This document shows positions 1 through 64,000 of a stretch of DNA of 64,000 nucleotides, one piece after another. How positions within the stretch are numbered: the stretch's first letter is position 1; every line of letters starts with the position of its first letter. Made by a program: the position numbers and the translations under genes. Where the stretch lies: assembly GCF_033100135.1 (NCBI RefSeq), contig NZ_CP136920.1, positions 124,001-188,000 on the forward strand. Reading direction: 5' to 3'. Below the pieces are notes generated by a model. It worked only from the letters and a program-made list of their open reading frames with translations. It ran no database searches and had not been told where the DNA came from. Origin of the DNA: Rubellicoccus peritrichatus. GTDB lineage: Bacteria; Verrucomicrobiota; Verrucomicrobiia; Opitutales; Cerasicoccaceae.

Positions 1-303
1 GCCGTCAAAAAGCTGATGGAAGCTGGTGAGTTGGAAGAAAATCCGATGGCGGACAATGTCGCCGCAGTCAGTGTTGGTGTCGTTGATGGAACCACGCGGT
101 TGGACCTTGAGTATGTCGAAGACCGCGATGCTGACGTCGATTTCAACGTCGTCATGACCGGCGACGGGAAATTCGTCGAAGTTCAGGGAACAGGAGAAGA
201 AGCCACTTTCAGCCGCGAAGAACTGGATGCTCTTCTTGAAGTCGCAGGCAAAGGCATCCGTGAAATCGTCGAAATGCAAAACGCTGTTATCAGCGAGAGC
301 TGA
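1..303 (+). CDS. rph: Ribonuclease PH, C-terminal part
   Basis: RNase PH is a phosphorolytic 3'-to-5' exoribonuclease that trims tRNA 3' ends. Only the last 100 residues are in the window; the reading frame is open from base 1, so the start lies upstream. The segment A-V-S-V-G-V-V-D-G followed by L-D-L-x-Y-x-E-D is typical of the family's second half, and the conserved F-x-E-V-Q-G-T-G-E motif and the closing helix G-I-R-E-I also fit. The stop at 301-303 is followed by about 300 bases without a gene before sucC, so the two are probably transcribed separately. Confidence 0.9.
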   Translation, partial: AVKKLMEAGELEENPMADNVAAVSVGVVDGTTRLDLEYVEDRDADVDFNVVMTGDGKFVEVQGTGEEATFSREELDALLEVAGKGIREIVEMQNAVISES

Positions 304-602
304 GACAATTCAACTGAAGCAGCGAAAGCAGCTGCCATGATTAAGGACACACACGGCGATTCATTTCATATGTAAATGATTCGACCAAACGCTCACAATG
401 GAACGTTAGACGCATACGAAGTAACGTCGTGCGCGTACGAAAAGCTTATTCAGTGAATTTTCCCAAAAGAAAATTCGTGATCAATAAGCAAAAAACAACC
501 CACTCGCATACGCGATATTCTAAGTAATGCTAATAAAGGATTGCCATTATTCCCAGACACGCCCCAATAGCACGCTGTCATTAAGCTTTTCGACCCGAAC
601 CT
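304..602. other. Intergenic region rph-sucC
   Basis: No convincing gene. A minus-strand frame crosses it but runs into the 5' part of sucC on the opposite strand and resembles nothing. The sucC promoter should lie here; I see no clear -35/-10 pair and no intrinsic terminator for rph. Confidence 0.5.
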
Positions 603-1790
603 ATGAATATCCACGAATATCAAGCCAAGGAATTGTTTGCCTCTTACGGCATTGCAACGCCAAAGGGTAAAGCGGCTCAAAAGCCAGAGGAATTTGAAGC
701 GGCAATGGACGCTGCCGGAGATGGCGCCATTGTGGTCAAATCTCAAATACACGCCGGCGGCCGTGGCAAAGGCACGTTTACCGACGGATACAAAGGTGGT
801 GTTAAAGTCGTCAAGACACGCGAGGAAGCACTGGCAGCCGCCAATGCAATGCTCGGGAATACTTTGGTCACGCACCAGACCGGCCCGGCAGGCCGTGAGG
901 TCAAAACGGTTTACTTCACTGAAGCCAGTGAAATTCAGAAGGAATACTATCTTGCGATTCTGATCGACCGCGACACATCAAAACCGGTAATCATCGCCTC
1001 AACCGAAGGCGGTGTTGACATTGAAACGGTTGCCGAGGAAACACCCGAGAAGATCGCCAAAGTCATCATCGACCCGGGCCATGGCATACAGGCTTTTCAA
1101 ATGCGTACCATAGCATTCGCACTTGGCCTTGATTCAAAAGAACAGATGAAGCAGCTCGGAAAACTCCTCAGCAACCTTTATAAGTTTTTCTGGGAAAAGG
1201 ATTGCTCGATGGTGGAGATCAATCCGCTCATCACCACACCTGCAGGTGACATCATGGCGCTCGATGCCAAAGTGAACTTTGATGCCAACGCACTCTTCCG
1301 CCATCCGGAAATAGTTGAGCTGCGCGACCTTGGAGAAGAAGACCCCAAGGAAATCGAAGCATCCAAGTTTGATCTCAGTTACATCGCACTTGATGGCAAC
1401 ATCGCTTGTCTTGTCAACGGCGCTGGCTTAGCCATGGCCACCATGGATATTATCAAACACTTCGGTGGCAACCCTGCCAACTTCCTTGATGTCGGTGGTG
1501 GTGCCAGTGCCGAACAGGTTGAGGCCGCTTTCAAAATCATCCTGAGCGACCCGAACGTCAAAGGTATCCTCGTCAACATCTTCGGAGGCATCATGAGCTG
1601 TAAGACAATTGCCGACGGTATCATTGCTGCTGCAAAGAATGTCGACATCACGGTGCCACTCGTCGTTCGCCTTGAAGGCAACCACGTCGCAGAAGGTAAG
1701 AAAGCACTTGATGAAAGTGGACTTCCTTTGACCTCAGCAGACTCACTTGCTGACGCAGCCCAAAAGATCGTTGCACAGGTGCAGGGATAA
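603..1790 (+). CDS. sucC: Succinyl-CoA synthetase (ADP/GDP-forming) beta subunit
   Basis: Beta subunit of the TCA-cycle enzyme that converts succinyl-CoA to succinate with NTP synthesis. At 395 residues it matches the family length. It begins M-N-I-H-E-Y-Q-A-K, the standard N-terminus. The ATP-grasp part has [14 protein letters not shown] near residues 44-57, and the CoA-ligase part holds [10 protein letters not shown] and F-L-D-V-G-G-G-A with F-G-G-I further on. sucD follows after 41 bases on the same strand, the usual sucCD operon. Confidence 0.97.
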
Positions 1791-1831
1791 AATAACCACG
1801 ACCCTATTAATTTTTAAAAGAAAGCTGTTTA

Positions 1832-2707
1832 ATGAGCATTCTCGTAAACAAAGAAACCCGTGTAGTGGGCCAGGGAATCACCGGTAAAGCCGGTAGCCTT
1901 CACGCGAAAAACAATATCGCTTACGGCACAAACTATGTCGCAGCCGTGACTCCAGGCAAAGGTGGGCAGAAGTTTGAAGACTCGCTGCCAATCTTTAACA
2001 CCGTCCACGATGCAGTTGAAAAAGAAGGTGCGAACACCTCGGTTATATTCGTTCCACCTCCCTTCGCCGCAGATTCCATTCTGGAAGCAATCGACGCCGG
2101 CATCGAACTGGTTGTATGTATCACAGAAGGCATCCCCGTTCGGGACATGGCGATTGTTAAAGATGCTTTAAATAAGAGTAAGACTCGCCTGATAGGGCCA
2201 AACTGCCCTGGCATAATGACCCCTGAACAATGCAACATCGGTATCATGCCTGGTTACATTGCAAAACCTGGCAGAGTTGGCATTGTCTCACGCTCCGGGA
2301 CATTAACTTACGAAGCGATGTATCAATTGACACAACGCGGACACGGTCAAAGTACCTGCATTGGTATCGGAGGAGACCCTATCAATGGCACAAGCCATCT
2401 CGACGCCGTAACTCTTTTTAATGAAGACCCTGACACTGACGCAATTATTCTGATAGGAGAAATTGGCGGAAGTGCTGAAGAAGAAGCAGCGGCTTACATC
2501 AAAGAGCACGTTAAGAAACCAACAGCTGCTTTTATTGCTGGAACAACAGCGCCTCCTGGACGCCGCATGGGACATGCCGGAGCAATTGTTTCCGGTTCAA
2601 GTGGCAGTGCTGAAAGTAAAATTGCAGCATTGAAAGATGCGGGTATTGCAGTTGCTGCAACCCCATCAGAAATTGCTGACGCACTCTTGACTATTTATCA
2701 GGGATAA
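1832..2707 (+). CDS. sucD: Succinyl-CoA synthetase alpha subunit
   Basis: Alpha subunit carrying the CoA-binding Rossmann domain and the phosphohistidine. The 291-residue product has the CoA-binding start V-V-G-Q-G-I-T-G-K-x-G, then [10 protein letters not shown], the [10 protein letters not shown] motif, and the active-site G-H-A-G-A-I-V motif near residues 247-253 whose His is phosphorylated in this family. It is co-oriented with sucC and ends just before a clear intrinsic terminator. Confidence 0.97.
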
Positions 2708-2724
2708 AATACATTTAATTATAT

Positions 2725-2748
2725 AACGCCCGATTAGGTCGGGCGTTT
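2725..2748 (+). terminator. Intrinsic terminator after sucD
   Basis: A perfect 9-bp stem (2725-2733 with 2739-2747) with a 5-base loop follows the sucD stop by 17 bases. Its T-run is short (TTT, then GT), so it is a moderate terminator by sequence. It closes the sucCD operon. Confidence 0.8.
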
Positions 2749-2883
2749 GTAATTAAAAATGAGGATGATAACGGACAATGGCATTCATATGCCACAAAGG
2801 AAAAGTTGAAGTTAGCGTAACATTACTGTTGCAATTTCTGCTAGACGTCCTCTATCGATAACCTCCTACCAATAAGAAAATAT

Positions 2884-3141
2884 ATGGCTCGCAAGAAAAC
2901 CAAATCAAATCACGGGCGCGCGCCCGGTAAAACCCAAATCTCGATCAGTCTCCCAGAAGACCTGGTCTCTAAAATCGATAAGATCGCAGACGTTGAGAAC
3001 CGTAACCGGTCCAACTTCATCGCGACTCATCTGGAAAGCTTAGCTGATGACCAGGAGGCCGCAGAGCCCGCTGGTACCTTCAAGACAGCCAAAAAAGCTG
3101 CTAAGAAGGCCGCTAAGAAGGCGACCAAAAAGAAACGCTAG
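2884..3141 (+). CDS. Ribbon-helix-helix DNA-binding protein with Lys/Ala-rich tail
   Basis: An 85-residue basic protein. Residues about 18-55 have the ribbon-helix-helix pattern: beta strand K-T-Q-I-S-I-S-L-P, helix E-D-L-V-S-K-I-D-K-I-A, turn, then R-S-N-F-I-A-T-H-L. From residue 66 the sequence is a histone H1-like run of K-K-A-A units ending K-K-K-R, likely binding DNA without sequence specificity. Such lone RHH proteins usually act as regulators or antitoxins; no toxin gene lies beside it. The gene stands alone between two terminators. Function beyond DNA binding is inferred. Confidence 0.8.
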   Translation: MARKKTKSNHGRAPGKTQISISLPEDLVSKIDKIADVENRNRSNFIATHLESLADDQEAAEPAGTFKTAKKAAKKAAKKATKKKR

Positions 3142-3169
3142 GTAAATCCAGAAGCAACCCTTCAAAGCT

Positions 3170-3219
3170 GAGTCCGGGTAGGACAGATAATGTTTCTGTC
3201 AAATCCGGACTCTCTTTTT
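3170..3219 (+). terminator. Intrinsic terminator after the RHH gene
   Basis: An 8-bp stem (3170-3177 with 3205-3212) encloses a second hairpin (3182-3186 with 3196-3200) and is followed by TCTTTTT. Placed 28 bases after the stop, it is a strong intrinsic terminator for the preceding short gene. Confidence 0.85.
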
Positions 3220-3274
3220 GTAGATTGCCTACACTTTACCTGGTATTGAATATCTTTACCCGGTTAACGCTTAA

Positions 3275-3643
3275 ATGGACATCTACGAAAACTGGCTCCC
3301 GTCTAAAGCCTATTACGCTTTTCATCTCCTTGCATGGATGGGACCCATCATCCTGCTGCAATGGTTGGGCTTCTGGCGAACACTATGGCCTAATCGCTGG
3401 CCTATTGTTAAAAGTGTCGTAATTGTGGGCACATATCTATGCCTGACTGATATTATTGCAGTCCATTACGGAGTCTGGCATTTTGACAAAGACTTGATCC
3501 TTGGTTTCAGTCCCGGTGGAGTTCCTATTGAAGAATGGGCCTTCTTCTACCTCACTGCACTTCTTGTCGCACAAAGCTTTGTCCTATTCTTACCAGATAA
3601 ATTAAGGCGCCCAGCTCTGGTTCCCGAATCGAAAGTAAACTAA
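3275..3643 (+). CDS. Lycopene cyclase domain protein (single CrtYc/CrtYd-type half)
   Basis: A 122-residue protein with about three membrane helices (residues roughly 12-32, 44-64, 86-106). The motif P-I-E-E-W at 84-88 and the preceding D-I-I-A-V-H-Y-G-V-W-H-F-D at 59-71 are the signature of the small lycopene cyclase domain found as CrtYc and CrtYd heterodimers or fused in fungal enzymes. Those cyclases normally need two such domains; only one is encoded here. Its role in carotenoid ring formation is therefore inferred. Its stop overlaps the stop of the convergent Dabb gene by 4 bases. Confidence 0.75.
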   Translation: MDIYENWLPSKAYYAFHLLAWMGPIILLQWLGFWRTLWPNRWPIVKSVVIVGTYLCLTDIIAVHYGVWHFDKDLILGFSPGGVPIEEWAFFYLTALLVAQSFVLFLPDKLRRPALVPESKVN

Positions 3644-3942
3644 CTCTCGATATCGTAAACAACGTAACGACCGGAAAACGGCTTTACGCACTCAGTTACA
3701 AACTGAATATGAGTTGGGTGCTCCAAATAAGCCTGCAGTGCCTCACGGTTTTCAAAGTCCATGCATATGGCGGCACCAAATGAATCGTCAACGACAGCAC
3801 GTGAACTACTCATCGATGGACCAACGCGGAAATTCGATACACCTGGGATGGGCGCAAGCAAGGCTTTTGCGCCCTCAATGATTTTATCTCCTGCTTCATC
3901 ACCAGGCTTGTCTGTCCAAAAATAAACACTGTGAGTGATCAT
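3640..3942 (-). CDS. Dabb (stress-responsive A/B barrel) domain protein
   Basis: A 100-residue protein of the dimeric alpha/beta-barrel (Dabb) family. It begins M-I-T-H-S-V-Y-F-W and has the typical L-L-A-P-I-P-G-V and the conserved late segment H-P-x-H-I-Q-F-V near residues 76-83. Family members are small cytosolic proteins, some of them enzymes; no substrate can be assigned. Converges with and overlaps the lycopene-cyclase-domain gene by 4 bases. Confidence 0.85.
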   Translation of the reverse strand: MITHSVYFWTDKPGDEAGDKIIEGAKALLAPIPGVSNFRVGPSMSSSRAVVDDSFGAAICMDFENREALQAYLEHPTHIQFVTECVKPFSGRYVVYDIES

Positions 3943-4034
3943 ATTTAGAAGCTAAGCTGATGAAGGTGTGCTCATCAAGTAACAAACTGCGATCCGGTTT
4001 TGATTTCGTCGGTAAGATCGTATAAGTTAATTTC

Positions 4035-4649
4035 ATGCTGCGAACAACGCCCTATGACATGGCACAAATCGAACTGGCACTTGAGCAAAGCCAACATCAA
4101 GTGTCATTTCGCAGCCTTCTTTTTATCTTCTGGGGAGTCATCGTGGCAAAATGCTCCCTTCTGCAATGGGCTATCTACAGCTATAATCTCCCTATCGATG
4201 GTTGGGTTTACGTCTGGGCACCTTCTTTTATCTTCGGGATCTTATGCATGGTCGTCTATGCGAAGTCTTCACTGGGTGAAAAGACAAAGGCTCCATTAAC
4301 AACCCGCCTGATGCGCGGACTTTGGATCGCGTGCGGAGCGGCCTTTATCATTTTCATAATGGAAAGTATCGTCTTTGGAGGGTTTAGCCCATTCCTCCTA
4401 CCTGGGATCTTTGCCGTTTTAATGGGCGTCGGATATTTTATTCAAGGTGTGGCTGAATCCCGTAAACTCTATGAGTTACTCGGTATTGGCTGGTGGCTTG
4501 GAGCCTGCGCCCTTCTCTGGCTCGCAAATGTCAATACACTAGCCTGGCTTTCAGCCATGTTGATCGCACTACAAGCAGCACCTGCAACAGTCGTCTACCT
4601 TCAAAATAAGCGAAATCAAAAACCGCTTAATCAAGCCCTTGAGATTTGA
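4035..4649 (+). CDS. Hypothetical multipass membrane protein
   Basis: A 204-residue protein with about six hydrophobic segments (near 26-48, 59-79, 93-113, 116-135, 149-167, 168-188) and a soluble N-terminus. I recognise no family. Its 3' end overlaps the convergent ribokinase gene by 23 bases. An open frame on another phase of the same strand is a shadow. Confidence 0.65.
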   Translation: MLRTTPYDMAQIELALEQSQHQVSFRSLLFIFWGVIVAKCSLLQWAIYSYNLPIDGWVYVWAPSFIFGILCMVVYAKSSLGEKTKAPLTTRLMRGLWIACGAAFIIFIMESIVFGGFSPFLLPGIFAVLMGVGYFIQGVAESRKLYELLGIGWWLGACALLWLANVNTLAWLSAMLIALQAAPATVVYLQNKRNQKPLNQALEI

Positions 4650-5598
4650 GGTAAGGTTCGATTTCTGCCAATTGCGGCATTGAAGGCGCCGTCCCCGGAC
4701 GCGTGACAGACAATCCAGCAGTGATATTCCCGAAAACTGCCGACTTAAAAACATCTCCTCCAAAACGAACTAATCCTGCCGAGAAACCTCCGACAAAAGC
4801 ATCGCCAGCGCCACAAGTATCAACGACATGCTCCACATCAATAGTCGGGAGCTTGCGATACTCCGTTTCAGTAGAAACAAAACAACCGTGCTTACCAAGG
4901 GTAACAATAACGACTGGCACTGAAAATTGGCGACACAAGTCGTGTAAGTCCTCATCACCCAAACCAACCATCATTTGTTCGGAAAACTCACCAGCATCAT
5001 AAAATCCCATACGAGCAACCAAGGATGCAAATTCCGTTTCATTTGGCATGATGATATCAACCAGGCTGAGAATGCTCTCATCAAAGTCATCACGTGTCGG
5101 CGCAGGATTCAGTACCGTTTTGACGCCGTTCCTTTTGGCAATTTCGAAAGCCCGCTGGTTTGCCGCCAAATTAGTTTCGTGCTGACAAACAACAACTCTT
5201 GCTGATGCGACTAGCTCTTCCGGAACATCTTCTGCCAAAAGTGCATTATTCGCCCCAAGATCCACGATGATGTCGTTACGCCCATTTTCATCGACCCATA
5301 TCCCGGCGTTCCCGGTCGGATGATTGGGCTTCACCACAAGATGATGATCTATGCCCTCTTTTTCATACAGTGCAGGCAATGGATCACCAAAGTGATCGTC
5401 TCCAACGGCCCCAACAAATGCGGTTCTGGCACCAGCTCGCGCAGCGGCAAAAGCCTGGTTGGAACCCTTTCCTCCCGGTCCCGTCACGAACCGGCCCATC
5501 ACCGTTTCGCCAGGCCGGGGAAAAGCAGAAGTATACCAAGTCAGGTCCTGATTATAACCACCAACAACAACGACATTACTTTTGCCCATGGCAGGCAT
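4627..5598 (-). CDS. rbsK: Ribokinase (PfkB family)
   Basis: Cytosolic PfkB-family sugar kinase that makes ribose 5-phosphate from ribose and ATP. At 323 residues it is slightly longer than usual. The N-terminal signature near residues 39-52 (G-P-G-G-K-G-S-N-Q-A) and the C-terminal signature D-T-C-G-A-G-D-A-F-V-G-G with the catalytic Asp at 266 are both present. ATG codons at 5598 and 5589 are both possible; the second (M-G-K-S) is the more usual N-terminus. A small lipoprotein gene and a LacI regulator lie upstream on the same strand. No ribose transporter is nearby. Confidence 0.9.
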   Translation of the reverse strand: MPAMGKSNVVVVGGYNQDLTWYTSAFPRPGETVMGRFVTGPGGKGSNQAFAAARAGARTAFVGAVGDDHFGDPLPALYEKEGIDHHLVVKPNHPTGNAGIWVDENGRNDIIVDLGANNALLAEDVPEELVASARVVVCQHETNLAANQRAFEIAKRNGVKTVLNPAPTRDDFDESILSLVDIIMPNETEFASLVARMGFYDAGEFSEQMMVGLGDEDLHDLCRQFSVPVVIVTLGKHGCFVSTETEYRKLPTIDVEHVVDTCGAGDAFVGGFSAGLVRFGGDVFKSAVFGNITAGLSVTRPGTAPSMPQLAEIEPYLKSQGLD

Positions 5599-5698
5599 TT
5601 CTGGAGGGTGATAGTAAACGGTTCAACTCTTTTCACCCTTCAAAGCGGAATGACTCGGGAATCATCAATCCTCAAGACCTATAGAAAGCAACAAGTCC

Positions 5699-5866
5699 TT
5701 ACCCGGGAAGCACTTCCACTGGTTCAGTTTCCTGCTCCATTGGCGCTCCCATGGGAGAATGCTCCTCGTTCTGGATAAACATCCAGGGACGGATAGGAAC
5801 CGACAAGGCACAGCCAGAAAACAGGGATGCCATGGCCAACAGGCCAACTAGGGTAAGTAACTTCAT
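5699..5866 (-). CDS. Small predicted lipoprotein
   Basis: A 55-residue product starting M-K-L-L-T-L with a signal peptide ending in the lipobox L-F-S-G-C at 16-20, followed by a short Pro/Glu-rich tail. A longer frame starts at 5983, but the lysine-led signal peptide makes the ATG at 5866 the likely start. Predicted anchored in a membrane by Cys20; function unknown. It lies between ribokinase and the LacI regulator, all on the minus strand. Confidence 0.6.
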   Translation of the reverse strand: MKLLTLVGLLAMASLFSGCALSVPIRPWMFIQNEEHSPMGAPMEQETEPVEVLPG

Positions 5867-5940
5867 TCTCGGCAAATAGATACCGAATCGATTACAGACC
5901 GCAAGAACAAAGACTTTATCATTCCTTAACGCCATAGCCA

Positions 5941-6981
5941 CTAGGCTGATAACAAATCCGGCAAAGTAGAACCTTCCACCCATGATCCTGTTGTGAGCAA
6001 AAGCAAAGGCTCGGCCGGAATTCCAGTCTCATGCCGAAATCGCGCCTGCATCAAGAGATCGACCGCCGACTCCGCAACACTTACCGAATTCTGGTAATTC
6101 CCGGCAATAACATCATCCGGATTCTTCACGGCAAGCGAAACAAAACCATATTTTCCCAACTGAGGCTTCAAAACCGGATACCATTCATCGCAATCGGCCA
6201 CAATCACATCGGCTCGTTTTTCTTCCAACCATTCCAGTAAGCCAGAATCATAAACGGACTCCGCATGCCATATAGAATTCGATCCATCCTCTACCCAGGC
6301 CATGAACGCAGCAGCAAACGCCCGCTGCATTCGGACTCCCATATCGGTTTGAGCCAGTAAACAAGGCCGCTTATAGCCAAGGGACGACACTTTTTCCAAG
6401 ACATGAACCATTGCCTTATAATGACTGGCCTGGACGCAGTGGAACTTAGGATTACGCAAAGAACTCCCCAAACGGACTACGCATAATTCATCCCAATCAA
6501 GATCAGGTGCGCTTTGGTCTGCCGACTGCGGCGGGGTTAAAATAACGCCTTGAATCCCCCTTGCCTTCAACATGCGGTCAATTGCACGAGGCGGAAGCTC
6601 AGGAGAGAGAACCACTTCTTCAACAGTGCAGCCATGCCGGGCAGCAGCCCTTTGAATACCTTGTTGAATGGAAGCGGTATAGCTATCGGCTTGGTTGACT
6701 TGATTCCAACGTTCTGGCCACCAAACCACTGCAATGGTCTCGCGATAATCAATCGGACGGCGTTTGACGAAACTCGTCATGAGTTCACTGACCATTTTAT
6801 CCGGCGCATAACCCAGCCTCTGTGCAACCTTCAGCACTTTAGCCCGTACTTCCGGCTTGATCGAAGCACCTTCTTTAAAAGCGCGAGATGCTGTCATTCT
6901 CGAAACGCCCGCAGCTTCGGCAACCTGACGCAGTGAGACCGGGCTTTCATGACTGTCATTCGCTTTGCTGGTCTCACTCAT
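5941..6981 (-). CDS. LacI family transcriptional regulator
   Basis: A 346-residue regulator. Residues about 16-62 form the LacI helix-turn-helix and hinge helix (S-L-R-Q-V-A-E-A-A-G-V-S-R-M-T-A-S-R-A-F, then L-G-Y-A-P-D). The rest fits a periplasmic-binding-protein-like effector domain. It is divergent from the FAD-dependent oxidoreductase gene across a 155-base gap, so that gene is the most likely target. The effector cannot be read from sequence. I found no convincing LacI-type palindrome with a central CG in the gap. Confidence 0.9.
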   Translation of the reverse strand: MSETSKANDSHESPVSLRQVAEAAGVSRMTASRAFKEGASIKPEVRAKVLKVAQRLGYAPDKMVSELMTSFVKRRPIDYRETIAVVWWPERWNQVNQADSYTASIQQGIQRAAARHGCTVEEVVLSPELPPRAIDRMLKARGIQGVILTPPQSADQSAPDLDWDELCVVRLGSSLRNPKFHCVQASHYKAMVHVLEKVSSLGYKRPCLLAQTDMGVRMQRAFAAAFMAWVEDGSNSIWHAESVYDSGLLEWLEEKRADVIVADCDEWYPVLKPQLGKYGFVSLAVKNPDDVIAGNYQNSVSVAESAVDLLMQARFRHETGIPAEPLLLLTTGSWVEGSTLPDLLSA

Positions 6982-7136
6982 CCAACTATTATCCTCAATT
7001 CAACTCTGATACGCAAACTCTTTTGTGACAGTAACATAATCAGCAAGATTCACATAATACCCCAAATCGCTTTGTATAGCATTTCATCTCTTGAGTTTCA
7101 CAGTAGCGAAATCATTAGCACAAAACACAATCTTTC

Positions 7137-9023
7137 ATGAATCAGTCATTACCCTTAGAAGAACACACTGTTGACGTCTGCATAATCGGAGGAGGCATGG
7201 CAGGCCTGATAGCCGCTGTCTCAGCTGCAAGGCGGGGTTGCTCTGTCATGCTCGTTCACGATCGCGCTGTCCTTGGCGGTAATGCTTCCTCAGAAGTTCG
7301 CATGTGGATTTGTGGTGCTCATGGTCGTGACAAAAAGGAAAGTGGAATTCTGGAAGAAATCCAGCTGACCAATCTTCATCGCAATCCGGATGGCAACTAC
7401 TCGGTCTGGGATTCGGTCTTGTATGAATATGGCAAAATGACCCGCGGCCTCACCACGTTGATGAACACTTCGTGCAACAATGCAAAAATGGAGGATGGTC
7501 ATCTGGTTTCCGTTGATGCCTGGCAGATGACGACGCAGACATGGCATCGTATCAGTGCCAAATACTTTATCGATTGCTCAGGTGATTCCATTCTCGCACC
7601 ATTATCCGGTGCAAACTTTAGGCAAGGTCGCGAAGCTCGAGATGAATTCAATGAATCACTCGCTCCGGTTCGCACGGACCGGAAAACAATGGGCAACACC
7701 ATCCTCTTACAGCTGGAGGAAACATCGACTGAACAATCATTCAAACCGCCCGCATGGGCCTACACCTTTGATGATAACTCAACCCTCCCCTCCAGGCTCG
7801 GTGACGGATTCGGTCATAACTTCTGGTGGCTCGAACTGGGTGGGTTGAATGATACCATTACCGAAGCTGAAGCCATCAACGAAGACCTCGTTAAGGCAGC
7901 ATGGGGCGTATGGGATTACATGAAGAATCGTGGCCCACAGGCACAGAAGCTCAAAAACTGGCGCTTGTCCTGGCTTGGCAGTCTCCCTGGAAAAAGAGAG
8001 AACCGCAGATACCTTGCCCCGCATGTATTGACTCAAAACGACGTCGAAGCAGGTGGAAAATTCGAAGACATCGTCGCCTATGGCGGTTGGAGCATGGACG
8101 ATCATCATCCGGCCGGACTTTACTATCCGGGCAACGCAACTTTGTTTCACAAAGCCCCCTCACCTTACGGAATTCCTTTCAGTTCATTACATTCCCGTAA
8201 TGTACCGAATCTATTTTGCGCAGGCCGTAATATATCGGCAACTCACTCGGCATTATCATCGACTCGCGTGATGGGGACTTGCTCACTGCTCGGCCAGGCA
8301 GTCGGAACTGCAGCAGCACTTTGTAACAGCAAGTCAGTTATGCCTGGGGACATCTCCGGCGCTTTACTGAAAGATCTGCAAAAGCATCTGATGGAAGACG
8401 ACTGCTGGCTGCCAGGACTGGCAAAGCCAAACCAGCCTTTAATGGAAGAAGCGAAAATCACTTCTTCAACCGGAGGTGACGTGACTGCATTGATGAACGG
8501 ACACGAACGCAAAGTCGGCGATGAACTTAATGTCTGGGAAAGTACAAGAGGCAGTGTACTGACTCTCAATTGGGAAGCGCCACGGCATGTCGAATGCCTG
8601 CGATTGGTATTCGACAGTGACCTGAGCAGTCACAAGCGCATGCCATGTCGTTATAAGCTGGAAAGTGCCAACCTGAAACTGCCCAAAGTCCTCGTTCGAG
8701 CTTTCCGCGTTGAGGCCCAAATTGATGATGGCACCTGGGAGACGGTTTTCTCTGAAACTGACAATAGAAGACGGCTTGTTGTCATCCCTATTCAACGCGA
8801 AACCAGAGCACTGCGTTTCATCGGTGAAAGCAACTGGGGCAATACCGAAACCATTCGTGTCTTCAGTATTGAAGCACGTCAGGAAACCATGCCTCACTCG
8901 GTTGATCCGCCACGAGGAATCTCATGGGTCGATGCAACCAGCTTGATCGACCCGAAAGATCTGGCCGAGCCCGATCACGGCCTGGAAGCACACGCCCGAG
9001 GCAGCACTCGGTTTAGTGCGTAG
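7137..9023 (+). CDS. FAD-dependent oxidoreductase (FAD_oxidored family)
   Basis: A 628-residue protein. Residues 13-34 carry the dinucleotide-binding motif I-I-G-G-G-M-A-G-L-I-A-A-V-S-A-A, followed by L-G-G-N-A-S-S-E-V-R, typical of the FAD_oxidored family common in Verrucomicrobiota and Planctomycetota. A second conserved part, N-L-F-C-A-G-R-N-I-S-A-T-H near 359-371, marks the end of the FAD domain. Residues from about 450 look like an added beta-sandwich. It lacks a signal peptide. With the divergent LacI regulator it suggests a role in oxidising a sugar or sugar-derived compound; the substrate is unknown. Confidence 0.85.
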   Translation: MNQSLPLEEHTVDVCIIGGGMAGLIAAVSAARRGCSVMLVHDRAVLGGNASSEVRMWICGAHGRDKKESGILEEIQLTNLHRNPDGNYSVWDSVLYEYGKMTRGLTTLMNTSCNNAKMEDGHLVSVDAWQMTTQTWHRISAKYFIDCSGDSILAPLSGANFRQGREARDEFNESLAPVRTDRKTMGNTILLQLEETSTEQSFKPPAWAYTFDDNSTLPSRLGDGFGHNFWWLELGGLNDTITEAEAINEDLVKAAWGVWDYMKNRGPQAQKLKNWRLSWLGSLPGKRENRRYLAPHVLTQNDVEAGGKFEDIVAYGGWSMDDHHPAGLYYPGNATLFHKAPSPYGIPFSSLHSRNVPNLFCAGRNISATHSALSSTRVMGTCSLLGQAVGTAAALCNSKSVMPGDISGALLKDLQKHLMEDDCWLPGLAKPNQPLMEEAKITSSTGGDVTALMNGHERKVGDELNVWESTRGSVLTLNWEAPRHVECLRLVFDSDLSSHKRMPCRYKLESANLKLPKVLVRAFRVEAQIDDGTWETVFSETDNRRRLVVIPIQRETRALRFIGESNWGNTETIRVFSIEARQETMPHSVDPPRGISWVDATSLIDPKDLAEPDHGLEAHARGSTRFSA

Positions 9024-9156
9024 GCACATATGTTGGCCAAAGCTGATAGCTTGACCATAATTTGTGATTATTAACAAATCGCCTCTAAATCAGGCATAAG
9101 TTCATAAGCTCCAAAGGAGCTAATAGCCTTACCTTACTAAACCCTGACGTAATTAG

Positions 9157-9177
9157 CGGTTAGCCATCTCCTAACCG
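9157..9177 (-). terminator. Possible hairpin terminator after valS
   Basis: A 7-bp stem (9157-9163 with 9171-9177) with a 7-base loop begins 3 bases past the valS stop on the minus strand. There is no U-tract, so it may act only as a 3'-end stabilising hairpin or a weak bidirectional terminator. Confidence 0.4.
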
Positions 9178-9179
9178 AC

Positions 9180-11918
9180 TCAACCAAGCCCCTTAAGCAA
9201 TCGTTCCAACTCGGCCTTCTTCTGGATGTTGCCCTCAAGGGTTTCGCGGACACCAGCGACAACCTCAGCGGGTGCTCTTCCCGTGAAATTCTCATTACCC
9301 AGTTTCGCTTCGGCCCCTCTGATTGCTTTCTCCAATTGCTGTAGCTCCTTATTCAAGCGAGCTTTCTCGGCTTCGGGATCAACTGCGCTGGCCAGATCCA
9401 GATAAAGCGTCCCGAGCGGAGTGACAACAGCCGGGGCATCTTCGACACCGGACTTCAATTCGATTTCCTTGGCTCCTACAAGCTTAAGGAGTTTGTCCTT
9501 ATTTGCATTGAGGGCCGCAGTGCCCGATTCGCTGGCTTCCAGGTAAAAGATCGAATCCTTCTTTGTCGCCAGATTGTACTGAGCCTTCTGGGCACGAGCC
9601 TGGCTAACAAACTCGCGAATCGCATCAATCGTGGCAATGGCACTTTCATCCAACTCGATGCCATTACCTGAAAGCTGCTTGCGCAACTCAACTCCGGTTC
9701 CGGGACCATAGTTCTCAATTGAATCAAACTCACCCTTGGACTTGTCGGCAAAGCCCAGGTCATGCCAAAGCTGTTCCGTGATAAACGGAATAATTGGATG
9801 CAACATGAGCAGGACCTGGCGCAAACAAATGTCCTGAATCGCAAGGCAGTTTGCTTTCAATTTTTCATCTTGAAGCTTTGATTTGGAAACCTCGACATAC
9901 CAGTCGCAGAAGTCCGTCCAGAAGAAAGCATAAAGCTCCTGACATGCAGCCGTCAGTTCGTAACGAGACATCAAGTCATCCGTCTTGTCCAAGGTTTGGC
10001 AAAGCCGTCCAAGAATCGCATGGTCATCCGCATCGAAATAGGAGCTGTCCAGCTTTTCGATCAGACCCGGTAAATGAGCAGATGCAGTTTGCTCACCCGA
10101 CATCTGACGAAAACGACAGGCATTCCAAAGCTTGTTGCAAAAGTTGCGGCCTTGCTGAACCCGCTCTTCGCTGAAGAGAATGTCCTGCCCCTTTGGTGCA
10201 ATCATGAGTAAACCAAGGCGCAAACCATCGGCACCAAAACGAGAAATCAGTTCCAGCGCATCAGGGCTGTTCCCAAGACTCTTGGACATTTTACGTCCTT
10301 TTTCATCACGGATCAACCCAGTGAAGTAAACTGCCTCAAAAGGGATTTCATCCATAAACTCAAGCCCGGCCATGATCATGCGGGCAACCCAGAAAAAGAT
10401 AATGTCCGGTCCCGTAACCAAAAGGCTCGTCGGATGCCAGAACGCGAGCTCGGCAGCGCGCTTCTTCTTTTCTTCTTCTGACTCAAGACCGCCTTCCCAT
10501 CCAAACACACCGAACGGCCAGAGCCAGGATGAAGCCCAGGTGTCGAGAACGTCTTCTTCCTGGTCCCAGTTTTCCGGGTCGGACGGACCTTCAACTGAAA
10601 CATGAACCTTGGACGGGTCGCGGAGATCCTCCTCGGTCAGTGCGGCACGATCGATGCCTTTACGATACCATACCGGGATACGATGTCCCCACCAGAGCTG
10701 GCGACTGATGCACCAGTCTTGAATGTTTTCCAGCCAGTAATCGTAAGTCTTGGCCCAGCGCTCCGGGTAGAACTTGATCTTTCCTTCGGCAACCGCCGCC
10801 TTCGCTTCGGCAACCTTGGGATACTTCAACCACCATTGATCCGACAGGCGTGGCTCAATTGGAACATCTGCACGCTCAGAGAAACCAACGTTGTTTTCGT
10901 AGGATTCGGACTCAACCAGCAGGCCGAGCTCTTCAAGTTTTTTGGCTGCAAGTTTACGCGCCTCAAACCGATCCTTGCCATGCAGGTCAGGGCATTCAGG
11001 ACAGTTGACCTTTCCGTCTGGCGTGAGCACATCAATTGCCTCCAGGCCGTGACGCTGGCCAATATCCCAGTCCGCCCGGTCATGTGCTGGTGTTACTTTG
11101 AGAACCCCTGTCCCGAACTCGCGATCAACATACTCGTCGAGAACGAATGGGATGTTGGCCTGAGGGAAAGGACGAACTGCATGCAGCCCATGCAGGTGTT
11201 TGTAGCGATCATCCTCCGGGTGAATGGCAACACCGGTATCGCCCATGATGGTCTCAGGACGTGTGGTGGAGATTTCAACAAACTCTCCCGGACGCTCGGC
11301 AACCTCGTAGCGCATCTTGTAAAGCAAACCGCTCTGAGGCTTCATGATGACCTCTTCATCCGACAAGGCAGTCAAACTAACCGGACACCAGTTAACCATG
11401 CGTTGCCCGCGGTAGATCTTACCGCTTTGGAAAAGCTTAACGAAGGCGGTCAAAACGGCATGACTGTAATCGTCATCAAGCGTATGAACGGTACGGTCCC
11501 AATCACAGGAAGCACCCAGCTTCTTCAGTTGGTCGAGAATGATGTTCCGATGATCATCACGCCACTCGGAAGCGCGTTCGATAAACTTCTCACGTCCCAG
11601 ATCGTGGCGCGTCTTGCCTTCCTTGCGAAGTTCCTTTTCGACCCGGCTCTGGGTGGCAATCCCTGCGTGGTCCGTTCCCGGAACCCAAACCGCAGCCTTG
11701 CCCTGCTGACGTGCCCGCCGCGTATAGATGTCCTGAATCGCGTTGTTCATCAGATGCCCCATGTGGAGCACACCAGTAACATTGGGCGGCGGAATCGTAA
11801 TGCAGAACGGGGCCTTCTCAGGATCCGCTTCACCGCGGAAGGCACCCGCATCCATCCAGCGCTGATACCAGGTGGATTCAACTTCGGACGGGTCGTAGGC
11901 TTTGGATATCTCGGACAT
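9180..11918 (-). CDS. valS: Valyl-tRNA synthetase
   Basis: Class I aminoacyl-tRNA synthetase charging tRNA-Val. The 912-residue product has the ATP-binding HIGH motif as H-M-G-H at 52-55 within P-P-P-N-V-T-G-V-L-H-M-G-H, and K-M-S-K-S at 543-547. The editing domain includes T-T-R-P-E-T-I-M-G-D-T-G-V-A. The last 65 or so residues form the coiled-coil arm characteristic of ValS (L-N-K-E-L-Q-Q-L-E-K). A long plus-strand frame over the 5' half is a shadow. Confidence 0.98.
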   Translation of the reverse strand: MSEISKAYDPSEVESTWYQRWMDAGAFRGEADPEKAPFCITIPPPNVTGVLHMGHLMNNAIQDIYTRRARQQGKAAVWVPGTDHAGIATQSRVEKELRKEGKTRHDLGREKFIERASEWRDDHRNIILDQLKKLGASCDWDRTVHTLDDDYSHAVLTAFVKLFQSGKIYRGQRMVNWCPVSLTALSDEEVIMKPQSGLLYKMRYEVAERPGEFVEISTTRPETIMGDTGVAIHPEDDRYKHLHGLHAVRPFPQANIPFVLDEYVDREFGTGVLKVTPAHDRADWDIGQRHGLEAIDVLTPDGKVNCPECPDLHGKDRFEARKLAAKKLEELGLLVESESYENNVGFSERADVPIEPRLSDQWWLKYPKVAEAKAAVAEGKIKFYPERWAKTYDYWLENIQDWCISRQLWWGHRIPVWYRKGIDRAALTEEDLRDPSKVHVSVEGPSDPENWDQEEDVLDTWASSWLWPFGVFGWEGGLESEEEKKKRAAELAFWHPTSLLVTGPDIIFFWVARMIMAGLEFMDEIPFEAVYFTGLIRDEKGRKMSKSLGNSPDALELISRFGADGLRLGLLMIAPKGQDILFSEERVQQGRNFCNKLWNACRFRQMSGEQTASAHLPGLIEKLDSSYFDADDHAILGRLCQTLDKTDDLMSRYELTAACQELYAFFWTDFCDWYVEVSKSKLQDEKLKANCLAIQDICLRQVLLMLHPIIPFITEQLWHDLGFADKSKGEFDSIENYGPGTGVELRKQLSGNGIELDESAIATIDAIREFVSQARAQKAQYNLATKKDSIFYLEASESGTAALNANKDKLLKLVGAKEIELKSGVEDAPAVVTPLGTLYLDLASAVDPEAEKARLNKELQQLEKAIRGAEAKLGNENFTGRAPAEVVAGVRETLEGNIQKKAELERLLKGLG

Positions 11919-11992
11919 TTTAGGAAAGCAAAGAAAGAGAAGACAGAAGGCGAAAGGTTCAAGGTTATTTCATGAGGCAGAAGCTGGAGAAG

Positions 11993-12024
11993 CAAAAACC
12001 GCCGGGCTGGTGAGCTCTGGCGGT
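11993..12024 (-). terminator. Intrinsic terminator after the Trp-rich secreted protein gene
   Basis: Read on the minus strand, a 6-bp stem (12019-12024 with 11998-12003) is followed by TTTTT at 11994-11998. It lies 30 bases past the stop of the 12,054-14,501 gene and separates that gene from valS. Confidence 0.7.
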
Positions 12025-12053
12025 CGTAATCAAACAGAAAAGTGCTTGCAGCT

Positions 12054-14501
12054 CTATGGACAATCCAGCTGCGTGATAGTCACTTGAGAACTATCCAGCT
12101 CGCTAAAGCTATCGCCTACTTTCTGGTAGGCTTTGACGCTGGCCGAGGCCAAATCCGCCACAACAAAGAAAGAATCGATTCCACCTGAGCTGCTCAGAGC
12201 AGACTTGGGGGTAACTTCAAAGAGGATGCCCTTCATGGTCTGATTGTCCTGAATCCCAACGCAGATCGTTGGAGTGATGCTGACATCGGACCCGGAAACA
12301 TCGACTCCCAGAAAACTTCCGGAAGGATGGGTGTAAGCCATAACGGTCTCGCCCGGCGAAATCGTAATGCCTTCGATAATGTTGGAATAACTGTTTCCAC
12401 TGATCCCGAAGCCGGTACTTTGGGCAGTTGTGGTTTGATTTCTGAGACCAAGCTGAACCCCGATTGATTCGGAAAAAGCCTGTGTCAAATCATCGGGCAA
12501 AGTGCTTTCCTCGACAGGCAAGCTGATTCTCGGAGCCAATCTGCTGTCGTAGTTGTGCAGAAAGCGCGCCCCCAACCAGTCTCTGACAACAGCATCCGTG
12601 GAGAAATCGTAGCCAAACTCATCATTCCCAAGCGTAGCGAAAAGTGCAGCAAAGGCATTGGGCAGTAATCGCGTGGTGTTTCGCTCAGGCAGCGGATTCG
12701 GATCACTCGATGGCGGATTGGCTATCATCTCAATCGCACGCATGGTCGTAAAACCCAAAGTATCCGATGCGTTCGTTCCATTGAACCCTCCGCTATACCA
12801 GGTTTGCCCCGTCAACTGACTGCTGTAAGCCCAGGTTCCCTTCTCCAGATCCACTTCGATAAAGTTTGTGAAGTAAGCCGGGTAGTTATTATCCCAGACA
12901 CGAATCCGATACACGTTTTCATTCACTTGTTCTATAGCGTATGGCGTGATTGCGTGCCCTGCCTCATTCCCATCAATCTTTCCTTCAATCACAATTGAGA
13001 CAACTTCACGGTCACCGTTCATGTCATCAATCAGCGAGTCGATAACCCATTGAAGTCCATTTTCTGTCGTTGCATTAACAGCGTTAAAGACGTTTGGGTT
13101 AAACTGAGATGCCATCCAGAATGAGATGACCTGCTGGACATTCTCCAGTTGCAGTTGAATCGCTTCAGTCGCTCCCGGCTGATAATCACCAGGCAATTCT
13201 TTGCCACGATAAGGCAAACCGTCCAACAACCGGACGACCGTTGCCGAAATACCGAAACAGTGACCGCCAGCCATGTTGGAGAGGACACTTGAAAGCCAGT
13301 TACAGCCCTTTGCTGTGAAGGTAAAAGTCCCATTGTCGCTGATGACATATTCCTCGCCCATCAGCATGTAAACATCCTCGGCGTCCAGAAAATCAGTCGT
13401 TGAGCCAAAGTTGGGGAAACCAAAACCATTGGGGGTGGGACGGAAGTCTGTCTGAGCAACGATATTCCCTTCAAGGGCTGGAGTTGGCTCAGTGAACTGA
13501 AAGTTGACTTGAACTGATCCTCGCTGAGGCCCTGGTTTGGAAGTGCTATAGAGGACAATCTCTTCGCCGTTCCCGGGATCGTATCGCAAAAACGGAATGA
13601 AATAGACAAGTCCGCGGGCGAGAAACTCACCTTCGTAGATATTGAAAAAAGTCTCTCCGGATTCAGCCTGGAAAGTCTCGAAAGCAGGGAGATCGGCATA
13701 GGCTGCATAGTCGCTGGCACCATTGAATTCCCCGACTCCGTTCACCTCAAGAACGTCATTATCCTTGCTCAATACGAACAACGTGCTGCCCACCGGCGCG
13801 GTATTCGTGGCAATGAGCTCAACATTCTGTCCCAGAATAATTAGATCCACCGCTTTCCCTTCAAGCATGGGGGGAATATCAATTTTGAAAGTGAGCTGTT
13901 TGGATTCCTCGGTCAGGACAGTTCCCACTTCAAGAGCAGCCAGCTCTGTATCTTTCTCTAGAAGAGGAAATGGGCCAATTCCTCCATCAACACGATAGAC
14001 ACCATCTCCCAATCCATAGGTTGTGGTGTCTCCATGCAGGAGAGTAAGATTACCAAGGTTTTGAATCTCCTCGAACTCCCCAAATACCATGCTGCCGTAA
14101 TCAAGGTTACCCAGGAAATCGAAAGGACCCGTGCGCCAGAATTGACTTCCGTCACTGAAGTAAAGCGTGGGAGAAAAACTGCCTGGGAGGTAATACTGCC
14201 AGTCGATATCACCATTTAAAACACTGGTATTAAAACTCCATGGGTAATGGGAATCATTCGTCCAGGTCCACTGCCAGTCATTGTAGAAAATGAACATGGA
14301 ATCGGTCGAAGTGGCATCCGTGTAGGCCCATCCTTGATTTTCCAGATAGAACCAGCCCGCATCCTCACTTGGACTCCAGAACCAGCCGAGCCAATCGAGA
14401 TATTTCCAACCTGCTGAGTCACCTTGAGCACCCGACCAGAGTTGTGCATTTGCCTGCAGCGCCAAAGCACTGAATAATAGTAGAAGAGATAGTTTTTTCA
14501 T
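12054..14501 (-). CDS. Secreted protein with Trp-rich repeats and a papain-like Cys-His-Asp/Asn arrangement
   Basis: An 815-residue secreted protein. The start at 14501 gives a clean signal peptide (M-K-K-L-S-L-L-L-L-F to A-N-A at about 19); a longer frame from 14558 would bury it. Residues 20-110 are packed with W and Y in G-W-F/Y type units. The middle holds G-G-H-C-F-G-I-S with Cys415, then G-H-A-I-T-P-Y with His516 and V-W-D-N-N-Y-P with Asp537 and Asn538. This order and context resemble papain-fold cysteine peptidases. That assignment is an inference from spacing and local motifs. The C-terminal 200 residues look beta-rich. The gene stands alone with its own terminator. Confidence 0.65.
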   Translation of the reverse strand: MKKLSLLLLFSALALQANAQLWSGAQGDSAGWKYLDWLGWFWSPSEDAGWFYLENQGWAYTDATSTDSMFIFYNDWQWTWTNDSHYPWSFNTSVLNGDIDWQYYLPGSFSPTLYFSDGSQFWRTGPFDFLGNLDYGSMVFGEFEEIQNLGNLTLLHGDTTTYGLGDGVYRVDGGIGPFPLLEKDTELAALEVGTVLTEESKQLTFKIDIPPMLEGKAVDLIILGQNVELIATNTAPVGSTLFVLSKDNDVLEVNGVGEFNGASDYAAYADLPAFETFQAESGETFFNIYEGEFLARGLVYFIPFLRYDPGNGEEIVLYSTSKPGPQRGSVQVNFQFTEPTPALEGNIVAQTDFRPTPNGFGFPNFGSTTDFLDAEDVYMLMGEEYVISDNGTFTFTAKGCNWLSSVLSNMAGGHCFGISATVVRLLDGLPYRGKELPGDYQPGATEAIQLQLENVQQVISFWMASQFNPNVFNAVNATTENGLQWVIDSLIDDMNGDREVVSIVIEGKIDGNEAGHAITPYAIEQVNENVYRIRVWDNNYPAYFTNFIEVDLEKGTWAYSSQLTGQTWYSGGFNGTNASDTLGFTTMRAIEMIANPPSSDPNPLPERNTTRLLPNAFAALFATLGNDEFGYDFSTDAVVRDWLGARFLHNYDSRLAPRISLPVEESTLPDDLTQAFSESIGVQLGLRNQTTTAQSTGFGISGNSYSNIIEGITISPGETVMAYTHPSGSFLGVDVSGSDVSITPTICVGIQDNQTMKGILFEVTPKSALSSSGGIDSFFVVADLASASVKAYQKVGDSFSELDSSQVTITQLDCP

Positions 14502-14758
14502 AGTGTAATAGTTGAATACAAGGAATGATATAAGAATTTCATGATCAGATTCTTTCAATCATAAACTGAGCATAAGACCCTATTAGATCGTCATTTATTC
14601 CGAAATTTGTCCAACCGTCCAGAAGCACGCCACCCAAAGCAAAGCGGATAATGAAACCGATGAAAGAAGTCCCTTGCTGGTAAACCCCTTTCAAGCTAAT
14701 CAGGATCGTATCCACAAGTGCCTATACCGTAGAGCCAACGCCCACTGACAATATTGCA

Positions 14759-16342
14759 ATGGACAAACTCAAGACCATGCCCAAGCCCGACATCCTATTC
14801 ATTGGGGGCGGAATCAATGCTCTGGGCGCGGCTCTGATGCTGAGCGAAGCCGGCTGGAAGGTAATGGTTCTGGATCGCAATGCTAAGCCTGGCGGAGCCA
14901 TTCGGACAATGGAACTAACGCTGCCCGGATTCAGGCACGACATCGGGGCGATGAATTTGAACGCCTTAACCGGTTCGCCTTTTTACAAGGACTATTCTGA
15001 AGCCCTGGCCCGGAAAGGCTTGGAAATCATCACCGCCGACCATCCCAACGGCGTAATGACAGCTGATGGACGCTTTCTTGGGATGAGCACCAATCTGGAG
15101 AAAAACATGGCCGCCATTGCCCGCTTTTCCAGCAAAGATGCCGAGGCATGGAAACAATGGCGCGCTGATTTCTCGGCATGCGGCCCCACTCTCGCCCGGA
15201 TATTCGGTTCTGAGGCCATCAGTTCCAATCCGGAGGAACTGATCTTTAGTCAGGCCAATGCCGCATCCAAAGAAGCCGCTTCTGCTTTGCGCGGGATTTT
15301 GCTCGATTCCCTGCGAGACAACCTGTGTTCCCGCTTTGAAAGCGACGCCATCCAATCCCTTGTCGCCAGCTGGGGCCTGCATGTGGATTATGCCCCGGAC
15401 ATTGCCGGCGGTTGCTGGATGCCCTTCATCGAAACCAATGTGGACGAACTTGCTGGCATCTCCCTGGCCCAAGGCGGCTCCGGACAGGTCATCCGGGCCA
15501 TGGTTGAATTGATCGAAGACAAGGGCGGCCTCGTTGTGACTGACCAGAATGTAGACAAAATCCTCGTCGAGAACGGCAAGGCCACTGGTGTCCAGCTGTC
15601 TGGTGGTGAAACGATTTCCAGCACGCAAGGCGTCGTCGCCAGTGTTACACCGCAGGCATTGGTCAAACTGGCCGCAGGTAATCTCCCCGAAGACTTTGTC
15701 AAACAAGCCGAGGGTTTCCAATACGGTCCCGGGACGATGGTGCTGCATCTTGCCCTCTCGGGAGCCATTGATTGGAAGGTGGAAGCAGCAAGGCGCAGCT
15801 TTTATGTCCATCTCGCTCCTTCGTTGGATTATCTGGGGGCAGTTTATGAACAAAGTATGGTCGGATTGCTTCCTGCCGAACCCTTTTGCATCGTCGGACA
15901 ACCTTCGGTCTACGACCTCGACCGCGCGCCCGAGGGCAAGCAAACGATCTGGGTCATGGTGCGGGGCGTTCCCGCTGAAATCCGGGGGGACGCCAGCGGA
16001 ACCATCGAAGGCCATGAGTGGAACGACAAAGTATCCGATGCCTTTGCCAACCGGGTGATCGATACGATGGAACGTTACGCCCCGGGACTTCGGGAGAAGA
16101 TTTTAGCCAAGCAAATCATCAGTCCGACCGGTTTGCAAAAGCTGAATCCAAATCTGGTGGGCGGAGACCTGAACGGCGGGAGTCAGCATCTGTCGCAATT
16201 CTATGGTAACCGCCCAATAGCGGGATTTGCCGATCACACCACACCGATTGATGCCCTCTACCTGTGCGGAGCCTCCACCTGGCCAGGCGGAGGAGCAACT
16301 CCCGGGTCCGGCACCATGCTGGCAAGGAAGTTACTTGGATAA
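14759..16342 (+). CDS. Phytoene desaturase (CrtI)-like FAD-dependent oxidoreductase
   Basis: A 527-residue NAD(P)/FAD-dependent oxidoreductase. The N-terminal motif I-G-G-G-I-N-A-L-G-A-A-L-M-L-S-E-A-G with the downstream G-G-A-I-R-T and H-D-I-G-A fits the CrtI/retinol-saturase superfamily. The C-terminal L-Y-L-C-G-A-S-T-W-P-G-G-G-A-T-P-G-S-G binds the flavin in that family. It converges on the Cfa-type methyltransferase gene 48 bases away. Substrate unknown: with a single lycopene-cyclase domain protein 11 kb upstream a carotenoid is possible, but many homologues act on other isoprenoids or lipids. Confidence 0.8.
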   Translation: MDKLKTMPKPDILFIGGGINALGAALMLSEAGWKVMVLDRNAKPGGAIRTMELTLPGFRHDIGAMNLNALTGSPFYKDYSEALARKGLEIITADHPNGVMTADGRFLGMSTNLEKNMAAIARFSSKDAEAWKQWRADFSACGPTLARIFGSEAISSNPEELIFSQANAASKEAASALRGILLDSLRDNLCSRFESDAIQSLVASWGLHVDYAPDIAGGCWMPFIETNVDELAGISLAQGGSGQVIRAMVELIEDKGGLVVTDQNVDKILVENGKATGVQLSGGETISSTQGVVASVTPQALVKLAAGNLPEDFVKQAEGFQYGPGTMVLHLALSGAIDWKVEAARRSFYVHLAPSLDYLGAVYEQSMVGLLPAEPFCIVGQPSVYDLDRAPEGKQTIWVMVRGVPAEIRGDASGTIEGHEWNDKVSDAFANRVIDTMERYAPGLREKILAKQIISPTGLQKLNPNLVGGDLNGGSQHLSQFYGNRPIAGFADHTTPIDALYLCGASTWPGGGATPGSGTMLARKLLG

Positions 16343-16390
16343 TGCACGTGGTTTGATTCGAGTGACGCTTCATCATTCCTCAACGCCACA

Positions 16391-17407
16391 CTACTCTCTT
16401 GCCAGCAGGTACTGACCATTTCCATAGGTCTTCCCGGCATTCAATTTGAAGATCGAAATAGAGCAACGCAGGTAAAAATCCCACAGCTTGAGCGTCGATC
16501 GATCCAAACCAGTCTCCACAGCAATCCGTTTGCGGTTCTTCTGAAAATTATTCAACCAGGCTTCAACCGTCTGACGATAATTGGTTCCTTTCATGAACCA
16601 CTTGCTGATCAACTCAAAAGGCTCAGGATGATTGACTTGCTCTGAAAATGCCCGGTTACGCCCACCAGGAAAAATACACTGATTAATGAAACCGTTTTGC
16701 CTCGGCCGCTGCTGATCCTTGCGATACGGGCGATACGTAATGTAATGGTGAAAAACGAAACCATCCGGCGTCAGCATTGAGGCGATCTTCTGATTGGCGC
16801 GAACCAGATTCGCAATATGTTCCATCACTCCAATGCTGATAATGCGGTCAAACGTTTCCTCTGTTTGCCAGTTGGCGAAATCGGCTTGAACCAGTTGAAA
16901 TCGATCGCTGCTCAAAGGATGCACATGCTCTTGCTGTTTTTCACGAATGTAATCCGCCTGAGTCTTGCTCAGGGTCAGACCAGTAATCCGGGCTTCGGGA
17001 TAGTTTTTCAGGACATAACTGCAAAAGCTTCCAAAGCCACAACCAATATCGAGAATACGGCGAGGCCCACCAATACGCGCCTTCTTGCAAACGTCGGCCA
17101 GCATCGTTTCCTGCGCCTTGTCGAGCTCGTGGATGCTTTGCCCCCACAAGCCCATTGAATACTTCATCGTTTTCCCCAGAAAACCCTCAAAAAGCCCGCG
17201 CGGCATGTCATAATGCAACTGCATCAAGCGCTCGGTTTCATCCGCAATCGCATCAGATGCCTCCGGGGCAGGAAACTCTGTACCCCGGTATTGATGCCAC
17301 TTCTCCGCACCAAACACATAGGAATTCAGCAAAAGCTGTAAGAGCGGCCCAGGCAATGAGAGCCGATTTCCCAAGTAGGACTTCACGAGACGACATTCGA
17401 GGTCCAT
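16391..17407 (-). CDS. Cyclopropane-fatty-acid synthase-like SAM methyltransferase
   Basis: A 338-residue SAM-dependent methyltransferase of the Cfa family. The SAM site L-D-I-G-C-G-F-G-S-F lies near residues 118-127, and I-S-I-G-V-M-E-H-I and H-H-Y-I-T-Y-R follow as in coclaurine N-methyltransferase and cyclopropane synthases. It is shorter than E. coli Cfa (about 380), lacking most of the N-terminal domain. It may modify membrane lipids, or another substrate linked to the converging CrtI-like enzyme. A second in-frame start is not evident. Confidence 0.8.
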   Translation of the reverse strand: MDLECRLVKSYLGNRLSLPGPLLQLLLNSYVFGAEKWHQYRGTEFPAPEASDAIADETERLMQLHYDMPRGLFEGFLGKTMKYSMGLWGQSIHELDKAQETMLADVCKKARIGGPRRILDIGCGFGSFCSYVLKNYPEARITGLTLSKTQADYIREKQQEHVHPLSSDRFQLVQADFANWQTEETFDRIISIGVMEHIANLVRANQKIASMLTPDGFVFHHYITYRPYRKDQQRPRQNGFINQCIFPGGRNRAFSEQVNHPEPFELISKWFMKGTNYRQTVEAWLNNFQKNRKRIAVETGLDRSTLKLWDFYLRCSISIFKLNAGKTYGNGQYLLARE

Positions 17408-17459
17408 ATCCTAGAATCATATGGAAAAGGCCTTAGCCAAATCAAGAACTGATTCTCAC

Positions 17460-17573
17460 TGATCAATAAGGACTCGATCCTTCTTTCCCTTCTTCACCCT
17501 CATCTTGATCAAAAATTCTGATCAAAGGGTGTCAGATTCGTGATGCGTTTTCTTTTGATGAGGAGGATGATCA
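17460..17573. promoter_or_regulatory. Cluster of four TGATCA palindromes between the methyltransferase and ychF
   Basis: TGATCA occurs at 17460-17465, 17506-17511, 17519-17524 and 17568-17573, one extended to the perfect palindrome TTGATCAA. They lie in the 239-base gap between divergent genes. Repeated copies of one 6-base palindrome suggest protein-binding sites. The binding protein is unknown. Confidence 0.3.
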
Positions 17574-17646
17574 GGATGAAGAGTGAGTGATTCCATGCTT
17601 GCCTGTCGCGTTGGAGGGCCTTTCGCTTTCCCTCTTTTTTCAAATT

Positions 17647-18747
17647 ATGTTGCAAGCTGGCATTGTAGGACTGCCCAACGTGGGCAAAAGCACTCTTTTT
17701 AACGCGCTGACACGGTCAAGAAAGGCCGAAGCTGCTAACTATCCGTTTTGCACGATTGAGCCAAATGTCGGCGTAGTCGAAGTTCCGGATGAACGCCTGC
17801 AGCCTTTGAGGGAAATCGCCAAGACACAGGTCGTCATCCCGGCTGCAATTGAGTTTGTGGATATTGCAGGGCTGGTGGCTGGTGCCAGTGAAGGGGAAGG
17901 CCTTGGCAACAAGTTCCTCGCCAATATCCGTGAAGTCGATGCCATCGTCCACGTGGTCCGCTGCTTTGAGGATGACGATGTCATCCACAACATGGGGTCG
18001 GTCGACCCCATCCGCGATATCGAGGTCATTAACACCGAGCTTGTCCTGGCTGACTTGCAGTCCGCTGAAATGCAGCTTGAGAAAAACAGGCGCAAAGCCA
18101 AAGGCAATGACAAGGAAGCAGTCGCACTTGTGGCCCTTCTTGAGCGCCTTGTCCCTCATCTCAACGACGGTAAGCCGGCTGTGACCCTCGAACTGAATGA
18201 CGAAGAGGAAAAGGTAATGAAAAACCTTTGTCTGCTTTCGGGCAAAAAAGTGCTCTACGCCTGCAACGTATCCGAAGAAGATCTCTCCAAAGGCAGCAAC
18301 GAATACACCGAGAAAGTTGCCACCTGGGCCAATGAACACCATGGTGCCGGCTCTTGTGTCATCTGCGCACGAATTGAGGAAGAACTCTCCGAGCTATCCC
18401 CCGAAGAAGCAGCCGAGTATCTGGAGTCACTGGATGTCAAAGGCAGTGGTGTCAGCACATTGATCCGTGGAGCCTACGCCCTGCTTGGCCTGGCCAGTTA
18501 TTTCACTGCAGGTGAAAAGGAAGTCCGCGCCTGGACATTCACCCAAGGCATGAAAGCGCCACAATGCGCTGGGGTGATTCATACCGATTTTGAAAAGACC
18601 TTCATCAAGGCCGAAGTCGTCAGCTACGAAGATCTCGTCGCCGCCGGCGGTGTCCCTGCGGCTCGTGATGCCGGCAAGTATCGCCTCGAAGGCAAAGAGT
18701 ATCTCTTCAAAGACGGTGACGTTGCTTTGTTTAAGACCGGGGCGTAG
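17647..18747 (+). CDS. ychF: Redox-regulated ATPase YchF (Obg-like)
   Basis: A 366-residue P-loop protein of the universally conserved YchF/OLA1 family, which binds ATP rather than GTP and associates with ribosomes. Starting at the ATG at 17647 gives the standard N-terminus [16 protein letters not shown] with the P-loop at 8-16. A longer frame from 17587 adds 20 untypical residues. The D-I-A-G-L-V motif near 67-72 and the C-terminal TGS domain (R-A-W-T-F near 297) are present. Confidence 0.97.
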
Positions 18748-18762
18748 CAAATTGTATTTTAA

Positions 18763-18837
18763 CCACAAAAAGCACAGAAGGCACAAAAATCTATTTTGCT
18801 GTTTGCCTGGTAAGGCGCCGTTTTGTGCTTTTTGTGG
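18763..18837. repeat. Imperfect inverted repeat after ychF
   Basis: A 17-base arm (18763-18779) pairs with 18821-18837 with one mismatch; the arms are A-rich on one side and T-rich on the other (CCACAAAAAGCACA-type). A related CACAAAG-rich segment lies at about 19979-20018 after the ruvX start. This looks like a dispersed intergenic repeat; it could also end ychF transcripts. No T-tract follows. Confidence 0.5.
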
Positions 18838-18952
18838 CTATTGATACCCTTTCAGCAAATGATGTGAAGCATTGCGGCTTGAAGGTCCTGCTCATTTGAT
18901 TCATGATATTCACGAAGTTATTGTTTCCGTGAACCAAGAACATCTTATCTAA

Positions 18953-19441
18953 GTGCAAGAAGAGTTAGAAGATTTGCTTGAGCGCGTGATAAAGGCGTTC
19001 AAAGAAGTTGAAGGTCCTCCAAGGATAACCTTATCCGTTGCCCGAGGTCTGGATGATCACCAGTATGACGAGCTGGAAAAACTAGCCAAAGAGCAACGTC
19101 ATCATACTCATTGGAAGTATGTCACTGATGATGAGATGAAACACTACCATGACTGCTGGGGATTCATGGATGCTCAAGCATTTCAGTTCTATCTTCCCGC
19201 ATTCGTGGCAATGCATTTAAACAGTCTAATAGACTCCGGAGATAATAGACTGCTGGATTTGGATTCGTTCCCACTGCACAGGAGGACTGTTGGCCCGGAA
19301 AAGCTGACAGCCTTAAACCAACAACAGAAAGAGGTAATAACAGACTATCTATACCTCATCGAACAATCGATACCAGATGAGTTATCACAGAAGTTGTTTC
19401 GACCGACAAGACAAGCTTGGGAAAAGAATATAAAGACTTAA
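18953..19441 (+). CDS. DUF6714-like hypothetical protein
   Basis: A 162-residue acidic soluble protein. The segment D-C-W-G-F-M-D-A-Q-A-F-Q-F-Y-L-P-A-F-V near residues 67-85 matches the pattern of the DUF6714 family, whose function is unknown. It starts with GTG at 18953, directly after an in-frame stop, so no earlier start is possible; the ribosome site is weak. Next to ruvX but convergent with it. Confidence 0.6.
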   Translation: MQEELEDLLERVIKAFKEVEGPPRITLSVARGLDDHQYDELEKLAKEQRHHTHWKYVTDDEMKHYHDCWGFMDAQAFQFYLPAFVAMHLNSLIDSGDNRLLDLDSFPLHRRTVGPEKLTALNQQQKEVITDYLYLIEQSIPDELSQKLFRPTRQAWEKNIKT

Positions 19442-19498
19442 GGCTATCGGACATTCAGCAAACAATGCTCTCAGTTGCTTAACTTTTCGGTTTCTCTC

Positions 19499-19963
19499 TT
19501 ACTCCATATCAGAGAGTCCCAAGTTGCGGCTTTCAAGAAACTCTCGTAGAATTAAAGCAGCAGCACGCGAGTCCAACTCGCCGGTTCTTCTGGCCGCCTG
19601 TCTTGCCTTAACGGACTTTTTCTTTCGACGCTTTCCGCCTTCCAGTGCCGCCATATCGGACGTCGCCTGATGACTCGTAAGCCGTTCGTCAATACGGTGT
19701 GTCTCAAGGTCAAAACGCGAAGTCAATTCATCGATAAACGCATCGACCTCCCTGGCTTTGAATCCGGCTGAGCCGTCCATATTATATGGGTAGCCAACAA
19801 CCAGGGATTGAATACGCCGCTGTTGAATAACCTCGGCAATGTACTGGAAACGCTTTTCCTTTTCTGAATCTACTGCAGCAGGTATCGGGACGGCGATACC
19901 AACCTCATCTGCATAGGCAAGGCCGATACGTTTTTCGCCATAATCAATGCCGAGGTAGTTCAT
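19499..19963 (-). CDS. ruvX: Holliday junction resolvase-like protein RuvX/YqgF
   Basis: A 154-residue RNase H-fold protein, implicated in pre-16S rRNA 5' processing and anti-termination. Starting at the ATG at 19963 gives M-N-Y-L-G-I-D-Y-G-E-K-R-I-G-L-A with catalytic Asp6. The second acid lies in D-E-R-L-T-S-H-Q-A and the third in L-D-S-R-A-A-A-L-I-L. A longer frame from 19984 is less likely. The insert G-G-K-R-R-K-K-K-S-V-K is a common variable loop. Confidence 0.93.
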   Translation of the reverse strand: MNYLGIDYGEKRIGLAYADEVGIAVPIPAAVDSEKEKRFQYIAEVIQQRRIQSLVVGYPYNMDGSAGFKAREVDAFIDELTSRFDLETHRIDERLTSHQATSDMAALEGGKRRKKKSVKARQAARRTGELDSRAAALILREFLESRNLGLSDME

Positions 19964-20109
19964 GAACAAACAGACTGGCCACAAAGATCACAAAGCAAGC
20001 ACGAAGCACACAAAGAAATTATAATGACTTTCACATGATCCCATCTAAACGATCGTTGTTCCCCTTTGTGGATTTCACTGCAGAGTCATAATTTAAGTAA
20101 TGAATATAT

Positions 20110-21198
20110 TTAAGTAAGCTGCTTCCAGTCAGGATGATCGGCCAATTTCTTGACCAAGTGCTTAATATCCTGAGCTTTGGATTTCGGGCAAATAAGCGTC
20201 GCATCATCAGTCCGAACAACAATGAGATCGTCGACTCCAACGATCGCCGTCAAATGCCCCTCCGGACTGATGACAATATTACCGCCACCACCATGGACCA
20301 TCCCGTGCCCCTTGACCACATTACCCTCACCATCCGGATCGAAATGCCGGGCAACTGCTGGCCATTCGCCAACATCATCCCAGTCGAAGGCCGATTCCAT
20401 GGTAACGACATTTCTGGCGTTCTCCATCACCGCATAGTCGATGGAAATTTTCTCAAGTGATGGGTATTGCTCATTAAGCACATCAGCGAGAGGCTGTCCG
20501 GCCGTGAGTGCATCATCGATTTTTTCAAGCGCACCATTCAGTCCGGGAGTAAACTCAGCAAAAGCAGCACTGATTGCTGCAACACTCCAAATAAACATAC
20601 CGGCATTCCAGTAGTATTCGCCAGAATCTAGATAACTTTGAGCTGTTGCGGCGTCAGGCTTCTCCTTGAACTCTTTGACGTGGTATACCGTGCGTCCGTC
20701 AATTTCAGCCCAAACATCCCCCCGGTGAATGTAACCATAGCCTGTCGCAGGATTATCAGGACGAATCCCAATCGTAACGAGCACTGAGTCTTTCTCTGCA
20801 GCCTCAAAACTCGCTGCCACGATCTTCTTAAAACCTTCATCATCATGGATGACATGATCAGCCGGTAACATAGCAAAGACACCTTCCGGGTCACGCTGCT
20901 TGACCAGGACCATCGAGAGCCCAACAGCCGCTGCCGTATCCCGCCCTACCGGCTCACCAATGATATTGGCCTCAGGAAGCATCGGGCATACGTCAATAAC
21001 CGCAGCCTTTTGTTCTTCGTTGGTGACAATCAAAATATTTTCCGGAGGAACCAGATCCGTCAAACGGTCCACTGTCTGCGTCAGCAGTGGCTTCTCGCCA
21101 ACAATGGGGAGTAATTGCTTGGGGCGCTTAAGCCGGCTCTGCGGCCAGAATCTCTCACCCTTGCCACCAGCCATAATAACAACGTATCGGTTTGCCAT
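20110..21198 (-). CDS. manC: Mannose-1-phosphate guanylyltransferase
   Basis: A 362-residue nucleotidyltransferase that makes GDP-mannose from GTP and mannose 1-phosphate for polysaccharide or GDP-fucose synthesis. The N-terminal pyrophosphorylase signature M-A-G-G-K-G-E-R-F-W-P at 9-19 and K-R-P-K-Q-L-L-P are intact. P-A-D-H-V-I near residue 115 and F-D-W-D-D-V-G-E-W in the C-terminal half are typical of GMP synthases. It is the short form lacking the cupin isomerase domain. A plus-strand frame over it is a shadow. Confidence 0.92.
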   Translation of the reverse strand: MANRYVVIMAGGKGERFWPQSRLKRPKQLLPIVGEKPLLTQTVDRLTDLVPPENILIVTNEEQKAAVIDVCPMLPEANIIGEPVGRDTAAAVGLSMVLVKQRDPEGVFAMLPADHVIHDDEGFKKIVAASFEAAEKDSVLVTIGIRPDNPATGYGYIHRGDVWAEIDGRTVYHVKEFKEKPDAATAQSYLDSGEYYWNAGMFIWSVAAISAAFAEFTPGLNGALEKIDDALTAGQPLADVLNEQYPSLEKISIDYAVMENARNVVTMESAFDWDDVGEWPAVARHFDPDGEGNVVKGHGMVHGGGGNIVISPEGHLTAIVGVDDLIVVRTDDATLICPKSKAQDIKHLVKKLADHPDWKQLT

Positions 21199-21314
21199 GC
21201 CGCATCTATGGAAAACCCAGCCAGGAATGACAATATCGAAACCACGATATCCGTAATTTAAAGGATGGCGTTCAGATTTGACCTCGAGACTTTTTTTCCC
21301 ACGCTTGTGGCATT

Positions 21315-22007
21315 ATGAGAATCTATACTGTCATCACCATTGTCTTATTGTCCATTCTGCCAGGCTTTGCGGAATATTATGAGTTTACCGATGCTCAAGG
21401 TCGCACCATCACGGCAAAACCCATCCGTATGGTGGGAACCCAAGTCGAGATTGAACGAGACGACGGGAGCAAATTCACTGTCAGCCCGACAATATTCGTC
21501 ACCAAAGACCAGGAATACCTCGCCAAATGGGCGAAAGAGCAGCTCTTCGTCAGCGGAGATGTCCTCAAAATCACCGCTAAAAGCTCCACCACCCGGAAAC
21601 AGAAGGATGACAGCTCCAGAGGGGTCGAAATCAAGCGCTTCAAAGGCTTTTATAAAGTCAAAGTGGTCAATGAAAGCGATATGGACCTCACTGACCTTGA
21701 CGTGAAATATCGATATTACGTTTTCAAAAACGACATTGCAGCTGACAAGCGTAGCTCAGGCCAGACGATAAAAGTGACCGGCCAGTCTAAAATTTCCACA
21801 CTCCCAAAACGGTCTGACTTTGAATTCGAAACGAAGCATAGCGAAATGATGGAGACAGATCTGGAATCCGGCTATCGCTGGGCCGGTGGCGGAAAGCCCA
21901 AAAGTGAAGACGAATTGGAGGGAATTTGGGTCCGCGTCTATCAGGGCAAGAATTTGATCACCGAGTTCGCCAATCCCTCCAGTCTGCCCAAGAAAGAAAA
22001 GTGGTAG
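21315..22007 (+). CDS. Secreted SHD1-like domain protein
   Basis: A 230-residue protein with a signal peptide (about 1-19, ending F-A). Residues about 21-75 match the SHD1-like pattern common in Verrucomicrobiota and Planctomycetota (F-T-D-A-Q-G-R-T-I-T-A, then D-G-S-K-F-T-V, then K-D-Q-E-Y-L). The rest is a beta-rich region with F-Y-K-V-K-V-V-N-E-S. Function unknown; likely periplasmic. It lies between mannose-1-phosphate guanylyltransferase and the GH13 gene. Confidence 0.7.
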   Translation: MRIYTVITIVLLSILPGFAEYYEFTDAQGRTITAKPIRMVGTQVEIERDDGSKFTVSPTIFVTKDQEYLAKWAKEQLFVSGDVLKITAKSSTTRKQKDDSSRGVEIKRFKGFYKVKVVNESDMDLTDLDVKYRYYVFKNDIAADKRSSGQTIKVTGQSKISTLPKRSDFEFETKHSEMMETDLESGYRWAGGGKPKSEDELEGIWVRVYQGKNLITEFANPSSLPKKEKW

Positions 22008-22101
22008 GAGGCCGCTTTCCCCCATGACATCGGTGAAGGGCGTGTAAAGAATTCCTCTATTAATATTATTTATGCCGAAAAAGGTTTAAAGCATGCGCTG
22101 A

Positions 22102-24567
22102 ATGCTTCTAGCTAGCGTGTGTATGGGTGAGGAATTGAAAAAACTATTGGATGCATCATGGCTCGACCATGAGCAGGGTATCGTTTTTTTGAAGCAAGAC
22201 TGGGTATACAAGAACCGGAATCCTCCATTGTATATTACTCCAGGGACAATTCCCGTTAAGGAAATCAACCGGGCACCACTTGAGGAGTATGGAAAGCTCT
22301 CAGGCTATTTCATCAAACAGGGCAAAGTCACTTTCTTCCTTTGGCCTGAATTTTTCCCGAATCTCGACATTGAAGAAAAAGAGATATTTGTCGCTGGCAG
22401 CTTCAATGACTGGGGAAATGTCATCGGCGACAAGGATTGGCGCATGGTGCGATCCAAGTTCGAAGGTCAGCTTTGCTTCAAGTTAGAAGTGCCAACCAGT
22501 AAAGTTTGCCCGAAAAAGCACAATCGCGCTGAATTTAAATTCGTCACGGCCGACAATGAATGGCAACCCGTGCCTCTTGACTCCCCCAATCGAGGAGCAG
22601 ATGAAAATGGATCCCATAATTTCATCCTCAGTAACAAACAAACCGGCAAACACGTCTTTTACTTCAAGCCGGAGCAACGGCATGCCATCCTTGGTCACGA
22701 GAAACTTCTCTGGAAAGGCCAGTCAATCACTGAGTCGATCAACATCGCCTACGGTCACCTGCTTGCTGATCTGCAATCCGATGGCGCCCTCGGTTCTTTC
22801 ATTCAGGATGGGATGACGATTTTTCGCATCTTTGCGCCAAGAGCAACTGCTGTTCATGTCTCATTCTTCCAGAGCTTGACCAATCCCGCACCGCAAAAAC
22901 ACGAGCTGCAACGACAAGAGGATTCCATCTGGGAAAAAGTTGTCCCAAGCAATCTCGATGGTTGGTTTTACCACTACAGCATCGATGGTGAGAACGAAGA
23001 CAATTTCAGCATGTTCAACCCCGATTTTCGCGTCCTCGACCCCTATGCCCTGGCAAGTGTCGGACGAACCGGTCCAGGGATTATCATTGACCACAAACGC
23101 CTTCCCAAAACGGAAAAAGCCTTTCAACCACCATCATGGCACGACTTGGTCATCATGGAGACACATGTTCGCGATCTTGTTGCTAAAGCATCAACTCGAA
23201 TGACGAGTCAGGAGCGACGTGGCTTTGCCGGTGTCGCCAAGTGGTTAAGATCCGATGACTGCTATCTGGTCGATCTGGGAATCAACGCAGTCGAGCTCCA
23301 ACCGGTTCAGCAGAATGACAGTCAAAGCCCCAACGAGTATCACTGGGGCTATATGACGACCAATTTCTTTGCCCCGGACAGTGGCTATGGAACCAAACCG
23401 GAGGAAGCATCTCAAATTGAGGAATTCAAGGACATGGTCGACGCCTTTCATGAGCGCAACATGGCCGTGCTTCTCGACGTTGTCTACAATCATGTGGGAG
23501 AGCCAGCGCACCTTCTCTTTATTGACAAAGAGTATTATTTTGAGACCAATCATAAGGGCGACCTGATGAACTGGAGTGGCTGCGGGAATGACCTCAAGGC
23601 CAATGCTCCGATGGCACGCCGCCTCATTATCGACAGCCTGATTCATTTGGTTGAAACCTATGATGTGGATGGCTTCCGTTTCGATCTGGCCGAACTACTC
23701 GGCGTGGATGTCCTTCGTGAAATTGAAAGGGAACTCAAGCGCGTAAAACCTTCCATCATACTCATTGCCGAGCCATGGAGTTTTCGCGGGCACATCGCCC
23801 AGGCTCTCCGCCATACCGGATGGGCATCATGGAATGATGGCTACCGTGATTTTGCCGCACAGTATGTCCGTGGCCATGGCACGCGAGACACATTCAAATA
23901 TTTCCTGTCAGGATCTCCGCATTACTTCGCGATGTTCCCTGCCCAGACGGTCAATTACACTGCATCACATGATGACCGCTGCTGGCTGGACCGAATAACC
24001 GAAAACCGCGACCATAATGGATCATGGCCAACTATCAATGATCGCCGACGGACTCATATCATGGCGGCATTCCTTTTCTCTTCCCTGGGGATTCCAATGC
24101 TGGCCGCAGGCCAGGACTTCCTCCACTCAAAGCAAGGTGTCAACAACACTTACCAACGCGGTGACCTCAATGCTCTCGACTACCAGCGCATCCCGCAATT
24201 CCCAGGCACCCATCAGTATTTCAAAGGATGGATCCATTTCAGACTCTCGGAACGAGGAAGACTTTTCCGCCTGGATGATCGACAAACAGACCATTACCTG
24301 AACTTCTTTGAATCAGGTGATACGTCATCAATTGGTGTGCTTTTCAATGCTGACCATTCACAAGGAGACGACGAAATTTTCGCTGCCTTCAATCCTCACC
24401 ATTATGCATATGAGATGCCTCTGGATGATCTCAACCCACGGGACTTTATGCAAATTGCCGATCATGAACGTTTTGAAGAAAAAGGCATCTCCGGCCCTTG
24501 TTTCTCATGGGATAATGGTAAGTTACGACTGCCTCCGATGAGTTGTGGACTCTGGATCAGTAAGTGA
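22102..24567 (+). CDS. Glycoside hydrolase family 13 (pullulanase/isoamylase-like) with N-terminal CBM48-type domains
   Basis: An 821-residue alpha-glucan-acting enzyme without a signal peptide, so probably cytosolic, for example a glycogen or starch debranching enzyme. Residues about 90-195 hold a starch-binding-like domain (F-V-A-G-S-F-N-D-W-G) and 230-340 a CBM48-type module. The GH13 barrel has G-F-R-F-D with nucleophile Asp528, I-A-E-P-W with Glu557 and T-A-S-H-D-D with Asp624, plus D-V-V-Y-N-H-V-G. The ATG at 22123 (M-G-E-E-L) is an equally good start. Its 3' end overlaps the convergent epimerase-like gene by 45 bases. Confidence 0.88.
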   Translation: MLLASVCMGEELKKLLDASWLDHEQGIVFLKQDWVYKNRNPPLYITPGTIPVKEINRAPLEEYGKLSGYFIKQGKVTFFLWPEFFPNLDIEEKEIFVAGSFNDWGNVIGDKDWRMVRSKFEGQLCFKLEVPTSKVCPKKHNRAEFKFVTADNEWQPVPLDSPNRGADENGSHNFILSNKQTGKHVFYFKPEQRHAILGHEKLLWKGQSITESINIAYGHLLADLQSDGALGSFIQDGMTIFRIFAPRATAVHVSFFQSLTNPAPQKHELQRQEDSIWEKVVPSNLDGWFYHYSIDGENEDNFSMFNPDFRVLDPYALASVGRTGPGIIIDHKRLPKTEKAFQPPSWHDLVIMETHVRDLVAKASTRMTSQERRGFAGVAKWLRSDDCYLVDLGINAVELQPVQQNDSQSPNEYHWGYMTTNFFAPDSGYGTKPEEASQIEEFKDMVDAFHERNMAVLLDVVYNHVGEPAHLLFIDKEYYFETNHKGDLMNWSGCGNDLKANAPMARRLIIDSLIHLVETYDVDGFRFDLAELLGVDVLREIERELKRVKPSIILIAEPWSFRGHIAQALRHTGWASWNDGYRDFAAQYVRGHGTRDTFKYFLSGSPHYFAMFPAQTVNYTASHDDRCWLDRITENRDHNGSWPTINDRRRTHIMAAFLFSSLGIPMLAAGQDFLHSKQGVNNTYQRGDLNALDYQRIPQFPGTHQYFKGWIHFRLSERGRLFRLDDRQTDHYLNFFESGDTSSIGVLFNADHSQGDDEIFAAFNPHHYAYEMPLDDLNPRDFMQIADHERFEEKGISGPCFSWDNGKLRLPPMSCGLWISK

Positions 24568-25998
24568 GAGACTAAAATAACGCATAGCATCGATAAGGCT
24601 CAGCCCTGTGTGATAACAGGGGTCAAGATCAGGGACTGCAGGAATGCTTCGATCAGGATCTCCATCAGCATCTAAAGCCTGAATGGAAAGCAAGTATGGC
24701 GGTGCTTGAACATAATGCATTAAGAATGCATTGGAACACAATCTTGCGATTTCGAGAAAACCTCGCCTCTCTTCATCTGGAACAATTTTAGCACAACCCA
24801 CTGCTGCCCTGATTGTTTCCGGTAAATTCCACCATGGCATCTGCGAGTAGAACGACAATCCACTCAGCAAATCAATCGACTGATAAATGCCCATACCAGA
24901 TGGATTCCATCCACCTTTGAAGTTGGCCAGCAGAATCTTAGGAAGCACAGCTCGAAATCCATCGAGTTCAGATTGAAAACAGTCACCCAAAGTGCCTTCA
25001 CAGCAATGAATGAATTTCAGGCTTAAACCAACGAATTCCAAGACATGCCCCGGTAAGCAACAGAGTTGACCGTCCTCAATAAAAGGCTCTCCCAATAGAG
25101 TTGTATACTCCCACATTACAAACTGCGGAATATTCGATATTCGTCCATCAAGGTTTACATAGTTATCGATGGCATGACGAATAAACTCAATACCAGCTTC
25201 CGCATATTTAAGATCACCTGTGTGCCTCAAAAAAATCTCCAATCCCCCAATCGCAATCATCCGGTTGGCATATGTTCGTTTTTCTCGAGTTCTTTTAAGG
25301 CTCCGATTATCAGCGTCTAAAACCAGTTGATCAGACACAAAGCGCTCTTCCCGGATGGCTTCGACAACTGAATCAAACAACAACGTTGCATCCAATGCCT
25401 TGCCTTTATCACCAGTTACCTTAGCGGCAGAAAAGAGCCCTTTTGCATAAAAGATATCGGTATAGCCAAATGTCATCGGCTCCGGCAGTTCCCTCTCAAT
25501 CAACTGATTGTTCGAGCCAACTGCCAATGCGGTTCCATCCTCTTTCATTAAGAATGACAGCCTTCCGCCGTGTCGGTTTCGCATGGCTTCCAGGCGGTCC
25601 GATAATCCCTTTAAAACATTTACAATCTCTTCTCGAAGTATAATCGAATTCTCACCGATCTCCTCTTGGAAATCCATGGCCCAATAATAGTGTTCAGCCA
25701 GAGCTTCGAGTGCTCTTCCCTGCACCCAGCCGTAAACAACGTTTTTTGACTTTATGGAATGAGCTTCATTGAAGTCGCTTCCCTCATGAAGATCGAACTT
25801 AGTATCAATAAAACCCGAGCCATCAATCGGGTCGTAACGTTGAAGCACAAATGAGAGATTCCCCAAGAGCAAAGTCACATAGTCGGAAATTAACTGATGC
25901 AACTGTTCACAACCATAGCCTGGCTTAAGTTGCGTTCTTAAAAATAAGCGTTCACCAAAGCCAGTTTCACGGACTGGATTTGAATCATTGAAGGACAT
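24523..25998 (-). CDS. N-acylglucosamine 2-epimerase-like alpha/alpha-barrel protein
   Basis: A protein of about 491 residues with a helical alpha/alpha-barrel pattern. Y-G-W-V-Q-G-R-A-L-E-A-L-A-E-H near residues 92-106 and L-P-G-H-V-L-E-F-V-G-L near residues 316-326 resemble the AGE/cellobiose epimerase superfamily. The ATG at 25998 is preferred over a GTG at 26004 that abuts the upstream stop. It follows the 26,005-27,234 gene without a gap, so they are very likely translated together. Substrate unknown; the context suggests an oligosaccharide released by the secreted hydrolase upstream. The family call is moderate. Confidence 0.6.
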   Translation of the reverse strand: MSFNDSNPVRETGFGERLFLRTQLKPGYGCEQLHQLISDYVTLLLGNLSFVLQRYDPIDGSGFIDTKFDLHEGSDFNEAHSIKSKNVVYGWVQGRALEALAEHYYWAMDFQEEIGENSIILREEIVNVLKGLSDRLEAMRNRHGGRLSFLMKEDGTALAVGSNNQLIERELPEPMTFGYTDIFYAKGLFSAAKVTGDKGKALDATLLFDSVVEAIREERFVSDQLVLDADNRSLKRTREKRTYANRMIAIGGLEIFLRHTGDLKYAEAGIEFIRHAIDNYVNLDGRISNIPQFVMWEYTTLLGEPFIEDGQLCCLPGHVLEFVGLSLKFIHCCEGTLGDCFQSELDGFRAVLPKILLANFKGGWNPSGMGIYQSIDLLSGLSFYSQMPWWNLPETIRAAVGCAKIVPDEERRGFLEIARLCSNAFLMHYVQAPPYLLSIQALDADGDPDRSIPAVPDLDPCYHTGLSLIDAMRYFSLSLTDPESTTHRRQS

Positions 25999-26004
25999 GA
26001 CCAC

Positions 26005-27234
26005 TTATTCTAAGGAAGGTTTGCGAAGTGGAAAAAGCGAATGTCCCGATTGCATTAACAAAGCAAACACACCATAAGCACTCACACGCAAATTGATCCA
26101 TTCGCCATTACCATAAGTGCAAGCGCTATTCATTCCAAGAAAAGCACCATTCACACCCTTGTCATCGGATACTTGCTGCAAACTCATAAGATGATGAAGT
26201 GATCTTGCAATTGTATCTTCTATTTGAGCGACTTCTTCGGGCTCGGCGATTTCAAGGTATTTGGTTAGAAAAATCACTGCCGTCGCCGACCCTACTTCCA
26301 ACTCTGGCTTCATGAATCCACCATCGGCGTTTTGCTTCTTAAAAATCCATTTTGCGTAGGCTTTCAAACGGTCACGATAAGTGCTTACGCCGAACTGCTG
26401 AAAACTTTCAATCAGTGATATGCCGGAAAAGTCGTCATTAATCTTATGCATTTCACGCCAATCGTAGGAAAACTTCTTCAGCGATGCTTCGTCTTCGTAT
26501 CGCCTTCCTGTTAAATCGTCGTATAGAATAGTTATTTCACCATCAGGCGAAATGAACTTTTCGACATAATAATCACTCATCGAATGTGCTGCATCCAAAT
26601 AGTGAAAGTTCTGAGTCTCCCGATACAGGTCCAGGAAAAACAAGATCGCCCCACCCTGGCAGCTTGCCTGAGTAATATCTGTATCGCGCCCACTCGGCCC
26701 CAATGCAACGGTTGCCAATATCCAGTTCCTGCGATAGGCATTCTTCAAAATCCAATCAGCATAAAGCACTGCTCTTTCAATGCATTGAGCATCACTCATG
26801 TAGCGCCCATAACACAAAAGTGCCCAGGCAGCCGAAAGGCCATCACGCGGATGGATCCATTCCGACTGTGGTGTTTCTTCGACAATCGCACCGAAACTGC
26901 AAGGCTTGCGTGAATCAAGGCACTGCAGCGATTTGATGTACCGGATGGCATATTCAGCCGACTCCAGATACTTTTCATCCTTTGTTAAATCGTATAAAGA
27001 AAGCAGTGCAATCGCTCCGAATCCAGTGGTCCAATTAGTACTATAGGCATCCCATCCCCCCTTGACCAGTCTGGCATAAAGCAAACGCCCATAGTTTGCA
27101 TCAAATGGTTTACGCACTTGGTTATTCACCATCCAGTCTCCTGCCTTGACGGCGGATGCCTGATAGAGTTCAAGAACTTTTTGTTGATCTATACTGGATT
27201 CAGAATCCTTTTCAGCATTAATACTTTTTAACAT
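26005..27234 (-). CDS. Six-hairpin (alpha/alpha-toroid) glycosidase-like protein
   Basis: A 409-residue, mostly helical protein without a signal peptide. Repeated aromatic and Trp-rich helices (W-D-A-Y-S-T-N-W-T-T-G-F-G-A, Y-A-I-R-Y-I-K-S-L, Q-N-A-D-G-G-F) suggest an alpha/alpha toroid as in GH88, GH105 and related families. I cannot name a family or catalytic residues. It lies between the secreted clan GH-A enzyme and the epimerase-like gene on the minus strand, an arrangement that fits intracellular processing of an imported oligosaccharide. Confidence 0.5.
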   Translation of the reverse strand: MLKSINAEKDSESSIDQQKVLELYQASAVKAGDWMVNNQVRKPFDANYGRLLYARLVKGGWDAYSTNWTTGFGAIALLSLYDLTKDEKYLESAEYAIRYIKSLQCLDSRKPCSFGAIVEETPQSEWIHPRDGLSAAWALLCYGRYMSDAQCIERAVLYADWILKNAYRRNWILATVALGPSGRDTDITQASCQGGAILFFLDLYRETQNFHYLDAAHSMSDYYVEKFISPDGEITILYDDLTGRRYEDEASLKKFSYDWREMHKINDDFSGISLIESFQQFGVSTYRDRLKAYAKWIFKKQNADGGFMKPELEVGSATAVIFLTKYLEIAEPEEVAQIEDTIARSLHHLMSLQQVSDDKGVNGAFLGMNSACTYGNGEWINLRVSAYGVFALLMQSGHSLFPLRKPSLE

Positions 27235-27269
27235 AATAAATCCGTATTTTCAATAACATCCACTATGCC

Positions 27270-29903
27270 TCAAAACTTGTCAGTGAATGCCTCGATTTCG
27301 TACCAGAGAGTTTCATGTTTTTCTCCGATTGTGAATCGATAGTGATTAGCGCCTTCCTTATGGATATCGACTAGGGCTTTACGCTCTCCTCTACCATCTA
27401 ATGACCAAACACGAATCGGTTCACTGTGCTTGAAAACTATTTCAGCCGGAACAACTTCTATGCGGGACGGTGCCTTCCCCCAATCAGAGCCAACAGAATT
27501 CATCTTATCGTCGGTCCACCCCATGTCTGTATTCTCGACGTAACCAGTAGCAACAACCAGCATGCGTTTGCTATTAAGCAATTCCCGATCATCCAACGAG
27601 GTAACTGCAATCGTCTGCCAGCCACCAATGGTTTCTCCCGGAAGGATAGAAACGTCCCCGAGATCATAACGATTCCCTTCTCCATATCCCAGCAGAACCT
27701 TGGTCTTCGGCGTATCAATAAGGATAACGCCTCCATTGGGATCCGTATTATCCCATATAAACTCATCCGTATCCGATGCCACCTTTTCCGAATGCTCATC
27801 AGCCAAAGGAGCAGCAATACCATGAGCGTTTTCTGACGGCTTTAAACCAACCCGATGCTTAATTGCCTGCTCAGGTTTCATCCCATAAAACTCGACTCCT
27901 AGACTGAACAAAGATGGTCGCTTATCCGTCAGCAGTTTTCTCTCATTAGAAAGTGACTGTGGTATTTCAATCACTTCATTATTTGCACTTAAATCACCTC
28001 GCAAAAACAAATTTGCAGCAATGATCATATTAGCCATTTTTGTAGGGTGCTGAGCATAATCAAAGAACCCTTTGACCATTTCACTGTCCCAGCCTTCGTC
28101 CTTACCTTGATAAAGGAAAAAATAAAAACCATCCCAGTCCTGCAGCGCTGCGTAAGCAGAAACAATCAGTGGAGCCTCACTCGCATAAAGCGATGGAGCA
28201 GGATGATCGTATTCCGTAACGAGAAACGGCTTGCCTAAAACGCGCTGCATAGCCAACCGGGTTATCTCTTTTCTCGGATCGTTCACCATGCTCAGATTAT
28301 TGACATACCAGTTATCATAGTCCCATGCCTTCCCGGGAAATTTCGGATGTTGCCAGTAATAATGTGTATCTACGACGTCCTGCTCCGCCATTAGCATCGG
28401 TGTGGAAAAGCCAACCTGACTTCCGACAATAACGGAACGGTATCCGATATCATTACGTAGAAAGTCATACATGTCCTTCCAATACTGTCTCTCCAAATCA
28501 TAAAGGAATGCCACCCAGTCATCCAAAGCGAACTGTGACAAAGCCGAGCTTTTCAAGGAAATACTGCTTTGCTCTAAAGACTGTTTGTCATCCAATAAGC
28601 TTTCTTCCAAAGAAACATTTCTAAAATAGTATTTATCTTTCGACTTTGATAATCCTGCAAAATTCGCCCGGACATCTCCGTGCGCAGCCAGGAAGTTGAA
28701 TTCAAAATCCTGCCAGTATGGTTTCAGTGTAATATTCTGATCCAGACTTGTACTTTTCCAGGGAGATTCCATTTCCTGAATGCGAGCCTTGGTCATTCCC
28801 TGTCGATCCGAGCGGGCACTGAACTTTAAACGGTAACCCCTGCCTTTGGTTAATTTCACAGGATAGAAAAACTCGACATTCCAAGACTTCGGCCCTGGTT
28901 TTGAAACATCCACCTGGGCGATATCTCCATAGAACTTATCTTGTATTACAGCAACACTGGCTTCGGCACCAGACGTTGTATTCAAGACCCAGCCTTTCGT
29001 GCCATGACTGAAATCGCCATTCGCGATTAGATTCAAATGATCACCCTGCCCTGACCCACCCCAGGCTTCCTTCAGGGCTTTCGTAGATCCATATTTTTCC
29101 TTCAGCCATTGGTTCCACTGTCGCTCGAGATCCTTTTCAAAGACTTCAGGAACCGGACCATCGCGCAAAAGCCCAGTGTAGCCACTGAGCCATCCTGCGA
29201 CTAATCCGTTTTCATTATGAATTTCGACGATCGCAACGGCAGGGTCCTTCGCGAAAGTCATTCCAGTATATGGATTTTCATAGGTAAGCAGCTGTCGCGC
29301 GAATGCCTTTTGCAAGTCAATCAATGGTTGATAGAAAAAACCAACTCGATGTGAATCTTTTGCACTCAACGACTCAATCTCCTTTGGCAACCCATCGGCT
29401 TCCGTAAATCGTCGAGAACACAACAAGTTGAGATTCGTGTAGATGCCCTGCTTCTTCAGCGATGCGACAAAATAGCCCAGGCGATCCAATGACTCCTCGT
29501 CCGCAGTCAGGGTACTCGATGGATTGACGCCGAATACATTTCTTTTTTCCGGAGCCCATCCATAATCCATATGATGAAACCGAACACTATTGATGCCGAA
29601 TTTTGCCAAGCGAGCAGCGGTTTTATCGGCTATGCTGTGCTCAGGGAAATTAGCATCAGTCCCGAGGTTCATACCGAAAAAACGGATTCGTTTTTCTCCA
29701 CTGTATAAGTGGCCATTTTCTCCAGCATGGACATAACCATCATGCCCTGCCGGAGCACTCAAAAGATAACTGACATTAGCAGCATTTTCAGAGTCATCAT
29801 CATATGGCAGAACAAATGGAGCCATGGGATTACCCGATGATTGGCAATGAGCCGTAACGAACATAAGAAATGTAAATGAGAATATTACTAAACGACAATT
29901 CAT
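27270..29903 (-). CDS. Secreted clan GH-A glycoside hydrolase with an inserted carbohydrate-binding module
   Basis: An 877-residue secreted enzyme (signal peptide about 1-20, M-N-C-R-L-V-I-F-S-F to A-H-C). The catalytic TIM barrel shows the acid/base in V-E-I-H-N-E-N-G at N230-E231, and a nucleophile candidate E564 in L-V-T-E-Y-D-H-P-A-P. Between them, residues about 293-435 form a CBM4/9-type module beginning N-G-D-F-S-H-G-T-K-G-W, so the barrel is interrupted. A C-terminal beta-domain follows. The family resembles GH5-like enzymes; substrate unknown. First gene of a minus-strand set of three. Confidence 0.75.
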   Translation of the reverse strand: MNCRLVIFSFTFLMFVTAHCQSSGNPMAPFVLPYDDDSENAANVSYLLSAPAGHDGYVHAGENGHLYSGEKRIRFFGMNLGTDANFPEHSIADKTAARLAKFGINSVRFHHMDYGWAPEKRNVFGVNPSSTLTADEESLDRLGYFVASLKKQGIYTNLNLLCSRRFTEADGLPKEIESLSAKDSHRVGFFYQPLIDLQKAFARQLLTYENPYTGMTFAKDPAVAIVEIHNENGLVAGWLSGYTGLLRDGPVPEVFEKDLERQWNQWLKEKYGSTKALKEAWGGSGQGDHLNLIANGDFSHGTKGWVLNTTSGAEASVAVIQDKFYGDIAQVDVSKPGPKSWNVEFFYPVKLTKGRGYRLKFSARSDRQGMTKARIQEMESPWKSTSLDQNITLKPYWQDFEFNFLAAHGDVRANFAGLSKSKDKYYFRNVSLEESLLDDKQSLEQSSISLKSSALSQFALDDWVAFLYDLERQYWKDMYDFLRNDIGYRSVIVGSQVGFSTPMLMAEQDVVDTHYYWQHPKFPGKAWDYDNWYVNNLSMVNDPRKEITRLAMQRVLGKPFLVTEYDHPAPSLYASEAPLIVSAYAALQDWDGFYFFLYQGKDEGWDSEMVKGFFDYAQHPTKMANMIIAANLFLRGDLSANNEVIEIPQSLSNERKLLTDKRPSLFSLGVEFYGMKPEQAIKHRVGLKPSENAHGIAAPLADEHSEKVASDTDEFIWDNTDPNGGVILIDTPKTKVLLGYGEGNRYDLGDVSILPGETIGGWQTIAVTSLDDRELLNSKRMLVVATGYVENTDMGWTDDKMNSVGSDWGKAPSRIEVVPAEIVFKHSEPIRVWSLDGRGERKALVDIHKEGANHYRFTIGEKHETLWYEIEAFTDKF

Positions 29904-30351
29904 CGTGGTTTTCGAAAGACTAAGCCTAAAAGAGTAAACAAGTTATAGATTCATATTTTCGCGCACCCACACTGGCATTTTAGGTTCTTCAAATCAGACG
30001 CGCTTTGAATAACAATACAACAATTCATATCCGTATTCAGCTAACCTTTTCAAGTTGTTTCAGCCAGTTGAGTCTCGGATGGCAGAAAAGGTTTATTTTG
30101 GGGCCGAATATCAAGAAACAAATTGAATCATTTCCATAATAGAAAACCCTTATATCAGGAATAAAGCGAGTTATTGGATAATAACCACAATTCGAAATGG
30201 CATCCGCCCTGTATGTCTTGAAATGTCAACTTACAGAAAATATGGCCATCGACGCCCTTTGCTAAAAAGCGTATACTATAACATAAGGAACGTATCCAAT
30301 TCCCACAAGCTAGAGGCATGTAATTAGCGTGAGCTTAGAAACATCATATTC
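29904..30351. other. Intergenic region between divergent GH-A and pseudopilin genes
   Basis: A 448-base AT-rich gap that must hold the promoters of both divergent genes. A TATACT at 30272-30277 is a possible -10 for the plus-strand gene but has no good -35 partner. No convincing short gene, repeat or terminator was seen. Confidence 0.5.
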
Positions 30352-33300
30352 ATGAGAAAGCATCATTCCCATTCTCCAAAAGGGTTCGCATTGATCACAG
30401 CGATTGCACTCATGGGATTTATCCTGCTCCTGCTTTTTTCACTGACAACCTTGAGTCAGATCACGCTGGCAACAACGACAATAGCCAAACAACAAGCGAT
30501 GGCAGAGCAAAATGCTTTACTGGGTCTGCAAACTGCTATCGGGCAATTACAGAGGTTTAGCGGACACGATCAGCGAGTCACTGTAAGGGCAGATCTTTTT
30601 GATCAACAAGTCGACATCCAGCACCCTTATTGGACCGGAGTCTACTCCAGCAATTCACCGGCTGCGAACTGGAATTCGACGATGACCATGGCCGAGAAAT
30701 TCAACGAAGCAACGGCATGGCTAATCAGCGGCAATGATGGGCTGGCACCAGGAGATGCAAATTTTCTCACACCAGATCAGGCTATCCAAGCAGGACAATC
30801 AGCAACGTTGGTTTCAGCATCGACTTCGGATGATGCTGTAGAAGCACCAAAGCAAAATGTGGTGAAAGACGATGTCACCATCGGGAATTACGCTTACTGG
30901 ATCGGCGACGAGGGTATTAAGGCCAAGTTCAATCTTCAGAACCCATATGCCAATGCATCCAGTACTACAGCCGAAAAAATGCGGGCTTTTCAAACAGCGC
31001 AGCGCATCGGGATAGAGGCAATGGACGCAATAACCAGTTATCCGGTCAACGGCTCAAACTTGCCACTGGTCAGATCATTCTCCGAAACAGAGTTTGTGAT
31101 GAGTGATGACCTTGGTGACCGGTTTCATGATATCACCTTCTGGAGCAAGAGCGTGCTCTCAAACGTCAAGAACGGTGGCCTGAAGCACGATCTTACCGCT
31201 GCATTTGAAAGCCCTTCCGTTTATAATAGTATTTTCGCCAACAATGCAGATAAAGAACTGCTTAATGAGACAGGCCTCGTAGATGTAAACGCTGGTTCGA
31301 CCGGAGGACCAAATTGGGATATATTGCGTTCCTACTACAACTTAAAAGATCAGGTAAACAATGGATCCATTGATCCTATCATACCGGATTCCTCGCCAGA
31401 TGCGGTTGTTGGAAGCCCATATAATGTAAGCAATAGCTTTATCACAAGCAATCATCATAGGAACAATCCAGTATTCCCTGTAGTATCGCGACTTCAAATC
31501 GGTTTCGCTATAGAAAGTTATCCAGAAACACTGACAGACAGCATGGGGCAACCAACCGGTGAAACCGCCAACAAACTGCGACTGCATATTAAGCCAGTCA
31601 TCGCCCTCTACAATCCATACAATGTGAAAATCAACGCAGCGACCTACTTCATGCAGTGGGACCTATTCCCACGATTCAAAATCACGCCCAACTGGCCCAA
31701 ACATTCTGATGCAGAACCGTGGGTAGTCGGATTCAGACTCCATGAAATACTTCCTATTGTAAATGGTGCGCTTCGTCGCTTCAAGATGACTGCTGCTAAC
31801 ATAGACTTTGAGCCCGGCGAAACACGGGTGTTTACCCTTTCAGGACCCAATGATCTTAGTCTTCTAGGAGACTGGGCTGAGCTAACTCCTGAAGCGTGGA
31901 CCCCTGATGGATCTTATTGGGTCAATATTGACGATGTAAAAACCGCAACGGTATCCAACTACGCTGGTAATTTTGATATCAATAATGATCGATTTGGTCT
32001 CACTGATGTCGAAAAAAGTCGTCTGACAACAACATCCGATGCTGACAGTTTTGAAGTTGAAGTAACGTTCTTTCACACTGGTGATTTTGAACTAAAAATC
32101 GCAGATGGAACGACCCAAACTATGCTTCAAAATATCCGCGAACCATGGCAAGATGAGGACATAGATGGCATGCGCCCGGGAACTCAAAGTAAGAGTTTCG
32201 TGATTAGCGAATTATCGACAAACCCACTGGATATCGGACACTGGGGTTATTGGCTAAGGACCAGCAAATCTGATCAACCCTTGCGCGCATTAGTTGATAC
32301 CAATATCCGTGCATTAGCCGTGGCCGAGGAATGGGATGGTTTTAATGATCAAAATGGTTACGCTCTAGCGAGCTTTATGGAAGCACCTCAAAGCGGAAAC
32401 GATCCGCTGACTCTAGCTGTCTTAACAGATCCCGAACCACAGATTGTTGGAGATCGAAATCGAGGCTACTGGGGCGGAGGCGTCACTGTCTCAAGTGGTA
32501 ACACGCATGTCCCCCTGATTGACCTGCCCAGAACACCATTGATATCATTGGGAGCCCTTCAACATGCATATCTCTCCTCCTTCGGACAAGATGCAACTTA
32601 CCCGTTGGGAAACTCTTTTGCCAATCCGCGGATTCCTCGAAATCAAACGATGCATGAATACACCAGTGTTCGCTATTACAAGAACGATGCAAATTCAGAA
32701 GTCGCAAGCATTCCGGTTGTTGATTCCAGCTATTATATCAATGAGGCACTATGGGATAACTATTTCTTCTCTTCCGTGCCCACAACTTTATCAGATACTG
32801 AAGTCAAAGATACTTTATCAGGAAAAATAACGACTCCTCTGGAAAACCCTCGAATAGAGTTTTATCAACCGGGCTACTATCATCGGGAAGAAAAAGTCCT
32901 CGAGGCCGCACATTTCACTGCACCAAACACCGATGAGAAATATGATGCATTGGCCGGGGCGCTCATGATCAATGGTGCTTTCAACATAAACTCGACTTCG
33001 GTCAACGCATGGAAAGCAATCCTTAGCAGTTTAAGCAATCAAGAAGTGCCTAAGTTCGACCCGGCTGGAGCTGATAGCGACGTACAGTTTACTTCTGAAC
33101 AAGAAGCATTCTTCTCACGTATGTCTCGTCCATATGGTGGCGGTTTTCAGTCAGACGATGATCTGGATATTGTAGAGAATAACAAAAACTTTTGGAGAGG
33201 TTATCGACGCCTCAACACAGCTCAAATTAATGCGCTAGCAGCTGAGATCGTCAATCAGATCAAGCAGCGCGGCCCATTCCTCTCAATGGCGGATTTCGTC

Positions 33301-33804
33301 AATCGCAAACTGACCAATGATCCACTTGGCCTCAAAGGTACACTTCAAGCTGCCTTGGATGGCGCTGATGTTGAAATCAACAGCAATTTGGACACCGAAC
33401 TCGACGGGGGTACAATAGACGAGGATGCTTTAGGCAACGGTTTCTTTCCAAACTTCGACGGGACGCAGGCCGCCGGATTTCCCGGATATTTGATGCAAAG
33501 CGATATTCTTCAAGCACTCAGTCCCGTCATGACCGTTCGTTCCGACACATTCCTGATTCGTTCATACGGGGACGTTGTCGATCCCATCTCCAGCAAAGTA
33601 ATTTCAAAAGTATGGTGCGAAGCTATTGTCCAGCGGATACCGGACCCAGCGATAAGCGATTCAACTTTAAGCAACGAGCGGAACCTATTCACTGGAGGCT
33701 CGCTGTTTCCGGAAGATGTCATTGACGGTGCAGCAACAAATACATTTGGAAGCCGAAGATTTGAATTGGTTGCCTTCCGCTGGATGAATGAAACGGAACT
33801 ATAA
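30352..33804 (+). CDS. GspK-like pseudopilin (resembles Verru_Chthon cassette protein A)
   Basis: A 1150-residue protein with a prepilin-like N-terminus: a short basic leader ending S-P-K-G, then F-A-L-I-T-A-I-A-L-M and about 25 hydrophobic residues. The usual Glu at position +5 is replaced by Thr, as in GspK-type minor pseudopilins. Near residues 957-984, R-R-L-N-T-A-Q-I-N-A-L-A and R-G-P-F-L-S-M-A-D-F-V-N-R resemble the helical motif of GspK. Length and organisation recall the Verru_Chthon cassette A family. No other pseudopilin or secretion gene is nearby. It starts a likely operon with the next two genes. Confidence 0.65.
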   Translation: MRKHHSHSPKGFALITAIALMGFILLLLFSLTTLSQITLATTTIAKQQAMAEQNALLGLQTAIGQLQRFSGHDQRVTVRADLFDQQVDIQHPYWTGVYSSNSPAANWNSTMTMAEKFNEATAWLISGNDGLAPGDANFLTPDQAIQAGQSATLVSASTSDDAVEAPKQNVVKDDVTIGNYAYWIGDEGIKAKFNLQNPYANASSTTAEKMRAFQTAQRIGIEAMDAITSYPVNGSNLPLVRSFSETEFVMSDDLGDRFHDITFWSKSVLSNVKNGGLKHDLTAAFESPSVYNSIFANNADKELLNETGLVDVNAGSTGGPNWDILRSYYNLKDQVNNGSIDPIIPDSSPDAVVGSPYNVSNSFITSNHHRNNPVFPVVSRLQIGFAIESYPETLTDSMGQPTGETANKLRLHIKPVIALYNPYNVKINAATYFMQWDLFPRFKITPNWPKHSDAEPWVVGFRLHEILPIVNGALRRFKMTAANIDFEPGETRVFTLSGPNDLSLLGDWAELTPEAWTPDGSYWVNIDDVKTATVSNYAGNFDINNDRFGLTDVEKSRLTTTSDADSFEVEVTFFHTGDFELKIADGTTQTMLQNIREPWQDEDIDGMRPGTQSKSFVISELSTNPLDIGHWGYWLRTSKSDQPLRALVDTNIRALAVAEEWDGFNDQNGYALASFMEAPQSGNDPLTLAVLTDPEPQIVGDRNRGYWGGGVTVSSGNTHVPLIDLPRTPLISLGALQHAYLSSFGQDATYPLGNSFANPRIPRNQTMHEYTSVRYYKNDANSEVASIPVVDSSYYINEALWDNYFFSSVPTTLSDTEVKDTLSGKITTPLENPRIEFYQPGYYHREEKVLEAAHFTAPNTDEKYDALAGALMINGAFNINSTSVNAWKAILSSLSNQEVPKFDPAGADSDVQFTSEQEAFFSRMSRPYGGGFQSDDDLDIVENNKNFWRGYRRLNTAQINALAAEIVNQIKQRGPFLSMADFVNRKLTNDPLGLKGTLQAALDGADVEINSNLDTELDGGTIDEDALGNGFFPNFDGTQAAGFPGYLMQSDILQALSPVMTVRSDTFLIRSYGDVVDPISSKVISKVWCEAIVQRIPDPAISDSTLSNERNLFTGGSLFPEDVIDGAATNTFGSRRFELVAFRWMNETEL

Positions 33805-33815
33805 GCAGGCTTACT

Positions 33816-34571
33816 ATGTTGATTTCTTTTAGGACAAAAATCCATCAAATCCGTTTTACAGGCATGCTGTTTTCAGGACTTTTGATGAGCTGTGCATTGT
33901 TTGCTCAAAGTGAGGAGGGAATCGTCAATGTTTCATTTCGAGCACTCAGCTGGGATAATACCATTCCGAAGGTCGAGTATTTCGATGGCACAGAAGTCGC
34001 CAGTTTTTTAGTTCCTAATGGCAGCCGTTCAGTTGTTCAGCACTACACAGGACCTGCCACTATCACCTTTTATGATACACTGAGATTTGGCCCGGATAAC
34101 GCACCGATCTATCCCCCGGTTGCGTTCGCATCAATTCCACCCGACATCCAATCACCGCTATTCCTATTCATCAAAAACGCAGATGGCGATGACTACCCAT
34201 ACAAAGTTCTGGTTGTCGACGAAAGTGCACAAAACTTTCCGAATGGCAGCTATCGTTTTTTTAATCTGACCCAATACAATCTGGCGTGCCTTTTCGGCAA
34301 AAACAAGTTCCAACTAAAGCCAGGATCACAGGAAACATTGAGTACTGAAGAAGCGGAAAAAAAGTACGTTGAAATCAAGCTTGCCCGAAACGATGAGCGA
34401 ACAGAAGGATGGCGACTTGCTTATGCATCCAAGTGGGGCATTCGAAAAAATCGAAGAGCTTTAGTATTCCTCTATTCAAAACCTGACGACCCTTCTGAGA
34501 TAATTACTAAAAAGTATTATGATAATGGACCTGCGCCACAGGGGTCAGTCCATGTCCAATTGGAGCATTAA
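33816..34571 (+). CDS. Secreted protein of unknown function linked to the pseudopilin
   Basis: A 251-residue protein with an N-terminal signal peptide (hydrophobic about 17-30, cleavage after F-A-Q-S). It has no recognised domain; it is beta-rich with P-D-I-Q-S-P-L-F-L-F-I-K and S-Y-R-F-F-N-L-T. It starts 11 bases after the pseudopilin stop, and its own TAA abuts the ATG of the GH20 gene, so the three are almost certainly co-transcribed. It may be an extracellular partner of the pseudopilin. Confidence 0.6.
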   Translation: MLISFRTKIHQIRFTGMLFSGLLMSCALFAQSEEGIVNVSFRALSWDNTIPKVEYFDGTEVASFLVPNGSRSVVQHYTGPATITFYDTLRFGPDNAPIYPPVAFASIPPDIQSPLFLFIKNADGDDYPYKVLVVDESAQNFPNGSYRFFNLTQYNLACLFGKNKFQLKPGSQETLSTEEAEKKYVEIKLARNDERTEGWRLAYASKWGIRKNRRALVFLYSKPDDPSEIITKKYYDNGPAPQGSVHVQLEH

Positions 34572-36125
34572 ATGATTCATTCGCTCCCGTTTCGTTCGTT
34601 AGGTGACAACCGAGTATGTCAGTTCTTAACTCCATACCCACAGCGAATAAGAGCAAATGGTAAAAGCACAGCCCTTCTCGGCGCCAAGTTCCAAGTGGTT
34701 GCCAGCCATAACCTTTCTGAGCAAAAATGCTGGTTTCTATCAGAACTTTCCAAAATCTGGAATGTTCCACTCGCCCTCAATGAAGATTCCAATGCTTTTA
34801 TTGTCTCAATAAAAATAGAAGACAATGATCGCAAGCCTGAGTCTTATCATCTCTCTATTCAGACAGACTCTGCAACGATCACGGGGCAGGATGCAGTTGG
34901 ATTATTCTATGGAATGCAGACCTTTCTCCAGCTGGTGGGATTCTGCCAGCAAAGCATTCCGCTGGTTGAGATCTTCGATTGGCCCAGTTTTCCAGTGCGA
35001 TCCGTGATGCTTGATTTGGGACGAGGGGTTTACTCCAAGAAGCTCATACAACGCTGCATCAGAATCATGGCGCGCCTCAAACTGAATTCACTTCATCTAC
35101 ATCTCTATGACGATCAATTGTCAGGAATTCGCTTAAACAATTTACCAATTGGACATGAAAATCCTGGCGCATTGTCCATTGCCGAGCTTACAGAGATCAT
35201 CGCTTACGCCAGAGAATTTCATATATCCGTGTGCCCGGAAATGGAATCATGGGGGCATGTTGGTTCCCTGCTTTATCATTTCCCGGAGTGTTACGGTGCA
35301 CCTGGGATGTGGGAAGGCAGCTCTCTCGGGATTGGCGAAAAGTCTTTTCAACTTCTAACGGGAATTTACGAAGAAATCATACCTGCACTTGAAACCAAGA
35401 GTATGATTCACCTGGGACTTGATGAGGCAAAGTGGTCATTATTACCAGAGGCCGAAAAGGACAAAGATCTTAATCCCGAATGGCTGATCAGCCACCTCCA
35501 CGACCTTGTAACCAAAATTGGAAATCAAAATAATAAACAGCTAACTGTTTGCCTATGGGCTGATCATGGCGGTCGCCCAATCCCCAAGCATCTACGCAAG
35601 GAAGTCATCGTCCAGCCATGGGCTTACTTCGAATTGCAGGGAAAAGAAATCCGGGAGAAGGTAAAGCGATATTCTGAAACTGAGGAAACTCGTTTTATCA
35701 TGGGTGCAGGTCAAAGCTCGGTTCATTTCAACGGTACTTACGGCGCAACACGAACGTGGTGCCAGGAAGGCAGCAAGGCATCGAACTGCATGGGTGTAAA
35801 TCTGTGCCTCTGGGAAAGCAATACCCTGGACAAGCATCTCGTGACCATTTTTGGTGGAAGCGATTTTGCCTGGAACGCTCGTAAAGGCTACTCACCTCCC
35901 AGCTTAAAAGCCGACCCCTTTCGGGAGATATCTCAAGCTCAAGTCGGCAGCAGAATGCTTAGCTGGCAAAGCATTTTCGAAGATGGGAATGAAGCAAATA
36001 TACTGGCAGATCGCGGAGATGCAGTATTCCGCGGATACTATATTTCGGGATCAAAATCAGGGCAACCCGTTGCCCCTACAGTCACACAGATGGAAGGCAA
36101 TCGCACAGACAATGTAACTGCGTAG
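34572..36125 (+). CDS. GH20-like beta-N-acetylhexosaminidase
   Basis: A 517-residue glycoside hydrolase. An N-terminal GH20b-type region (about 20-135) precedes the catalytic barrel with F-P-V-R-S-V-M-L-D-L-G-R-G-V-Y (140-154), L-H-L-H-L-Y-D-D-Q near 174-182 and the catalytic Asp284-Glu285 in H-L-G-L-D-E-A-K-W. GH20 enzymes usually read H-x-G-G-D-E, so the first Gly is Leu here. No signal peptide is seen, so it is probably cytosolic, cleaving terminal GlcNAc or GalNAc. The ATG follows the previous stop with no gap. An AraC regulator comes next, and NagA and NagB lie within 6 kb. Confidence 0.85.
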   Translation: MIHSLPFRSLGDNRVCQFLTPYPQRIRANGKSTALLGAKFQVVASHNLSEQKCWFLSELSKIWNVPLALNEDSNAFIVSIKIEDNDRKPESYHLSIQTDSATITGQDAVGLFYGMQTFLQLVGFCQQSIPLVEIFDWPSFPVRSVMLDLGRGVYSKKLIQRCIRIMARLKLNSLHLHLYDDQLSGIRLNNLPIGHENPGALSIAELTEIIAYAREFHISVCPEMESWGHVGSLLYHFPECYGAPGMWEGSSLGIGEKSFQLLTGIYEEIIPALETKSMIHLGLDEAKWSLLPEAEKDKDLNPEWLISHLHDLVTKIGNQNNKQLTVCLWADHGGRPIPKHLRKEVIVQPWAYFELQGKEIREKVKRYSETEETRFIMGAGQSSVHFNGTYGATRTWCQEGSKASNCMGVNLCLWESNTLDKHLVTIFGGSDFAWNARKGYSPPSLKADPFREISQAQVGSRMLSWQSIFEDGNEANILADRGDAVFRGYYISGSKSGQPVAPTVTQMEGNRTDNVTA

Positions 36126-36233
36126 CGTTATGGAACTATGGCGAGAGGCTCAACTATTTGAAGACAATGTGATTTTATTAATGATTGAAAACAATCGATC
36201 CTCAAAGATAATAATGAAATCACAAAGGCAGAC

Positions 36234-37076
36234 ATGATTATCCCCAAGGCAGCTGGGCATTATTTGGGAAAGCCAATCGAACCAAGTGAAGGTCCATATT
36301 TTCAGCTTTCCGGGGCGGCTTATTGGATCGATGACGGAGTGGGCGTTTATGGAAGTTACATTTACAATGCGCTGGAGCCGGCAGTCCACTGGATATACAC
36401 GCTTGAGGGGAATGCACTTCTTGAAACAAACAATGGCACTCACTTGCTTCAGCCAGGCCACAGCCTTGCCTTTACTGTCCCCTGTCAGGCAAAGATCATA
36501 CGAGCAGAACCGGAGATGCTTTGGAAGCATCTTGTATTCTATTTCCATGGCGAGTGGGCTATAGATTTTTTCGATAGCAGTATCCGTGAATACGGTAATT
36601 ACCATGCACTCGATCCCAATGGGGCTGTCATTCGTGAGGCAATCAATCTCATTGATGAACTAGTCGCCGGGCACCTGACTAATCAACACATGATCTCTGC
36701 CAAGGGTTATTCATGGAGCATAAAATGGCATGAAGGACTCTCATCCATATTTGATGAACATGCAGCTGAGAAAAAACATCTAATTTCTTCCTCACCTCTT
36801 CTTGGTTCAGGACAAAAGTCTGTCAATGAGCTGGCACAATCACTTGGTTATTCTGAGCGTCATATTTCCCGGATGCTGAAAAAGATGTGGAATAAAACCC
36901 CAGGTAAAATACTAAAAAATAATCGTTTGGAAAAAGCCAAGCGCTTACTTGGACAACCCGGCCTCCAGGTTTCAGAGATAGCCAAACAAGTTGGCTACAA
37001 GAACTCATCCTCATTTATTCGTGCTTTTAAGCGAGCCTACGGCAAGACGCCTCGACAATTTGCAAACAGTATATAG
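36234..37076 (+). CDS. AraC family transcriptional regulator
   Basis: A 280-residue regulator with an N-terminal cupin-like sensor (H-W-I-Y-T-L-E-G, then L-Q-P-G-H-S-L-A) and a C-terminal pair of helix-turn-helix motifs: V-N-E-L-A-Q-S-L-G-Y-S-E-R-H-I-S-R-M and V-S-E-I-A-K-Q-V-G-Y-K-N-S-S-S-F-I-R-A-F-K. It is co-oriented with the GH20 gene 109 bases away and converges on nagA 6 bases away. It probably controls the amino-sugar genes around it. The ligand is unknown. Confidence 0.9.
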   Translation: MIIPKAAGHYLGKPIEPSEGPYFQLSGAAYWIDDGVGVYGSYIYNALEPAVHWIYTLEGNALLETNNGTHLLQPGHSLAFTVPCQAKIIRAEPEMLWKHLVFYFHGEWAIDFFDSSIREYGNYHALDPNGAVIREAINLIDELVAGHLTNQHMISAKGYSWSIKWHEGLSSIFDEHAAEKKHLISSSPLLGSGQKSVNELAQSLGYSERHISRMLKKMWNKTPGKILKNNRLEKAKRLLGQPGLQVSEIAKQVGYKNSSSFIRAFKRAYGKTPRQFANSI

Positions 37077-37082
37077 TCGGAT

Positions 37083-38036
37083 TTAAAACGTCTCCAGCTC
37101 AAGGTAAGGCAGTTCAATGTCAAAGAGCTTGGCAATCTCAGTGGAGAATAATTCACGAGCGCGCAGATGCGTGATACCAAGCCAGCAGGCCACATTATCA
37201 ACTCCCCTATCAGGTGTTAACGATGAACCGGCAAAGTTATCTTGCCCAGGTTGGCGAACGACACCATCGGCACCGACTTCCAGGGTCAAATCGGCAAGTC
37301 GGTAGCTCCCGGGCAGGGCTCCTGCCGCGGCCATACAGTCCGTTGTGAACAAAGCTTTTCCTGGGGGTTTGGCACGAAAAAAATTCTTCAACGTAGAGGG
37401 AGGAAGATGGATTCCGTCAGGGATAAGGAAGGCAATTAACCTATCATCCGCCAGCAGTGACTGGACAACGTTATTATGGCGATGCAGTTGTTGTGGAATG
37501 CCATTTCCAAGGTGCGTGCATAAGGTAGCACCTAAGGATATCGCCAACTCGATATCATGATCACTCGCATCCGTATGCCCTAATGAAACACGGACCTGAT
37601 TCGCAGTCACAGCTGAAATAAATTCGGCAGCTCCCGGCAATTCCGGTGCCAATGTCACCATACGAATATTTCCGTTTGCAGCTGCCTGCATCAACTCAAA
37701 CTCAGCTAGCTGAGGCGCATGCATGAAATCAGGATTATGCGCCCCACTGTACCCGCTTGTTGTGCTTAGATACGGACCTTCAATATGGTATCCGCAAATT
37801 GTCTCGGCAACTTTTTCATCTACTTGACGAATCGTTTCAACACGCTCCAGCTTTCGACAAAGATTATCAATCGAGTCCGTGATCAGAGTAAGAAATATTC
37901 TCTGTGTCTGGTGTCGGTGGAGTGCATCCACGGAACAGCGGAGTGCTTGTTCGGTGAGGTCGTTCGATTGGTAATCAACCCCGGCAAAGCCATTTACCTG
38001 AATATCAAAGAGAGACCTTATTCGTTGTTCACTCAT
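37083..38036 (-). CDS. nagA: N-acetylglucosamine-6-phosphate deacetylase, short form
   Basis: Cytosolic amidohydrolase converting GlcNAc-6-P to GlcN-6-P and acetate. The 317-residue product retains F-D-I-Q-V-N-G (10-16), H-I-E-G-P with Glu86, G-H-T-D-A with His154, H-L-G-N with His175 and T-T-D-C-M-A-A-A-G with catalytic Asp233. It is about 60 residues shorter than E. coli NagA because the N-terminal beta-sandwich is nearly absent. It lies downstream of the polysaccharide deacetylase on the minus strand; nagB and the GH20 gene flank the area, giving a GlcNAc route to fructose 6-phosphate. Confidence 0.88.
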   Translation of the reverse strand: MSEQRIRSLFDIQVNGFAGVDYQSNDLTEQALRCSVDALHRHQTQRIFLTLITDSIDNLCRKLERVETIRQVDEKVAETICGYHIEGPYLSTTSGYSGAHNPDFMHAPQLAEFELMQAAANGNIRMVTLAPELPGAAEFISAVTANQVRVSLGHTDASDHDIELAISLGATLCTHLGNGIPQQLHRHNNVVQSLLADDRLIAFLIPDGIHLPPSTLKNFFRAKPPGKALFTTDCMAAAGALPGSYRLADLTLEVGADGVVRQPGQDNFAGSSLTPDRGVDNVACWLGITHLRARELFSTEIAKLFDIELPYLELETF

Positions 38037-38100
38037 GACAAATCACGGATTCACGATAAGCGTGATTTCAACAGGTATACAAATCGAATCCGCAATGAGC

Positions 38101-39615
38101 TTAGTGCTGAGACAAATGACTATTAACACTCGCTCGTGTCGTCGCATAAACACGTTCGTATTTATCGCCAGCTGTGAACTCGCATTCGGCAACAAAATAC
38201 TGCAAGCCTTCCAAGTAGCGTTCATTTGAAACCAGATCCGGAAGATCAATTATTTTCTCACTGACTCCACCTGCAGCAATATCAGATAGGTCGAGCCGCA
38301 TATTTCCAAGCTCGTAGCAAAGGGGCAAACGCAAATGAATATGCAAATCGGTTACTTGGTCTTTTCCATGATTACTCAAAACCAACCTCAATTGATTTCC
38401 AGCTGGCATGTACTGAAGCCAGGTGTGGACACCTGAAACCGTGGCCTCGCTCTCGTCCTGTATCTGATTATCTTCATTATCGAACACTGAGATAGCATCC
38501 GGCAGTCCACGCATCGGGTCATGCTCAAGCAAAATGAAAGTATCTTCATTATGGTCAAAAGTTTCATGTGCCACACTGGCTCCACGCACAGCTACAATTC
38601 CGTCAGCCTTCAAAGACAAAGGCGTCATATCTCCTAAGTCAGCAGGCAAAGGACGACGAATACGATAAGTCACCATCTTCCCATCCTGTGCCACTTCCGA
38701 TAACTCCGAATGATGAAACTGATAACGATATGCTGCGAATTCATTCTGGTTACAATACCACCAGTCACTCCGATTGGCATACTTTTCAAGACCTGCTTCG
38801 ATTGCTTCCCAATCATCTCCCTGCATCCACACATGAATGCCAAGACTCATATTCGGGTGAAGATTCTTCATCCACGGAGCGTTCAAATACTTGTTCACCC
38901 AAAAATCAAACTGCTCCACAGAGGTGTTACGATCCCCTGGTTTTATCAAAGCAACAGATGAGACAGCCTCAGGCTCAACCCCTTTTTCCTTTTTCACATA
39001 CCACGCGTAGACGTTATGATGGTAGCCTGCTCGAAAGAGGGCCTCACTCACATCACCATAGAGAAGTGGATCTGTTTTACTTTCAAAAATACCATAAGGA
39101 AAAGCAAACGATGATATCGGTTTATCTATGGCGGATTCCCGTTCAACCCTAATGGCCATGATTTCCCACCAAAGATCATTCATGGGAATTTTATCAAAAT
39201 ACGGATGAGTCATAGTATGACCACCGATACTGAATCCATCTTCAATTAAAGAGCGTGCATACTCATCTCCATAATTATCCCGTCCTCCATGAGTATTGTA
39301 TTTCTCGCTATTTAAATAAAAAGTACCCCGATAGCCATGTTTTGCCATCAACTCCCGCATCCGAACATTGTCCTTGCGATTATCATCCCAACGAGACGAA
39401 AAGGCCCATTCTTTTCCCCCTGGTAAAGGCAAGATCGTCAACTTGCTGTTTCGTGCCATCTCCTCGGATTCATACTCCACCGTAAACTCCTGATCATAGA
39501 CTCGCATATCGAGAGGATTCGCCCCCCTCCATTGGGGCGTATTCTCAGCTTGCGACAACTGAATCATCGAAATGGCCATAAGGGTAAAAGCAAAAGTTGT
39601 GGATGCTTGCTTCAT
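38101..39615 (-). CDS. Secreted polysaccharide deacetylase (NodB-like)
   Basis: About 504 residues with a signal peptide (M-K-Q-A-S-T-T-F to S-Q-A-E; an in-frame ATG at 39624 adds three residues). The NodB-type catalytic elements are F-S-S-R-W-D-D near residue 77 and G-H-T-M-T-H-P-Y-F near residue 134, the usual metal-binding H-x(3)-H. It removes acetyl groups from a polysaccharide, perhaps chitin-like given the GlcNAc genes around it. A beta-rich C-terminal half follows. nagA is 64 bases downstream on the same strand. Confidence 0.85.
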   Translation of the reverse strand: MKQASTTFAFTLMAISMIQLSQAENTPQWRGANPLDMRVYDQEFTVEYESEEMARNSKLTILPLPGGKEWAFSSRWDDNRKDNVRMRELMAKHGYRGTFYLNSEKYNTHGGRDNYGDEYARSLIEDGFSIGGHTMTHPYFDKIPMNDLWWEIMAIRVERESAIDKPISSFAFPYGIFESKTDPLLYGDVSEALFRAGYHHNVYAWYVKKEKGVEPEAVSSVALIKPGDRNTSVEQFDFWVNKYLNAPWMKNLHPNMSLGIHVWMQGDDWEAIEAGLEKYANRSDWWYCNQNEFAAYRYQFHHSELSEVAQDGKMVTYRIRRPLPADLGDMTPLSLKADGIVAVRGASVAHETFDHNEDTFILLEHDPMRGLPDAISVFDNEDNQIQDESEATVSGVHTWLQYMPAGNQLRLVLSNHGKDQVTDLHIHLRLPLCYELGNMRLDLSDIAAGGVSEKIIDLPDLVSNERYLEGLQYFVAECEFTAGDKYERVYATTRASVNSHLSQH

Positions 39616-39738
39616 ATAAGACATGGTAGGGCTAAAGCGCTTAAAAGTAACGCCACTATTTTATTTCCAAGTAATGCTTCCAGAGCCTCGAAAGCCACTG
39701 AAAGAAATTAACAGTAAAATGAGCGGAAGGCTAAAATA

Positions 39739-40587
39739 TCATACCCGAGTGCACTTCGAACGGCGGCGCATATAAATGCAAAGCGCCAAAGCACCAGCAC
39801 CTAAAATTGCACCATAGGTTGAAGGTTCTGGAATCAACGAAGTCACTACCAAATTATCGAATGTGTAATCAATATCCGCCGCTGACCCAGTAAACCAACC
39901 CAACGCACCAAGCCCATCGGCCGGCGTATAATTAGCTGCGGAAAGAAAATCGAAACCATCTGGATCGGTCCCCACTATTGTGTTGTCGAAATATACATCG
40001 AAAGTCTCTGTCCCGATTGTTCTTTGCCCACTACCATCCAATGCAGTGTAGCTTAGTGATTCAGTTGTGCTGGGGTTTACCACCAAAGCAAAGCTAACAG
40101 CCGTTGATGACGCACCAGTGCTCGCAGTAAGCACATTGCCTCCATCAAAAAAGACACGTATGCGATCATCGGAACGAAAATCGACGAAAAATGGAATCGT
40201 GGCAAAAGCAGCTGGGTCGCTGCCTTCATTGGCGAGGCCAAACCGAACAATATCGAAGGTGCCAGTATGCTGATCGTTGTTAAAGTAATCGAATTCGACT
40301 TTGATTCCGGCTGTCTGGCCCGGATTACTAAAGTTCGTGCTCGACTCGGCTTCATTGCCGGAAACTGCATCAAAGTCATAAACGCGCATACCATTTCCAG
40401 TGCCCGCATTATTTTGTGGTGTCGTTCCTGAATTCACCAAAGTGACACCGGCAGTCGCAGTGGCTGGATCCGGAGAAATCGTGAAGCCATCAAGAGTATC
40501 GAAATTGTCCGAAAAAATTGTTTGAGCATTCAAGCCAACAAAGAGGAGTGGCAGAAGCGAAGGGATTACGATTTTAGGGAGTCTCAT
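39739..40587 (-). CDS. PEP-CTERM sorting domain protein
   Basis: A 282-residue secreted protein with an N-terminal signal peptide (to about L-N-A-Q at residue 22) and a C-terminal sorting signal I-P-E-P-S-T-Y-G-A followed by a hydrophobic stretch and R-R-R near residue 276. The middle is a low-complexity, Asp/Ser/Thr-rich beta-sandwich-like region. Such proteins are exported and processed by exosortase in biofilm or exopolysaccharide-producing bacteria. No exosortase gene is in the window. Flanked by AraC and deacetylase genes. Confidence 0.85.
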   Translation of the reverse strand: MRLPKIVIPSLLPLLFVGLNAQTIFSDNFDTLDGFTISPDPATATAGVTLVNSGTTPQNNAGTGNGMRVYDFDAVSGNEAESSTNFSNPGQTAGIKVEFDYFNNDQHTGTFDIVRFGLANEGSDPAAFATIPFFVDFRSDDRIRVFFDGGNVLTASTGASSTAVSFALVVNPSTTESLSYTALDGSGQRTIGTETFDVYFDNTIVGTDPDGFDFLSAANYTPADGLGALGWFTGSAADIDYTFDNLVVTSLIPEPSTYGAILGAGALALCIYMRRRSKCTRV

Positions 40588-40916
40588 ATGTGTGGTTATT
40601 GGAGGTTATCGGATGGGAGTGTAAATATGAAGTAATTGGGTCACGTGTAGTGCCGTTAATGACTCTGATGTCAGAGGTCGCATTATAGAGGGCAATGATG
40701 CGATCTGCAATATACATTTTAAAGCTAAATCATCTTTTACGGCCATATTGTAGTTCAGGAAAAAGAAGTCTCAAACTGCTCTCAAAAATTTGGTTTATCG
40801 ATGATACGTTGAATTGTTCTGTCATAATGACTACAGGCTGTATGAGTCGATACGGGAAAGTTTCTTCCTCTAAATATGAAAATGGCACTTTCGACAAATA
40901 ATACTCTAAGAACACT
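40588..40916. other. Intergenic region between PEP-CTERM and AraC genes
   Basis: A gap of 329 bases. Two overlapping short frames on opposite strands (40695-40901 and 40730-40933) cover it, but neither has a family pattern or a ribosome site, and one runs into the AraC stop. I see no gene here; the PEP-CTERM promoter should lie in it. Confidence 0.5.
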
Positions 40917-41843
40917 TTATCCATATCTCCCACGCCGAAACGCCAATGGAGTCACACCATATGCCTGCTTAAAGCAGCGATGAAAATATGCTGCTTCCGC
41001 AAAACCACATGTATCAGCAATCTCAGCCACGGTTATATTTGTCAGATGTAATTGCGATCGTGACTGCTCCAGTCTTCTTGCAACAATCAGCCCCCGTGGT
41101 GATAAATTCAGATAACGCCCTGTCAGCCGACGCAGATATTCTGACGAAACGCCACAATGCTGCGCCATCTCTCCCACCGAAAGAGTAGGCTCCTGGTAGT
41201 TTTGGCCAATATACTCCAAAGCCTTCCCAACGACTTCCACTCCACTGCTCGAATGTCCGAATATTTTAGGCGTGAACAAATCGCCATAACAGCGAGCTAC
41301 CCAAAATAAAACCGTAGTTATCATGCTTTTCAGAGACAAAGAGAAACCAGACATTTTCCGACCATGCTCGGCTGCCATTTGCAATGAAAGCAAGCGCACC
41401 AAACCCTCCTTGGAGTCACTCACTAAAGGCGGAAAACCCAGCCACTCCATCGCATCAAAACCGCCCATTGATCGAGCGTGAAAATGAACAGAGCACATCT
41501 CCATGCCTTCACGCTCTCTTAGTTTAATCCAATGCCATCGGCCTTTCGGAATGATGATCATGCTTCCAGGGCCAAACTTAAACGGCTTACTCTCACTACC
41601 AACTTGAGCCCTGCCTCGCCCGGAAATAAAGTAAAACCACATACTGTCTCCGACGGATCGAGGTTCCAATTCCCACCCCGGCTTTCCCCTCCAGTGATAG
41701 GCGCAAACCGGCTCAACTACAAGACTTCGAAGCCATTGATTCTGCACATTATCTGAAACTCCATCCAACGGCTTCAGCCAGGCAAAATCCGATTCTCCAG
41801 TCACGGTCTCCAATGGATGTATCGGTGGAACATCTTCCAGCAT
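40917..41843 (-). CDS. AraC family transcriptional regulator
   Basis: A 308-residue regulator with a cupin-like N-terminal domain ([10 protein letters not shown], then [15 protein letters not shown]) and a C-terminal AraC DNA-binding domain: [20 protein letters not shown] and [21 protein letters not shown]. It is divergent from nagB across 72 bases, so control of nagB is the simplest inference. Confidence 0.9.
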
Positions 41844-41915
41844 GGTTCCGATTTCTACAGTTTTTTACGCGACTGGTCAATTGCAGGCATGGCAAAATTA
41901 CGATATACTTTCATT

Positions 41916-42659
41916 ATGAACACTGAAGTATTTCAATCGAAGAAAACAATGGGCGACAGCGCTGCCAGACACGGGGCAGCAGCCATCAGAAAAGCCATTA
42001 GTAAGAAAGGCCATGCCAATATTATTGTCGCCACCGGCGCCAGTCAATTTGACACACTAAGCTGCCTTGTCCAGGAGCAGGATATCGACTGGAAGAAAAT
42101 AACCGGGTTTCACCTTGATGAATACGTCGACATTCCAGATTCGCATCCAGCAAGCTTTCGCCGCTACCTGAAAGAACGCTTCGTGGATGCCCTCCCCATG
42201 GGCTTAAAAGCATTTCACTATGTCAACGCTGACTCGGGTAATCCTGAATCCGAATGCAAACGTCTAGAATCCATTCTCTCACAACATGAAATCGACGTCG
42301 CATTTGTCGGAATTGGTGAAAACGGGCACCTGGCTTTCAATGACCCACCTGCCGATTTCGAGACAAACGATTCCTATATTGTGGTTGATCTGGATGAAGC
42401 CTGCCGACGACAGCAAATGAATGAAGGCTGGTTCCCATCATTGGAAACGGTTCCGAAAAGAGCGATTTCAATGAGCATATCCCAGATCATGAAGACGAAA
42501 ACTATTGTTACGTCCTGCCCGGATGAGCGAAAAGCAAAAGCAGTCGCAGATTCAGTCAATGGCCCCATATCAAACCAGGTCCCTGCTTCAATTCTACAAA
42601 AGCACCCGGACTGCACACTCTATTTGGACAGAGCATCAGCAAGCCTTCTGAACACTTGA
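41916..42659 (+). CDS. nagB: Glucosamine-6-phosphate deaminase/isomerase
   Basis: A 247-residue sugar-phosphate isomerase of the NagB/6-phosphogluconolactonase superfamily, predicted to turn glucosamine 6-phosphate into fructose 6-phosphate and ammonia. Conserved segments are [19 protein letters not shown] and [15 protein letters not shown], the last being the NagB signature. The start at 41916 (M-N-T-E-V-F-Q-S-K) is chosen because the longer frame from 41817 overlaps the divergent AraC start and adds an untypical N-terminus. It completes the path from GH20 through NagA. Confidence 0.88.
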
Positions 42660-42756
42660 CCATTGTCGGCCCATCAAGACAATAGAACAACATCCTTATT
42701 GGCACCACGCATCGACATGAAACCTTAACAGCACTTTTGAAAACAGCCTAATTGGG

Positions 42757-43641
42757 ATGGAAATATATGAAGAGATCATGAACCAGGCGAAGCATGGTGA
42801 TGTTATCTTTTCCGCAAATACTCCGGTAACCCAACCCTCGCTTTTTCATCTCTCCTCCTTTGAATTCAAAAGCCTTAAAAGCACTGACAAAATAGACCGC
42901 AATCTCCTCCGGTCTACTGCGAAAGTAAATCGATGCCTGCTATTACTCTCTGGTAATATCACTCTGAAAGACGCTTATGGCAAAAGGGTTTTAGAGCCTG
43001 GTAATGTCTTACTTTCCTCAGGCTCCGACGCGCTTGATTTCCCAATCCCATCGATCCAGGAAGACATTATTTATATTCGCCTGAGCGTTTCAGGCGAAAT
43101 TGCGCTAAACGCCTTTCATTATATTTCCAGGTCTTTCGGACCTGCGCAGAAGCTTCCACTGAATTGCCAAACATTCAAGGCTGCACTCAGACTGACTCAA
43201 TTCCTTAAAAGTGATGACGCGAAGAATCCATATCGAACCTCCGCAGAGGCCTATCATTGGTTTCAAAACTGGTGGAGTGATCTGGATCGGCTTGCAAATG
43301 CCAGAATCAGAAAAATTCGGCACCATGCCACACCTGAGAATCTGGTTAAAACCGGACTCGTCACCGTAAAAGCATACGCCCAATTTCTCGGCAACACAAA
43401 CTCTCACCTCTCCGAGAAACTCTCCAAGTCGTGGAATGTTGCTCCCGGAAAAGCACTACGTATGGCACGCTTAAGTGAAGCAGCCCGCCTTCTGGAAAAA
43501 ACAGAATTATCTATCAATGAAATTGCCGAGAAAATGGGTTACTCTTCAGCAAGCTCCTTTATCCGTGCATTCAAGGTCACCTATTCAGTAACTCCAAGCG
43601 CATATCGCATTCAGCATACTGCCCAGAACGCGTCAGCATAA
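42757..43641 (+). CDS. AraC family transcriptional regulator
   Basis: A 294-residue regulator. The N-terminal half is cupin-like (V-N-R-C-L-L-L-L-S-G-N-I, then L-E-P-G-N-V-L-L-S-S-G). The C-terminal domain has A-Y-A-Q-F-L-G-N-T-N-S-H-L-S-E-K-L and I-N-E-I-A-E-K-M-G-Y-S-S-A-S-S-F-I-R-A-F-K. It follows nagB on the same strand and precedes the large secreted two-module protein, which is its likely target. Confidence 0.88.
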   Translation: MEIYEEIMNQAKHGDVIFSANTPVTQPSLFHLSSFEFKSLKSTDKIDRNLLRSTAKVNRCLLLLSGNITLKDAYGKRVLEPGNVLLSSGSDALDFPIPSIQEDIIYIRLSVSGEIALNAFHYISRSFGPAQKLPLNCQTFKAALRLTQFLKSDDAKNPYRTSAEAYHWFQNWWSDLDRLANARIRKIRHHATPENLVKTGLVTVKAYAQFLGNTNSHLSEKLSKSWNVAPGKALRMARLSEAARLLEKTELSINEIAEKMGYSSASSFIRAFKVTYSVTPSAYRIQHTAQNASA

Positions 43642-43918
43642 GCACAAGCTCTTACATTAACGCGTTGGAGCAATGTCGGCAGAAAGAATGTCCGACAATG
43701 GCAATTACCGAGTATTCTGCAAATCGACACCGACGGAGCCAATTACTATAATGTCTGCACCAGCATGGTTTGCCATGCATTGCAAAAAATCCGGTAAGAC
43801 GTTCAACCGGATTAGCGATATGCTTTATGAAATATAAAATAATAAAATTAATTATCCGAATCTGCATGCCGCATATAACCGAATTTCGTTTATCCCCAAT
43901 AGCAGAACCCAATAAAAA

Positions 43919-46879
43919 ATGAAAAAAAGACTCCGTGCCATTACCCCAATCCTACTTTTACTCTATTTAACAAGCCCAGGGTGGGCACAGGATCTCATTC
44001 CCTTCACCAGTTTTGAATCTCCCGATTACTCACTGGGAAATCTAAACGGGCAAAACGGATGGACAAGCCAGAACCTTAATCAAAACTCGGAGATTACTGT
44101 CAGTAATGCCACTTCAAACATCGGATCACAATCGATTTACATACTTGATGATGATTCGACAAACAGTCCAAAAGCATGGAAGGAAGTTGCAGGAGGTAAT
44201 GCACTATCCGGCACTTTCAATTTTTCCGTAAGCGAAAGCCAGGCCACTACATCGCGGGATTATTGGTCCGTATTATTTTGCAGCTCGGGGACAAACAGTC
44301 CGAACTTCAAGCTTGCTTTGATAAACGCCACGACACTCGCCATCTACGGAGGTACCAGCGGATACACACTGCTCGATACAGCAAACACAAGCACAGGCGC
44401 AAATCCCTACTCCGCTCTTTCATGGAATTCATTCTCGGTCGTATTTGATGAAAGCAGTAACGAAGTGGCTGTCTACATGAATGGTGGAGTCATTCCAATC
44501 CTGACTTCATCCGACACTGCGACCAATTGGGCTCTAGGTCGCTATCTTTTCACAGCAGGATGGAGTTCGAGCACAGACATTGGAGTTTTCTTTGATGAAG
44601 CAACATCGAACACAGCAACGCAAATCGCATTTTCGAATTTTGAGGCACCAGGCCACACACTTGGAAACCTGGATGGCCAAGACAACTGGACAACCCAAAG
44701 CATCAATCAGAACTCGAAAATCGAAGTCAGTGCTTATGAGTCCAATTCAGGCGTCTGGTCGATGTATGTATTTGATGACGACACAACCAACAGCCCCAAA
44801 GCCTGGAAAGAACCGACCGGCAGTAATGTCACCTCTGGAAAATTTCAATTTGCGATTGGCGAAGATCAAAACACCGCGGGGCGTGATTACTGGAGCGTGC
44901 TTTTTTGTGACACAGGAAGCAATGCCCCCAATTTCAAACTCGGACTAACTAACGCAACAACCCTGGCCCTCTACGGGGGAACCAGTGGTTACACCTTGCT
45001 CGACTCAACAAACACGAACACTGGCAGCAATGCATACAATCCGCTCTTTTGGAATTCTTTCAGGATCGTATTCAATGAGAACAGTAATGAGATTGCTGTT
45101 TACATGAACGAAGGAATCATTCCGATACTAACATCCACGGACGCCGCAACGGACTGGTCCATTGGTCGATATCTCTTCACCACCGGATGGAGTTCAGCAA
45201 CTGATGTAGGCGCTTATTTTGATGCCTCGAATGTCGGTGCTCAATCCCCCGAATGGGAAACAACCGAAAAGCTGCGTTACGCTCCCCCTACTCTGATCGA
45301 ACCCACAACCTGGTCTCCACCGACAAACAGTTGGACGACGGTTCAGTTCGATGACGACGAAGATGTCATTGTTCAAATTTCCCCCACCCAACTGCGCACA
45401 GGAAATCTGGGCGTATTCGGAGGACGGCGCGTTCGCATTATCGGCGGCGATTTAGGCAAGACCTATCTGGCAGCAAGGGAGCAAACCAAAACGCTTTACC
45501 TCGAAGGCCTCAAAGCTGACCATTCCATCACACTACCGACCATCAATGGAGTTCCAGTCGAACTCAACGCAACCAGAGGGCCAGGCCATACGGAGATTGA
45601 TGGAATCCAAGTGCAAGGTGAGACTCAAGGCTCTGATACAAATGTGTATGTCCAAAACTGCTCCATCAAAGGCATCCATGGCACTTCCAAAGCGCATGCT
45701 GCAGCAGTCTCATTGACTTCAGTCGAATGCACGGCAATCCCCAGCTCAACCCATATCAATGTCCGGATCACCACATCGATACCCATCACTTTGCCAGCCG
45801 GCAACAATCATTTGATTGTAGCAGCAACTACCAAACCCGAACTGCAAGGTACTTACGAAATCACGGTTGCCAGTACAACAACAGGCACGGTCTTCAATTG
45901 CACCAAGGTGAACTTCTGGCACCAAAACCCGGCAGGACTTTCAGTCGGAGACATTGGCACCGGCGGATATCTGTGGCAGTTCGACAGCTCAATACCCGAC
46001 CTCCATCCCGACAGTTTTCAAACCATGGCTGAAGGCATGTATAACTACGCATACTTCTACCGTGTTACAATGGGCTCGAACCTGCAGTGTTTTATTGGGC
46101 GCAATACTGCAAATACCAAAGGCATGAGAGGTCTCGAAATGACGCGCGTAAACATGTCGACCAATAATATCTGGCCTCAAGACTACGCATCGCAGTCCCT
46201 CCATCTTGGAGACTCCGATCAATCTCTGCCGCTTCCTGTTGATCCAGCAGTAAAATGGGGATCGGATGGTTTTGCCGTGTCACTGGACCGCGTTTATCTC
46301 AAACAACGCGACGGTCGCAAACTCGACGAAGCCGTCCATCCTGCCAAAAACCACACACGTGACGGAGTCGCCGCAGGTGCAATCCTCGCAACTGACGAGC
46401 TTTCGGTATCATGGCCTGCCATGATGCAGATCACTGGAGTCGTAAGTGAGTCAGCCAGCACAAATGGATATCCTGAAGAGCCCGGTTACACAAATCGTGA
46501 TTATGCGGATTTAAGCGGGGCTCATGCCCCAGGGCTTAACTATACGTCGCCCGGTTATTCCTCTGATGCGATTCAATCGTTAAGTTTAAACGAGGTAACT
46601 GGAACACCTTCACTCACAGGCACAATTAATATTTCAAATGGTGCGTCGATTGGAACTTTGGTTACGCGACTCGATGTCGATTTCACTGGCAATGGCCATA
46701 TCGTCGAACTGAGCCTCACAGATAGCTCCGGCCAATTCGAACTTGATCCCAACAACAAACGCAATGTCGTCACCAAAACAAGCCTGGCAAATGGCACTTA
46801 TCAAGTGACTGCCACTGCGATGCAAAGTGGAAATAACGCAAATCAAATAACACGTCAGTTCTCCATCAATGTGCAGTAG
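43919..46879 (+). CDS. Large secreted protein: two jelly-roll modules and a beta-helix-like region
   Basis: A 986-residue secreted protein with a signal peptide (M-K-K-R-L-R-A to G-W-A-Q at about 24). Residues about 28-232 and 237-441 are two copies of one LamG-like module, sharing L-G-N-L-x-G-Q-x-x-W-T, R-D-Y-W-S-V-L-F-C, Y-G-G-T-S-G-Y-T-L-L-D and G-R-Y-L-F-T-x-G-W-S-S. From about 460 onward, turns with V-R-I-I-G-G-D and V-Y-V-Q-N-C-S-I-K-G suggest a right-handed beta-helix, common in polysaccharide lyases and adhesins. The C-terminal 100 residues look Ig-like. No catalytic site is recognised. Confidence 0.7.
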   Translation: MKKRLRAITPILLLLYLTSPGWAQDLIPFTSFESPDYSLGNLNGQNGWTSQNLNQNSEITVSNATSNIGSQSIYILDDDSTNSPKAWKEVAGGNALSGTFNFSVSESQATTSRDYWSVLFCSSGTNSPNFKLALINATTLAIYGGTSGYTLLDTANTSTGANPYSALSWNSFSVVFDESSNEVAVYMNGGVIPILTSSDTATNWALGRYLFTAGWSSSTDIGVFFDEATSNTATQIAFSNFEAPGHTLGNLDGQDNWTTQSINQNSKIEVSAYESNSGVWSMYVFDDDTTNSPKAWKEPTGSNVTSGKFQFAIGEDQNTAGRDYWSVLFCDTGSNAPNFKLGLTNATTLALYGGTSGYTLLDSTNTNTGSNAYNPLFWNSFRIVFNENSNEIAVYMNEGIIPILTSTDAATDWSIGRYLFTTGWSSATDVGAYFDASNVGAQSPEWETTEKLRYAPPTLIEPTTWSPPTNSWTTVQFDDDEDVIVQISPTQLRTGNLGVFGGRRVRIIGGDLGKTYLAAREQTKTLYLEGLKADHSITLPTINGVPVELNATRGPGHTEIDGIQVQGETQGSDTNVYVQNCSIKGIHGTSKAHAAAVSLTSVECTAIPSSTHINVRITTSIPITLPAGNNHLIVAATTKPELQGTYEITVASTTTGTVFNCTKVNFWHQNPAGLSVGDIGTGGYLWQFDSSIPDLHPDSFQTMAEGMYNYAYFYRVTMGSNLQCFIGRNTANTKGMRGLEMTRVNMSTNNIWPQDYASQSLHLGDSDQSLPLPVDPAVKWGSDGFAVSLDRVYLKQRDGRKLDEAVHPAKNHTRDGVAAGAILATDELSVSWPAMMQITGVVSESASTNGYPEEPGYTNRDYADLSGAHAPGLNYTSPGYSSDAIQSLSLNEVTGTPSLTGTINISNGASIGTLVTRLDVDFTGNGHIVELSLTDSSGQFELDPNNKRNVVTKTSLANGTYQVTATAMQSGNNANQITRQFSINVQ

Positions 46880-47413
46880 GGCACGACACCTAATTTGTGT
46901 AAGCGCAAAGATCCACTCAGCATTTCGAACTCAGCGTTCAGCGCTCATAACTTGACTGTCAAAGAACGTTTACCGTCCGGTGATAAGTCACTCGTAAAGT
47001 GCAACCTCCGACTTTTGTTCGTCTAATCGTTTAAGACATGGGCGGTCCCACATTTGCGCACCTGGGCAAACGTGGCTGATTTTTCGGAGCTTTTAAAAAC
47101 TTCTGCGACGACAGCCGAAAAACCACTCGTGGAAAAGTCTTCCCCACATCAACCCGGTCCTTGATTAGAACTACTGAATCGGGCCCGACTTCGCTGAGGC
47201 AAAATCACGCGATGGAAAACCGTTAATCACCATTCGTGTTTTCGGCAGCATCGCTATGGCGGCCTGTATATTCGATGAGCATTCATGCCACTGATTATAA
47301 CATAACCAAAAGATCCGTCAATTGATCGGCTTGATAGCCTTGATCTGTTTGATCATTTGGATCATTTGGATCATTTGGCTCCGTTTGATATACTTGATAT
47401 ATTGGTTAAGAAA

Positions 47414-47497
47414 GGTAGGGCGCAGTCTCCAGACAAGCCGAACGTCACGTAAAGCTTTACGTCATGGTGGCGGCTTGTCTGGAGACTGCGCCCTACC
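47414..47497. repeat. Palindromic (REP/MITE-like) element, copy 1
   Basis: An 84-base element with perfect 27-base inverted arms (47414-47440 and 47471-47497) starting GGTAGGGCGCAGTCTCCAGA. The 30-base loop contains its own 16-base perfect palindrome at 47447-47462. A near-identical element lies at 49423-49505. Such long-armed, repeated intergenic palindromes resemble REP or MITE sequences mobilised by a transposase elsewhere in the genome. Confidence 0.85.
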
Positions 47498-47543
47498 TAA
47501 AAACGTAATCAGGTGCTCGTTCGCTCTGTTGGATATACTTGAT

Positions 47544-47578
47544 AAAAAAACTCCAGGCACAAAGTATGCACCTGGAGT
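47544..47578 (-). terminator. Intrinsic terminator of the PL14-like gene
   Basis: Read on the minus strand, an 8-bp stem (47571-47578 with 47550-47557) is followed by a run of seven T at 47544-47550. It lies 29 bases past the PL14-like stop and is a clear intrinsic terminator. Confidence 0.85.
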
Positions 47579-47606
47579 CAAATATTATGCGTATTAATTG
47601 CTTCTT

Positions 47607-48410
47607 CTAAAAACCGCGAATCATTACATTATCAAACAGAACATCCTGATTTTGACTAGGCGTCCAGGCAGCCCCTGTTCCACCATGGAAGCACGAGAAA
47701 TAGAGCATATCCACCTTCGTGCCATTCGTTACATAACGTAAATCAGATTTATAGAAAACGAGTGCACCATTGAGATAAATGGCCAGCACTCCATTCGCGT
47801 TGCTGCCAGTATTGACTTTGACGTACACTTTTATCGTGTTCCAGACGTTGTCCGCAATCGGAATATATTGCCCAAATCCATCACCATACTGGTTTGGCTG
47901 ATCCTTGTAGTAAACATAGGGTGAGATATATCCTTGCCCGGGGACCCCGGTGCTACCTCCATCACTAAACTGTAACCTGACACTAAAACCATCACCCGCA
48001 GTGGCTGGGTTGCCTCCCGAATAAACGACACCTCCGCCGAGGCCTGGAAGTTTACCGCCTCGCGTCCAGTCATAATCACGACCACCGCCACCATCAAACT
48101 TCACACGGTACTCAAGATTGAATGCATTCTTGGGCGTCAAACGTGAAAGAAATGAACCTCCCGTTTCAAAAATACCGACTTTGCCCTGGGGCATATGAAA
48201 ACGCAACTGCCCTACATTATTGATCTGGATTTTATTAGTCGGGCTGACATACGAATAGTAATTGCCAAAATCAACAGCGACTTCATTCGCAGTATAATAG
48301 CTCCATGGGGCCCAGTTATTAAACCAGACATCCCGAATATTGTACGTAACAGAATGCACCGTCAGCATCATCAAATTTGTCGCCAACAGGAATAATAGAC
48401 ATTTTCTCAT
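47607..48410 (-). CDS. Secreted polysaccharide lyase, family 14-like
   Basis: A 267-residue secreted protein (signal peptide to about V-H-S at residue 20). The segment F-N-L-E-Y-R-V-K-F-D-G-G, then T-R-G-G-K-L-P-G-L-G-G-G near residues 115-126 and D-G-F-S-V-R-L-Q-F near 139-147 match the beta-jelly-roll PL14 family, whose members cleave alginate or glucuronan by beta-elimination. The usual length (about 220-280) fits. It stands next to an AraC regulator on the same strand and has its own terminator. The substrate, alginate or related uronans, is inferred from family. Confidence 0.75.
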   Translation of the reverse strand: MRKCLLFLLATNLMMLTVHSVTYNIRDVWFNNWAPWSYYTANEVAVDFGNYYSYVSPTNKIQINNVGQLRFHMPQGKVGIFETGGSFLSRLTPKNAFNLEYRVKFDGGGGRDYDWTRGGKLPGLGGGVVYSGGNPATAGDGFSVRLQFSDGGSTGVPGQGYISPYVYYKDQPNQYGDGFGQYIPIADNVWNTIKVYVKVNTGSNANGVLAIYLNGALVFYKSDLRYVTNGTKVDMLYFSCFHGGTGAAWTPSQNQDVLFDNVMIRGF

Positions 48411-48503
48411 ACTGTTTATGGGGTTAAGGGTTAAGGCCTTTGATGATACTGTGCCTCACCCCTAACGTCTATTGACATTGCCTTAAGCAATTCTCTTTTT
48501 CGG

Positions 48504-49355
48504 TCAATCAAGCTGCCTGCGATAATCCGATGGAGTCATCTCAGTGTAAGCTTTAAAGACGGTGGCGAAGTGCTGACTGGAGTTAAAACCACACTGAAAA
48601 GCAATTTCAGTAATCGACGCATCGCTTTCCGCCAGTAAGTGCTTGGCGAGGTCGGTCCGCTTTCGCGTAAGCACACGAACCGGACTGCCTCCAAAAAGTT
48701 TCTTAGTTAATTCCGTAAAGCAGGTGCGCCCCATATCACAACTGGAAGCCATTTCCTCCAAAGGCAGATGGGCATCTAACTTCTGAATCACCGTTTCCTC
48801 CCAGTAAGTCTGCACGCGGGCGAGCTTGGCTGACTCACCATCATTCTTCCTCGAAACCTGGGTCGATTTCAAAAGCTCAGCCATTGATAGAAAAAACAAT
48901 CCTCGGGCTCTTAAATCATAATTCCCATCGTTGAGCTGCAGTGCTTTAATCAACAAAGGGAAGCACTTGCGGAATTCGGAATTCGTTTTGAGGACATGAC
49001 TCTCATGCCCTTTCAACCATGTCGTAACCGCACTGGCTTCTTCAATCGACAGTCCCAACTCCGGCATTAATTTCATACTTCGACTATTCGGTGAAAGCCG
49101 TCCCCACAATGGAATCAAAAGCCAATACAACTCGACCGACGGAAGGCGGATGTCATTTGCCCCATGGATCTCCCAAGGCCATGAAAACGACAAATGTCCG
49201 GCGGGAACCATAACTTCCGCGCCATCGTAATCCCAGCTCACTTCACCATTGGCCAGATAAACCAACTCCAAACCTGGATCCTTGTGAGGAAGCAGCGGCT
49301 GCCTGACTTTGCCCGATCTCCAATGTCCAAAATGTGGAAAAATCCGCATGTTCAA
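48504..49355 (-). CDS. AraC family transcriptional regulator
   Basis: A 283-residue regulator with a cupin sensor near the N-terminus (G-L-E-L-V-Y-L-A-N-G-E-V-S-W, then V-P-A-G-H-L-S-F-S-W-P-W-E-I-H-G) and the AraC DNA-binding domain at the end (L-E-E-M-A-S-S-C-D-M-G-R-T-C-F-T-E-L and I-T-E-I-A-F-Q-C-G-F-N-S-S-Q-H-F-A-T-V-F-K). It lies directly upstream of the PL14-like gene, 93 bases away, and is divergent from the Gfo/Idh-ThuA gene. It probably controls one or both. Confidence 0.9.
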   Translation of the reverse strand: MNMRIFPHFGHWRSGKVRQPLLPHKDPGLELVYLANGEVSWDYDGAEVMVPAGHLSFSWPWEIHGANDIRLPSVELYWLLIPLWGRLSPNSRSMKLMPELGLSIEEASAVTTWLKGHESHVLKTNSEFRKCFPLLIKALQLNDGNYDLRARGLFFLSMAELLKSTQVSRKNDGESAKLARVQTYWEETVIQKLDAHLPLEEMASSCDMGRTCFTELTKKLFGGSPVRVLTRKRTDLAKHLLAESDASITEIAFQCGFNSSQHFATVFKAYTEMTPSDYRRQLD

Positions 49356-49422
49356 AATTTACCGAATGCAAATCAAAGAAGCAAGAACGGTTAAAATCTT
49401 ATATAATAAAATCACAGTTAAA

Positions 49423-49505
49423 GGTAGGGCGCCGTCTCCAGACAAGCCGCCCCGTGACGTATAGCTTTGCCTGACGCTCAGCTTGTCTGGAGACGGCGCC
49501 CTACC
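49423..49505. repeat. Palindromic (REP/MITE-like) element, copy 2
   Basis: An 83-base element with perfect 25-base arms (49423-49447 and 49481-49505). It shares GGTAGGGCGC-C/A-GTCTCCAGACAAGC with copy 1; the loop differs except for a TA-AGCTTT-like core. The A-to-C change in one arm is matched by a compensating change in the other, so the hairpin is preserved. It sits in the gap between the AraC and Gfo/Idh-ThuA starts. Confidence 0.85.
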
Positions 49506-49535
49506 CCAAAGACATTCACTTAAAAATTTAATATT

Positions 49536-51182
49536 ATGAAAACAGTCGCAGTTATTGGTTGTGGTAAATTTATAGAAGGAAAAGTCGGCTGGGCCATCGG
49601 CCACGCCCATGCTTCGGGTTACACCAATTGTGGAATTCCTGTAAGGCTCACGGGCGTAGACCTTTCAGCCGAAAACCTCGAAGCCTTTGGAAACAAATTC
49701 AATGTCCCGACAAACCAGCTCTTTACATCAACCGATGCCCTCTACGGAGCAGGAGTTCCGGATGTCGTCAGCATTTGCACCTGGCCCGGACTTCATGCTC
49801 CAATGGCCATTGAAGCGATGGAGCGCGGAGTCAAAGGGCTGATCATTGAAAAGCCACTCGCCCTGGACGTCGACCAGATCAATGCCATCCGCCAAAAGGC
49901 CAAGGAAACAAACACCGTCATTTCGGTCGCACACCAGCGCAGACACGAACCTGCCTTCCAGACTTTCAAGAAAATCATCGAAACAAAACGACTCGGCGAA
50001 CAGGTCCGGGTGGAAGCTTGTGTGGGTGGAAACTGGGATGTGCTCTCGTGGACGACACACTGGTTTGACATGGCCAATTTCCTGCTGGGAGAAACACCGC
50101 AATACATGCTCGCCGGAATGGATGTAACAGACAAGCGCATCTATGGGCATGCTTGTGAAAACGCATCGATTGTCTTTGCCGAATACTCCAATGGGAATAG
50201 CGGTGTTTTCCTGACCGGACCACTTGATGAAATATCCGTTCGACTCACCGGCCCGAATGGAATCGCAATGCAGCGAGGCGATGACATTCTAGTTTGCACA
50301 AGTGAGGGCGTGGAGACAATCCCACTCGAAACCGGTCATGAAGCCTTTAGAACAGTATGCGCAGAACTGCTTCAAGCCATCGATGGAGGGCCGGAACCAT
50401 TATGCTCCCTCAAAAATTGTGCCGTTGCCACCGAAATGGCCTATGCCGCTCAGGAGTCTGCACGCACGCAACGAAAAGTCGAACTGCCCGTATCAACAGG
50501 CTTTGCTCCAATAGAACTGATGCAGCATCCCACACAATCTTTGCTGCGACGAAAACGCGTACTCGTTTATGCAGATGCACATTTTGGTTCAGGTGGTCGC
50601 GAAGGCCTGACTGAAGCGATTGAGAGCTTAACTGAAACCCAAACACTCGTAATTGATGCAGAACAACAAAGCCTGACTCAAGCAGACACCGGAGAAACAG
50701 ATTTCATCGTAATATATCATACACAGAAAGAAGCAAACTCTGAAACACGCAACGCGTTAGAAAAGTGGGTCAATCAAGGCAAACCGTTGATCATCGTTCA
50801 TGCCGGACTGGGAGCCTGGCCGGAGTGGAACACATACCATGAATGGTGTGGACTCATCTGGGAATGGGGAAAATCTTCCCACCCTCACAGCCCAATCAAT
50901 CTGGAGCCAGAAACAGGCAATCCGCTTAACTTCAATTTCGGTAAGGCCTGGCTTCCGCGGGACGAGGTCTTTGTTCAACTCAAGTCGATCAAGCCAGTAA
51001 CCATCGGACTGCATGCCAGGCTGGATTCCGGCGAGAGTTATCCTGCCGCCTGGCGGTCAGTCGAAACGCCTAATGTGGCGGCATGGATGCCGGGGCACCG
51101 TCGAGATAGTTGGTCGGCACCTGGCATGCGCCAAGGACTGGAAGCATTGATTCTTTCCTTACTTAAATCGACATCAACCTAG
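49536..51182 (+). CDS. Gfo/Idh/MocA oxidoreductase fused to a ThuA-like domain
   Basis: A 548-residue two-domain protein. Residues about 1-330 form an NAD(P)-dependent Gfo/Idh/MocA enzyme: V-A-V-I-G-C-G-K-F at 4-12, E-K-P-L-A-L-D near 109-115 and H-W-F-D-M-A-N near 173-179. Residues about 345-545 resemble ThuA (trehalose utilisation, glutamine-amidotransferase fold): V-L-V-Y-A-D-A-H-F-G, then I-I-V-H-A-G-L-G-A-W-P-E-W-N-T-Y-H-E-W-C-G. No signal peptide. It likely oxidises a sugar derivative; the fusion implies that the two domains act on linked substrates. Confidence 0.85.
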   Translation: MKTVAVIGCGKFIEGKVGWAIGHAHASGYTNCGIPVRLTGVDLSAENLEAFGNKFNVPTNQLFTSTDALYGAGVPDVVSICTWPGLHAPMAIEAMERGVKGLIIEKPLALDVDQINAIRQKAKETNTVISVAHQRRHEPAFQTFKKIIETKRLGEQVRVEACVGGNWDVLSWTTHWFDMANFLLGETPQYMLAGMDVTDKRIYGHACENASIVFAEYSNGNSGVFLTGPLDEISVRLTGPNGIAMQRGDDILVCTSEGVETIPLETGHEAFRTVCAELLQAIDGGPEPLCSLKNCAVATEMAYAAQESARTQRKVELPVSTGFAPIELMQHPTQSLLRRKRVLVYADAHFGSGGREGLTEAIESLTETQTLVIDAEQQSLTQADTGETDFIVIYHTQKEANSETRNALEKWVNQGKPLIIVHAGLGAWPEWNTYHEWCGLIWEWGKSSHPHSPINLEPETGNPLNFNFGKAWLPRDEVFVQLKSIKPVTIGLHARLDSGESYPAAWRSVETPNVAAWMPGHRRDSWSAPGMRQGLEALILSLLKSTST

Positions 51183-51424
51183 GGCTAATGAACACTTAGT
51201 GAAAGAGCCAAATACCCTCAAAGAGCGGAAAAAAACACCTTTTTTGAGGAAAAACTACAAGTAATCTTTCTTTTCAAAAAACCAATATATGGTAATATAG
51301 TTATGATCACATCGCAACTAATTTTTATCCCCACTGAATTCAATTATTTTGCGAACTCCCCTTGAAGCACCTGCTATAGCGAGCGTGATCAAGAGGTTTT
51401 AATTACAAAACTCAGATCACTTAT

Positions 51425-52444
51425 ATGGGAAGCGTAAACACATACCCCAGTGCACCGATAACCAATCGCTCTGAAATCAGTAAGAGCAAATTGAAAGCTT
51501 TCAGAACACGCAATCAGGGCCTGATTATGGTGATCGTGATCAGTCTGGTCGTACATCTGGTCGGATTGATTATTCTTGGGGGTATGACGATATACAATGT
51601 AAGCTCGCAGGAAGACGCCGAGTTCGATACCCCACCTCGCCCACCAGAGCAACCTATAGAAAAGGTCAAGATTCGCATTGCTCGGGACATGAAAAAATCA
51701 TCACCACTGAGGCAAGTCGTTCAGGTCCAAAACATTGCCGACATGAACCCGATGGATATTGCTTTACCCAACATTAAGAGTACGGATCGAGTAGGCTTTG
51801 CTAAATCCAAATATGCCGGTGGTCTATCCATGATGGTCGGGCTCCCGTCCATTTCATTCTTCGGCCTAGAGTCAAGCGCCAGCACCATTGTATTTGTTGT
51901 CGATGTATCAGGTAGCATGATTCTAGGAGGAAGAGGTGAAGACGGCTTCAAAAAAGTGGCCGACGAGATTCTCCGAGTCATCAAAGGCATCGAAGAAAGC
52001 GGGTCCAGCGTACGATTCAATATTATCGGTTTTGCTGGACAGGTCGACAAACTGAACGGCAGGCTCATTGAGGCCAATGACCAAAACCTCAAACGCGCCG
52101 AACGCTGGCTAAAAAGTAACGATCCAGCAAAAGCGCTTAGCAAGTTCGATAACTTGAAAAGCATCAAGTGGGAGAACTACAGAGATGCCTATCACAAAGG
52201 CACACGGGCTGATCTAGGATTAAAAGCTGCCTTCGCCATGAATCCGGAACAGATTATATTTCTATCTGATGGTGAGCCAACCACGGTTAATGGATCAGAT
52301 GTCCTCAAAATAGTCAATGAGCTCCAGTCAGGAAGAGACCCATCCGTGCAAATCAGCACAATATCCTACTTAAGCAAGAATGGACAGAATTTCCTAAAAT
52401 CGCTTGCCAGCCAAAACAACGGGAACTTTCAAATCATAAATTGA
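51425..52444 (+). CDS. von Willebrand factor A domain protein with N-terminal membrane anchor
   Basis: A 339-residue protein with one membrane helix (about 33-57, I-M-V-I-V-I-S-L-V-V-H-L-V) after a basic N-terminus, so the rest is outside the inner membrane. A Pro-rich linker is followed by a vWA domain with the metal site D-V-S-G-S from Asp160, a second metal residue region K-G-T-R-A-D-L and F-L-S-D-G-E-P-T near 280. The intact MIDAS suggests divalent-cation-dependent protein binding. Partner unknown. A lipoprotein and a 51-residue membrane protein follow. Confidence 0.8.
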   Translation: MGSVNTYPSAPITNRSEISKSKLKAFRTRNQGLIMVIVISLVVHLVGLIILGGMTIYNVSSQEDAEFDTPPRPPEQPIEKVKIRIARDMKKSSPLRQVVQVQNIADMNPMDIALPNIKSTDRVGFAKSKYAGGLSMMVGLPSISFFGLESSASTIVFVVDVSGSMILGGRGEDGFKKVADEILRVIKGIEESGSSVRFNIIGFAGQVDKLNGRLIEANDQNLKRAERWLKSNDPAKALSKFDNLKSIKWENYRDAYHKGTRADLGLKAAFAMNPEQIIFLSDGEPTTVNGSDVLKIVNELQSGRDPSVQISTISYLSKNGQNFLKSLASQNNGNFQIIN

Positions 52445-52598
52445 TATATTTTAACAAAGCAATTTAGTATCGCAAGGAATCACACCCGCCCTCTAGTAAC
52501 AATGTTCCAGCGCTCATAAATTGACTACGGAAAATTATTTTGAAGCTAATCATCTTTTCAAGGTTGACAGCAGGCAAAAGTTAGAGCGGCATCACGAA

Positions 52599-53270
52599 AT
52601 GCTAAAGAAGCCGTTTCTAATAATCACAGTAACTATCTGTGCCCTGTTAAGTGGGTGCCAGACAAACGAGCCGACTGTTGTCGCGAATGGAAAGATATCC
52701 AATCCGTCCATGGGCTTCAATGGCTATGAAGCAAAGCTACCACCAGGCTACATCGAGTACAATCACGAAAAGATGGGCGACAATCATAAGATGGGGAGTG
52801 TCGTCCATACTATCCAGGAGAACAACACTATCCGTGGTGCCCATTACGGCGACCAAGTGATTGTCGTCAGCCCTGATTTCGCCATTCTCTTCTCAGTCTC
52901 AGAAGTTTATTTGCCGACAAAGTATCGTCGGCTGAATGACATCGGAAACGTCTCTACCAGTTCAGTTAAGTTCGCACACCTTCAAGACCGGGACAAACAA
53001 CTGTTCCTATCCAATTGGGTCAATGGTGCAAAATCATCCGGAAACATTGTAGAGAGAGAGGTCATTGACCTAAGCGACACACCTGCCAAAAACCTTTACG
53101 TAGGTCGAGTCGTCATGGAGTATCCTAGCATACATCTGGTCATCGTTGACTACTATGTACTCGGCAAGAGCACGGAAATGTTTGTCATAAGCGGAGCAGG
53201 ATCACTTTACAAATTGGATGAGATCTCAAGCGACATAGAGTACATGGCCAAAAACCTGGACGTAAAGTAG
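52599..53270 (+). CDS. Predicted lipoprotein
   Basis: A 223-residue product. The ATG at 52599 gives a signal peptide ending in lipobox L-L-S-G-C at 15-19; a longer frame from a TTG at 52521 would bury it. The mature part contains A-K-L-P-P-G-Y-I-E-Y and V-V-S-P-D-F-A-I-L-F but matches no family I know. It is 154 bases downstream of the vWA gene on the same strand. Confidence 0.7.
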   Translation: MLKKPFLIITVTICALLSGCQTNEPTVVANGKISNPSMGFNGYEAKLPPGYIEYNHEKMGDNHKMGSVVHTIQENNTIRGAHYGDQVIVVSPDFAILFSVSEVYLPTKYRRLNDIGNVSTSSVKFAHLQDRDKQLFLSNWVNGAKSSGNIVEREVIDLSDTPAKNLYVGRVVMEYPSIHLVIVDYYVLGKSTEMFVISGAGSLYKLDEISSDIEYMAKNLDVK

Positions 53271-53311
53271 GTGTTGCAGAAAACTGGGAATACAGCGAGA
53301 TTCCTCTGCAA

Positions 53312-53467
53312 ATGGTCTTCCAGCAAATAGAGCGCAGTCAGCGCAAAGGAAAGAAATGGCTCATTTGGGTCATAGTTGGGCTTTTGCTTTTTTCAATGAT
53401 CGGCTATGTTTTGACACTGGATGAAGCAGTAGACCCCCTCCCCGAGTCAGAGGAAGCTATTGATTAG
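53312..53467 (+). CDS. Small membrane protein, 51 residues
   Basis: The ATG at 53312 opens a 51-residue frame to a TAG at 53465-53467. It encodes a basic N-terminus (E-R-S-Q-R-K-G-K-K-W), one membrane helix (L-I-W-V-I-V-G-L-L-L-F-S-M-I-G-Y-V) and an acidic tail ending E-E-A-I-D. The basic-inside pattern is typical of a real small membrane protein. The frame stays open upstream with plausible residues but without a usual start codon between the lipoprotein stop and 53312. Confidence 0.5.
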   Translation: MVFQQIERSQRKGKKWLIWVIVGLLLFSMIGYVLTLDEAVDPLPESEEAID

Positions 53468-53542
53468 GCTTTCAAGATACCAGGCCAAATCCTGTCGTCT
53501 ATGCTTGCCTGTTGGCTGTCTTGGCCTTGATATCCAAGTCAC

Positions 53543-54343
53543 ATGACACGTAGAAGTCTTTTTCGTCTAGTTTCCCTACTCCTTCTATTCATCTTTGCAG
53601 GAGCTTTCCAACTAACCGCGCAACCGACCGCTCCAGAGTTCAACGAACCAGGCATCGGACGGATCATGCGGGTAGGCGTGGCGCCAACCGGCCCCCCGAT
53701 CATTTTTAAACAAGGCGATAAGTACTCTGGTATAGAGGCCGATTTGGCCCGTAATTTTGCCGGGAGCATCGACAAGTATGTAAAATTTGTCGAACTACCG
53801 TTCAACGACCTTATTCCTGCCCTCCTCAATGGAAAAATCGACATTATCATGTCGGGCATGTCCTACACGGAAATGCGGGCGATTCGAATCAACTTCTCCC
53901 AGCCCTACTTGAAAGTCGGGCAGATGCCGCTTGTTCGCATCGAAGACGTATCGAAGTATCCGTCCACTCTGGCACTGCTCAACACCAAGGGAAAAATCGG
54001 GGTAGAATACGGCACAACTGGTGATTTCCTGGTCCAGGAGAACTTCCTTTACGCCGAACGTGTTCCCTATCAGGATATTGCAAAAGCCCCGGACGACCTT
54101 GTTGCCGGAAAAATTGACATGTTCATCTACGATTCCCCAGTGATCTGGTGGCTTGCATCCGAGTATGAAGCCAAAGGACTGGCACCGCTCGTCGTCCCAC
54201 TCTCAGAAGAGTTCCTGGCCTGGGGAATCCGCAAAGACGACTCCCAACTACTCGCGCAGGCTAATGCTTTTCTGGAAGAATATCGCGAATCTGGCGAACT
54301 ACAGAAGATCATTAAAAAGTGGATGCCATACGCAAAATTGTAG
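53543..54343 (+). CDS. Family 3 extracellular solute-binding protein
   Basis: A 266-residue exported protein with a signal peptide (R-R-S-L-F-R-L-V-S-L-L-L-L-F to L-T-A-Q at about 26). The mature part has the amino-acid-binding SBP3 signature around G-I-E-A-D-L-A-R-N-F-A-G, D-I-I-M-S-G-M-S-Y-T and D-M-F-I-Y-D-S-P-V near 191-201. It probably binds an amino acid or small polar ligand. No ABC permease or ATPase gene lies next to it, so partners must be elsewhere, or it serves as a sensor. The microcompartment operon begins 145 bases downstream. Confidence 0.85.
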   Translation: MTRRSLFRLVSLLLLFIFAGAFQLTAQPTAPEFNEPGIGRIMRVGVAPTGPPIIFKQGDKYSGIEADLARNFAGSIDKYVKFVELPFNDLIPALLNGKIDIIMSGMSYTEMRAIRINFSQPYLKVGQMPLVRIEDVSKYPSTLALLNTKGKIGVEYGTTGDFLVQENFLYAERVPYQDIAKAPDDLVAGKIDMFIYDSPVIWWLASEYEAKGLAPLVVPLSEEFLAWGIRKDDSQLLAQANAFLEEYRESGELQKIIKKWMPYAKL

Positions 54344-54427
54344 GAAATAAAAGGCCTTATTGGCCACTTTCGCATATGCATCATCGGCACTCAACCTGGA
54401 CTTCTAGAGGTAAAAAGTAAAAACATG

Positions 54428-54467
54428 TTGACAGTTTTGGAAGATTTTGGAAGATTTCAGTCATAAT
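54428..54467 (+). promoter_or_regulatory. Putative promoter/operator of the microcompartment operon
   Basis: A perfect -35-like TTGACA at 54428-54433 is followed by two exact 10-base direct repeats, TTTTGGAAGA at 54435-54444 and 54445-54454, and a CATAAT at 54462-54467. The spacing between TTGACA and CATAAT is too long for one promoter; a weak -10 (AAGATT, 54451-54456) at 17 bases fits better. The repeats would cover the promoter, as in sites of DeoR-type repressors that control some such loci. Confidence 0.35.
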
Positions 54468-54488
54468 CTTTCTTTAATCCAAAATTTT

Positions 54489-55169
54489 ATGTCCACAGCC
54501 CCCATTTCCGACTCCTCTCGCGCAGCAGTCGAACAGCTTGTCAGAGAGAGCGTTTACCGCCACCTCGGCATATCCGGTGCTAAGCAGGGCAGTGCTCCAA
54601 ATCCATTGGTAGTCAACAGCTCAGCCAGACATTGTCACCTGACTCAGGATGCCGTTGAAGCCCTTTTCGGCAAAGGCCACCAGCTGACTCCGATGAAGTG
54701 GCTCTACCAGGATGGTCAATATGCCGCCGAAGAGACTGTAACTCTGGTTGGCCCGAGAAGCCGTGTCATTTCGAATCTGCGCATCCTCGGCCCATGCCGA
54801 GACTTTAACCAAGTTGAACTCTCCTATACCGATGCGATCTCGCTCGGATACAAAGTGCCCGTTCGCCAAAGTGGAAATATTGCGGGTAGCCCCGGTTGCA
54901 TGCTGATGGGCCCCAATGGCTTTTTCGAAATGGACGAAGGCGTCATCCGTGCCGCACCACACGTCCACATGGCTCCTGAAGATGCTGAATTCTATGGAGT
55001 TGAAAACAAAGGTTTCATGAAACTCCGCGTCGGCGGGGACTTGGGGATGACCTTTGATCGAATTTTTGTCCGTGTATCGCCTGACTTTAAATTGGAAATT
55101 CACATCGACACCGATGAGGCCAACGCCTGTGGCCTTGGGCCCGATTCCATAGTCGAATTAGTCAAATAG
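54489..55169 (+). CDS. pduL: Phosphate propanoyltransferase PduL, microcompartment type
   Basis: A 226-residue enzyme that converts acyl-CoA and phosphate into acyl phosphate inside a bacterial microcompartment. The ATG at 54489 gives an N-terminal amphipathic helix (S-S-R-A-A-V-E-Q-L-V-R-E-S-V-Y) typical of an encapsulation peptide. The body shows the zinc-binding A-R-H-C-H-L-T near 43-49 and H-V-H-M-A-P-E-D near 163-170, both features of PduL. A frame from a TTG at 54447 is not preferred. First gene of the operon; two shell genes follow. Confidence 0.93.
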   Translation: MSTAPISDSSRAAVEQLVRESVYRHLGISGAKQGSAPNPLVVNSSARHCHLTQDAVEALFGKGHQLTPMKWLYQDGQYAAEETVTLVGPRSRVISNLRILGPCRDFNQVELSYTDAISLGYKVPVRQSGNIAGSPGCMLMGPNGFFEMDEGVIRAAPHVHMAPEDAEFYGVENKGFMKLRVGGDLGMTFDRIFVRVSPDFKLEIHIDTDEANACGLGPDSIVELVK

Positions 55170-55219
55170 ACGACAGCTTTTAAACCTCGAAAATCTAAAA
55201 TCTCAATCAAGTAAACAAA

Positions 55220-55489
55220 ATGAGCGAATCCCTAGGAATGGTAGAAACGCGTGGTTACGTCGGCAGTGTTGAAGCCAGCGATGCCATGGTAAAAGCCGCG
55301 AGCGTCAGCCTCGTGAAACAAGTGCAAATTGGTGGCGGATTCATGTCCGTGCTTTGCAAAGGCGATGTTGGCAGCGTAAAAGCCGCAGTCGATGCTGGCG
55401 CAGAAGCTGCCGCAAAAACTGGCGAGTTAATCAGCGCGCACGTTATTGCCCGCCCACACAATGAGCTGTTGAAGCACTTCAACGTCTAA
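55220..55489 (+). CDS. BMC-H hexameric shell protein 1
   Basis: An 89-residue single BMC-domain protein forming hexameric tiles of the microcompartment shell. It has the standard opening L-G-M-V-E-T-R-G-Y, the pore loop Q-I-G-G-G-F-M and the K-A-A-V-D-A-G-A-E-A-A helix. H-V-I-A-R-P-H-N-E-L closes the domain. The pore loop differs from the canonical K-I-G-S-G. It follows pduL at 50 bases and precedes a second BMC-H by 36. Confidence 0.97.
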   Translation: MSESLGMVETRGYVGSVEASDAMVKAASVSLVKQVQIGGGFMSVLCKGDVGSVKAAVDAGAEAAAKTGELISAHVIARPHNELLKHFNV

Positions 55490-55525
55490 TCCCTTAACAC
55501 TTTTAATCTAAAAACAATTCATATC

Positions 55526-55804
55526 ATGGCAAAGCCAGCACTCGGAATGTTAGAAACAAAAGGCTTCAATGCACTCCTCGAAGGATGCGACGCAGCCCTC
55601 AAATCAGCAGACGTCACCATGACCGGTTGGGACAAAATCGGCAGTGGCCTCGTCACAGCCTTCTTCATTGGAGACGTCGCAGCAGTCAAAGCAGCGGTTG
55701 ACGCCGGTGCAGAAGCGGCATCACAGGTCGGCACCGTCCAAGGTGTTCAAGTCATTCCACGTCCTCACGACGACATTGCCAAGCTCGGCAAGTGGATGGG
55801 ATAA
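55526..55804 (+). CDS. BMC-H hexameric shell protein 2
   Basis: A 92-residue BMC-H protein. It has L-G-M-L-E-T-K-G-F-N, the canonical pore loop K-I-G-S-G, and V-K-A-A-V-D-A-G-A-E-A-A-S-Q-V-G. P-R-P-H-D-D-I-A-K-L ends the domain. It has the most standard pore of the three and is probably the main tile. A stem-forming segment lies between it and ackA (about 55809-55885). Confidence 0.97.
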   Translation: MAKPALGMLETKGFNALLEGCDAALKSADVTMTGWDKIGSGLVTAFFIGDVAAVKAAVDAGAEAASQVGTVQGVQVIPRPHDDIAKLGKWMG

Positions 55805-55807
55805 ATT

Positions 55808-55905
55808 GAGTAAGAAGGTAGAAGCTATCTAAACGCTGAACTCTAAATGCTAAGTGCTGAATAGCTTAACCAAATTCTTCTTACTTTTCACTTCAGACTT
55901 CTCAC
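55808..55905. repeat. Degenerate repeat and stem between BMC-H2 and ackA
   Basis: AGTAAGAAG at 55809-55817 pairs with CTTCTTACT at 55877-55885, and AGCTAT at 55823-55828 with ATAGCT at 55861-55866, giving an imperfect stem across the gap. The left arm carries a GTAAGAAGGTAGAAG-type repeat also found near 57128 and 59412. It may stabilise or process the mRNA; that is inference. Confidence 0.5.
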
Positions 55906-55918
55906 TAATATTATACAA

Positions 55919-57151
55919 ATGAAAGTCCTCGTTGCTAACCTCGGCTCCACGTCGTTCAAGTATCGCCTCTTTGACATCACAGAAGCAGGCGAAACGCTTT
56001 TGGCCAAAGGTGGATACGAGCGGGTCGAGAATTTCGGCGAGGTAATCGAAGACTGTGTCCGCTCCCTCGAGGAAGATGCCCATCTTGCTCCAATGGGAGC
56101 AGATCTGGACGCAGTCGGTTTCAAATGTGTGGTAGGAGGAGAAGTATCAGGTTGCCTTGAGGCAGACCAAACGGTCCTGGACGCTCTTGAGAAATTCCGC
56201 GAAGTCGCTCCCGCCCACAACCCGGCATATGCCAATGGCATTAAGCAGTTTGCCAAGGTCATGCCCAATGTGCCCCGGGTGGCACTTTTTGAAACTGCGT
56301 TTTACCAATGGACACCCGAGCCAACACGCCACTACGCAGTCCCTAAAAACTGGCGCGATGCAGGCATACGGCGTTATGGCTTCCACGGCGCAAGCCACAA
56401 GTTCATTGCCGAACGGTCAGCCCAATTGATCGGCCGCGAAGACATCGTAGAGAAAGTCCAGCATCTGTATCAGCAAGGTAATACAGACATTACGGAAAAA
56501 CCACTGCGCGTCATCTCCTGCCACCTTGGGGGCAGCAGCTCTGTCACAGGAATTCATAACGGAGTTGCGATTGGATCCAGCATGGGATTCTCACCTCAAG
56601 GTGGATTGCCACAGAACAACCGAGTTGGCGACCTGGACACAATGGCCATTCCTTTCATGATGAAAACCCAGGGGCTTTCACTTGAAGAATGCGAACACCA
56701 GTTGACCAAAGAAGGTGGACTGCTCGGACTCTCTGGAGCGGGCAATGACATCCGTGATGTCAAAGACGCTGCCTCAAAGGGAAATCAGGATGCACGCCTG
56801 GCCCTTGAGATTCAAATTCGGGAGATACGCCGCTGGGTTGGCTCCTTCTTTTTTGAAATGGGTGGCGCAGACATCATCGCCTTCACTGGAGGCATTGGTG
56901 AATACAACCCTGATGTCCGTGCCGGTGTTTGCCGAGGCCTTGAAGAGCTTGGTATCGCAGTTGATGGACGACTCAATGGTGCCCTCATGGGAACAGAAGG
57001 TTTTATTTCGGCAAACGGTGCACGAACCCGTATCGCCGTTATCCCGGCAAACGAAGAAGTCGTCATTGCCCGGGAAGTCTTTCGCTTCATGCAGTCACGC
57101 AACGCTGGAAAGTCAGGAGTAAACAGAGAGAAGGCAGAAGTAAATACATGA
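55919..57151 (+). CDS. ackA: Acetate/propionate kinase
   Basis: A 410-residue ASKHA-fold kinase that makes ATP from acyl phosphate, the last step of the pathway. It starts K-V-L-V-A-N-L-G-S-T-S-F-K and has R-R-Y-G-F-H-G-A-S-H-K near 150-160, S-C-H-L-G-G-S-S-S-V-T near 200-210, and G-G-I-G-E-Y-N near 324-330. The last residues N-R-E-K-A-E-V-N-T are encoded by a repeat that also occurs between genes in this operon, so the normal C-terminus probably ends near S-R-N-A-G. Confidence 0.95.
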   Translation: MKVLVANLGSTSFKYRLFDITEAGETLLAKGGYERVENFGEVIEDCVRSLEEDAHLAPMGADLDAVGFKCVVGGEVSGCLEADQTVLDALEKFREVAPAHNPAYANGIKQFAKVMPNVPRVALFETAFYQWTPEPTRHYAVPKNWRDAGIRRYGFHGASHKFIAERSAQLIGREDIVEKVQHLYQQGNTDITEKPLRVISCHLGGSSSVTGIHNGVAIGSSMGFSPQGGLPQNNRVGDLDTMAIPFMMKTQGLSLEECEHQLTKEGGLLGLSGAGNDIRDVKDAASKGNQDARLALEIQIREIRRWVGSFFFEMGGADIIAFTGGIGEYNPDVRAGVCRGLEELGIAVDGRLNGALMGTEGFISANGARTRIAVIPANEEVVIAREVFRFMQSRNAGKSGVNREKAEVNT

Positions 57152-57216
57152 CCTAAACTTAAACACAAGAATCACAGAACACTTTAACTAAATAACAATC
57201 TAACCCTATAAGAAAA

Positions 57217-57510
57217 ATGGCATCACAAGCAATCGGACTCCTCGAGACCAAAGGTCTCATCGCCCTCGTCCAAGGCACAGACGCAATGCTCAAAGCAGCT
57301 AACGTAGAGCTCGTTGGCCCAATGAAGAGCGTTGGCAGCATGCTCGTAAGCGCAACCATTACCGGCGATGTCGCCGCAGTAAAGGCAGCGATCGACGCAG
57401 GTGCAGAATCAGCAGCTTCCTTCGGTGAAGTCGTCAGCGCGCATGTAATCGCACGCCCACACGACGATGTCTCGAAGGTCCTTCCTAAAGCAACCGCAGC
57501 AAAGAAATAA
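57217..57510 (+). CDS. BMC-H hexameric shell protein 3
   Basis: A 97-residue BMC-H protein with I-G-L-L-E-T-K-G-L-I, the pore loop S-V-G-S-M in place of K-I-G-S-G, and V-K-A-A-I-D-A-G-A-E-S-A-A. H-V-I-A-R-P-H-D-D-V closes it, followed by a short Lys/Ala tail. The Met at the pore should make it larger and more hydrophobic at that position than in its two paralogues. It sits between ackA and the first BMC-P gene. Confidence 0.97.
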   Translation: MASQAIGLLETKGLIALVQGTDAMLKAANVELVGPMKSVGSMLVSATITGDVAAVKAAIDAGAESAASFGEVVSAHVIARPHDDVSKVLPKATAAKK

Positions 57511-57594
57511 CTTAACCCATTAGCTGTAAGTCATTCGGCGAAGGAGTCACCTCTCCTCTGCTGCTAAGACAACACTAATGATATCTGTAACATT

Positions 57595-57903
57595 ATGTTC
57601 CTAGCAAAAGTCATCGGACAGGTCGTCTCGACCAAAAAGGATGAAGCCATGAAAGGCTATCGCCTTCTGGTTTTGCGACCTCAACTAGTGGATGCGACAG
57701 ACCCTGGCAAATTCCGTGACGGAGCAAACACAGTTATTGCTATCGACACAATGGGAGCTGGAACAAACGAAATGGTGCTCTTTTGTCAGGGGAGTTCAGC
57801 CAGACAAGCATCGGGATTAAAAACGGTCCCGGTCGACTGTGCCGTCACTGGCATCGTCGATAGCGTCGATGTCCTGGGATCCCAAGTTTATAAAACGAGC
57901 TGA
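57595..57903 (+). CDS. BMC-P (EutN/CcmL-type) pentameric vertex protein 1
   Basis: A 102-residue pentamer-forming protein that closes shell vertices. It has F-L-A-K-V-I-G-Q-V-V-S-T-K-K, the central A-I-D-T-M-G-A-G-T-N-E and the closing V-T-G-I-V-D-S-V-D-V. Length fits the EutN/CcmL family (about 85-105). First of three BMC-P genes in the operon; each vertex class may have a different position or stoichiometry, which is not shown by sequence. Confidence 0.95.
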   Translation: MFLAKVIGQVVSTKKDEAMKGYRLLVLRPQLVDATDPGKFRDGANTVIAIDTMGAGTNEMVLFCQGSSARQASGLKTVPVDCAVTGIVDSVDVLGSQVYKTS

Positions 57904-57935
57904 AGCATTAGCGGTAAGGAAGAAAGACGAACCTC

Positions 57936-59402
57936 ATGAGTTTGAATATCGACGAAGCGATTCTAAAGAATGTGGTAGAAGATGTGCTCCGCAAACTAGG
58001 TGACAAAGTAAGCCCCGAAACGACATCTGCGCCCAAGCCTGCAGCAGCGATTCCGGCCAGAAAATCTTCACCAGACTATGGTGTTTTTGATTGCGCCAAT
58101 GAAGCCGCGGCGGCTTCCGTTGAAGGACAGAAAGCCTTGCGCAAACTTGGCTTTGAAGGACGCAAAAAGGTCATTGATATTGTTAAAACGACATGCGCCG
58201 ACAAGGCAGAGGAATGGGGCCGCCTTGAGCTGAACGAAACAAAGATTGGGCGTCTGGACCATAAGATTGCCAAGCTGGTCGGCATTCCAAACCTGCCAGG
58301 CGTAGAATGGTTGACTCCGCGAGGCATGAGCGGTGATCACGGAATCACACTGGAAGAAAACACACCTTTCGGTGTTGTCGCTGCGATCACTCCAGTAACA
58401 CATTCCATCCCAACTGCAGCCTGTAATATCATCAGCATGGTTGCAGCGGGTAATGGCGTTGTCTTCAACGCACACCCAGGTGGTGCCGCATGTGCAGCTG
58501 AAGCCGTACGCACCTTCAATAAGCTGATAGAATCTGAGTTGGGCATTCACAATCTGATCACGATTGTGGAACATCCAACAATTGATTCCTTCAATGCTCT
58601 CTGCGCGAGCGAACATGTTAATCTGCTCTGCGTCACCGGAGGACCGGGAGTAGTTAATGCCGCCATGAAAAGTGGCAAGCGTGCCATTTGTGCCGGGCCG
58701 GGAAATCCACCCGTGGTAGTGGATACAACTGCAGACCTCGATAAGGCCGCTCGTGATATTATTTTCGGAGGTGCCTTTGACAACAACCTGCTTTGCATTG
58801 GTGAGAAGCAAGTATTTGTTCTTGATGCAGTCTATGACCAGTTTCTGCAGGCTTTCAAACGTGCAGGAGCCGCACAACTGAATTCCACACAACTGGATAC
58901 TTTGACCAAGCAAGTTTTCACCTTCAAAGAAGATGGTGGCGGATGCTCACACCCAGTGCTGGAGCGTGAACTCGTCGGAGCTGATGCGACAACATTGGCG
59001 GATCGAGCCGGAACAAAAGTCCCTGCAGGCACTGAAATGCTTTTTGCTGAAACAGATGCCAGCCACCTTTTCGTCCAGGAAGAGCAAATGATGCCAATGA
59101 TCCCAGTCGTTCGTGTCAGCAATATGGACGAGGCAATTGAACAGGCAGCGATTTCAGAGCACGGCTACAAGCACTCCTCAATGATCCACTCGCTCAATGT
59201 TGTGAATATGGGAGCAATGGCCCGGGCACTTGATTCAACGCTCTTCGTTAAGAATGGTGCCTGCGTGGCGGGACTTGGAGTCGGCGGCGAAGGTTATTCC
59301 AGCTTTTCCATCGCAACGACAACAGGCGAAGGCATCACCACGCCCGACACCTTCACCCGACGTCGCCGCTGCGTCCTCGTCGATAACCTTCAGATGTATT
59401 AA
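57936..59402 (+). CDS. pduP: CoA-acylating aldehyde dehydrogenase (PduP type)
   Basis: A 488-residue enzyme oxidising propionaldehyde or lactaldehyde-derived aldehyde to acyl-CoA with NAD. Residues 3-23 (N-I-D-E-A-I-L-K-N-V-V-E-D-V-L) form the amphipathic encapsulation helix, then a Pro/Ala linker. The aldehyde dehydrogenase domain carries N-N-L-L-C-I-G-E-K with catalytic Cys287, T-P-V-T-H-S-I-P-T-A and C-V-T-G-G-P-G-V-V. Its start is 32 bases after the BMC-P1 stop. Confidence 0.96.
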   Translation: MSLNIDEAILKNVVEDVLRKLGDKVSPETTSAPKPAAAIPARKSSPDYGVFDCANEAAAASVEGQKALRKLGFEGRKKVIDIVKTTCADKAEEWGRLELNETKIGRLDHKIAKLVGIPNLPGVEWLTPRGMSGDHGITLEENTPFGVVAAITPVTHSIPTAACNIISMVAAGNGVVFNAHPGGAACAAEAVRTFNKLIESELGIHNLITIVEHPTIDSFNALCASEHVNLLCVTGGPGVVNAAMKSGKRAICAGPGNPPVVVDTTADLDKAARDIIFGGAFDNNLLCIGEKQVFVLDAVYDQFLQAFKRAGAAQLNSTQLDTLTKQVFTFKEDGGGCSHPVLERELVGADATTLADRAGTKVPAGTEMLFAETDASHLFVQEEQMMPMIPVVRVSNMDEAIEQAAISEHGYKHSSMIHSLNVVNMGAMARALDSTLFVKNGACVAGLGVGGEGYSSFSIATTTGEGITTPDTFTRRRRCVLVDNLQMY

Positions 59403-59411
59403 TTGTAATAC

Positions 59412-59438
59412 AGTGAGAAGAAAGAAGGCAGAAGTGAG
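59412..59438 (+). repeat. Degenerate intergenic repeat after pduP
   Basis: GTGAGAAGAAAGAAGGCAGAAGTGAG-type segment, related to the segment near 57128-57143 at the ackA end and to that near 55808. It is followed by AATGACAAATGACGAATGG-like units to about 59480. Together with the others it is a member of a dispersed intergenic repeat family in this operon. Confidence 0.55.
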
Positions 59439-59522
59439 CAATTACAGAATGACAAATGACGAATGGAAAATGACAAATAGGAATCGCTTCTCGCAACTCA
59501 CTTTCCTCTCCCATCCAACCAA

Positions 59523-59792
59523 ATGATCTCCGCCCGCATAGATGGTAACGCAGTCGCGACGATAGCTCATCCGAGCTTGAAAGGCTTGCGCCTGCTTATC
59601 TGTCAGCCAGTTGATGAATCAGGTAATGACTCGGGAGAACCCGTAATTGCCTTTGACGAAATGGGAGCCGGACTGCACTCGAAAGTCTTTTACACGACCG
59701 ATGGCAGTGCCGCACGCGAACACGCAGGCGACGCCCATAGCCCACTGCGCAACATGATTGCCGGCATTATTGATGAGGAGGAATCCAAATGA
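59523..59792 (+). CDS. BMC-P pentameric vertex protein 2
   Basis: An 89-residue EutN/CcmL-family protein. I-S-A-R-I-D-G-N-A-V-A-T, P-V-I-A-F-D-E-M-G-A-G and M-I-A-G-I-I-D-E-E-E are present; the N-terminal strand diverges from BMC-P1. Its stop overlaps the start of BMC-P3 by 4 bases (ATGA), so the pair is translationally coupled. Confidence 0.92.
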   Translation: MISARIDGNAVATIAHPSLKGLRLLICQPVDESGNDSGEPVIAFDEMGAGLHSKVFYTTDGSAAREHAGDAHSPLRNMIAGIIDEEESK

Positions 59793-60100
59793 GGTTTGGG
59801 CGCGTTATAGGTAGAACCGTTTTCAGTCGCCAGGATCCTGCCTACAATGGAGGTCGCTTTCTTGTCGTCAGCCCAATGACACGAAAACAACTGCTTGCCG
59901 GACTCGAAGATGATTCCCAAATGGTTTCCGAAATCCCAAGTGTTGTCGTCTACGACAATCTTGGTGCGGGAACCGGAGATGTCATCGGGTTTGTTGAAGG
60001 TGCAGAAGCAACAGCACCTTTTGAAAGCCCTATCCCGATTGATGCTTTCAGCGCAGCTATTTTTGACCAGATCACCTACCAACCACCAGTTACGAGTTAA
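59789..60100 (+). CDS. BMC-P pentameric vertex protein 3
   Basis: A 103-residue EutN/CcmL-family protein with R-F-G-R-V-I-G-R-T-V-F-S, V-V-V-Y-D-N-L-G-A-G-T-G-D-V and a longer loop around 33-48 than its paralogues. Its ATG overlaps the BMC-P2 stop by 4 bases. The aldolase gene starts 8 bases after it. Confidence 0.93.
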   Translation: MRFGRVIGRTVFSRQDPAYNGGRFLVVSPMTRKQLLAGLEDDSQMVSEIPSVVVYDNLGAGTGDVIGFVEGAEATAPFESPIPIDAFSAAIFDQITYQPPVTS

Positions 60101-60108
60101 TATTTTAA

Positions 60109-61194
60109 ATGAAAAAAGTTTACACAGCAAAAGACATACAAGCACTTGTAGCAAGTGGTCAACCTCTCAGCTCTATTCCTGATAGCGCTGTCCTGACTCC
60201 TTCGGCAAAGGATGCAATCCGGGATCTGAAAAGCAAACCTGCTCAGGCAAAATCGTCAAACAGCTCAAGAGTGGAACCAATCGTTCCGGACTATGAGTTC
60301 AAGTGGAAGAAAGGTGCCGACCCCAAAACACCTGAAGCCATTGAGGCCTTTTTTAATTCTCCAGAACTACGTGTATTGAAAGAACGCATATGCGATATGG
60401 GACGGCGCATCTGGGAAAAGAATTACTGTGACGGCAACGGTGGAAACATCACGATTCGTGTCGGCGATAATCTCGTCCTTTGCACCCCCACTCTGATTTC
60501 CAAAGGCTTCATCGCAGTGGATGATATCTGCATGGTGGATCTTGATGGCAATCAGGTCGCCGGCAGTCGCAAGCGTACCAGTGAAGTCAACACACACTTG
60601 GCTATTATGAAGGCAACACCAGATGCGAAGTCATGCGTGCATGCTCACCCCATTCACGCAACAGCCTTTGCCATTGCTGGAGTAAAACCACCAACCTGCT
60701 TAATTCCAGAACCAGAAGTCTTCCTCGGTGAAATTGCCCTGGCACATTACGAAACACCTGGCACACCGGAAAACGCCAAGGCAGTGGGAGCACTGGCCCC
60801 AGACCATCAGAGCATCATCATGCAAAACCACGGCGTCATCTGCTGGGGTAAGGACGTTGAAGATGCATACTGGAAGATGGAAAACACTGAAGCTTATTGT
60901 AATACAGTCTATATCGCATCCCAGCTAGGGCACGGTCTCAATACTTACGGAGGCAACAAACTGCAGGAACTGATTGCGATCCGCCGGAGCCTTGGAATGC
61001 CGGACAAACGCGAAGGTCTCAAGGAGTGCGAACTTTGCGACAATTCTGAATTCAGTCCAGGCGTCGTCTGCGTCAGCTCTTCAGGCTGCGACTGCGAAGA
61101 CAATAATAATAGCTCTCCTAGTGTGGACACGAGCGATGCCGAAGCCATCGTTCAAAAGGTTACTGACCTTATCATGCGACAGTTGAGCGCTTAG
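60109..61194 (+). CDS. Microcompartment class II aldolase with Cys-rich extension
   Basis: A 361-residue zinc aldolase of the fuculose/rhamnulose-1-phosphate aldolase family, splitting the sugar phosphate into DHAP and lactaldehyde. The core (about 75-290) has Glu159 in R-T-S-E-V, zinc ligands H178 and H180 in V-H-A-H-P-I-H, and H241 in N-H-G-V. An N-terminal part (1-42, T-A-K-D-I-Q-A-L-V and L-T-P-S-A-K-D-A-I-R) looks like a targeting extension. The C-terminal part is Cys-rich (307, 310, 321, 327, 329), then ends in an amphipathic helix D-A-E-A-I-V-Q-K-V-T-D-L-I-M. Last gene of the operon. Confidence 0.93.
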   Translation: MKKVYTAKDIQALVASGQPLSSIPDSAVLTPSAKDAIRDLKSKPAQAKSSNSSRVEPIVPDYEFKWKKGADPKTPEAIEAFFNSPELRVLKERICDMGRRIWEKNYCDGNGGNITIRVGDNLVLCTPTLISKGFIAVDDICMVDLDGNQVAGSRKRTSEVNTHLAIMKATPDAKSCVHAHPIHATAFAIAGVKPPTCLIPEPEVFLGEIALAHYETPGTPENAKAVGALAPDHQSIIMQNHGVICWGKDVEDAYWKMENTEAYCNTVYIASQLGHGLNTYGGNKLQELIAIRRSLGMPDKREGLKECELCDNSEFSPGVVCVSSSGCDCEDNNNSSPSVDTSDAEAIVQKVTDLIMRQLSA

Positions 61195-61263
61195 AGCTCA
61201 TTGACAAACCTACTGGCGACTCAGAGTTGCCATAAACAGGAAGCTTCCCCACAGTTTGTGATT

Positions 61264-62052
61264 GTGAAGATATCACTTGCACAAATGGCGGTAAAAACGC
61301 TTGAGGTTGAGGCAAATCTTGAGAAAGGGGCTCGGCTCATTGAAGAGGCAGCTAAAGAAGGTTCCGATCTGGTTGTCATGCCTGAGCTCTGGACCACTGG
61401 GTTCAACATGCCTGGCAATGTAAAAATTGCCCAAGAACATGAGCAAGCACACCTCCAGATTGCTCAATTGGCAAAAAAACACAACATATGGATCACTGGT
61501 TCTGTCCTCGCACTCAACACTGAGGAAAAACCATCCAATGCCGCCCTGCTCTTCTCACCAGATGGAGAAATCGTTTCATCGTATCGCAAAATGCATCTTT
61601 TCAGTCTCGTTAACGAAGGCGATTACCTTTCACCTGGTAACGAGATCATACAGTTTGATGCCCCTTGGGGAAAAACCGGCTTCACCATCTGCTATGATTT
61701 GCGCTTTCCAGAACTCTTTCGCAATCTAGCCGTCAACGGCTCAGAACTTATCATATGTCCGGCTGGTTTTCCCAATCCACGTAAAGAACATTGGCGCACA
61801 CTCCTCCGAGCTCGCGCCATTGAAAATCAATGCTTCATCGCAGCAACCAACAGGGCCGGGAGCGAACATCTCGGAAAAGGCCAAACCATGGAGTTTTTTG
61901 GAGCATCATCCATTATTGACCCTTGGGGCAAAACGCTTGCCGAAGCCGACGACTCCGAATGCCTAATCTCGAGAGAATTGGATTTAACCGAGGCCAGCAA
62001 GATTCGAAACCAAATGAAAGTCTTCGAAGACAGACGGCCTGAACTCTACTAA
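61264..62052 (+). CDS. Carbon-nitrogen hydrolase (nitrilase superfamily, omega-amidase-like)
   Basis: A 262-residue cytosolic amidase with the Glu-Lys-Cys triad: Glu41 in M-P-E-L-W, Lys109 in Y-R-K-M-H-L-F and Cys143 in I-C-Y-D-L-R-F-P-E-L-F. Family members hydrolyse alpha-ketoglutaramate or similar amides. GTG at 61264 (M-K-I-S-L-A-Q-M) is preferred; an upstream TTG at 61201 adds an untypical N-terminus. It follows the microcompartment operon by 69 bases and has no obvious link to it. Confidence 0.87.
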   Translation: MKISLAQMAVKTLEVEANLEKGARLIEEAAKEGSDLVVMPELWTTGFNMPGNVKIAQEHEQAHLQIAQLAKKHNIWITGSVLALNTEEKPSNAALLFSPDGEIVSSYRKMHLFSLVNEGDYLSPGNEIIQFDAPWGKTGFTICYDLRFPELFRNLAVNGSELIICPAGFPNPRKEHWRTLLRARAIENQCFIAATNRAGSEHLGKGQTMEFFGASSIIDPWGKTLAEADDSECLISRELDLTEASKIRNQMKVFEDRRPELY

Positions 62053-62074
62053 CAGGAATCAGCCAATAGCTCGC

Positions 62075-62293
62075 TTAGGAGCTACTATCACTGGTATCCG
62101 AAGCAGAAGGAGCTGCTGCAGGGTTTGCCCAATCAGCAAAGTCCCTGTAATCCTCTTCCACATATTCGTGGAACTTCACAGGCCCACCAACATCCTGGCG
62201 AACATGAGGGTGAAGTTGAACGTTATCAGGGTATTTGCATCCAAAGAGAAGAAGAGTGAATGCAGATAGTAATGTGATGATTAGAGCGCGCAT
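62075..62293 (-). CDS. Small predicted lipoprotein
   Basis: A 72-residue protein with a signal peptide ending in lipobox L-L-F-G-C at 15-19, then K-Y-P-D-N and an Ala/Ser/Asp-rich tail. Predicted lipid-anchored; no family recognised. It converges on the amidase gene, 22 bases away, and its start lies almost next to the candidate RNA on the opposite strand. Confidence 0.6.
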   Translation of the reverse strand: MRALIITLLSAFTLLLFGCKYPDNVQLHPHVRQDVGGPVKFHEYVEEDYRDFADWANPAAAPSASDTSDSSS

Positions 62294-62295
62294 TA

Positions 62296-62495
62296 GGAAA
62301 TGCTGGTAAGAAGAGAGGTCATTCGCAAGCCAATTGTTAGTTCCCTCAGCAGGGAAGCATTCGAGGCACGAAACAATATCCCATTCATTATTAGCTGGCT
62401 CAATGGCTACCAGTTCAGACAGTGCTGCAGACCATCGTAAAATCCGTACATGAAGGCGGGCAGCCTACCCCTAAACTGCCCGCCATTTATTTTCT
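62296..62495 (+). ncRNA. Candidate structured small RNA with terminator
   Basis: Two nested helices (62303-62308 with 62408-62413; 62329-62336 with 62401-62407, one bulge) enclose a 6-bp hairpin (62341-62346 with 62351-62356), and a strong terminator hairpin follows at 62455-62484. No plus-strand gene ends before that terminator. A 46-residue frame (62300-62440, M-L-V-R-R-E-V-I-R-K) overlaps, so a small protein gene is an alternative. RNA class not recognised. Confidence 0.35.
62455..62495 (+). terminator. Orphan intrinsic terminator
   Basis: Perfect 9-bp GC-rich stem (62455-62463 with 62476-62484) and 12-base loop, followed on the plus strand by ATTTATTTTCT. On the minus strand no T-run follows, so it acts on plus-strand transcripts. 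No annotated plus-strand gene precedes it, which points to an unannotated transcript. Confidence 0.75.
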
Positions 62496-62825
62496 ACTTT
62501 ATCTCGTTGCTTGTTACCCCATCTCCCGTAGGAGAAGTCATAAAAAACTGACGTGAATAAAACCCGCTAATGCCATGTTGTCAAAACTTTTTATCAAAAT
62601 TTCCAAAAAAATTTTTAGACATCCCCACAATTGATTTACTCATGGCAAAATTCGGGCCTTAGGGAATAACCACAACATTAGTGAAACTTATTCAAAGTAT
62701 CAATTTTTCATCAAAAAAGTCTTCATGAAAAGTTAGACTGTCAATTTCGACTTAAATGTTTATAAAGAAAGGTTCCAAATTGGCATGATTTAAGTCCCCG
62801 ATAAATAATTTAAGATTAATAGCAG

Positions 62826-63080
62826 ATGATATTTTTATTTTGGTCTTTGGTTGCTCTTTTCGGTGTTTTACCGGGATTTCTGGGCATGTACCTCGTTCTC
62901 TCCCCCATTGATCACCTGACGGTCCGCTATCAAAATCTACGTCTTTCAATGTCACAAATGCCCTTGAAGGATGAAGACTTCCCCCACATGGGAAGAATCG
63001 TTTTCTTAATCAAGCTGATTGGCTTCCTCATGATTGCCGCCGGTATTGGAGTCATCTCCATTGCTTTGGAAATCAAATAA
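62826..63080 (+). CDS. Small two-helix membrane protein A
   Basis: An 84-residue protein with hydrophobic helices at about 2-25 (L-F-W-S-L-V-A-L-F-G-V-L-P-G-F-L) and 58-80 (V-F-L-I-K-L-I-G-F-L-M-I-A-A-G-I). The loop between is polar (D-H-L-T-V-R-Y-Q-N-L-R-L). Function unknown. The next gene encodes a similarly built protein, so the two may be diverged paralogues. Confidence 0.6.
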   Translation: MIFLFWSLVALFGVLPGFLGMYLVLSPIDHLTVRYQNLRLSMSQMPLKDEDFPHMGRIVFLIKLIGFLMIAAGIGVISIALEIK

Positions 63081-63187
63081 AAACAACCCCTCCTCCCCTA
63101 ACCGTTGCTTCCTTGACAGAATTTGATTGAATTGAGGCAGCAATTCCCACAATATTTTAGGGACATCACTACTTGCATTTCAAGAAC

Positions 63188-63460
63188 ATGGGCGAACTTG
63201 TTAAAATTTTCTACCACCTCTTTTGCAGCTTCATCGTCATAGGCTTCCTAGCGATTGGGATATCAATGCTAGTGACCTCCAAAGAACGTTTGATGGAGCG
63301 CTTTTCAGAGTTCTTTTTCATGTTCACAAATCGATCTTATGACCATGAAAGAGGAAGTTCGGCAAAATACTTCGTCCTTACTGCAAGAGCATCGGGTATT
63401 TTTTCTCTGATGATCGCCTTTGCTGGAGCATGGTTTGTCTGGCAGAAGATTGCTTATTAG
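63188..63460 (+). CDS. Small two-helix membrane protein B
   Basis: A 90-residue protein with helices at about 9-30 (F-C-S-F-I-V-I-G-F-L-A-I-G-I-S-M-L) and 65-85 (S-G-I-F-S-L-M-I-A-F-A-G-A-W-F-V-W). The ATG at 63188 is preferred over a TTG five codons upstream. Same layout as the preceding gene, with E-R-L-M-E-R-F in the loop where protein A has H-L-T-V-R-Y. Co-oriented, 107 bases downstream. Confidence 0.6.
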   Translation: MGELVKIFYHLFCSFIVIGFLAIGISMLVTSKERLMERFSEFFFMFTNRSYDHERGSSAKYFVLTARASGIFSLMIAFAGAWFVWQKIAY

Positions 63461-63528
63461 CTAAGCACTTCGAATCCAGAGCATAGCCTTTTATAAGCCA
63501 CTCCGTTTCAAGGGCATGCCGTGTGCCT

Positions 63529-64000
63529 TCAAGCACCTGATTTTTCTTTGACAATCGTCAGGACATCATCGGCTTGTTTGGCCGTGGATGCCGACAGATC
63601 GCGCCAGACGATTTTTCCATCTTTGATGAGGAAAGCCTGCCGCTTGGCAAAACTCCCCCTCAAAGGAACGCCAAAAGCCTCAACGACCTTTCCATCTGAA
63701 TCCGCAATGAGCGTGAACGGGAGGTCATATTTCTCCTTAAAAGCTTTCTGATCATCAGGAGTATCAGTACTTACTCCATAAACGGTGATTCCCTCGTCAG
63801 TTATATTGGTGTAAGCGTCCCGTAAGCTACAAGCTTGTGCAGTGCAACCAGGCGTATCTGCCTTAGGATAGAAATACACGAGAACAAATCCTTTTGCTGA
63901 TGGATCAACAATAGTAATCTCCTTACCTTCCTCATCGACAGTCTTAACAACAGGAGCAGGTGCCCCAACCTCCAATGGGCTTGTATTTGCACTACAGATA
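63529..64000 (-). CDS. Exported peroxiredoxin (BCP/AhpC-TSA type), 5' end outside the window
   Basis: Thiol peroxidase of the BCP-like group that reduces peroxides. The peroxidatic Cys lies in Y-F-Y-P-K-A-D-T-P-G-C-T-A-Q-A-C, with a likely resolving Cys five residues later as in BCP. D-G-K-I-V-W-R-D and the closing helix complete the fold. The frame stays open to the end: codons before L-E-V-G-A-P read I-C-S-A-N-T-S-P, a tail like that of a signal peptide or lipobox, so the gene continues past base 64000 and the protein is probably exported. Confidence 0.85.
   Translation of the reverse strand, partial: ICSANTSPLEVGAPAPVVKTVDEEGKEITIVDPSAKGFVLVYFYPKADTPGCTAQACSLRDAYTNITDEGITVYGVSTDTPDDQKAFKEKYDLPFTLIADSDGKVVEAFGVPLRGSFAKRQAFLIKDGKIVWRDLSASTAKQADDVLTIVKEKSGA

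Follow-up and report, generated by a model that had tools for sequence, protein, structure and literature searches.

Sequence comparison places the catalytic region (residues ~336–600) of an 815-residue protein of Rubellicoccus peritrichatus in a multi-phylum family that neither Pfam nor NCBIfam models, and five residues of this region, Cys415, Gln466, His516, Asp537 and Asn539, are invariant in that family. From residue conservation and structural models, the domain is best read as a putative papain-like cysteine peptidase. We consider it likely that the protein is exported, is held near the surface by a Trp-rich terminal module, and cleaves peptide bonds outside the cell. Under this proposal, the N-terminus would direct export by the Sec route, the Trp-rich module would retain the protein on the cell surface or matrix, or close by, and the papain-like domain would hydrolyse peptide bonds extracellularly: the central helix would begin with Cys415, which would attack the carbonyl; His516 would serve as the base, oriented by Asp537.

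Two consequences give these observations a wider bearing: they provide a testable signature for a multi-phylum papain-like family that lies outside the Pfam and NCBIfam models, and they bring to light a terminal Trp-rich module, of which a single genome can carry dozens of copies, on partners with no obvious common chemistry. Should the location of proteins be set by this module, it would represent a new export or anchoring route. A literature search that covered the openings of abstracts, mostly of freely accessible papers, returned no description of either the catalytic family or the module.

Gene layout and a catalytic family found in several phyla

The gene occupies positions 12054..14501 of the window (i.e., the whole 64,000-nucleotide stretch of DNA that was analysed) on the reverse strand, to which all coordinates below refer, with an ATG start at 14501 and its end at 12054; the frame is also open from an alternative in-frame TTG start at 14558. 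By eye, residues 1–19 (14445..14501) resemble a Sec-type signal peptide: MKK, a hydrophobic stretch, and ANA followed by Q. The Trp-rich module comes next (residues 20–125; 14127..14444): of its 106 residues, 13 are Trp and 8 are Tyr, versus seven Trp in the remaining 690. The middle region (residues 126–335; 13497..14126) has no credible relative in sequence searches, and family matches start only at residue 336; a weak PDB sequence match to residues 212–271 (E 0.044) was judged to be due to chance. Homology and the model of a relative delineate the putative papain-like domain (residues ~336–600; 12702..13496), with the family motif GFxFxN lying close to its beginning, and the alignment rows, together with a low-confidence model of the window protein, suggest that the C-terminal region (12057..12701) is rich in beta structure. 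There are four Cys in total (residues 400, 415, 747 and 814). The whole protein matches no Pfam or NCBIfam family at E ≤ 10 and none of the PHROGs at E ≤ 1.

The initial annotation had described a secreted, cysteine-peptidase-like protein, and that observation is real as a whole: the frame is open, its product has a signal-like start and a Trp-rich stretch near the N-terminus, and Cys415, His516, Asp537 and Asn538 lie where it had placed them. It is also beyond chance, since the module matches ten other places in the genome and the body matches a Rhodococcus plasmid protein.

The latter match emerged from a tblastn search of plasmids with residues 124–815, in which the Rhodococcus protein aligned with residues 336–567 (E 2e-6); this protein is present in two records that are 99.5% alike, and a BLASTP comparison with the 815-residue protein gave E 3e-13 for the pair. 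With a two-row profile, 23 loci were confirmed among 101 pattern matches in a species-genome collection, and a 22-row profile led to the confirmation of 8 loci among 109 pattern matches in IMG/VR contigs. The same species-genome scan conducted with the 815-residue sequence itself confirmed none of nine pattern matches, and two earlier scans of viral contigs confirmed no member. A search of phage genomes with the body of the protein gave no match, and the nine matches that they gave with the Rhodococcus core all had E values of 2 or worse. The 23 loci include Actinomycetota (Rhodococcus, Prescottella, Williamsia, Gordonia, Nocardia, Dietzia and others), Chloroflexota (Anaerolineae, Roseiflexaceae), Myxococcota, a metagenome-assembled genome labelled Deltaproteobacteria, and one unclassified member.

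The family alignments comprised 22 of 25 sequences (A2, from which L051, L058 and L060 were left out; A3, from which L017, L058 and L060 were left out) and 23 of 33 sequences (A5). When 22 members were searched against Pfam and NCBIfam from the catalytic region onward, no papain-like model was matched at E ≤ 1; the commonest weak match was Big_1 (5 of the 22 members; best E 0.0043), and the 13 Pfam families matched by any member at this threshold included none of the C1A papain, C10 streptopain and C39 profiles. The proposal that no described family has this layout thus holds so far as Pfam and NCBIfam reach. Family queries against PDB sequences returned nothing credible.

Several features of individual members may be recorded here. 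In three genomes a second family copy adjoins the first (L061:7685-9397, L063:4056-5741 and L067:7396-8790). The IMG/VR members (L160–L167) have a long acidic tail with Pro/Thr or Pro/Glu repeats, and in them Leu replaces the His beside the catalytic Cys. The frame of a Nocardia member (L060:5500-7530) is interrupted near its N-terminus. Across 24 family loci, neighbouring frames other than family members form no group that recurs at more than six loci, and the group that reaches this number is mainly from Gordonia.

Conserved residues and predicted fold

Our analysis of conservation used 36 aligned sequences: the window protein, 32 relatives and the three adjacent second copies. These rows overstate independence, because near-identical IMG/VR and Gordonia rows are among them. 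Eight residues are invariant in all 36: Cys415, His516, Asp537, Asn539, Gln466, Pro520, Trp557 and Tyr559. The Cys–His–Asp/Asn order of the papain-like superfamily (MEROPS clan CA) is present in every row, the window protein included, and the initial annotation's proposal that Cys415, His516 and Asp537 stand in papain order is borne out. Poor conservation of Cys415 had been named beforehand as refuting the peptidase reading; it was not seen. The codon of this predicted nucleophile (13257..13259) lies within a stretch that encodes GGHCFGIS, and the residue preceding the Cys is His in 25 of the 36 sequences. His516, the predicted catalytic base (12954..12956), is in the context AGHAITPYAI. Gln466 (13104..13106) is a candidate for either an oxyanion-hole or a structural role.

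The third catalytic residue had been proposed as Asp537 or Asn538, which are in the context IRVWDNNYPA (codons 12885..12893, including that of Asn539). Only the first of these two stands: Asp537 is invariant and is our predicted third residue, whereas position 538 is Asn in 25 sequences and Ser in 11; since Asn539 is also invariant, the conserved third residue is Asp537, or possibly Asn539, and not Asn538. The patterns for the genome and IMG/VR scans already specified the D and N positions in part, though neither the Cys nor the His, and this counts against the preferred reading of a peptidase, as does a divergent relative within the phylum that has Glu in place of Asp537 (see below). The three second copies have neither of the genome-scan patterns, yet they retain all of the invariant residues.

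The homology might be real and the window copy nevertheless be catalytically dead, or a decoy. Among 23 rows, this protein is on average the least identical to the others (mean identity 0.27), it is without the two near-invariant Cys of its relatives, and Trp precedes its Asp, versus Tyr in the other 35 of the 36 sequences. Against these departures, it retains Cys415, His516, Asp537, Asn539 and Gln466 as well as Gly413 and Gly417, which flank the nucleophile; we regard a dead copy as very improbable.

We obtained two structural models. That of window residues 333–815 is of low confidence (pLDDT 53.1, pTM 0.44), with pLDDT <50 over model residues 77–81 and 84–138, around and after the Cys. Its top structural matches are staphopain (1cv8, Z 8.1), staphopain C (Z 8.0), SpeB (Z 7.3), IdeC (Z 6.8) and phytochelatin synthase (Z 6.6); ten of its first 11 PDB matches are to staphopain, SpeB, IdeC, TDE_0362 or phytochelatin synthase, the remaining one is to a T6SS effector, and non-papain folds occur among the matches from rank 12 on (7e5u, Z 5.7). 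The second model is that of L061, a Chloroflexota relative that is the most central outside Actinomycetota (pLDDT 84.8, pTM 0.85). That this good model is of a protein only 28% identical to the window protein, and not of the latter itself, weighs against the preferred reading.

In the L061 model, Cys73 begins helix 73–84, His170 is near the start of strand 169–179, and Asp191 follows strand 184–190: the predicted placement of Cys, His and Asp is papain-like, and the elements are in papain order. Structure prediction and fold comparison had been suggested in the initial annotation as a check, with a fold that sets these residues far apart as the refuting outcome; judged by the order of elements and the structural matches, the model of L061 gives no such refutation. 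In the fold of clan CA, the Cys is at the start of the central helix and the His is on the beta part; both are found in the model of L061, and the window model agrees, at low confidence. Four chains of staphopain head the matches to L061 (Z between 10.0 and 9.8; 142–143 residues; 3.0–3.2 Å), and next come streptopain (Z 8.6), interpain (Z 8.4) and SpeB (Z 8.1); phytochelatin synthase, IdeS, a C39-type protease, a deubiquitinase and cathepsins are found further down. At least 48 of the 50 VIA-align matches listed are, judged largely by title, to papain-fold enzymes, in keeping with the earlier papain-fold reading; 9jdd (a T6SS effector) and 7qgw have uninformative titles. Foldseek returned no match to the L061 model at E ≤ 0.001 (best, 8.5e-3), so the fold assignment rests on the second aligner, the order of elements and conservation.

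A papain-like fold is also common to non-protease enzymes, and this too counts against the preferred reading: the domain could be a transferase or amidase (a transglutaminase, a phytochelatin-synthase-like enzyme or a peptidoglycan amidase) and not an endopeptidase. Asp is a frequent third residue in transglutaminases. Phytochelatin synthase Alr0975, a transferase acting on glutathione, is among the matches to L061 (Z 7.6, in a range, Z <8, that according to the aligner may reflect a common arrangement), and the window model has weak matches to trypanothione synthetase (Z 3.7) and glutathionylspermidine synthetase/amidase (Z 3.1). Many non-protease families are included in a 2023 census of this superfamily (PMC10318531). 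On the other hand, Z reaches 8 for just seven of 993 chains compared with L061, and all seven are proteases (staphopains, streptopain/SpeB and interpain). The spacing of the residues also argues for a protease: the Cys-to-His and His-to-Asp intervals are 101 and 21 in the window protein and 97 and 21 in L061, and the residue numbers of staphopain C (Cys23, His119 and Asn140) give 96 and 21 (PMC10254297), so that the His-to-third-residue spacing is the same. We consider the transferase or amidase alternative unlikely, and would expect protein cleavage rather than transglutaminase, amidase or transferase action.

Taking the domain as a papain-like peptidase, we compared it with the known enzymes nearest in predicted structure. 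Staphopain (MEROPS C47/PF05543) resembles this family in the predicted fold of L061 (Z 10.0), in the order of Cys, His and third residue, and in the 21-residue interval between the last two. It differs in that none of 22 family members matches PF05543 at E ≤ 1, in having Asn rather than Asp as third residue, and in its oxyanion-hole Gln six residues before the Cys, which the family rows are without; furthermore, the protein described here has additional Trp-rich and beta-rich regions. Streptopain and interpain (MEROPS C10) resemble the L061 predicted fold (Z 8.6 and 8.4, respectively), but no Pfam match links them to the 22 members, and the flanking regions differ. The likeness of Alr0975 likewise lies in the predicted fold of L061; it has no sequence match with the family.

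Distribution in the phylum and genomic setting

By these sequence searches, the catalytic body is rare in its own phylum. Within the order, residues 124–815 gave a match at E ≤ 0.01 in one of 273 genomes, namely the source genome itself; the body was not found in the other 272. Across 387 genomes of the phylum, 55 had a match at E ≤ 1 when residues 341–815 were used as a single query, nine at E ≤ 0.1 with the two-row profile, and at least five at E ≤ 0.01 with the 22-row profile, for which up to four candidates per genome were scored: the source genome, G021, G040, G516 and G576. Four of the weak loci from the first two of these searches were inspected and judged to be chance matches: at three of them (L019, L039 and L040) the match is antisense to one conserved 426-residue frame, and at the fourth (L037) the frame is without the GHC and GHA...DNN pair. 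The matches in G516 and G576 are weak and C-terminal only.

We accept at least two divergent relatives among the 387 genomes, those in G021 and G040, for which hhalign gave 98.0% and 95.3%, respectively. The G021 relative is a 1329-residue protein that aligns over the core, with Glu replacing Asp537. The G040 relative (L072:532-2802), from another genus of the order, has an N-terminal Trp-rich module and retains both the Cys and the His. It is reasonable to infer from these distributions that the body may have been acquired from another phylum and then fused to a local module.

As read by eye, the flanking genes encode a valyl-tRNA synthetase, two FAD-dependent proteins, a methyltransferase-like protein and a YchF-like GTPase, and so give no evident clue to function. 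Sites resembling promoters or terminators are about as frequent as in shuffled sequences.

The Trp-rich terminal module

The W/Y-rich N-terminal module reported in the initial annotation is present, but it is not private to the 815-residue protein: it is a terminal module that recurs across the genome. When the whole protein was used as the query, ten other places in the genome matched at E ≤ 0.003 (best, 1.4e-22), all of them within approximately residues 2–133. A profile of eight rows (seven from this genome and one from G040) raised the number of module places in the genome to 53 at E ≤ 0.01. In 103 genomes of the order, for which the copy numbers are lower bounds, the module was found in 31 at E ≤ 0.001, this genome included; the other sampled members of the host's own family gave no match.

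The module is approximately 100 residues long. We could place 51 of the 53 copies (in the window, L077–L080 and L120–L159): 38 finish no more than 20 residues from the C-terminus (two of these run beyond the stop of the frame), a further 11 begin no more than 60 residues from the N-terminus, and 2 are elsewhere. By eye, many of the module proteins have a signal-peptide-like N-terminus. The partners were scanned in 48 of the 51 proteins (A6; three very long ones were left out). Among the 25 of 41 families listed, multicopper oxidase and trypsin are each found in two proteins, and subtilase, DUF1800, cyclophilin, MauG, PQQ, beta-lactamase-like, nucleoside hydrolase, histidine phosphatase and metallophosphatase families are found once each. 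As no Pfam or NCBIfam family is matched by more than 2 of the 48 proteins, neither collection has a model that covers the module. The diversity of the partners suggests localisation rather than one substrate, and we infer that the module decides where the protein is located rather than what it acts upon; hydrolysis, export and localisation of the protein described here would all follow the proposal made at the outset.

It has also to be considered that the module binds carbohydrate, thereby positioning the enzyme at a polysaccharide substrate or the cell wall, much as the initial annotation had suggested. The abundance of Trp and Tyr is in favour of this, and the spaced aromatic pairs may be analogous to choline- or glucan-binding repeats. 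However, the partners have no obvious common substrate among the 25 of 41 families listed, and 20 hand-picked module copies (A7; 19 from this genome and one from G040) gave no match to a carbohydrate- or choline-binding Pfam model at E ≤ 1. Carbohydrate binding as the module's function is in our opinion quite possible but rather doubtful; binding to the cell's own polysaccharide would be compatible with a surface-held peptidase. The aromatic repeat brings to mind OCRE (PF17780), a domain of eukaryotic splicing factors: 3 of the 20 copies match it at E ≤ 1 (best E 4.7e-4), but 17 do not.

A broader possibility, against which we lean only slightly, is that the Trp-rich module serves the order's secretome as a hitherto unrecognised means of sorting or anchoring, parallel to PEP-CTERM but able to occupy either end of a protein; the gene described here would then be one of its clients and would encode a protease that is retained at the surface and belongs to a papain-like family as yet without a name. 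The likeness to PEP-CTERM is one of distribution only, numerous copies per genome being found at the ends of diverse proteins; the Trp-rich module differs in its length of some 100 residues and in that it can be N-terminal. The genome has 74 matches to PEP-CTERM (TIGR02595), and none of the 51 placed module frames carries one, which is weak evidence for separation of the two because fewer than one shared frame is expected by chance (if the genome has very roughly 4,800 genes). Nothing in the genome matches the type IX sorting tail PF18962 at E ≤ 0.1. Finally, we noted that one locus (L077:1586-6433) encodes three tandem paralogues in which the Trp-rich module is accompanied by a C-terminal Cys-x-x-Cys-His motif that is possibly haem-binding.

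Follow-up and report, generated by a model that had tools for sequence, protein, structure and literature searches.

A microcompartment aldolase of Rubellicoccus peritrichatus carries a module homologous to the shell-binding helices of EutQ and may link shell and core

In a 64,000-nucleotide stretch of the Rubellicoccus peritrichatus genome (henceforth referred to as the window), the signature aldolase of a microcompartment (BMC) operon carries in front of its catalytic core a folded module of ~42 residues that, by profile comparison, is homologous to the shell-binding helices H1/H2 of EutQ. We think it probable, though well short of certain, that this aldolase combines catalysis with the linking of shell to core and does the job that EutQ does elsewhere.

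The aldolase gene comes last, on the 3' side, in a run of BMC genes, which are listed here with the families that identify them:

54447..55169, + strand, PduL-type phosphotransacylase (PF06130)
55220..55489, + strand, BMC-H shell protein (PF00936)
55526..55804, + strand, BMC-H shell protein (PF00936)
55919..57151, + strand, acetate kinase (PF00871)
57217..57510, + strand, BMC-H shell protein (PF00936)
57595..57903, + strand, BMC-P shell protein (PF03319)
57936..59402, + strand, CoA-acylating aldehyde dehydrogenase (PF00171, PRK15398)
59523..59792, + strand, BMC-P shell protein (PF03319)
59789..60100, + strand, BMC-P shell protein (PF03319)
60109..61194, + strand, class II aldolase of PVM-type BMC, 361 amino acids (PF00596, E 1e-44)

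A PF00596 enzyme beside BMC-H, BMC-P, aldehyde dehydrogenase (AldDH), PduL and acetate kinase (AckA) is the set of genes found for PVM-type microcompartments, which have a class II aldolase as signature enzyme and to which two surveys ascribe cleavage of L-fuculose/L-rhamnulose phosphate (PMC4207490; PMC8217296). Judged by its domain and its neighbours, the ORF at 60109-61194 is the signature sugar-phosphate aldolase of such a (fucose/rhamnose) microcompartment. It shares Pfam domain, operon content and phylum with the PVM aldolase of Axen 2014 (PMC4207490) and Sutter 2021 (PMC8217296), the available text of which describes neither the module homology nor the cysteine motif reported below. Directly 3' of the aldolase gene, and possibly just outside the operon, a nitrilase-like ORF was recognised by eye at window positions 61201-62052.

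The aldolase is made up of the following parts:

60109..60234, + strand, N-terminal module, residues 1-42, with helices 7-15 and 31-42 and an LTPSAKD motif (homologous to the EutQ and EutT N-termini and the TIGR02536 C-terminus)
60235..60288, + strand, variable linker from module to core, residues 43-60 (pLDDT 64-74, mean conservation 0.37)
60289..61008, + strand, aldolase core, residues 61-300 (PF00596, fold comparison)
61021..61041, + strand, K-E-C-E-L-C-D motif, residues 305-311, with C307 and C310 (conservation)
61069..61095, + strand, linker cysteines C321, C327 and C329 (one or more in 73/76 homologues, position clade-dependent)
61072..61131, + strand, disordered linker, residues 322-341 (pLDDT < 50 at 323-338)
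61132..61188, + strand, C-terminal amphipathic helix, encapsulation-peptide-like, residues 342-360 (AF2 helix)

PF00596 is the sole Pfam domain of the protein (residues 92-266), and Pfam holds no family for either end. The preliminary description of this DNA had placed a class II aldolase core in an ORF with the coordinates given above, and both points held. The VIA fold comparison, which covered residues 80-311, a range outside which the N-terminal module lies, gave the FucA fold (Z about 25), and H178, H180, H241 and E159 align with the metal and acid/base positions of FucA. The closest homologues come from Cerasicoccus and relatives. A separate search for nearest relatives covered the window's order, and viral contigs contained no relative. 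For family-wide comparison the 80 best-scoring homologues from genome contigs were kept, a set without planctomycete PVM aldolases, and the 76 non-redundant PVM-type sequences were used for cysteine counts.

The N-terminal extension, which includes the stretch T-A-K-D-I-Q-A-L-V (residues 6-14), is modelled by AF2 as a compact two-helix module (pLDDT about 95 in the full model and 85 when modelled alone). In a search of 21,700 ORFs with an HMM of this module, E. coli EutT and EutQ stood out besides the aldolases, and with Eut proteins added to the search the C-terminus of Listeria TIGR02536 matched as well (E 5e-10). Comparison by hhalign with the joint EutQ/EutT/TIGR02536 modules gave a match over the whole module (98.4%, E 6.7e-15, 43 columns), with a score of 63 as opposed to 17 for the best of 100 column-shuffled controls; against the single families the values were 96.2% (EutQ), 96% (EutT) and 97% (TIGR02536). 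The NCBIfam family EutQ also matches aldolase residues 1-45 (E 0.006). The EutQ stretch aligned to the module is H1/H2, which in the Salmonella protein (residues 9-41) binds the shell, with H3/H4 binding the encapsulation peptides (EPs) of cargo (PMC12487888). The preliminary description had taken both ends of the aldolase for targeting peptides: both do appear suited to assembly, but a second encapsulation peptide at the N-terminus was rejected, since the extension is a folded, Eut-homologous module with a motif unlike an EP. Sequence matches of the module profile in the PDB were set aside as repeat-rich or due to chance. The R. peritrichatus genome contains one copy of the module, and a tblastn search of plasmids returned no match to it.

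The same module occurs in differing arrangements in the Eut proteins. Salmonella EutQ, like the aldolase, partners an N-terminal H1/H2 module with EP-like helices (PMC12487888), but EutQ is a cupin, whereas PF06249 was absent from the aldolase and PF00596 alone was found; in EutQ the EP-binding helices follow directly upon the module, whereas the EP helix of the aldolase lies at the opposite end. The TIGR02536 Eut proteins of Gram-positive bacteria (L191:5392-5964, L192:5386-6111) are mirror images of the aldolase, with an EP-like N-terminus and a C-terminal module on either side of a middle part that is no aldolase and is unrelated to it. The corrinoid adenosyltransferase EutT has the module at its N-terminus, as the aldolase does, and its enterobacterial forms also contain C-E-L-C. 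In EutT, however, C-E-L-C sits in CC-x2-C beside the module, and in the aldolase it lies towards the opposite terminus. The EutT metal motif HX11CCX2C, with its His and adjacent CC by the module, was not found in the aldolase; the likeness in C-E-L-C is probably due to chance, as Gram-positive EutTs are without C-E-L-C.

The distribution of the module follows that of the shell. In a sweep of 387 Verrucomicrobiota genomes drawn evenly from the phylum, 43 had a clear match, one copy each and always on a PVM aldolase; weaker matches began at E 6.6e-4 and resembled noise. BMC-P genes were present in 42 of these 43 genomes, as opposed to 0 of 33 genomes with a short (~271-residue) Akkermansia-type orthologue that is without module, cysteine tail and EP. 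The Fisher test value of 9e-21 ignores kinship, is descriptive only and is not independent evidence, because all the short non-BMC aldolases fall into a single nested clade, which corresponds to about one loss: in a tree of aldolase cores, where support was 92/91 and 95/84 and one long branch stood nearby, they nest within the BMC forms, and thus probably represent one derived loss rather than many. The 271-residue orthologues (L112-L114, L131 and relatives) end in a Tyr-rich tail, YNTxxxAGYKLGK, and C197 (window 60697-60699), kept in the BMC forms, is mostly Gly in the short ones. A second comparison is offered by an orphan full-length PVM aldolase (L186/L133) from a single-contig, 93% complete genome (G186) in which neither PF00936 nor PF03319 was found. 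Of the positions that its relatives conserve, this protein had changed 19 of 52 in the terminal parts, as opposed to 21 of 203 in the core (p=2e-5); in its shell-bearing sister the corresponding counts were 4/52 and 13/203 (p=0.76). Erosion of this kind would be expected once assembly parts are no longer under selection. Of the structural or redox role in core assembly put forward in the preliminary description, the structural part gains indirect support from the homology, the co-occurrence with the shell and the erosion after shell loss, and the redox part does not.

By analogy with EutQ, we infer that the aldolase docks the shell through its N-terminal module. The C-terminal encapsulation peptide would join the enzyme core, so that a multimeric aldolase could gather other EP-bearing enzymes (AldDH, PduL) by one end and dock at the shell by the other, replacing EutQ, and the E-C-x-L-C-D turn with one linker cysteine would clasp the tail onto the core by a structural metal or a thiol pair. 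EutQ docks at the EutM/EutL (BMC-H/BMC-T) interface, whereas no BMC-T gene was found in the aldolase operon, and the shell partner of the aldolase must therefore differ from that of EutQ.

The preliminary description had drawn attention to five cysteines with the spacing C-x2-C-x10-C-x5-C-x-C. Their positions (307, 310, 321, 327 and 329) are exact and, far from being absent from all close homologues, an outcome that would have spoken against that description, cysteines are present in nearly all; the spacing, however, is not kept. E306, C307, L309, C310 and D311 are invariant in an alignment of 52 sequences, which goes beyond chance. Among the 76 homologues E306, L309 and D311 are nearly invariant, C310 is present in 76/76, C307 in 72/76 (four have A or V) and one or more linker cysteines in 73/76, although conservation over linker positions 322-341 averages 21%; C310 alone is universal. 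A cysteine follows ten residues after C310 (C-x2-C-x10-C) in 44 sequences, another clade (25 sequences) has C-x-C about fifteen residues past C310, and the window aldolase and a few others carry both. This variation rules out the exact five-cysteine pattern as a conserved site: what is conserved, as far as the alignments go, is E-C-x-L-C-D together with a single cysteine of the flexible linker. This turn just behind the core and the linker cysteine most likely serve as a clasp that holds the tail to the core. A site for structural zinc (or a similar metal) at this junction, possibly between subunits, is compatible with the linker reading and is a serious candidate to which we give somewhat less than an even chance. 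The CxxC stands with neighbouring acidic residues right behind the folded core, a third cysteine is present in ~95% of sequences, and the CxxC survives the loss of both linker and EP in two genomes (G348/G372). On the other side, the fourth ligand is not fixed and C307 is replaceable. A four-ligand zinc or Fe-S site would call for four conserved ligands with conserved spacing; the CxxC and one cysteine of variable position are conserved, and four cysteines occur in only part of the family. The AF2 model, with C307 and C310 on the border of the folded core and C321-C329 in or beside the low-confidence linker, does not establish a metal fold within a single chain. Of the two chemistries that the clasp might use, we favour metal over a thiol pair, if not strongly.

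At the other end of the disordered linker, the predicted helix 342-360 (pLDDT about 80-91 over most of its length) has a hydrophobic moment of 0.49 (shuffle p 0.03). It has the form of encapsulation peptides, which are amphipathic terminal helices of 15-20 residues behind a flexible linker, and so looks like an ordinary one, as had been proposed. We therefore considered whether both ends could be plain targeting tags, the module serving only for delivery to the lumen, with no link between shell and core, and the C-terminal helix redundantly doing the same. The module could be such a general lumen tag because EutT, an ordinary cargo enzyme, bears it and is not known as a linker. Redundancy would also permit what is seen in the two genomes G348 and G372, which have full shell gene sets and whose aldolases (L121, L122) have lost the C-terminal helix through an earlier stop and retain strong modules and the CxxC; the helix is thus dispensable where the module is present. 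Against plain tags stand the folded state and un-EP-like motif of the module and the recurrence of module-plus-EP layouts in EutQ and the TIGR02536 proteins. In addition, EutQ H1/H2 bound no cargo EP by NMR, and their deletion parted shell from cargo (PMC12487888). Overall, we regard two plain tags as unlikely, if by no means negligible, and prefer the linker reading.

A redox role for the enzyme, through an Fe-S cluster or a redox-active disulfide, would likewise draw on the CxxC and further cysteine of most homologues and on the frequency of Cys in the linker (5.3%, compared with 2.9% in the whole protein), and Fe-S shell proteins are known in other BMCs (PMC6325248). It is nevertheless improbable: C307 can be replaced, three homologues are without a linker cysteine, linker length and cysteine position vary in a segment of low pLDDT, and a PduS/PduT-like partner was not seen in the operon. 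That the added parts are functionless leftovers of descent, to which the freely varying linkers might point, is very hard to reconcile with the strong conservation of module and CxxC and with the faster change of both ends in the lineage without a shell, which its shell-bearing sister does not share.

The way in which a metabolosome shell holds on to its cargo has been worked out for only a few systems (EutQ; PduB and PduM). PduM is the protein that connects shell and core in Pdu compartments (PMC9132943) and has been described as having no homologues outside Pdu (PMC12108088). Its N-terminus is EP-like, and its last ~40 residues (L202-L205) resemble the Eut module profile weakly (hhalign 91%, E 1e-6; score 36, as opposed to at most 15 for shuffled controls), which suggests that PduM may belong to the same group; no similarity was detectable by hhalign to the aldolase module alone. 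The comparison used only the database sequences of the annotated PduM genes. We tentatively propose, as an idea with perhaps one chance in three, that one module serves as the shell-docking half on EutQ and TIGR02536 (Eut), in diverged form on PduM (Pdu) and on the PVM aldolase, where the cysteine clasp would control or stabilise assembly. If the linker reading of the aldolase is right, PVM compartments, which are common among Verrucomicrobiota that degrade algal sugars, would need no dedicated linker, their signature enzyme bearing the shell-docking piece itself; the aldolase would offer a two-ended tag that could be used directly to load designed compartments, and the module a sequence marker for finding linkers in other BMC types. 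The arrangement is a feature of PVM compartments and not of all BMC aldolases, because in L152, a BMC aldolase from a clostridial bacterium, an EP-like helix is present and both module and CxxC are missing. The record that contains this aldolase (NZ_CP154629.1) is a 2.6-Mb Acetoanaerobium 'plasmid' that is chromosome-like and carries at least two BMC gene groups.
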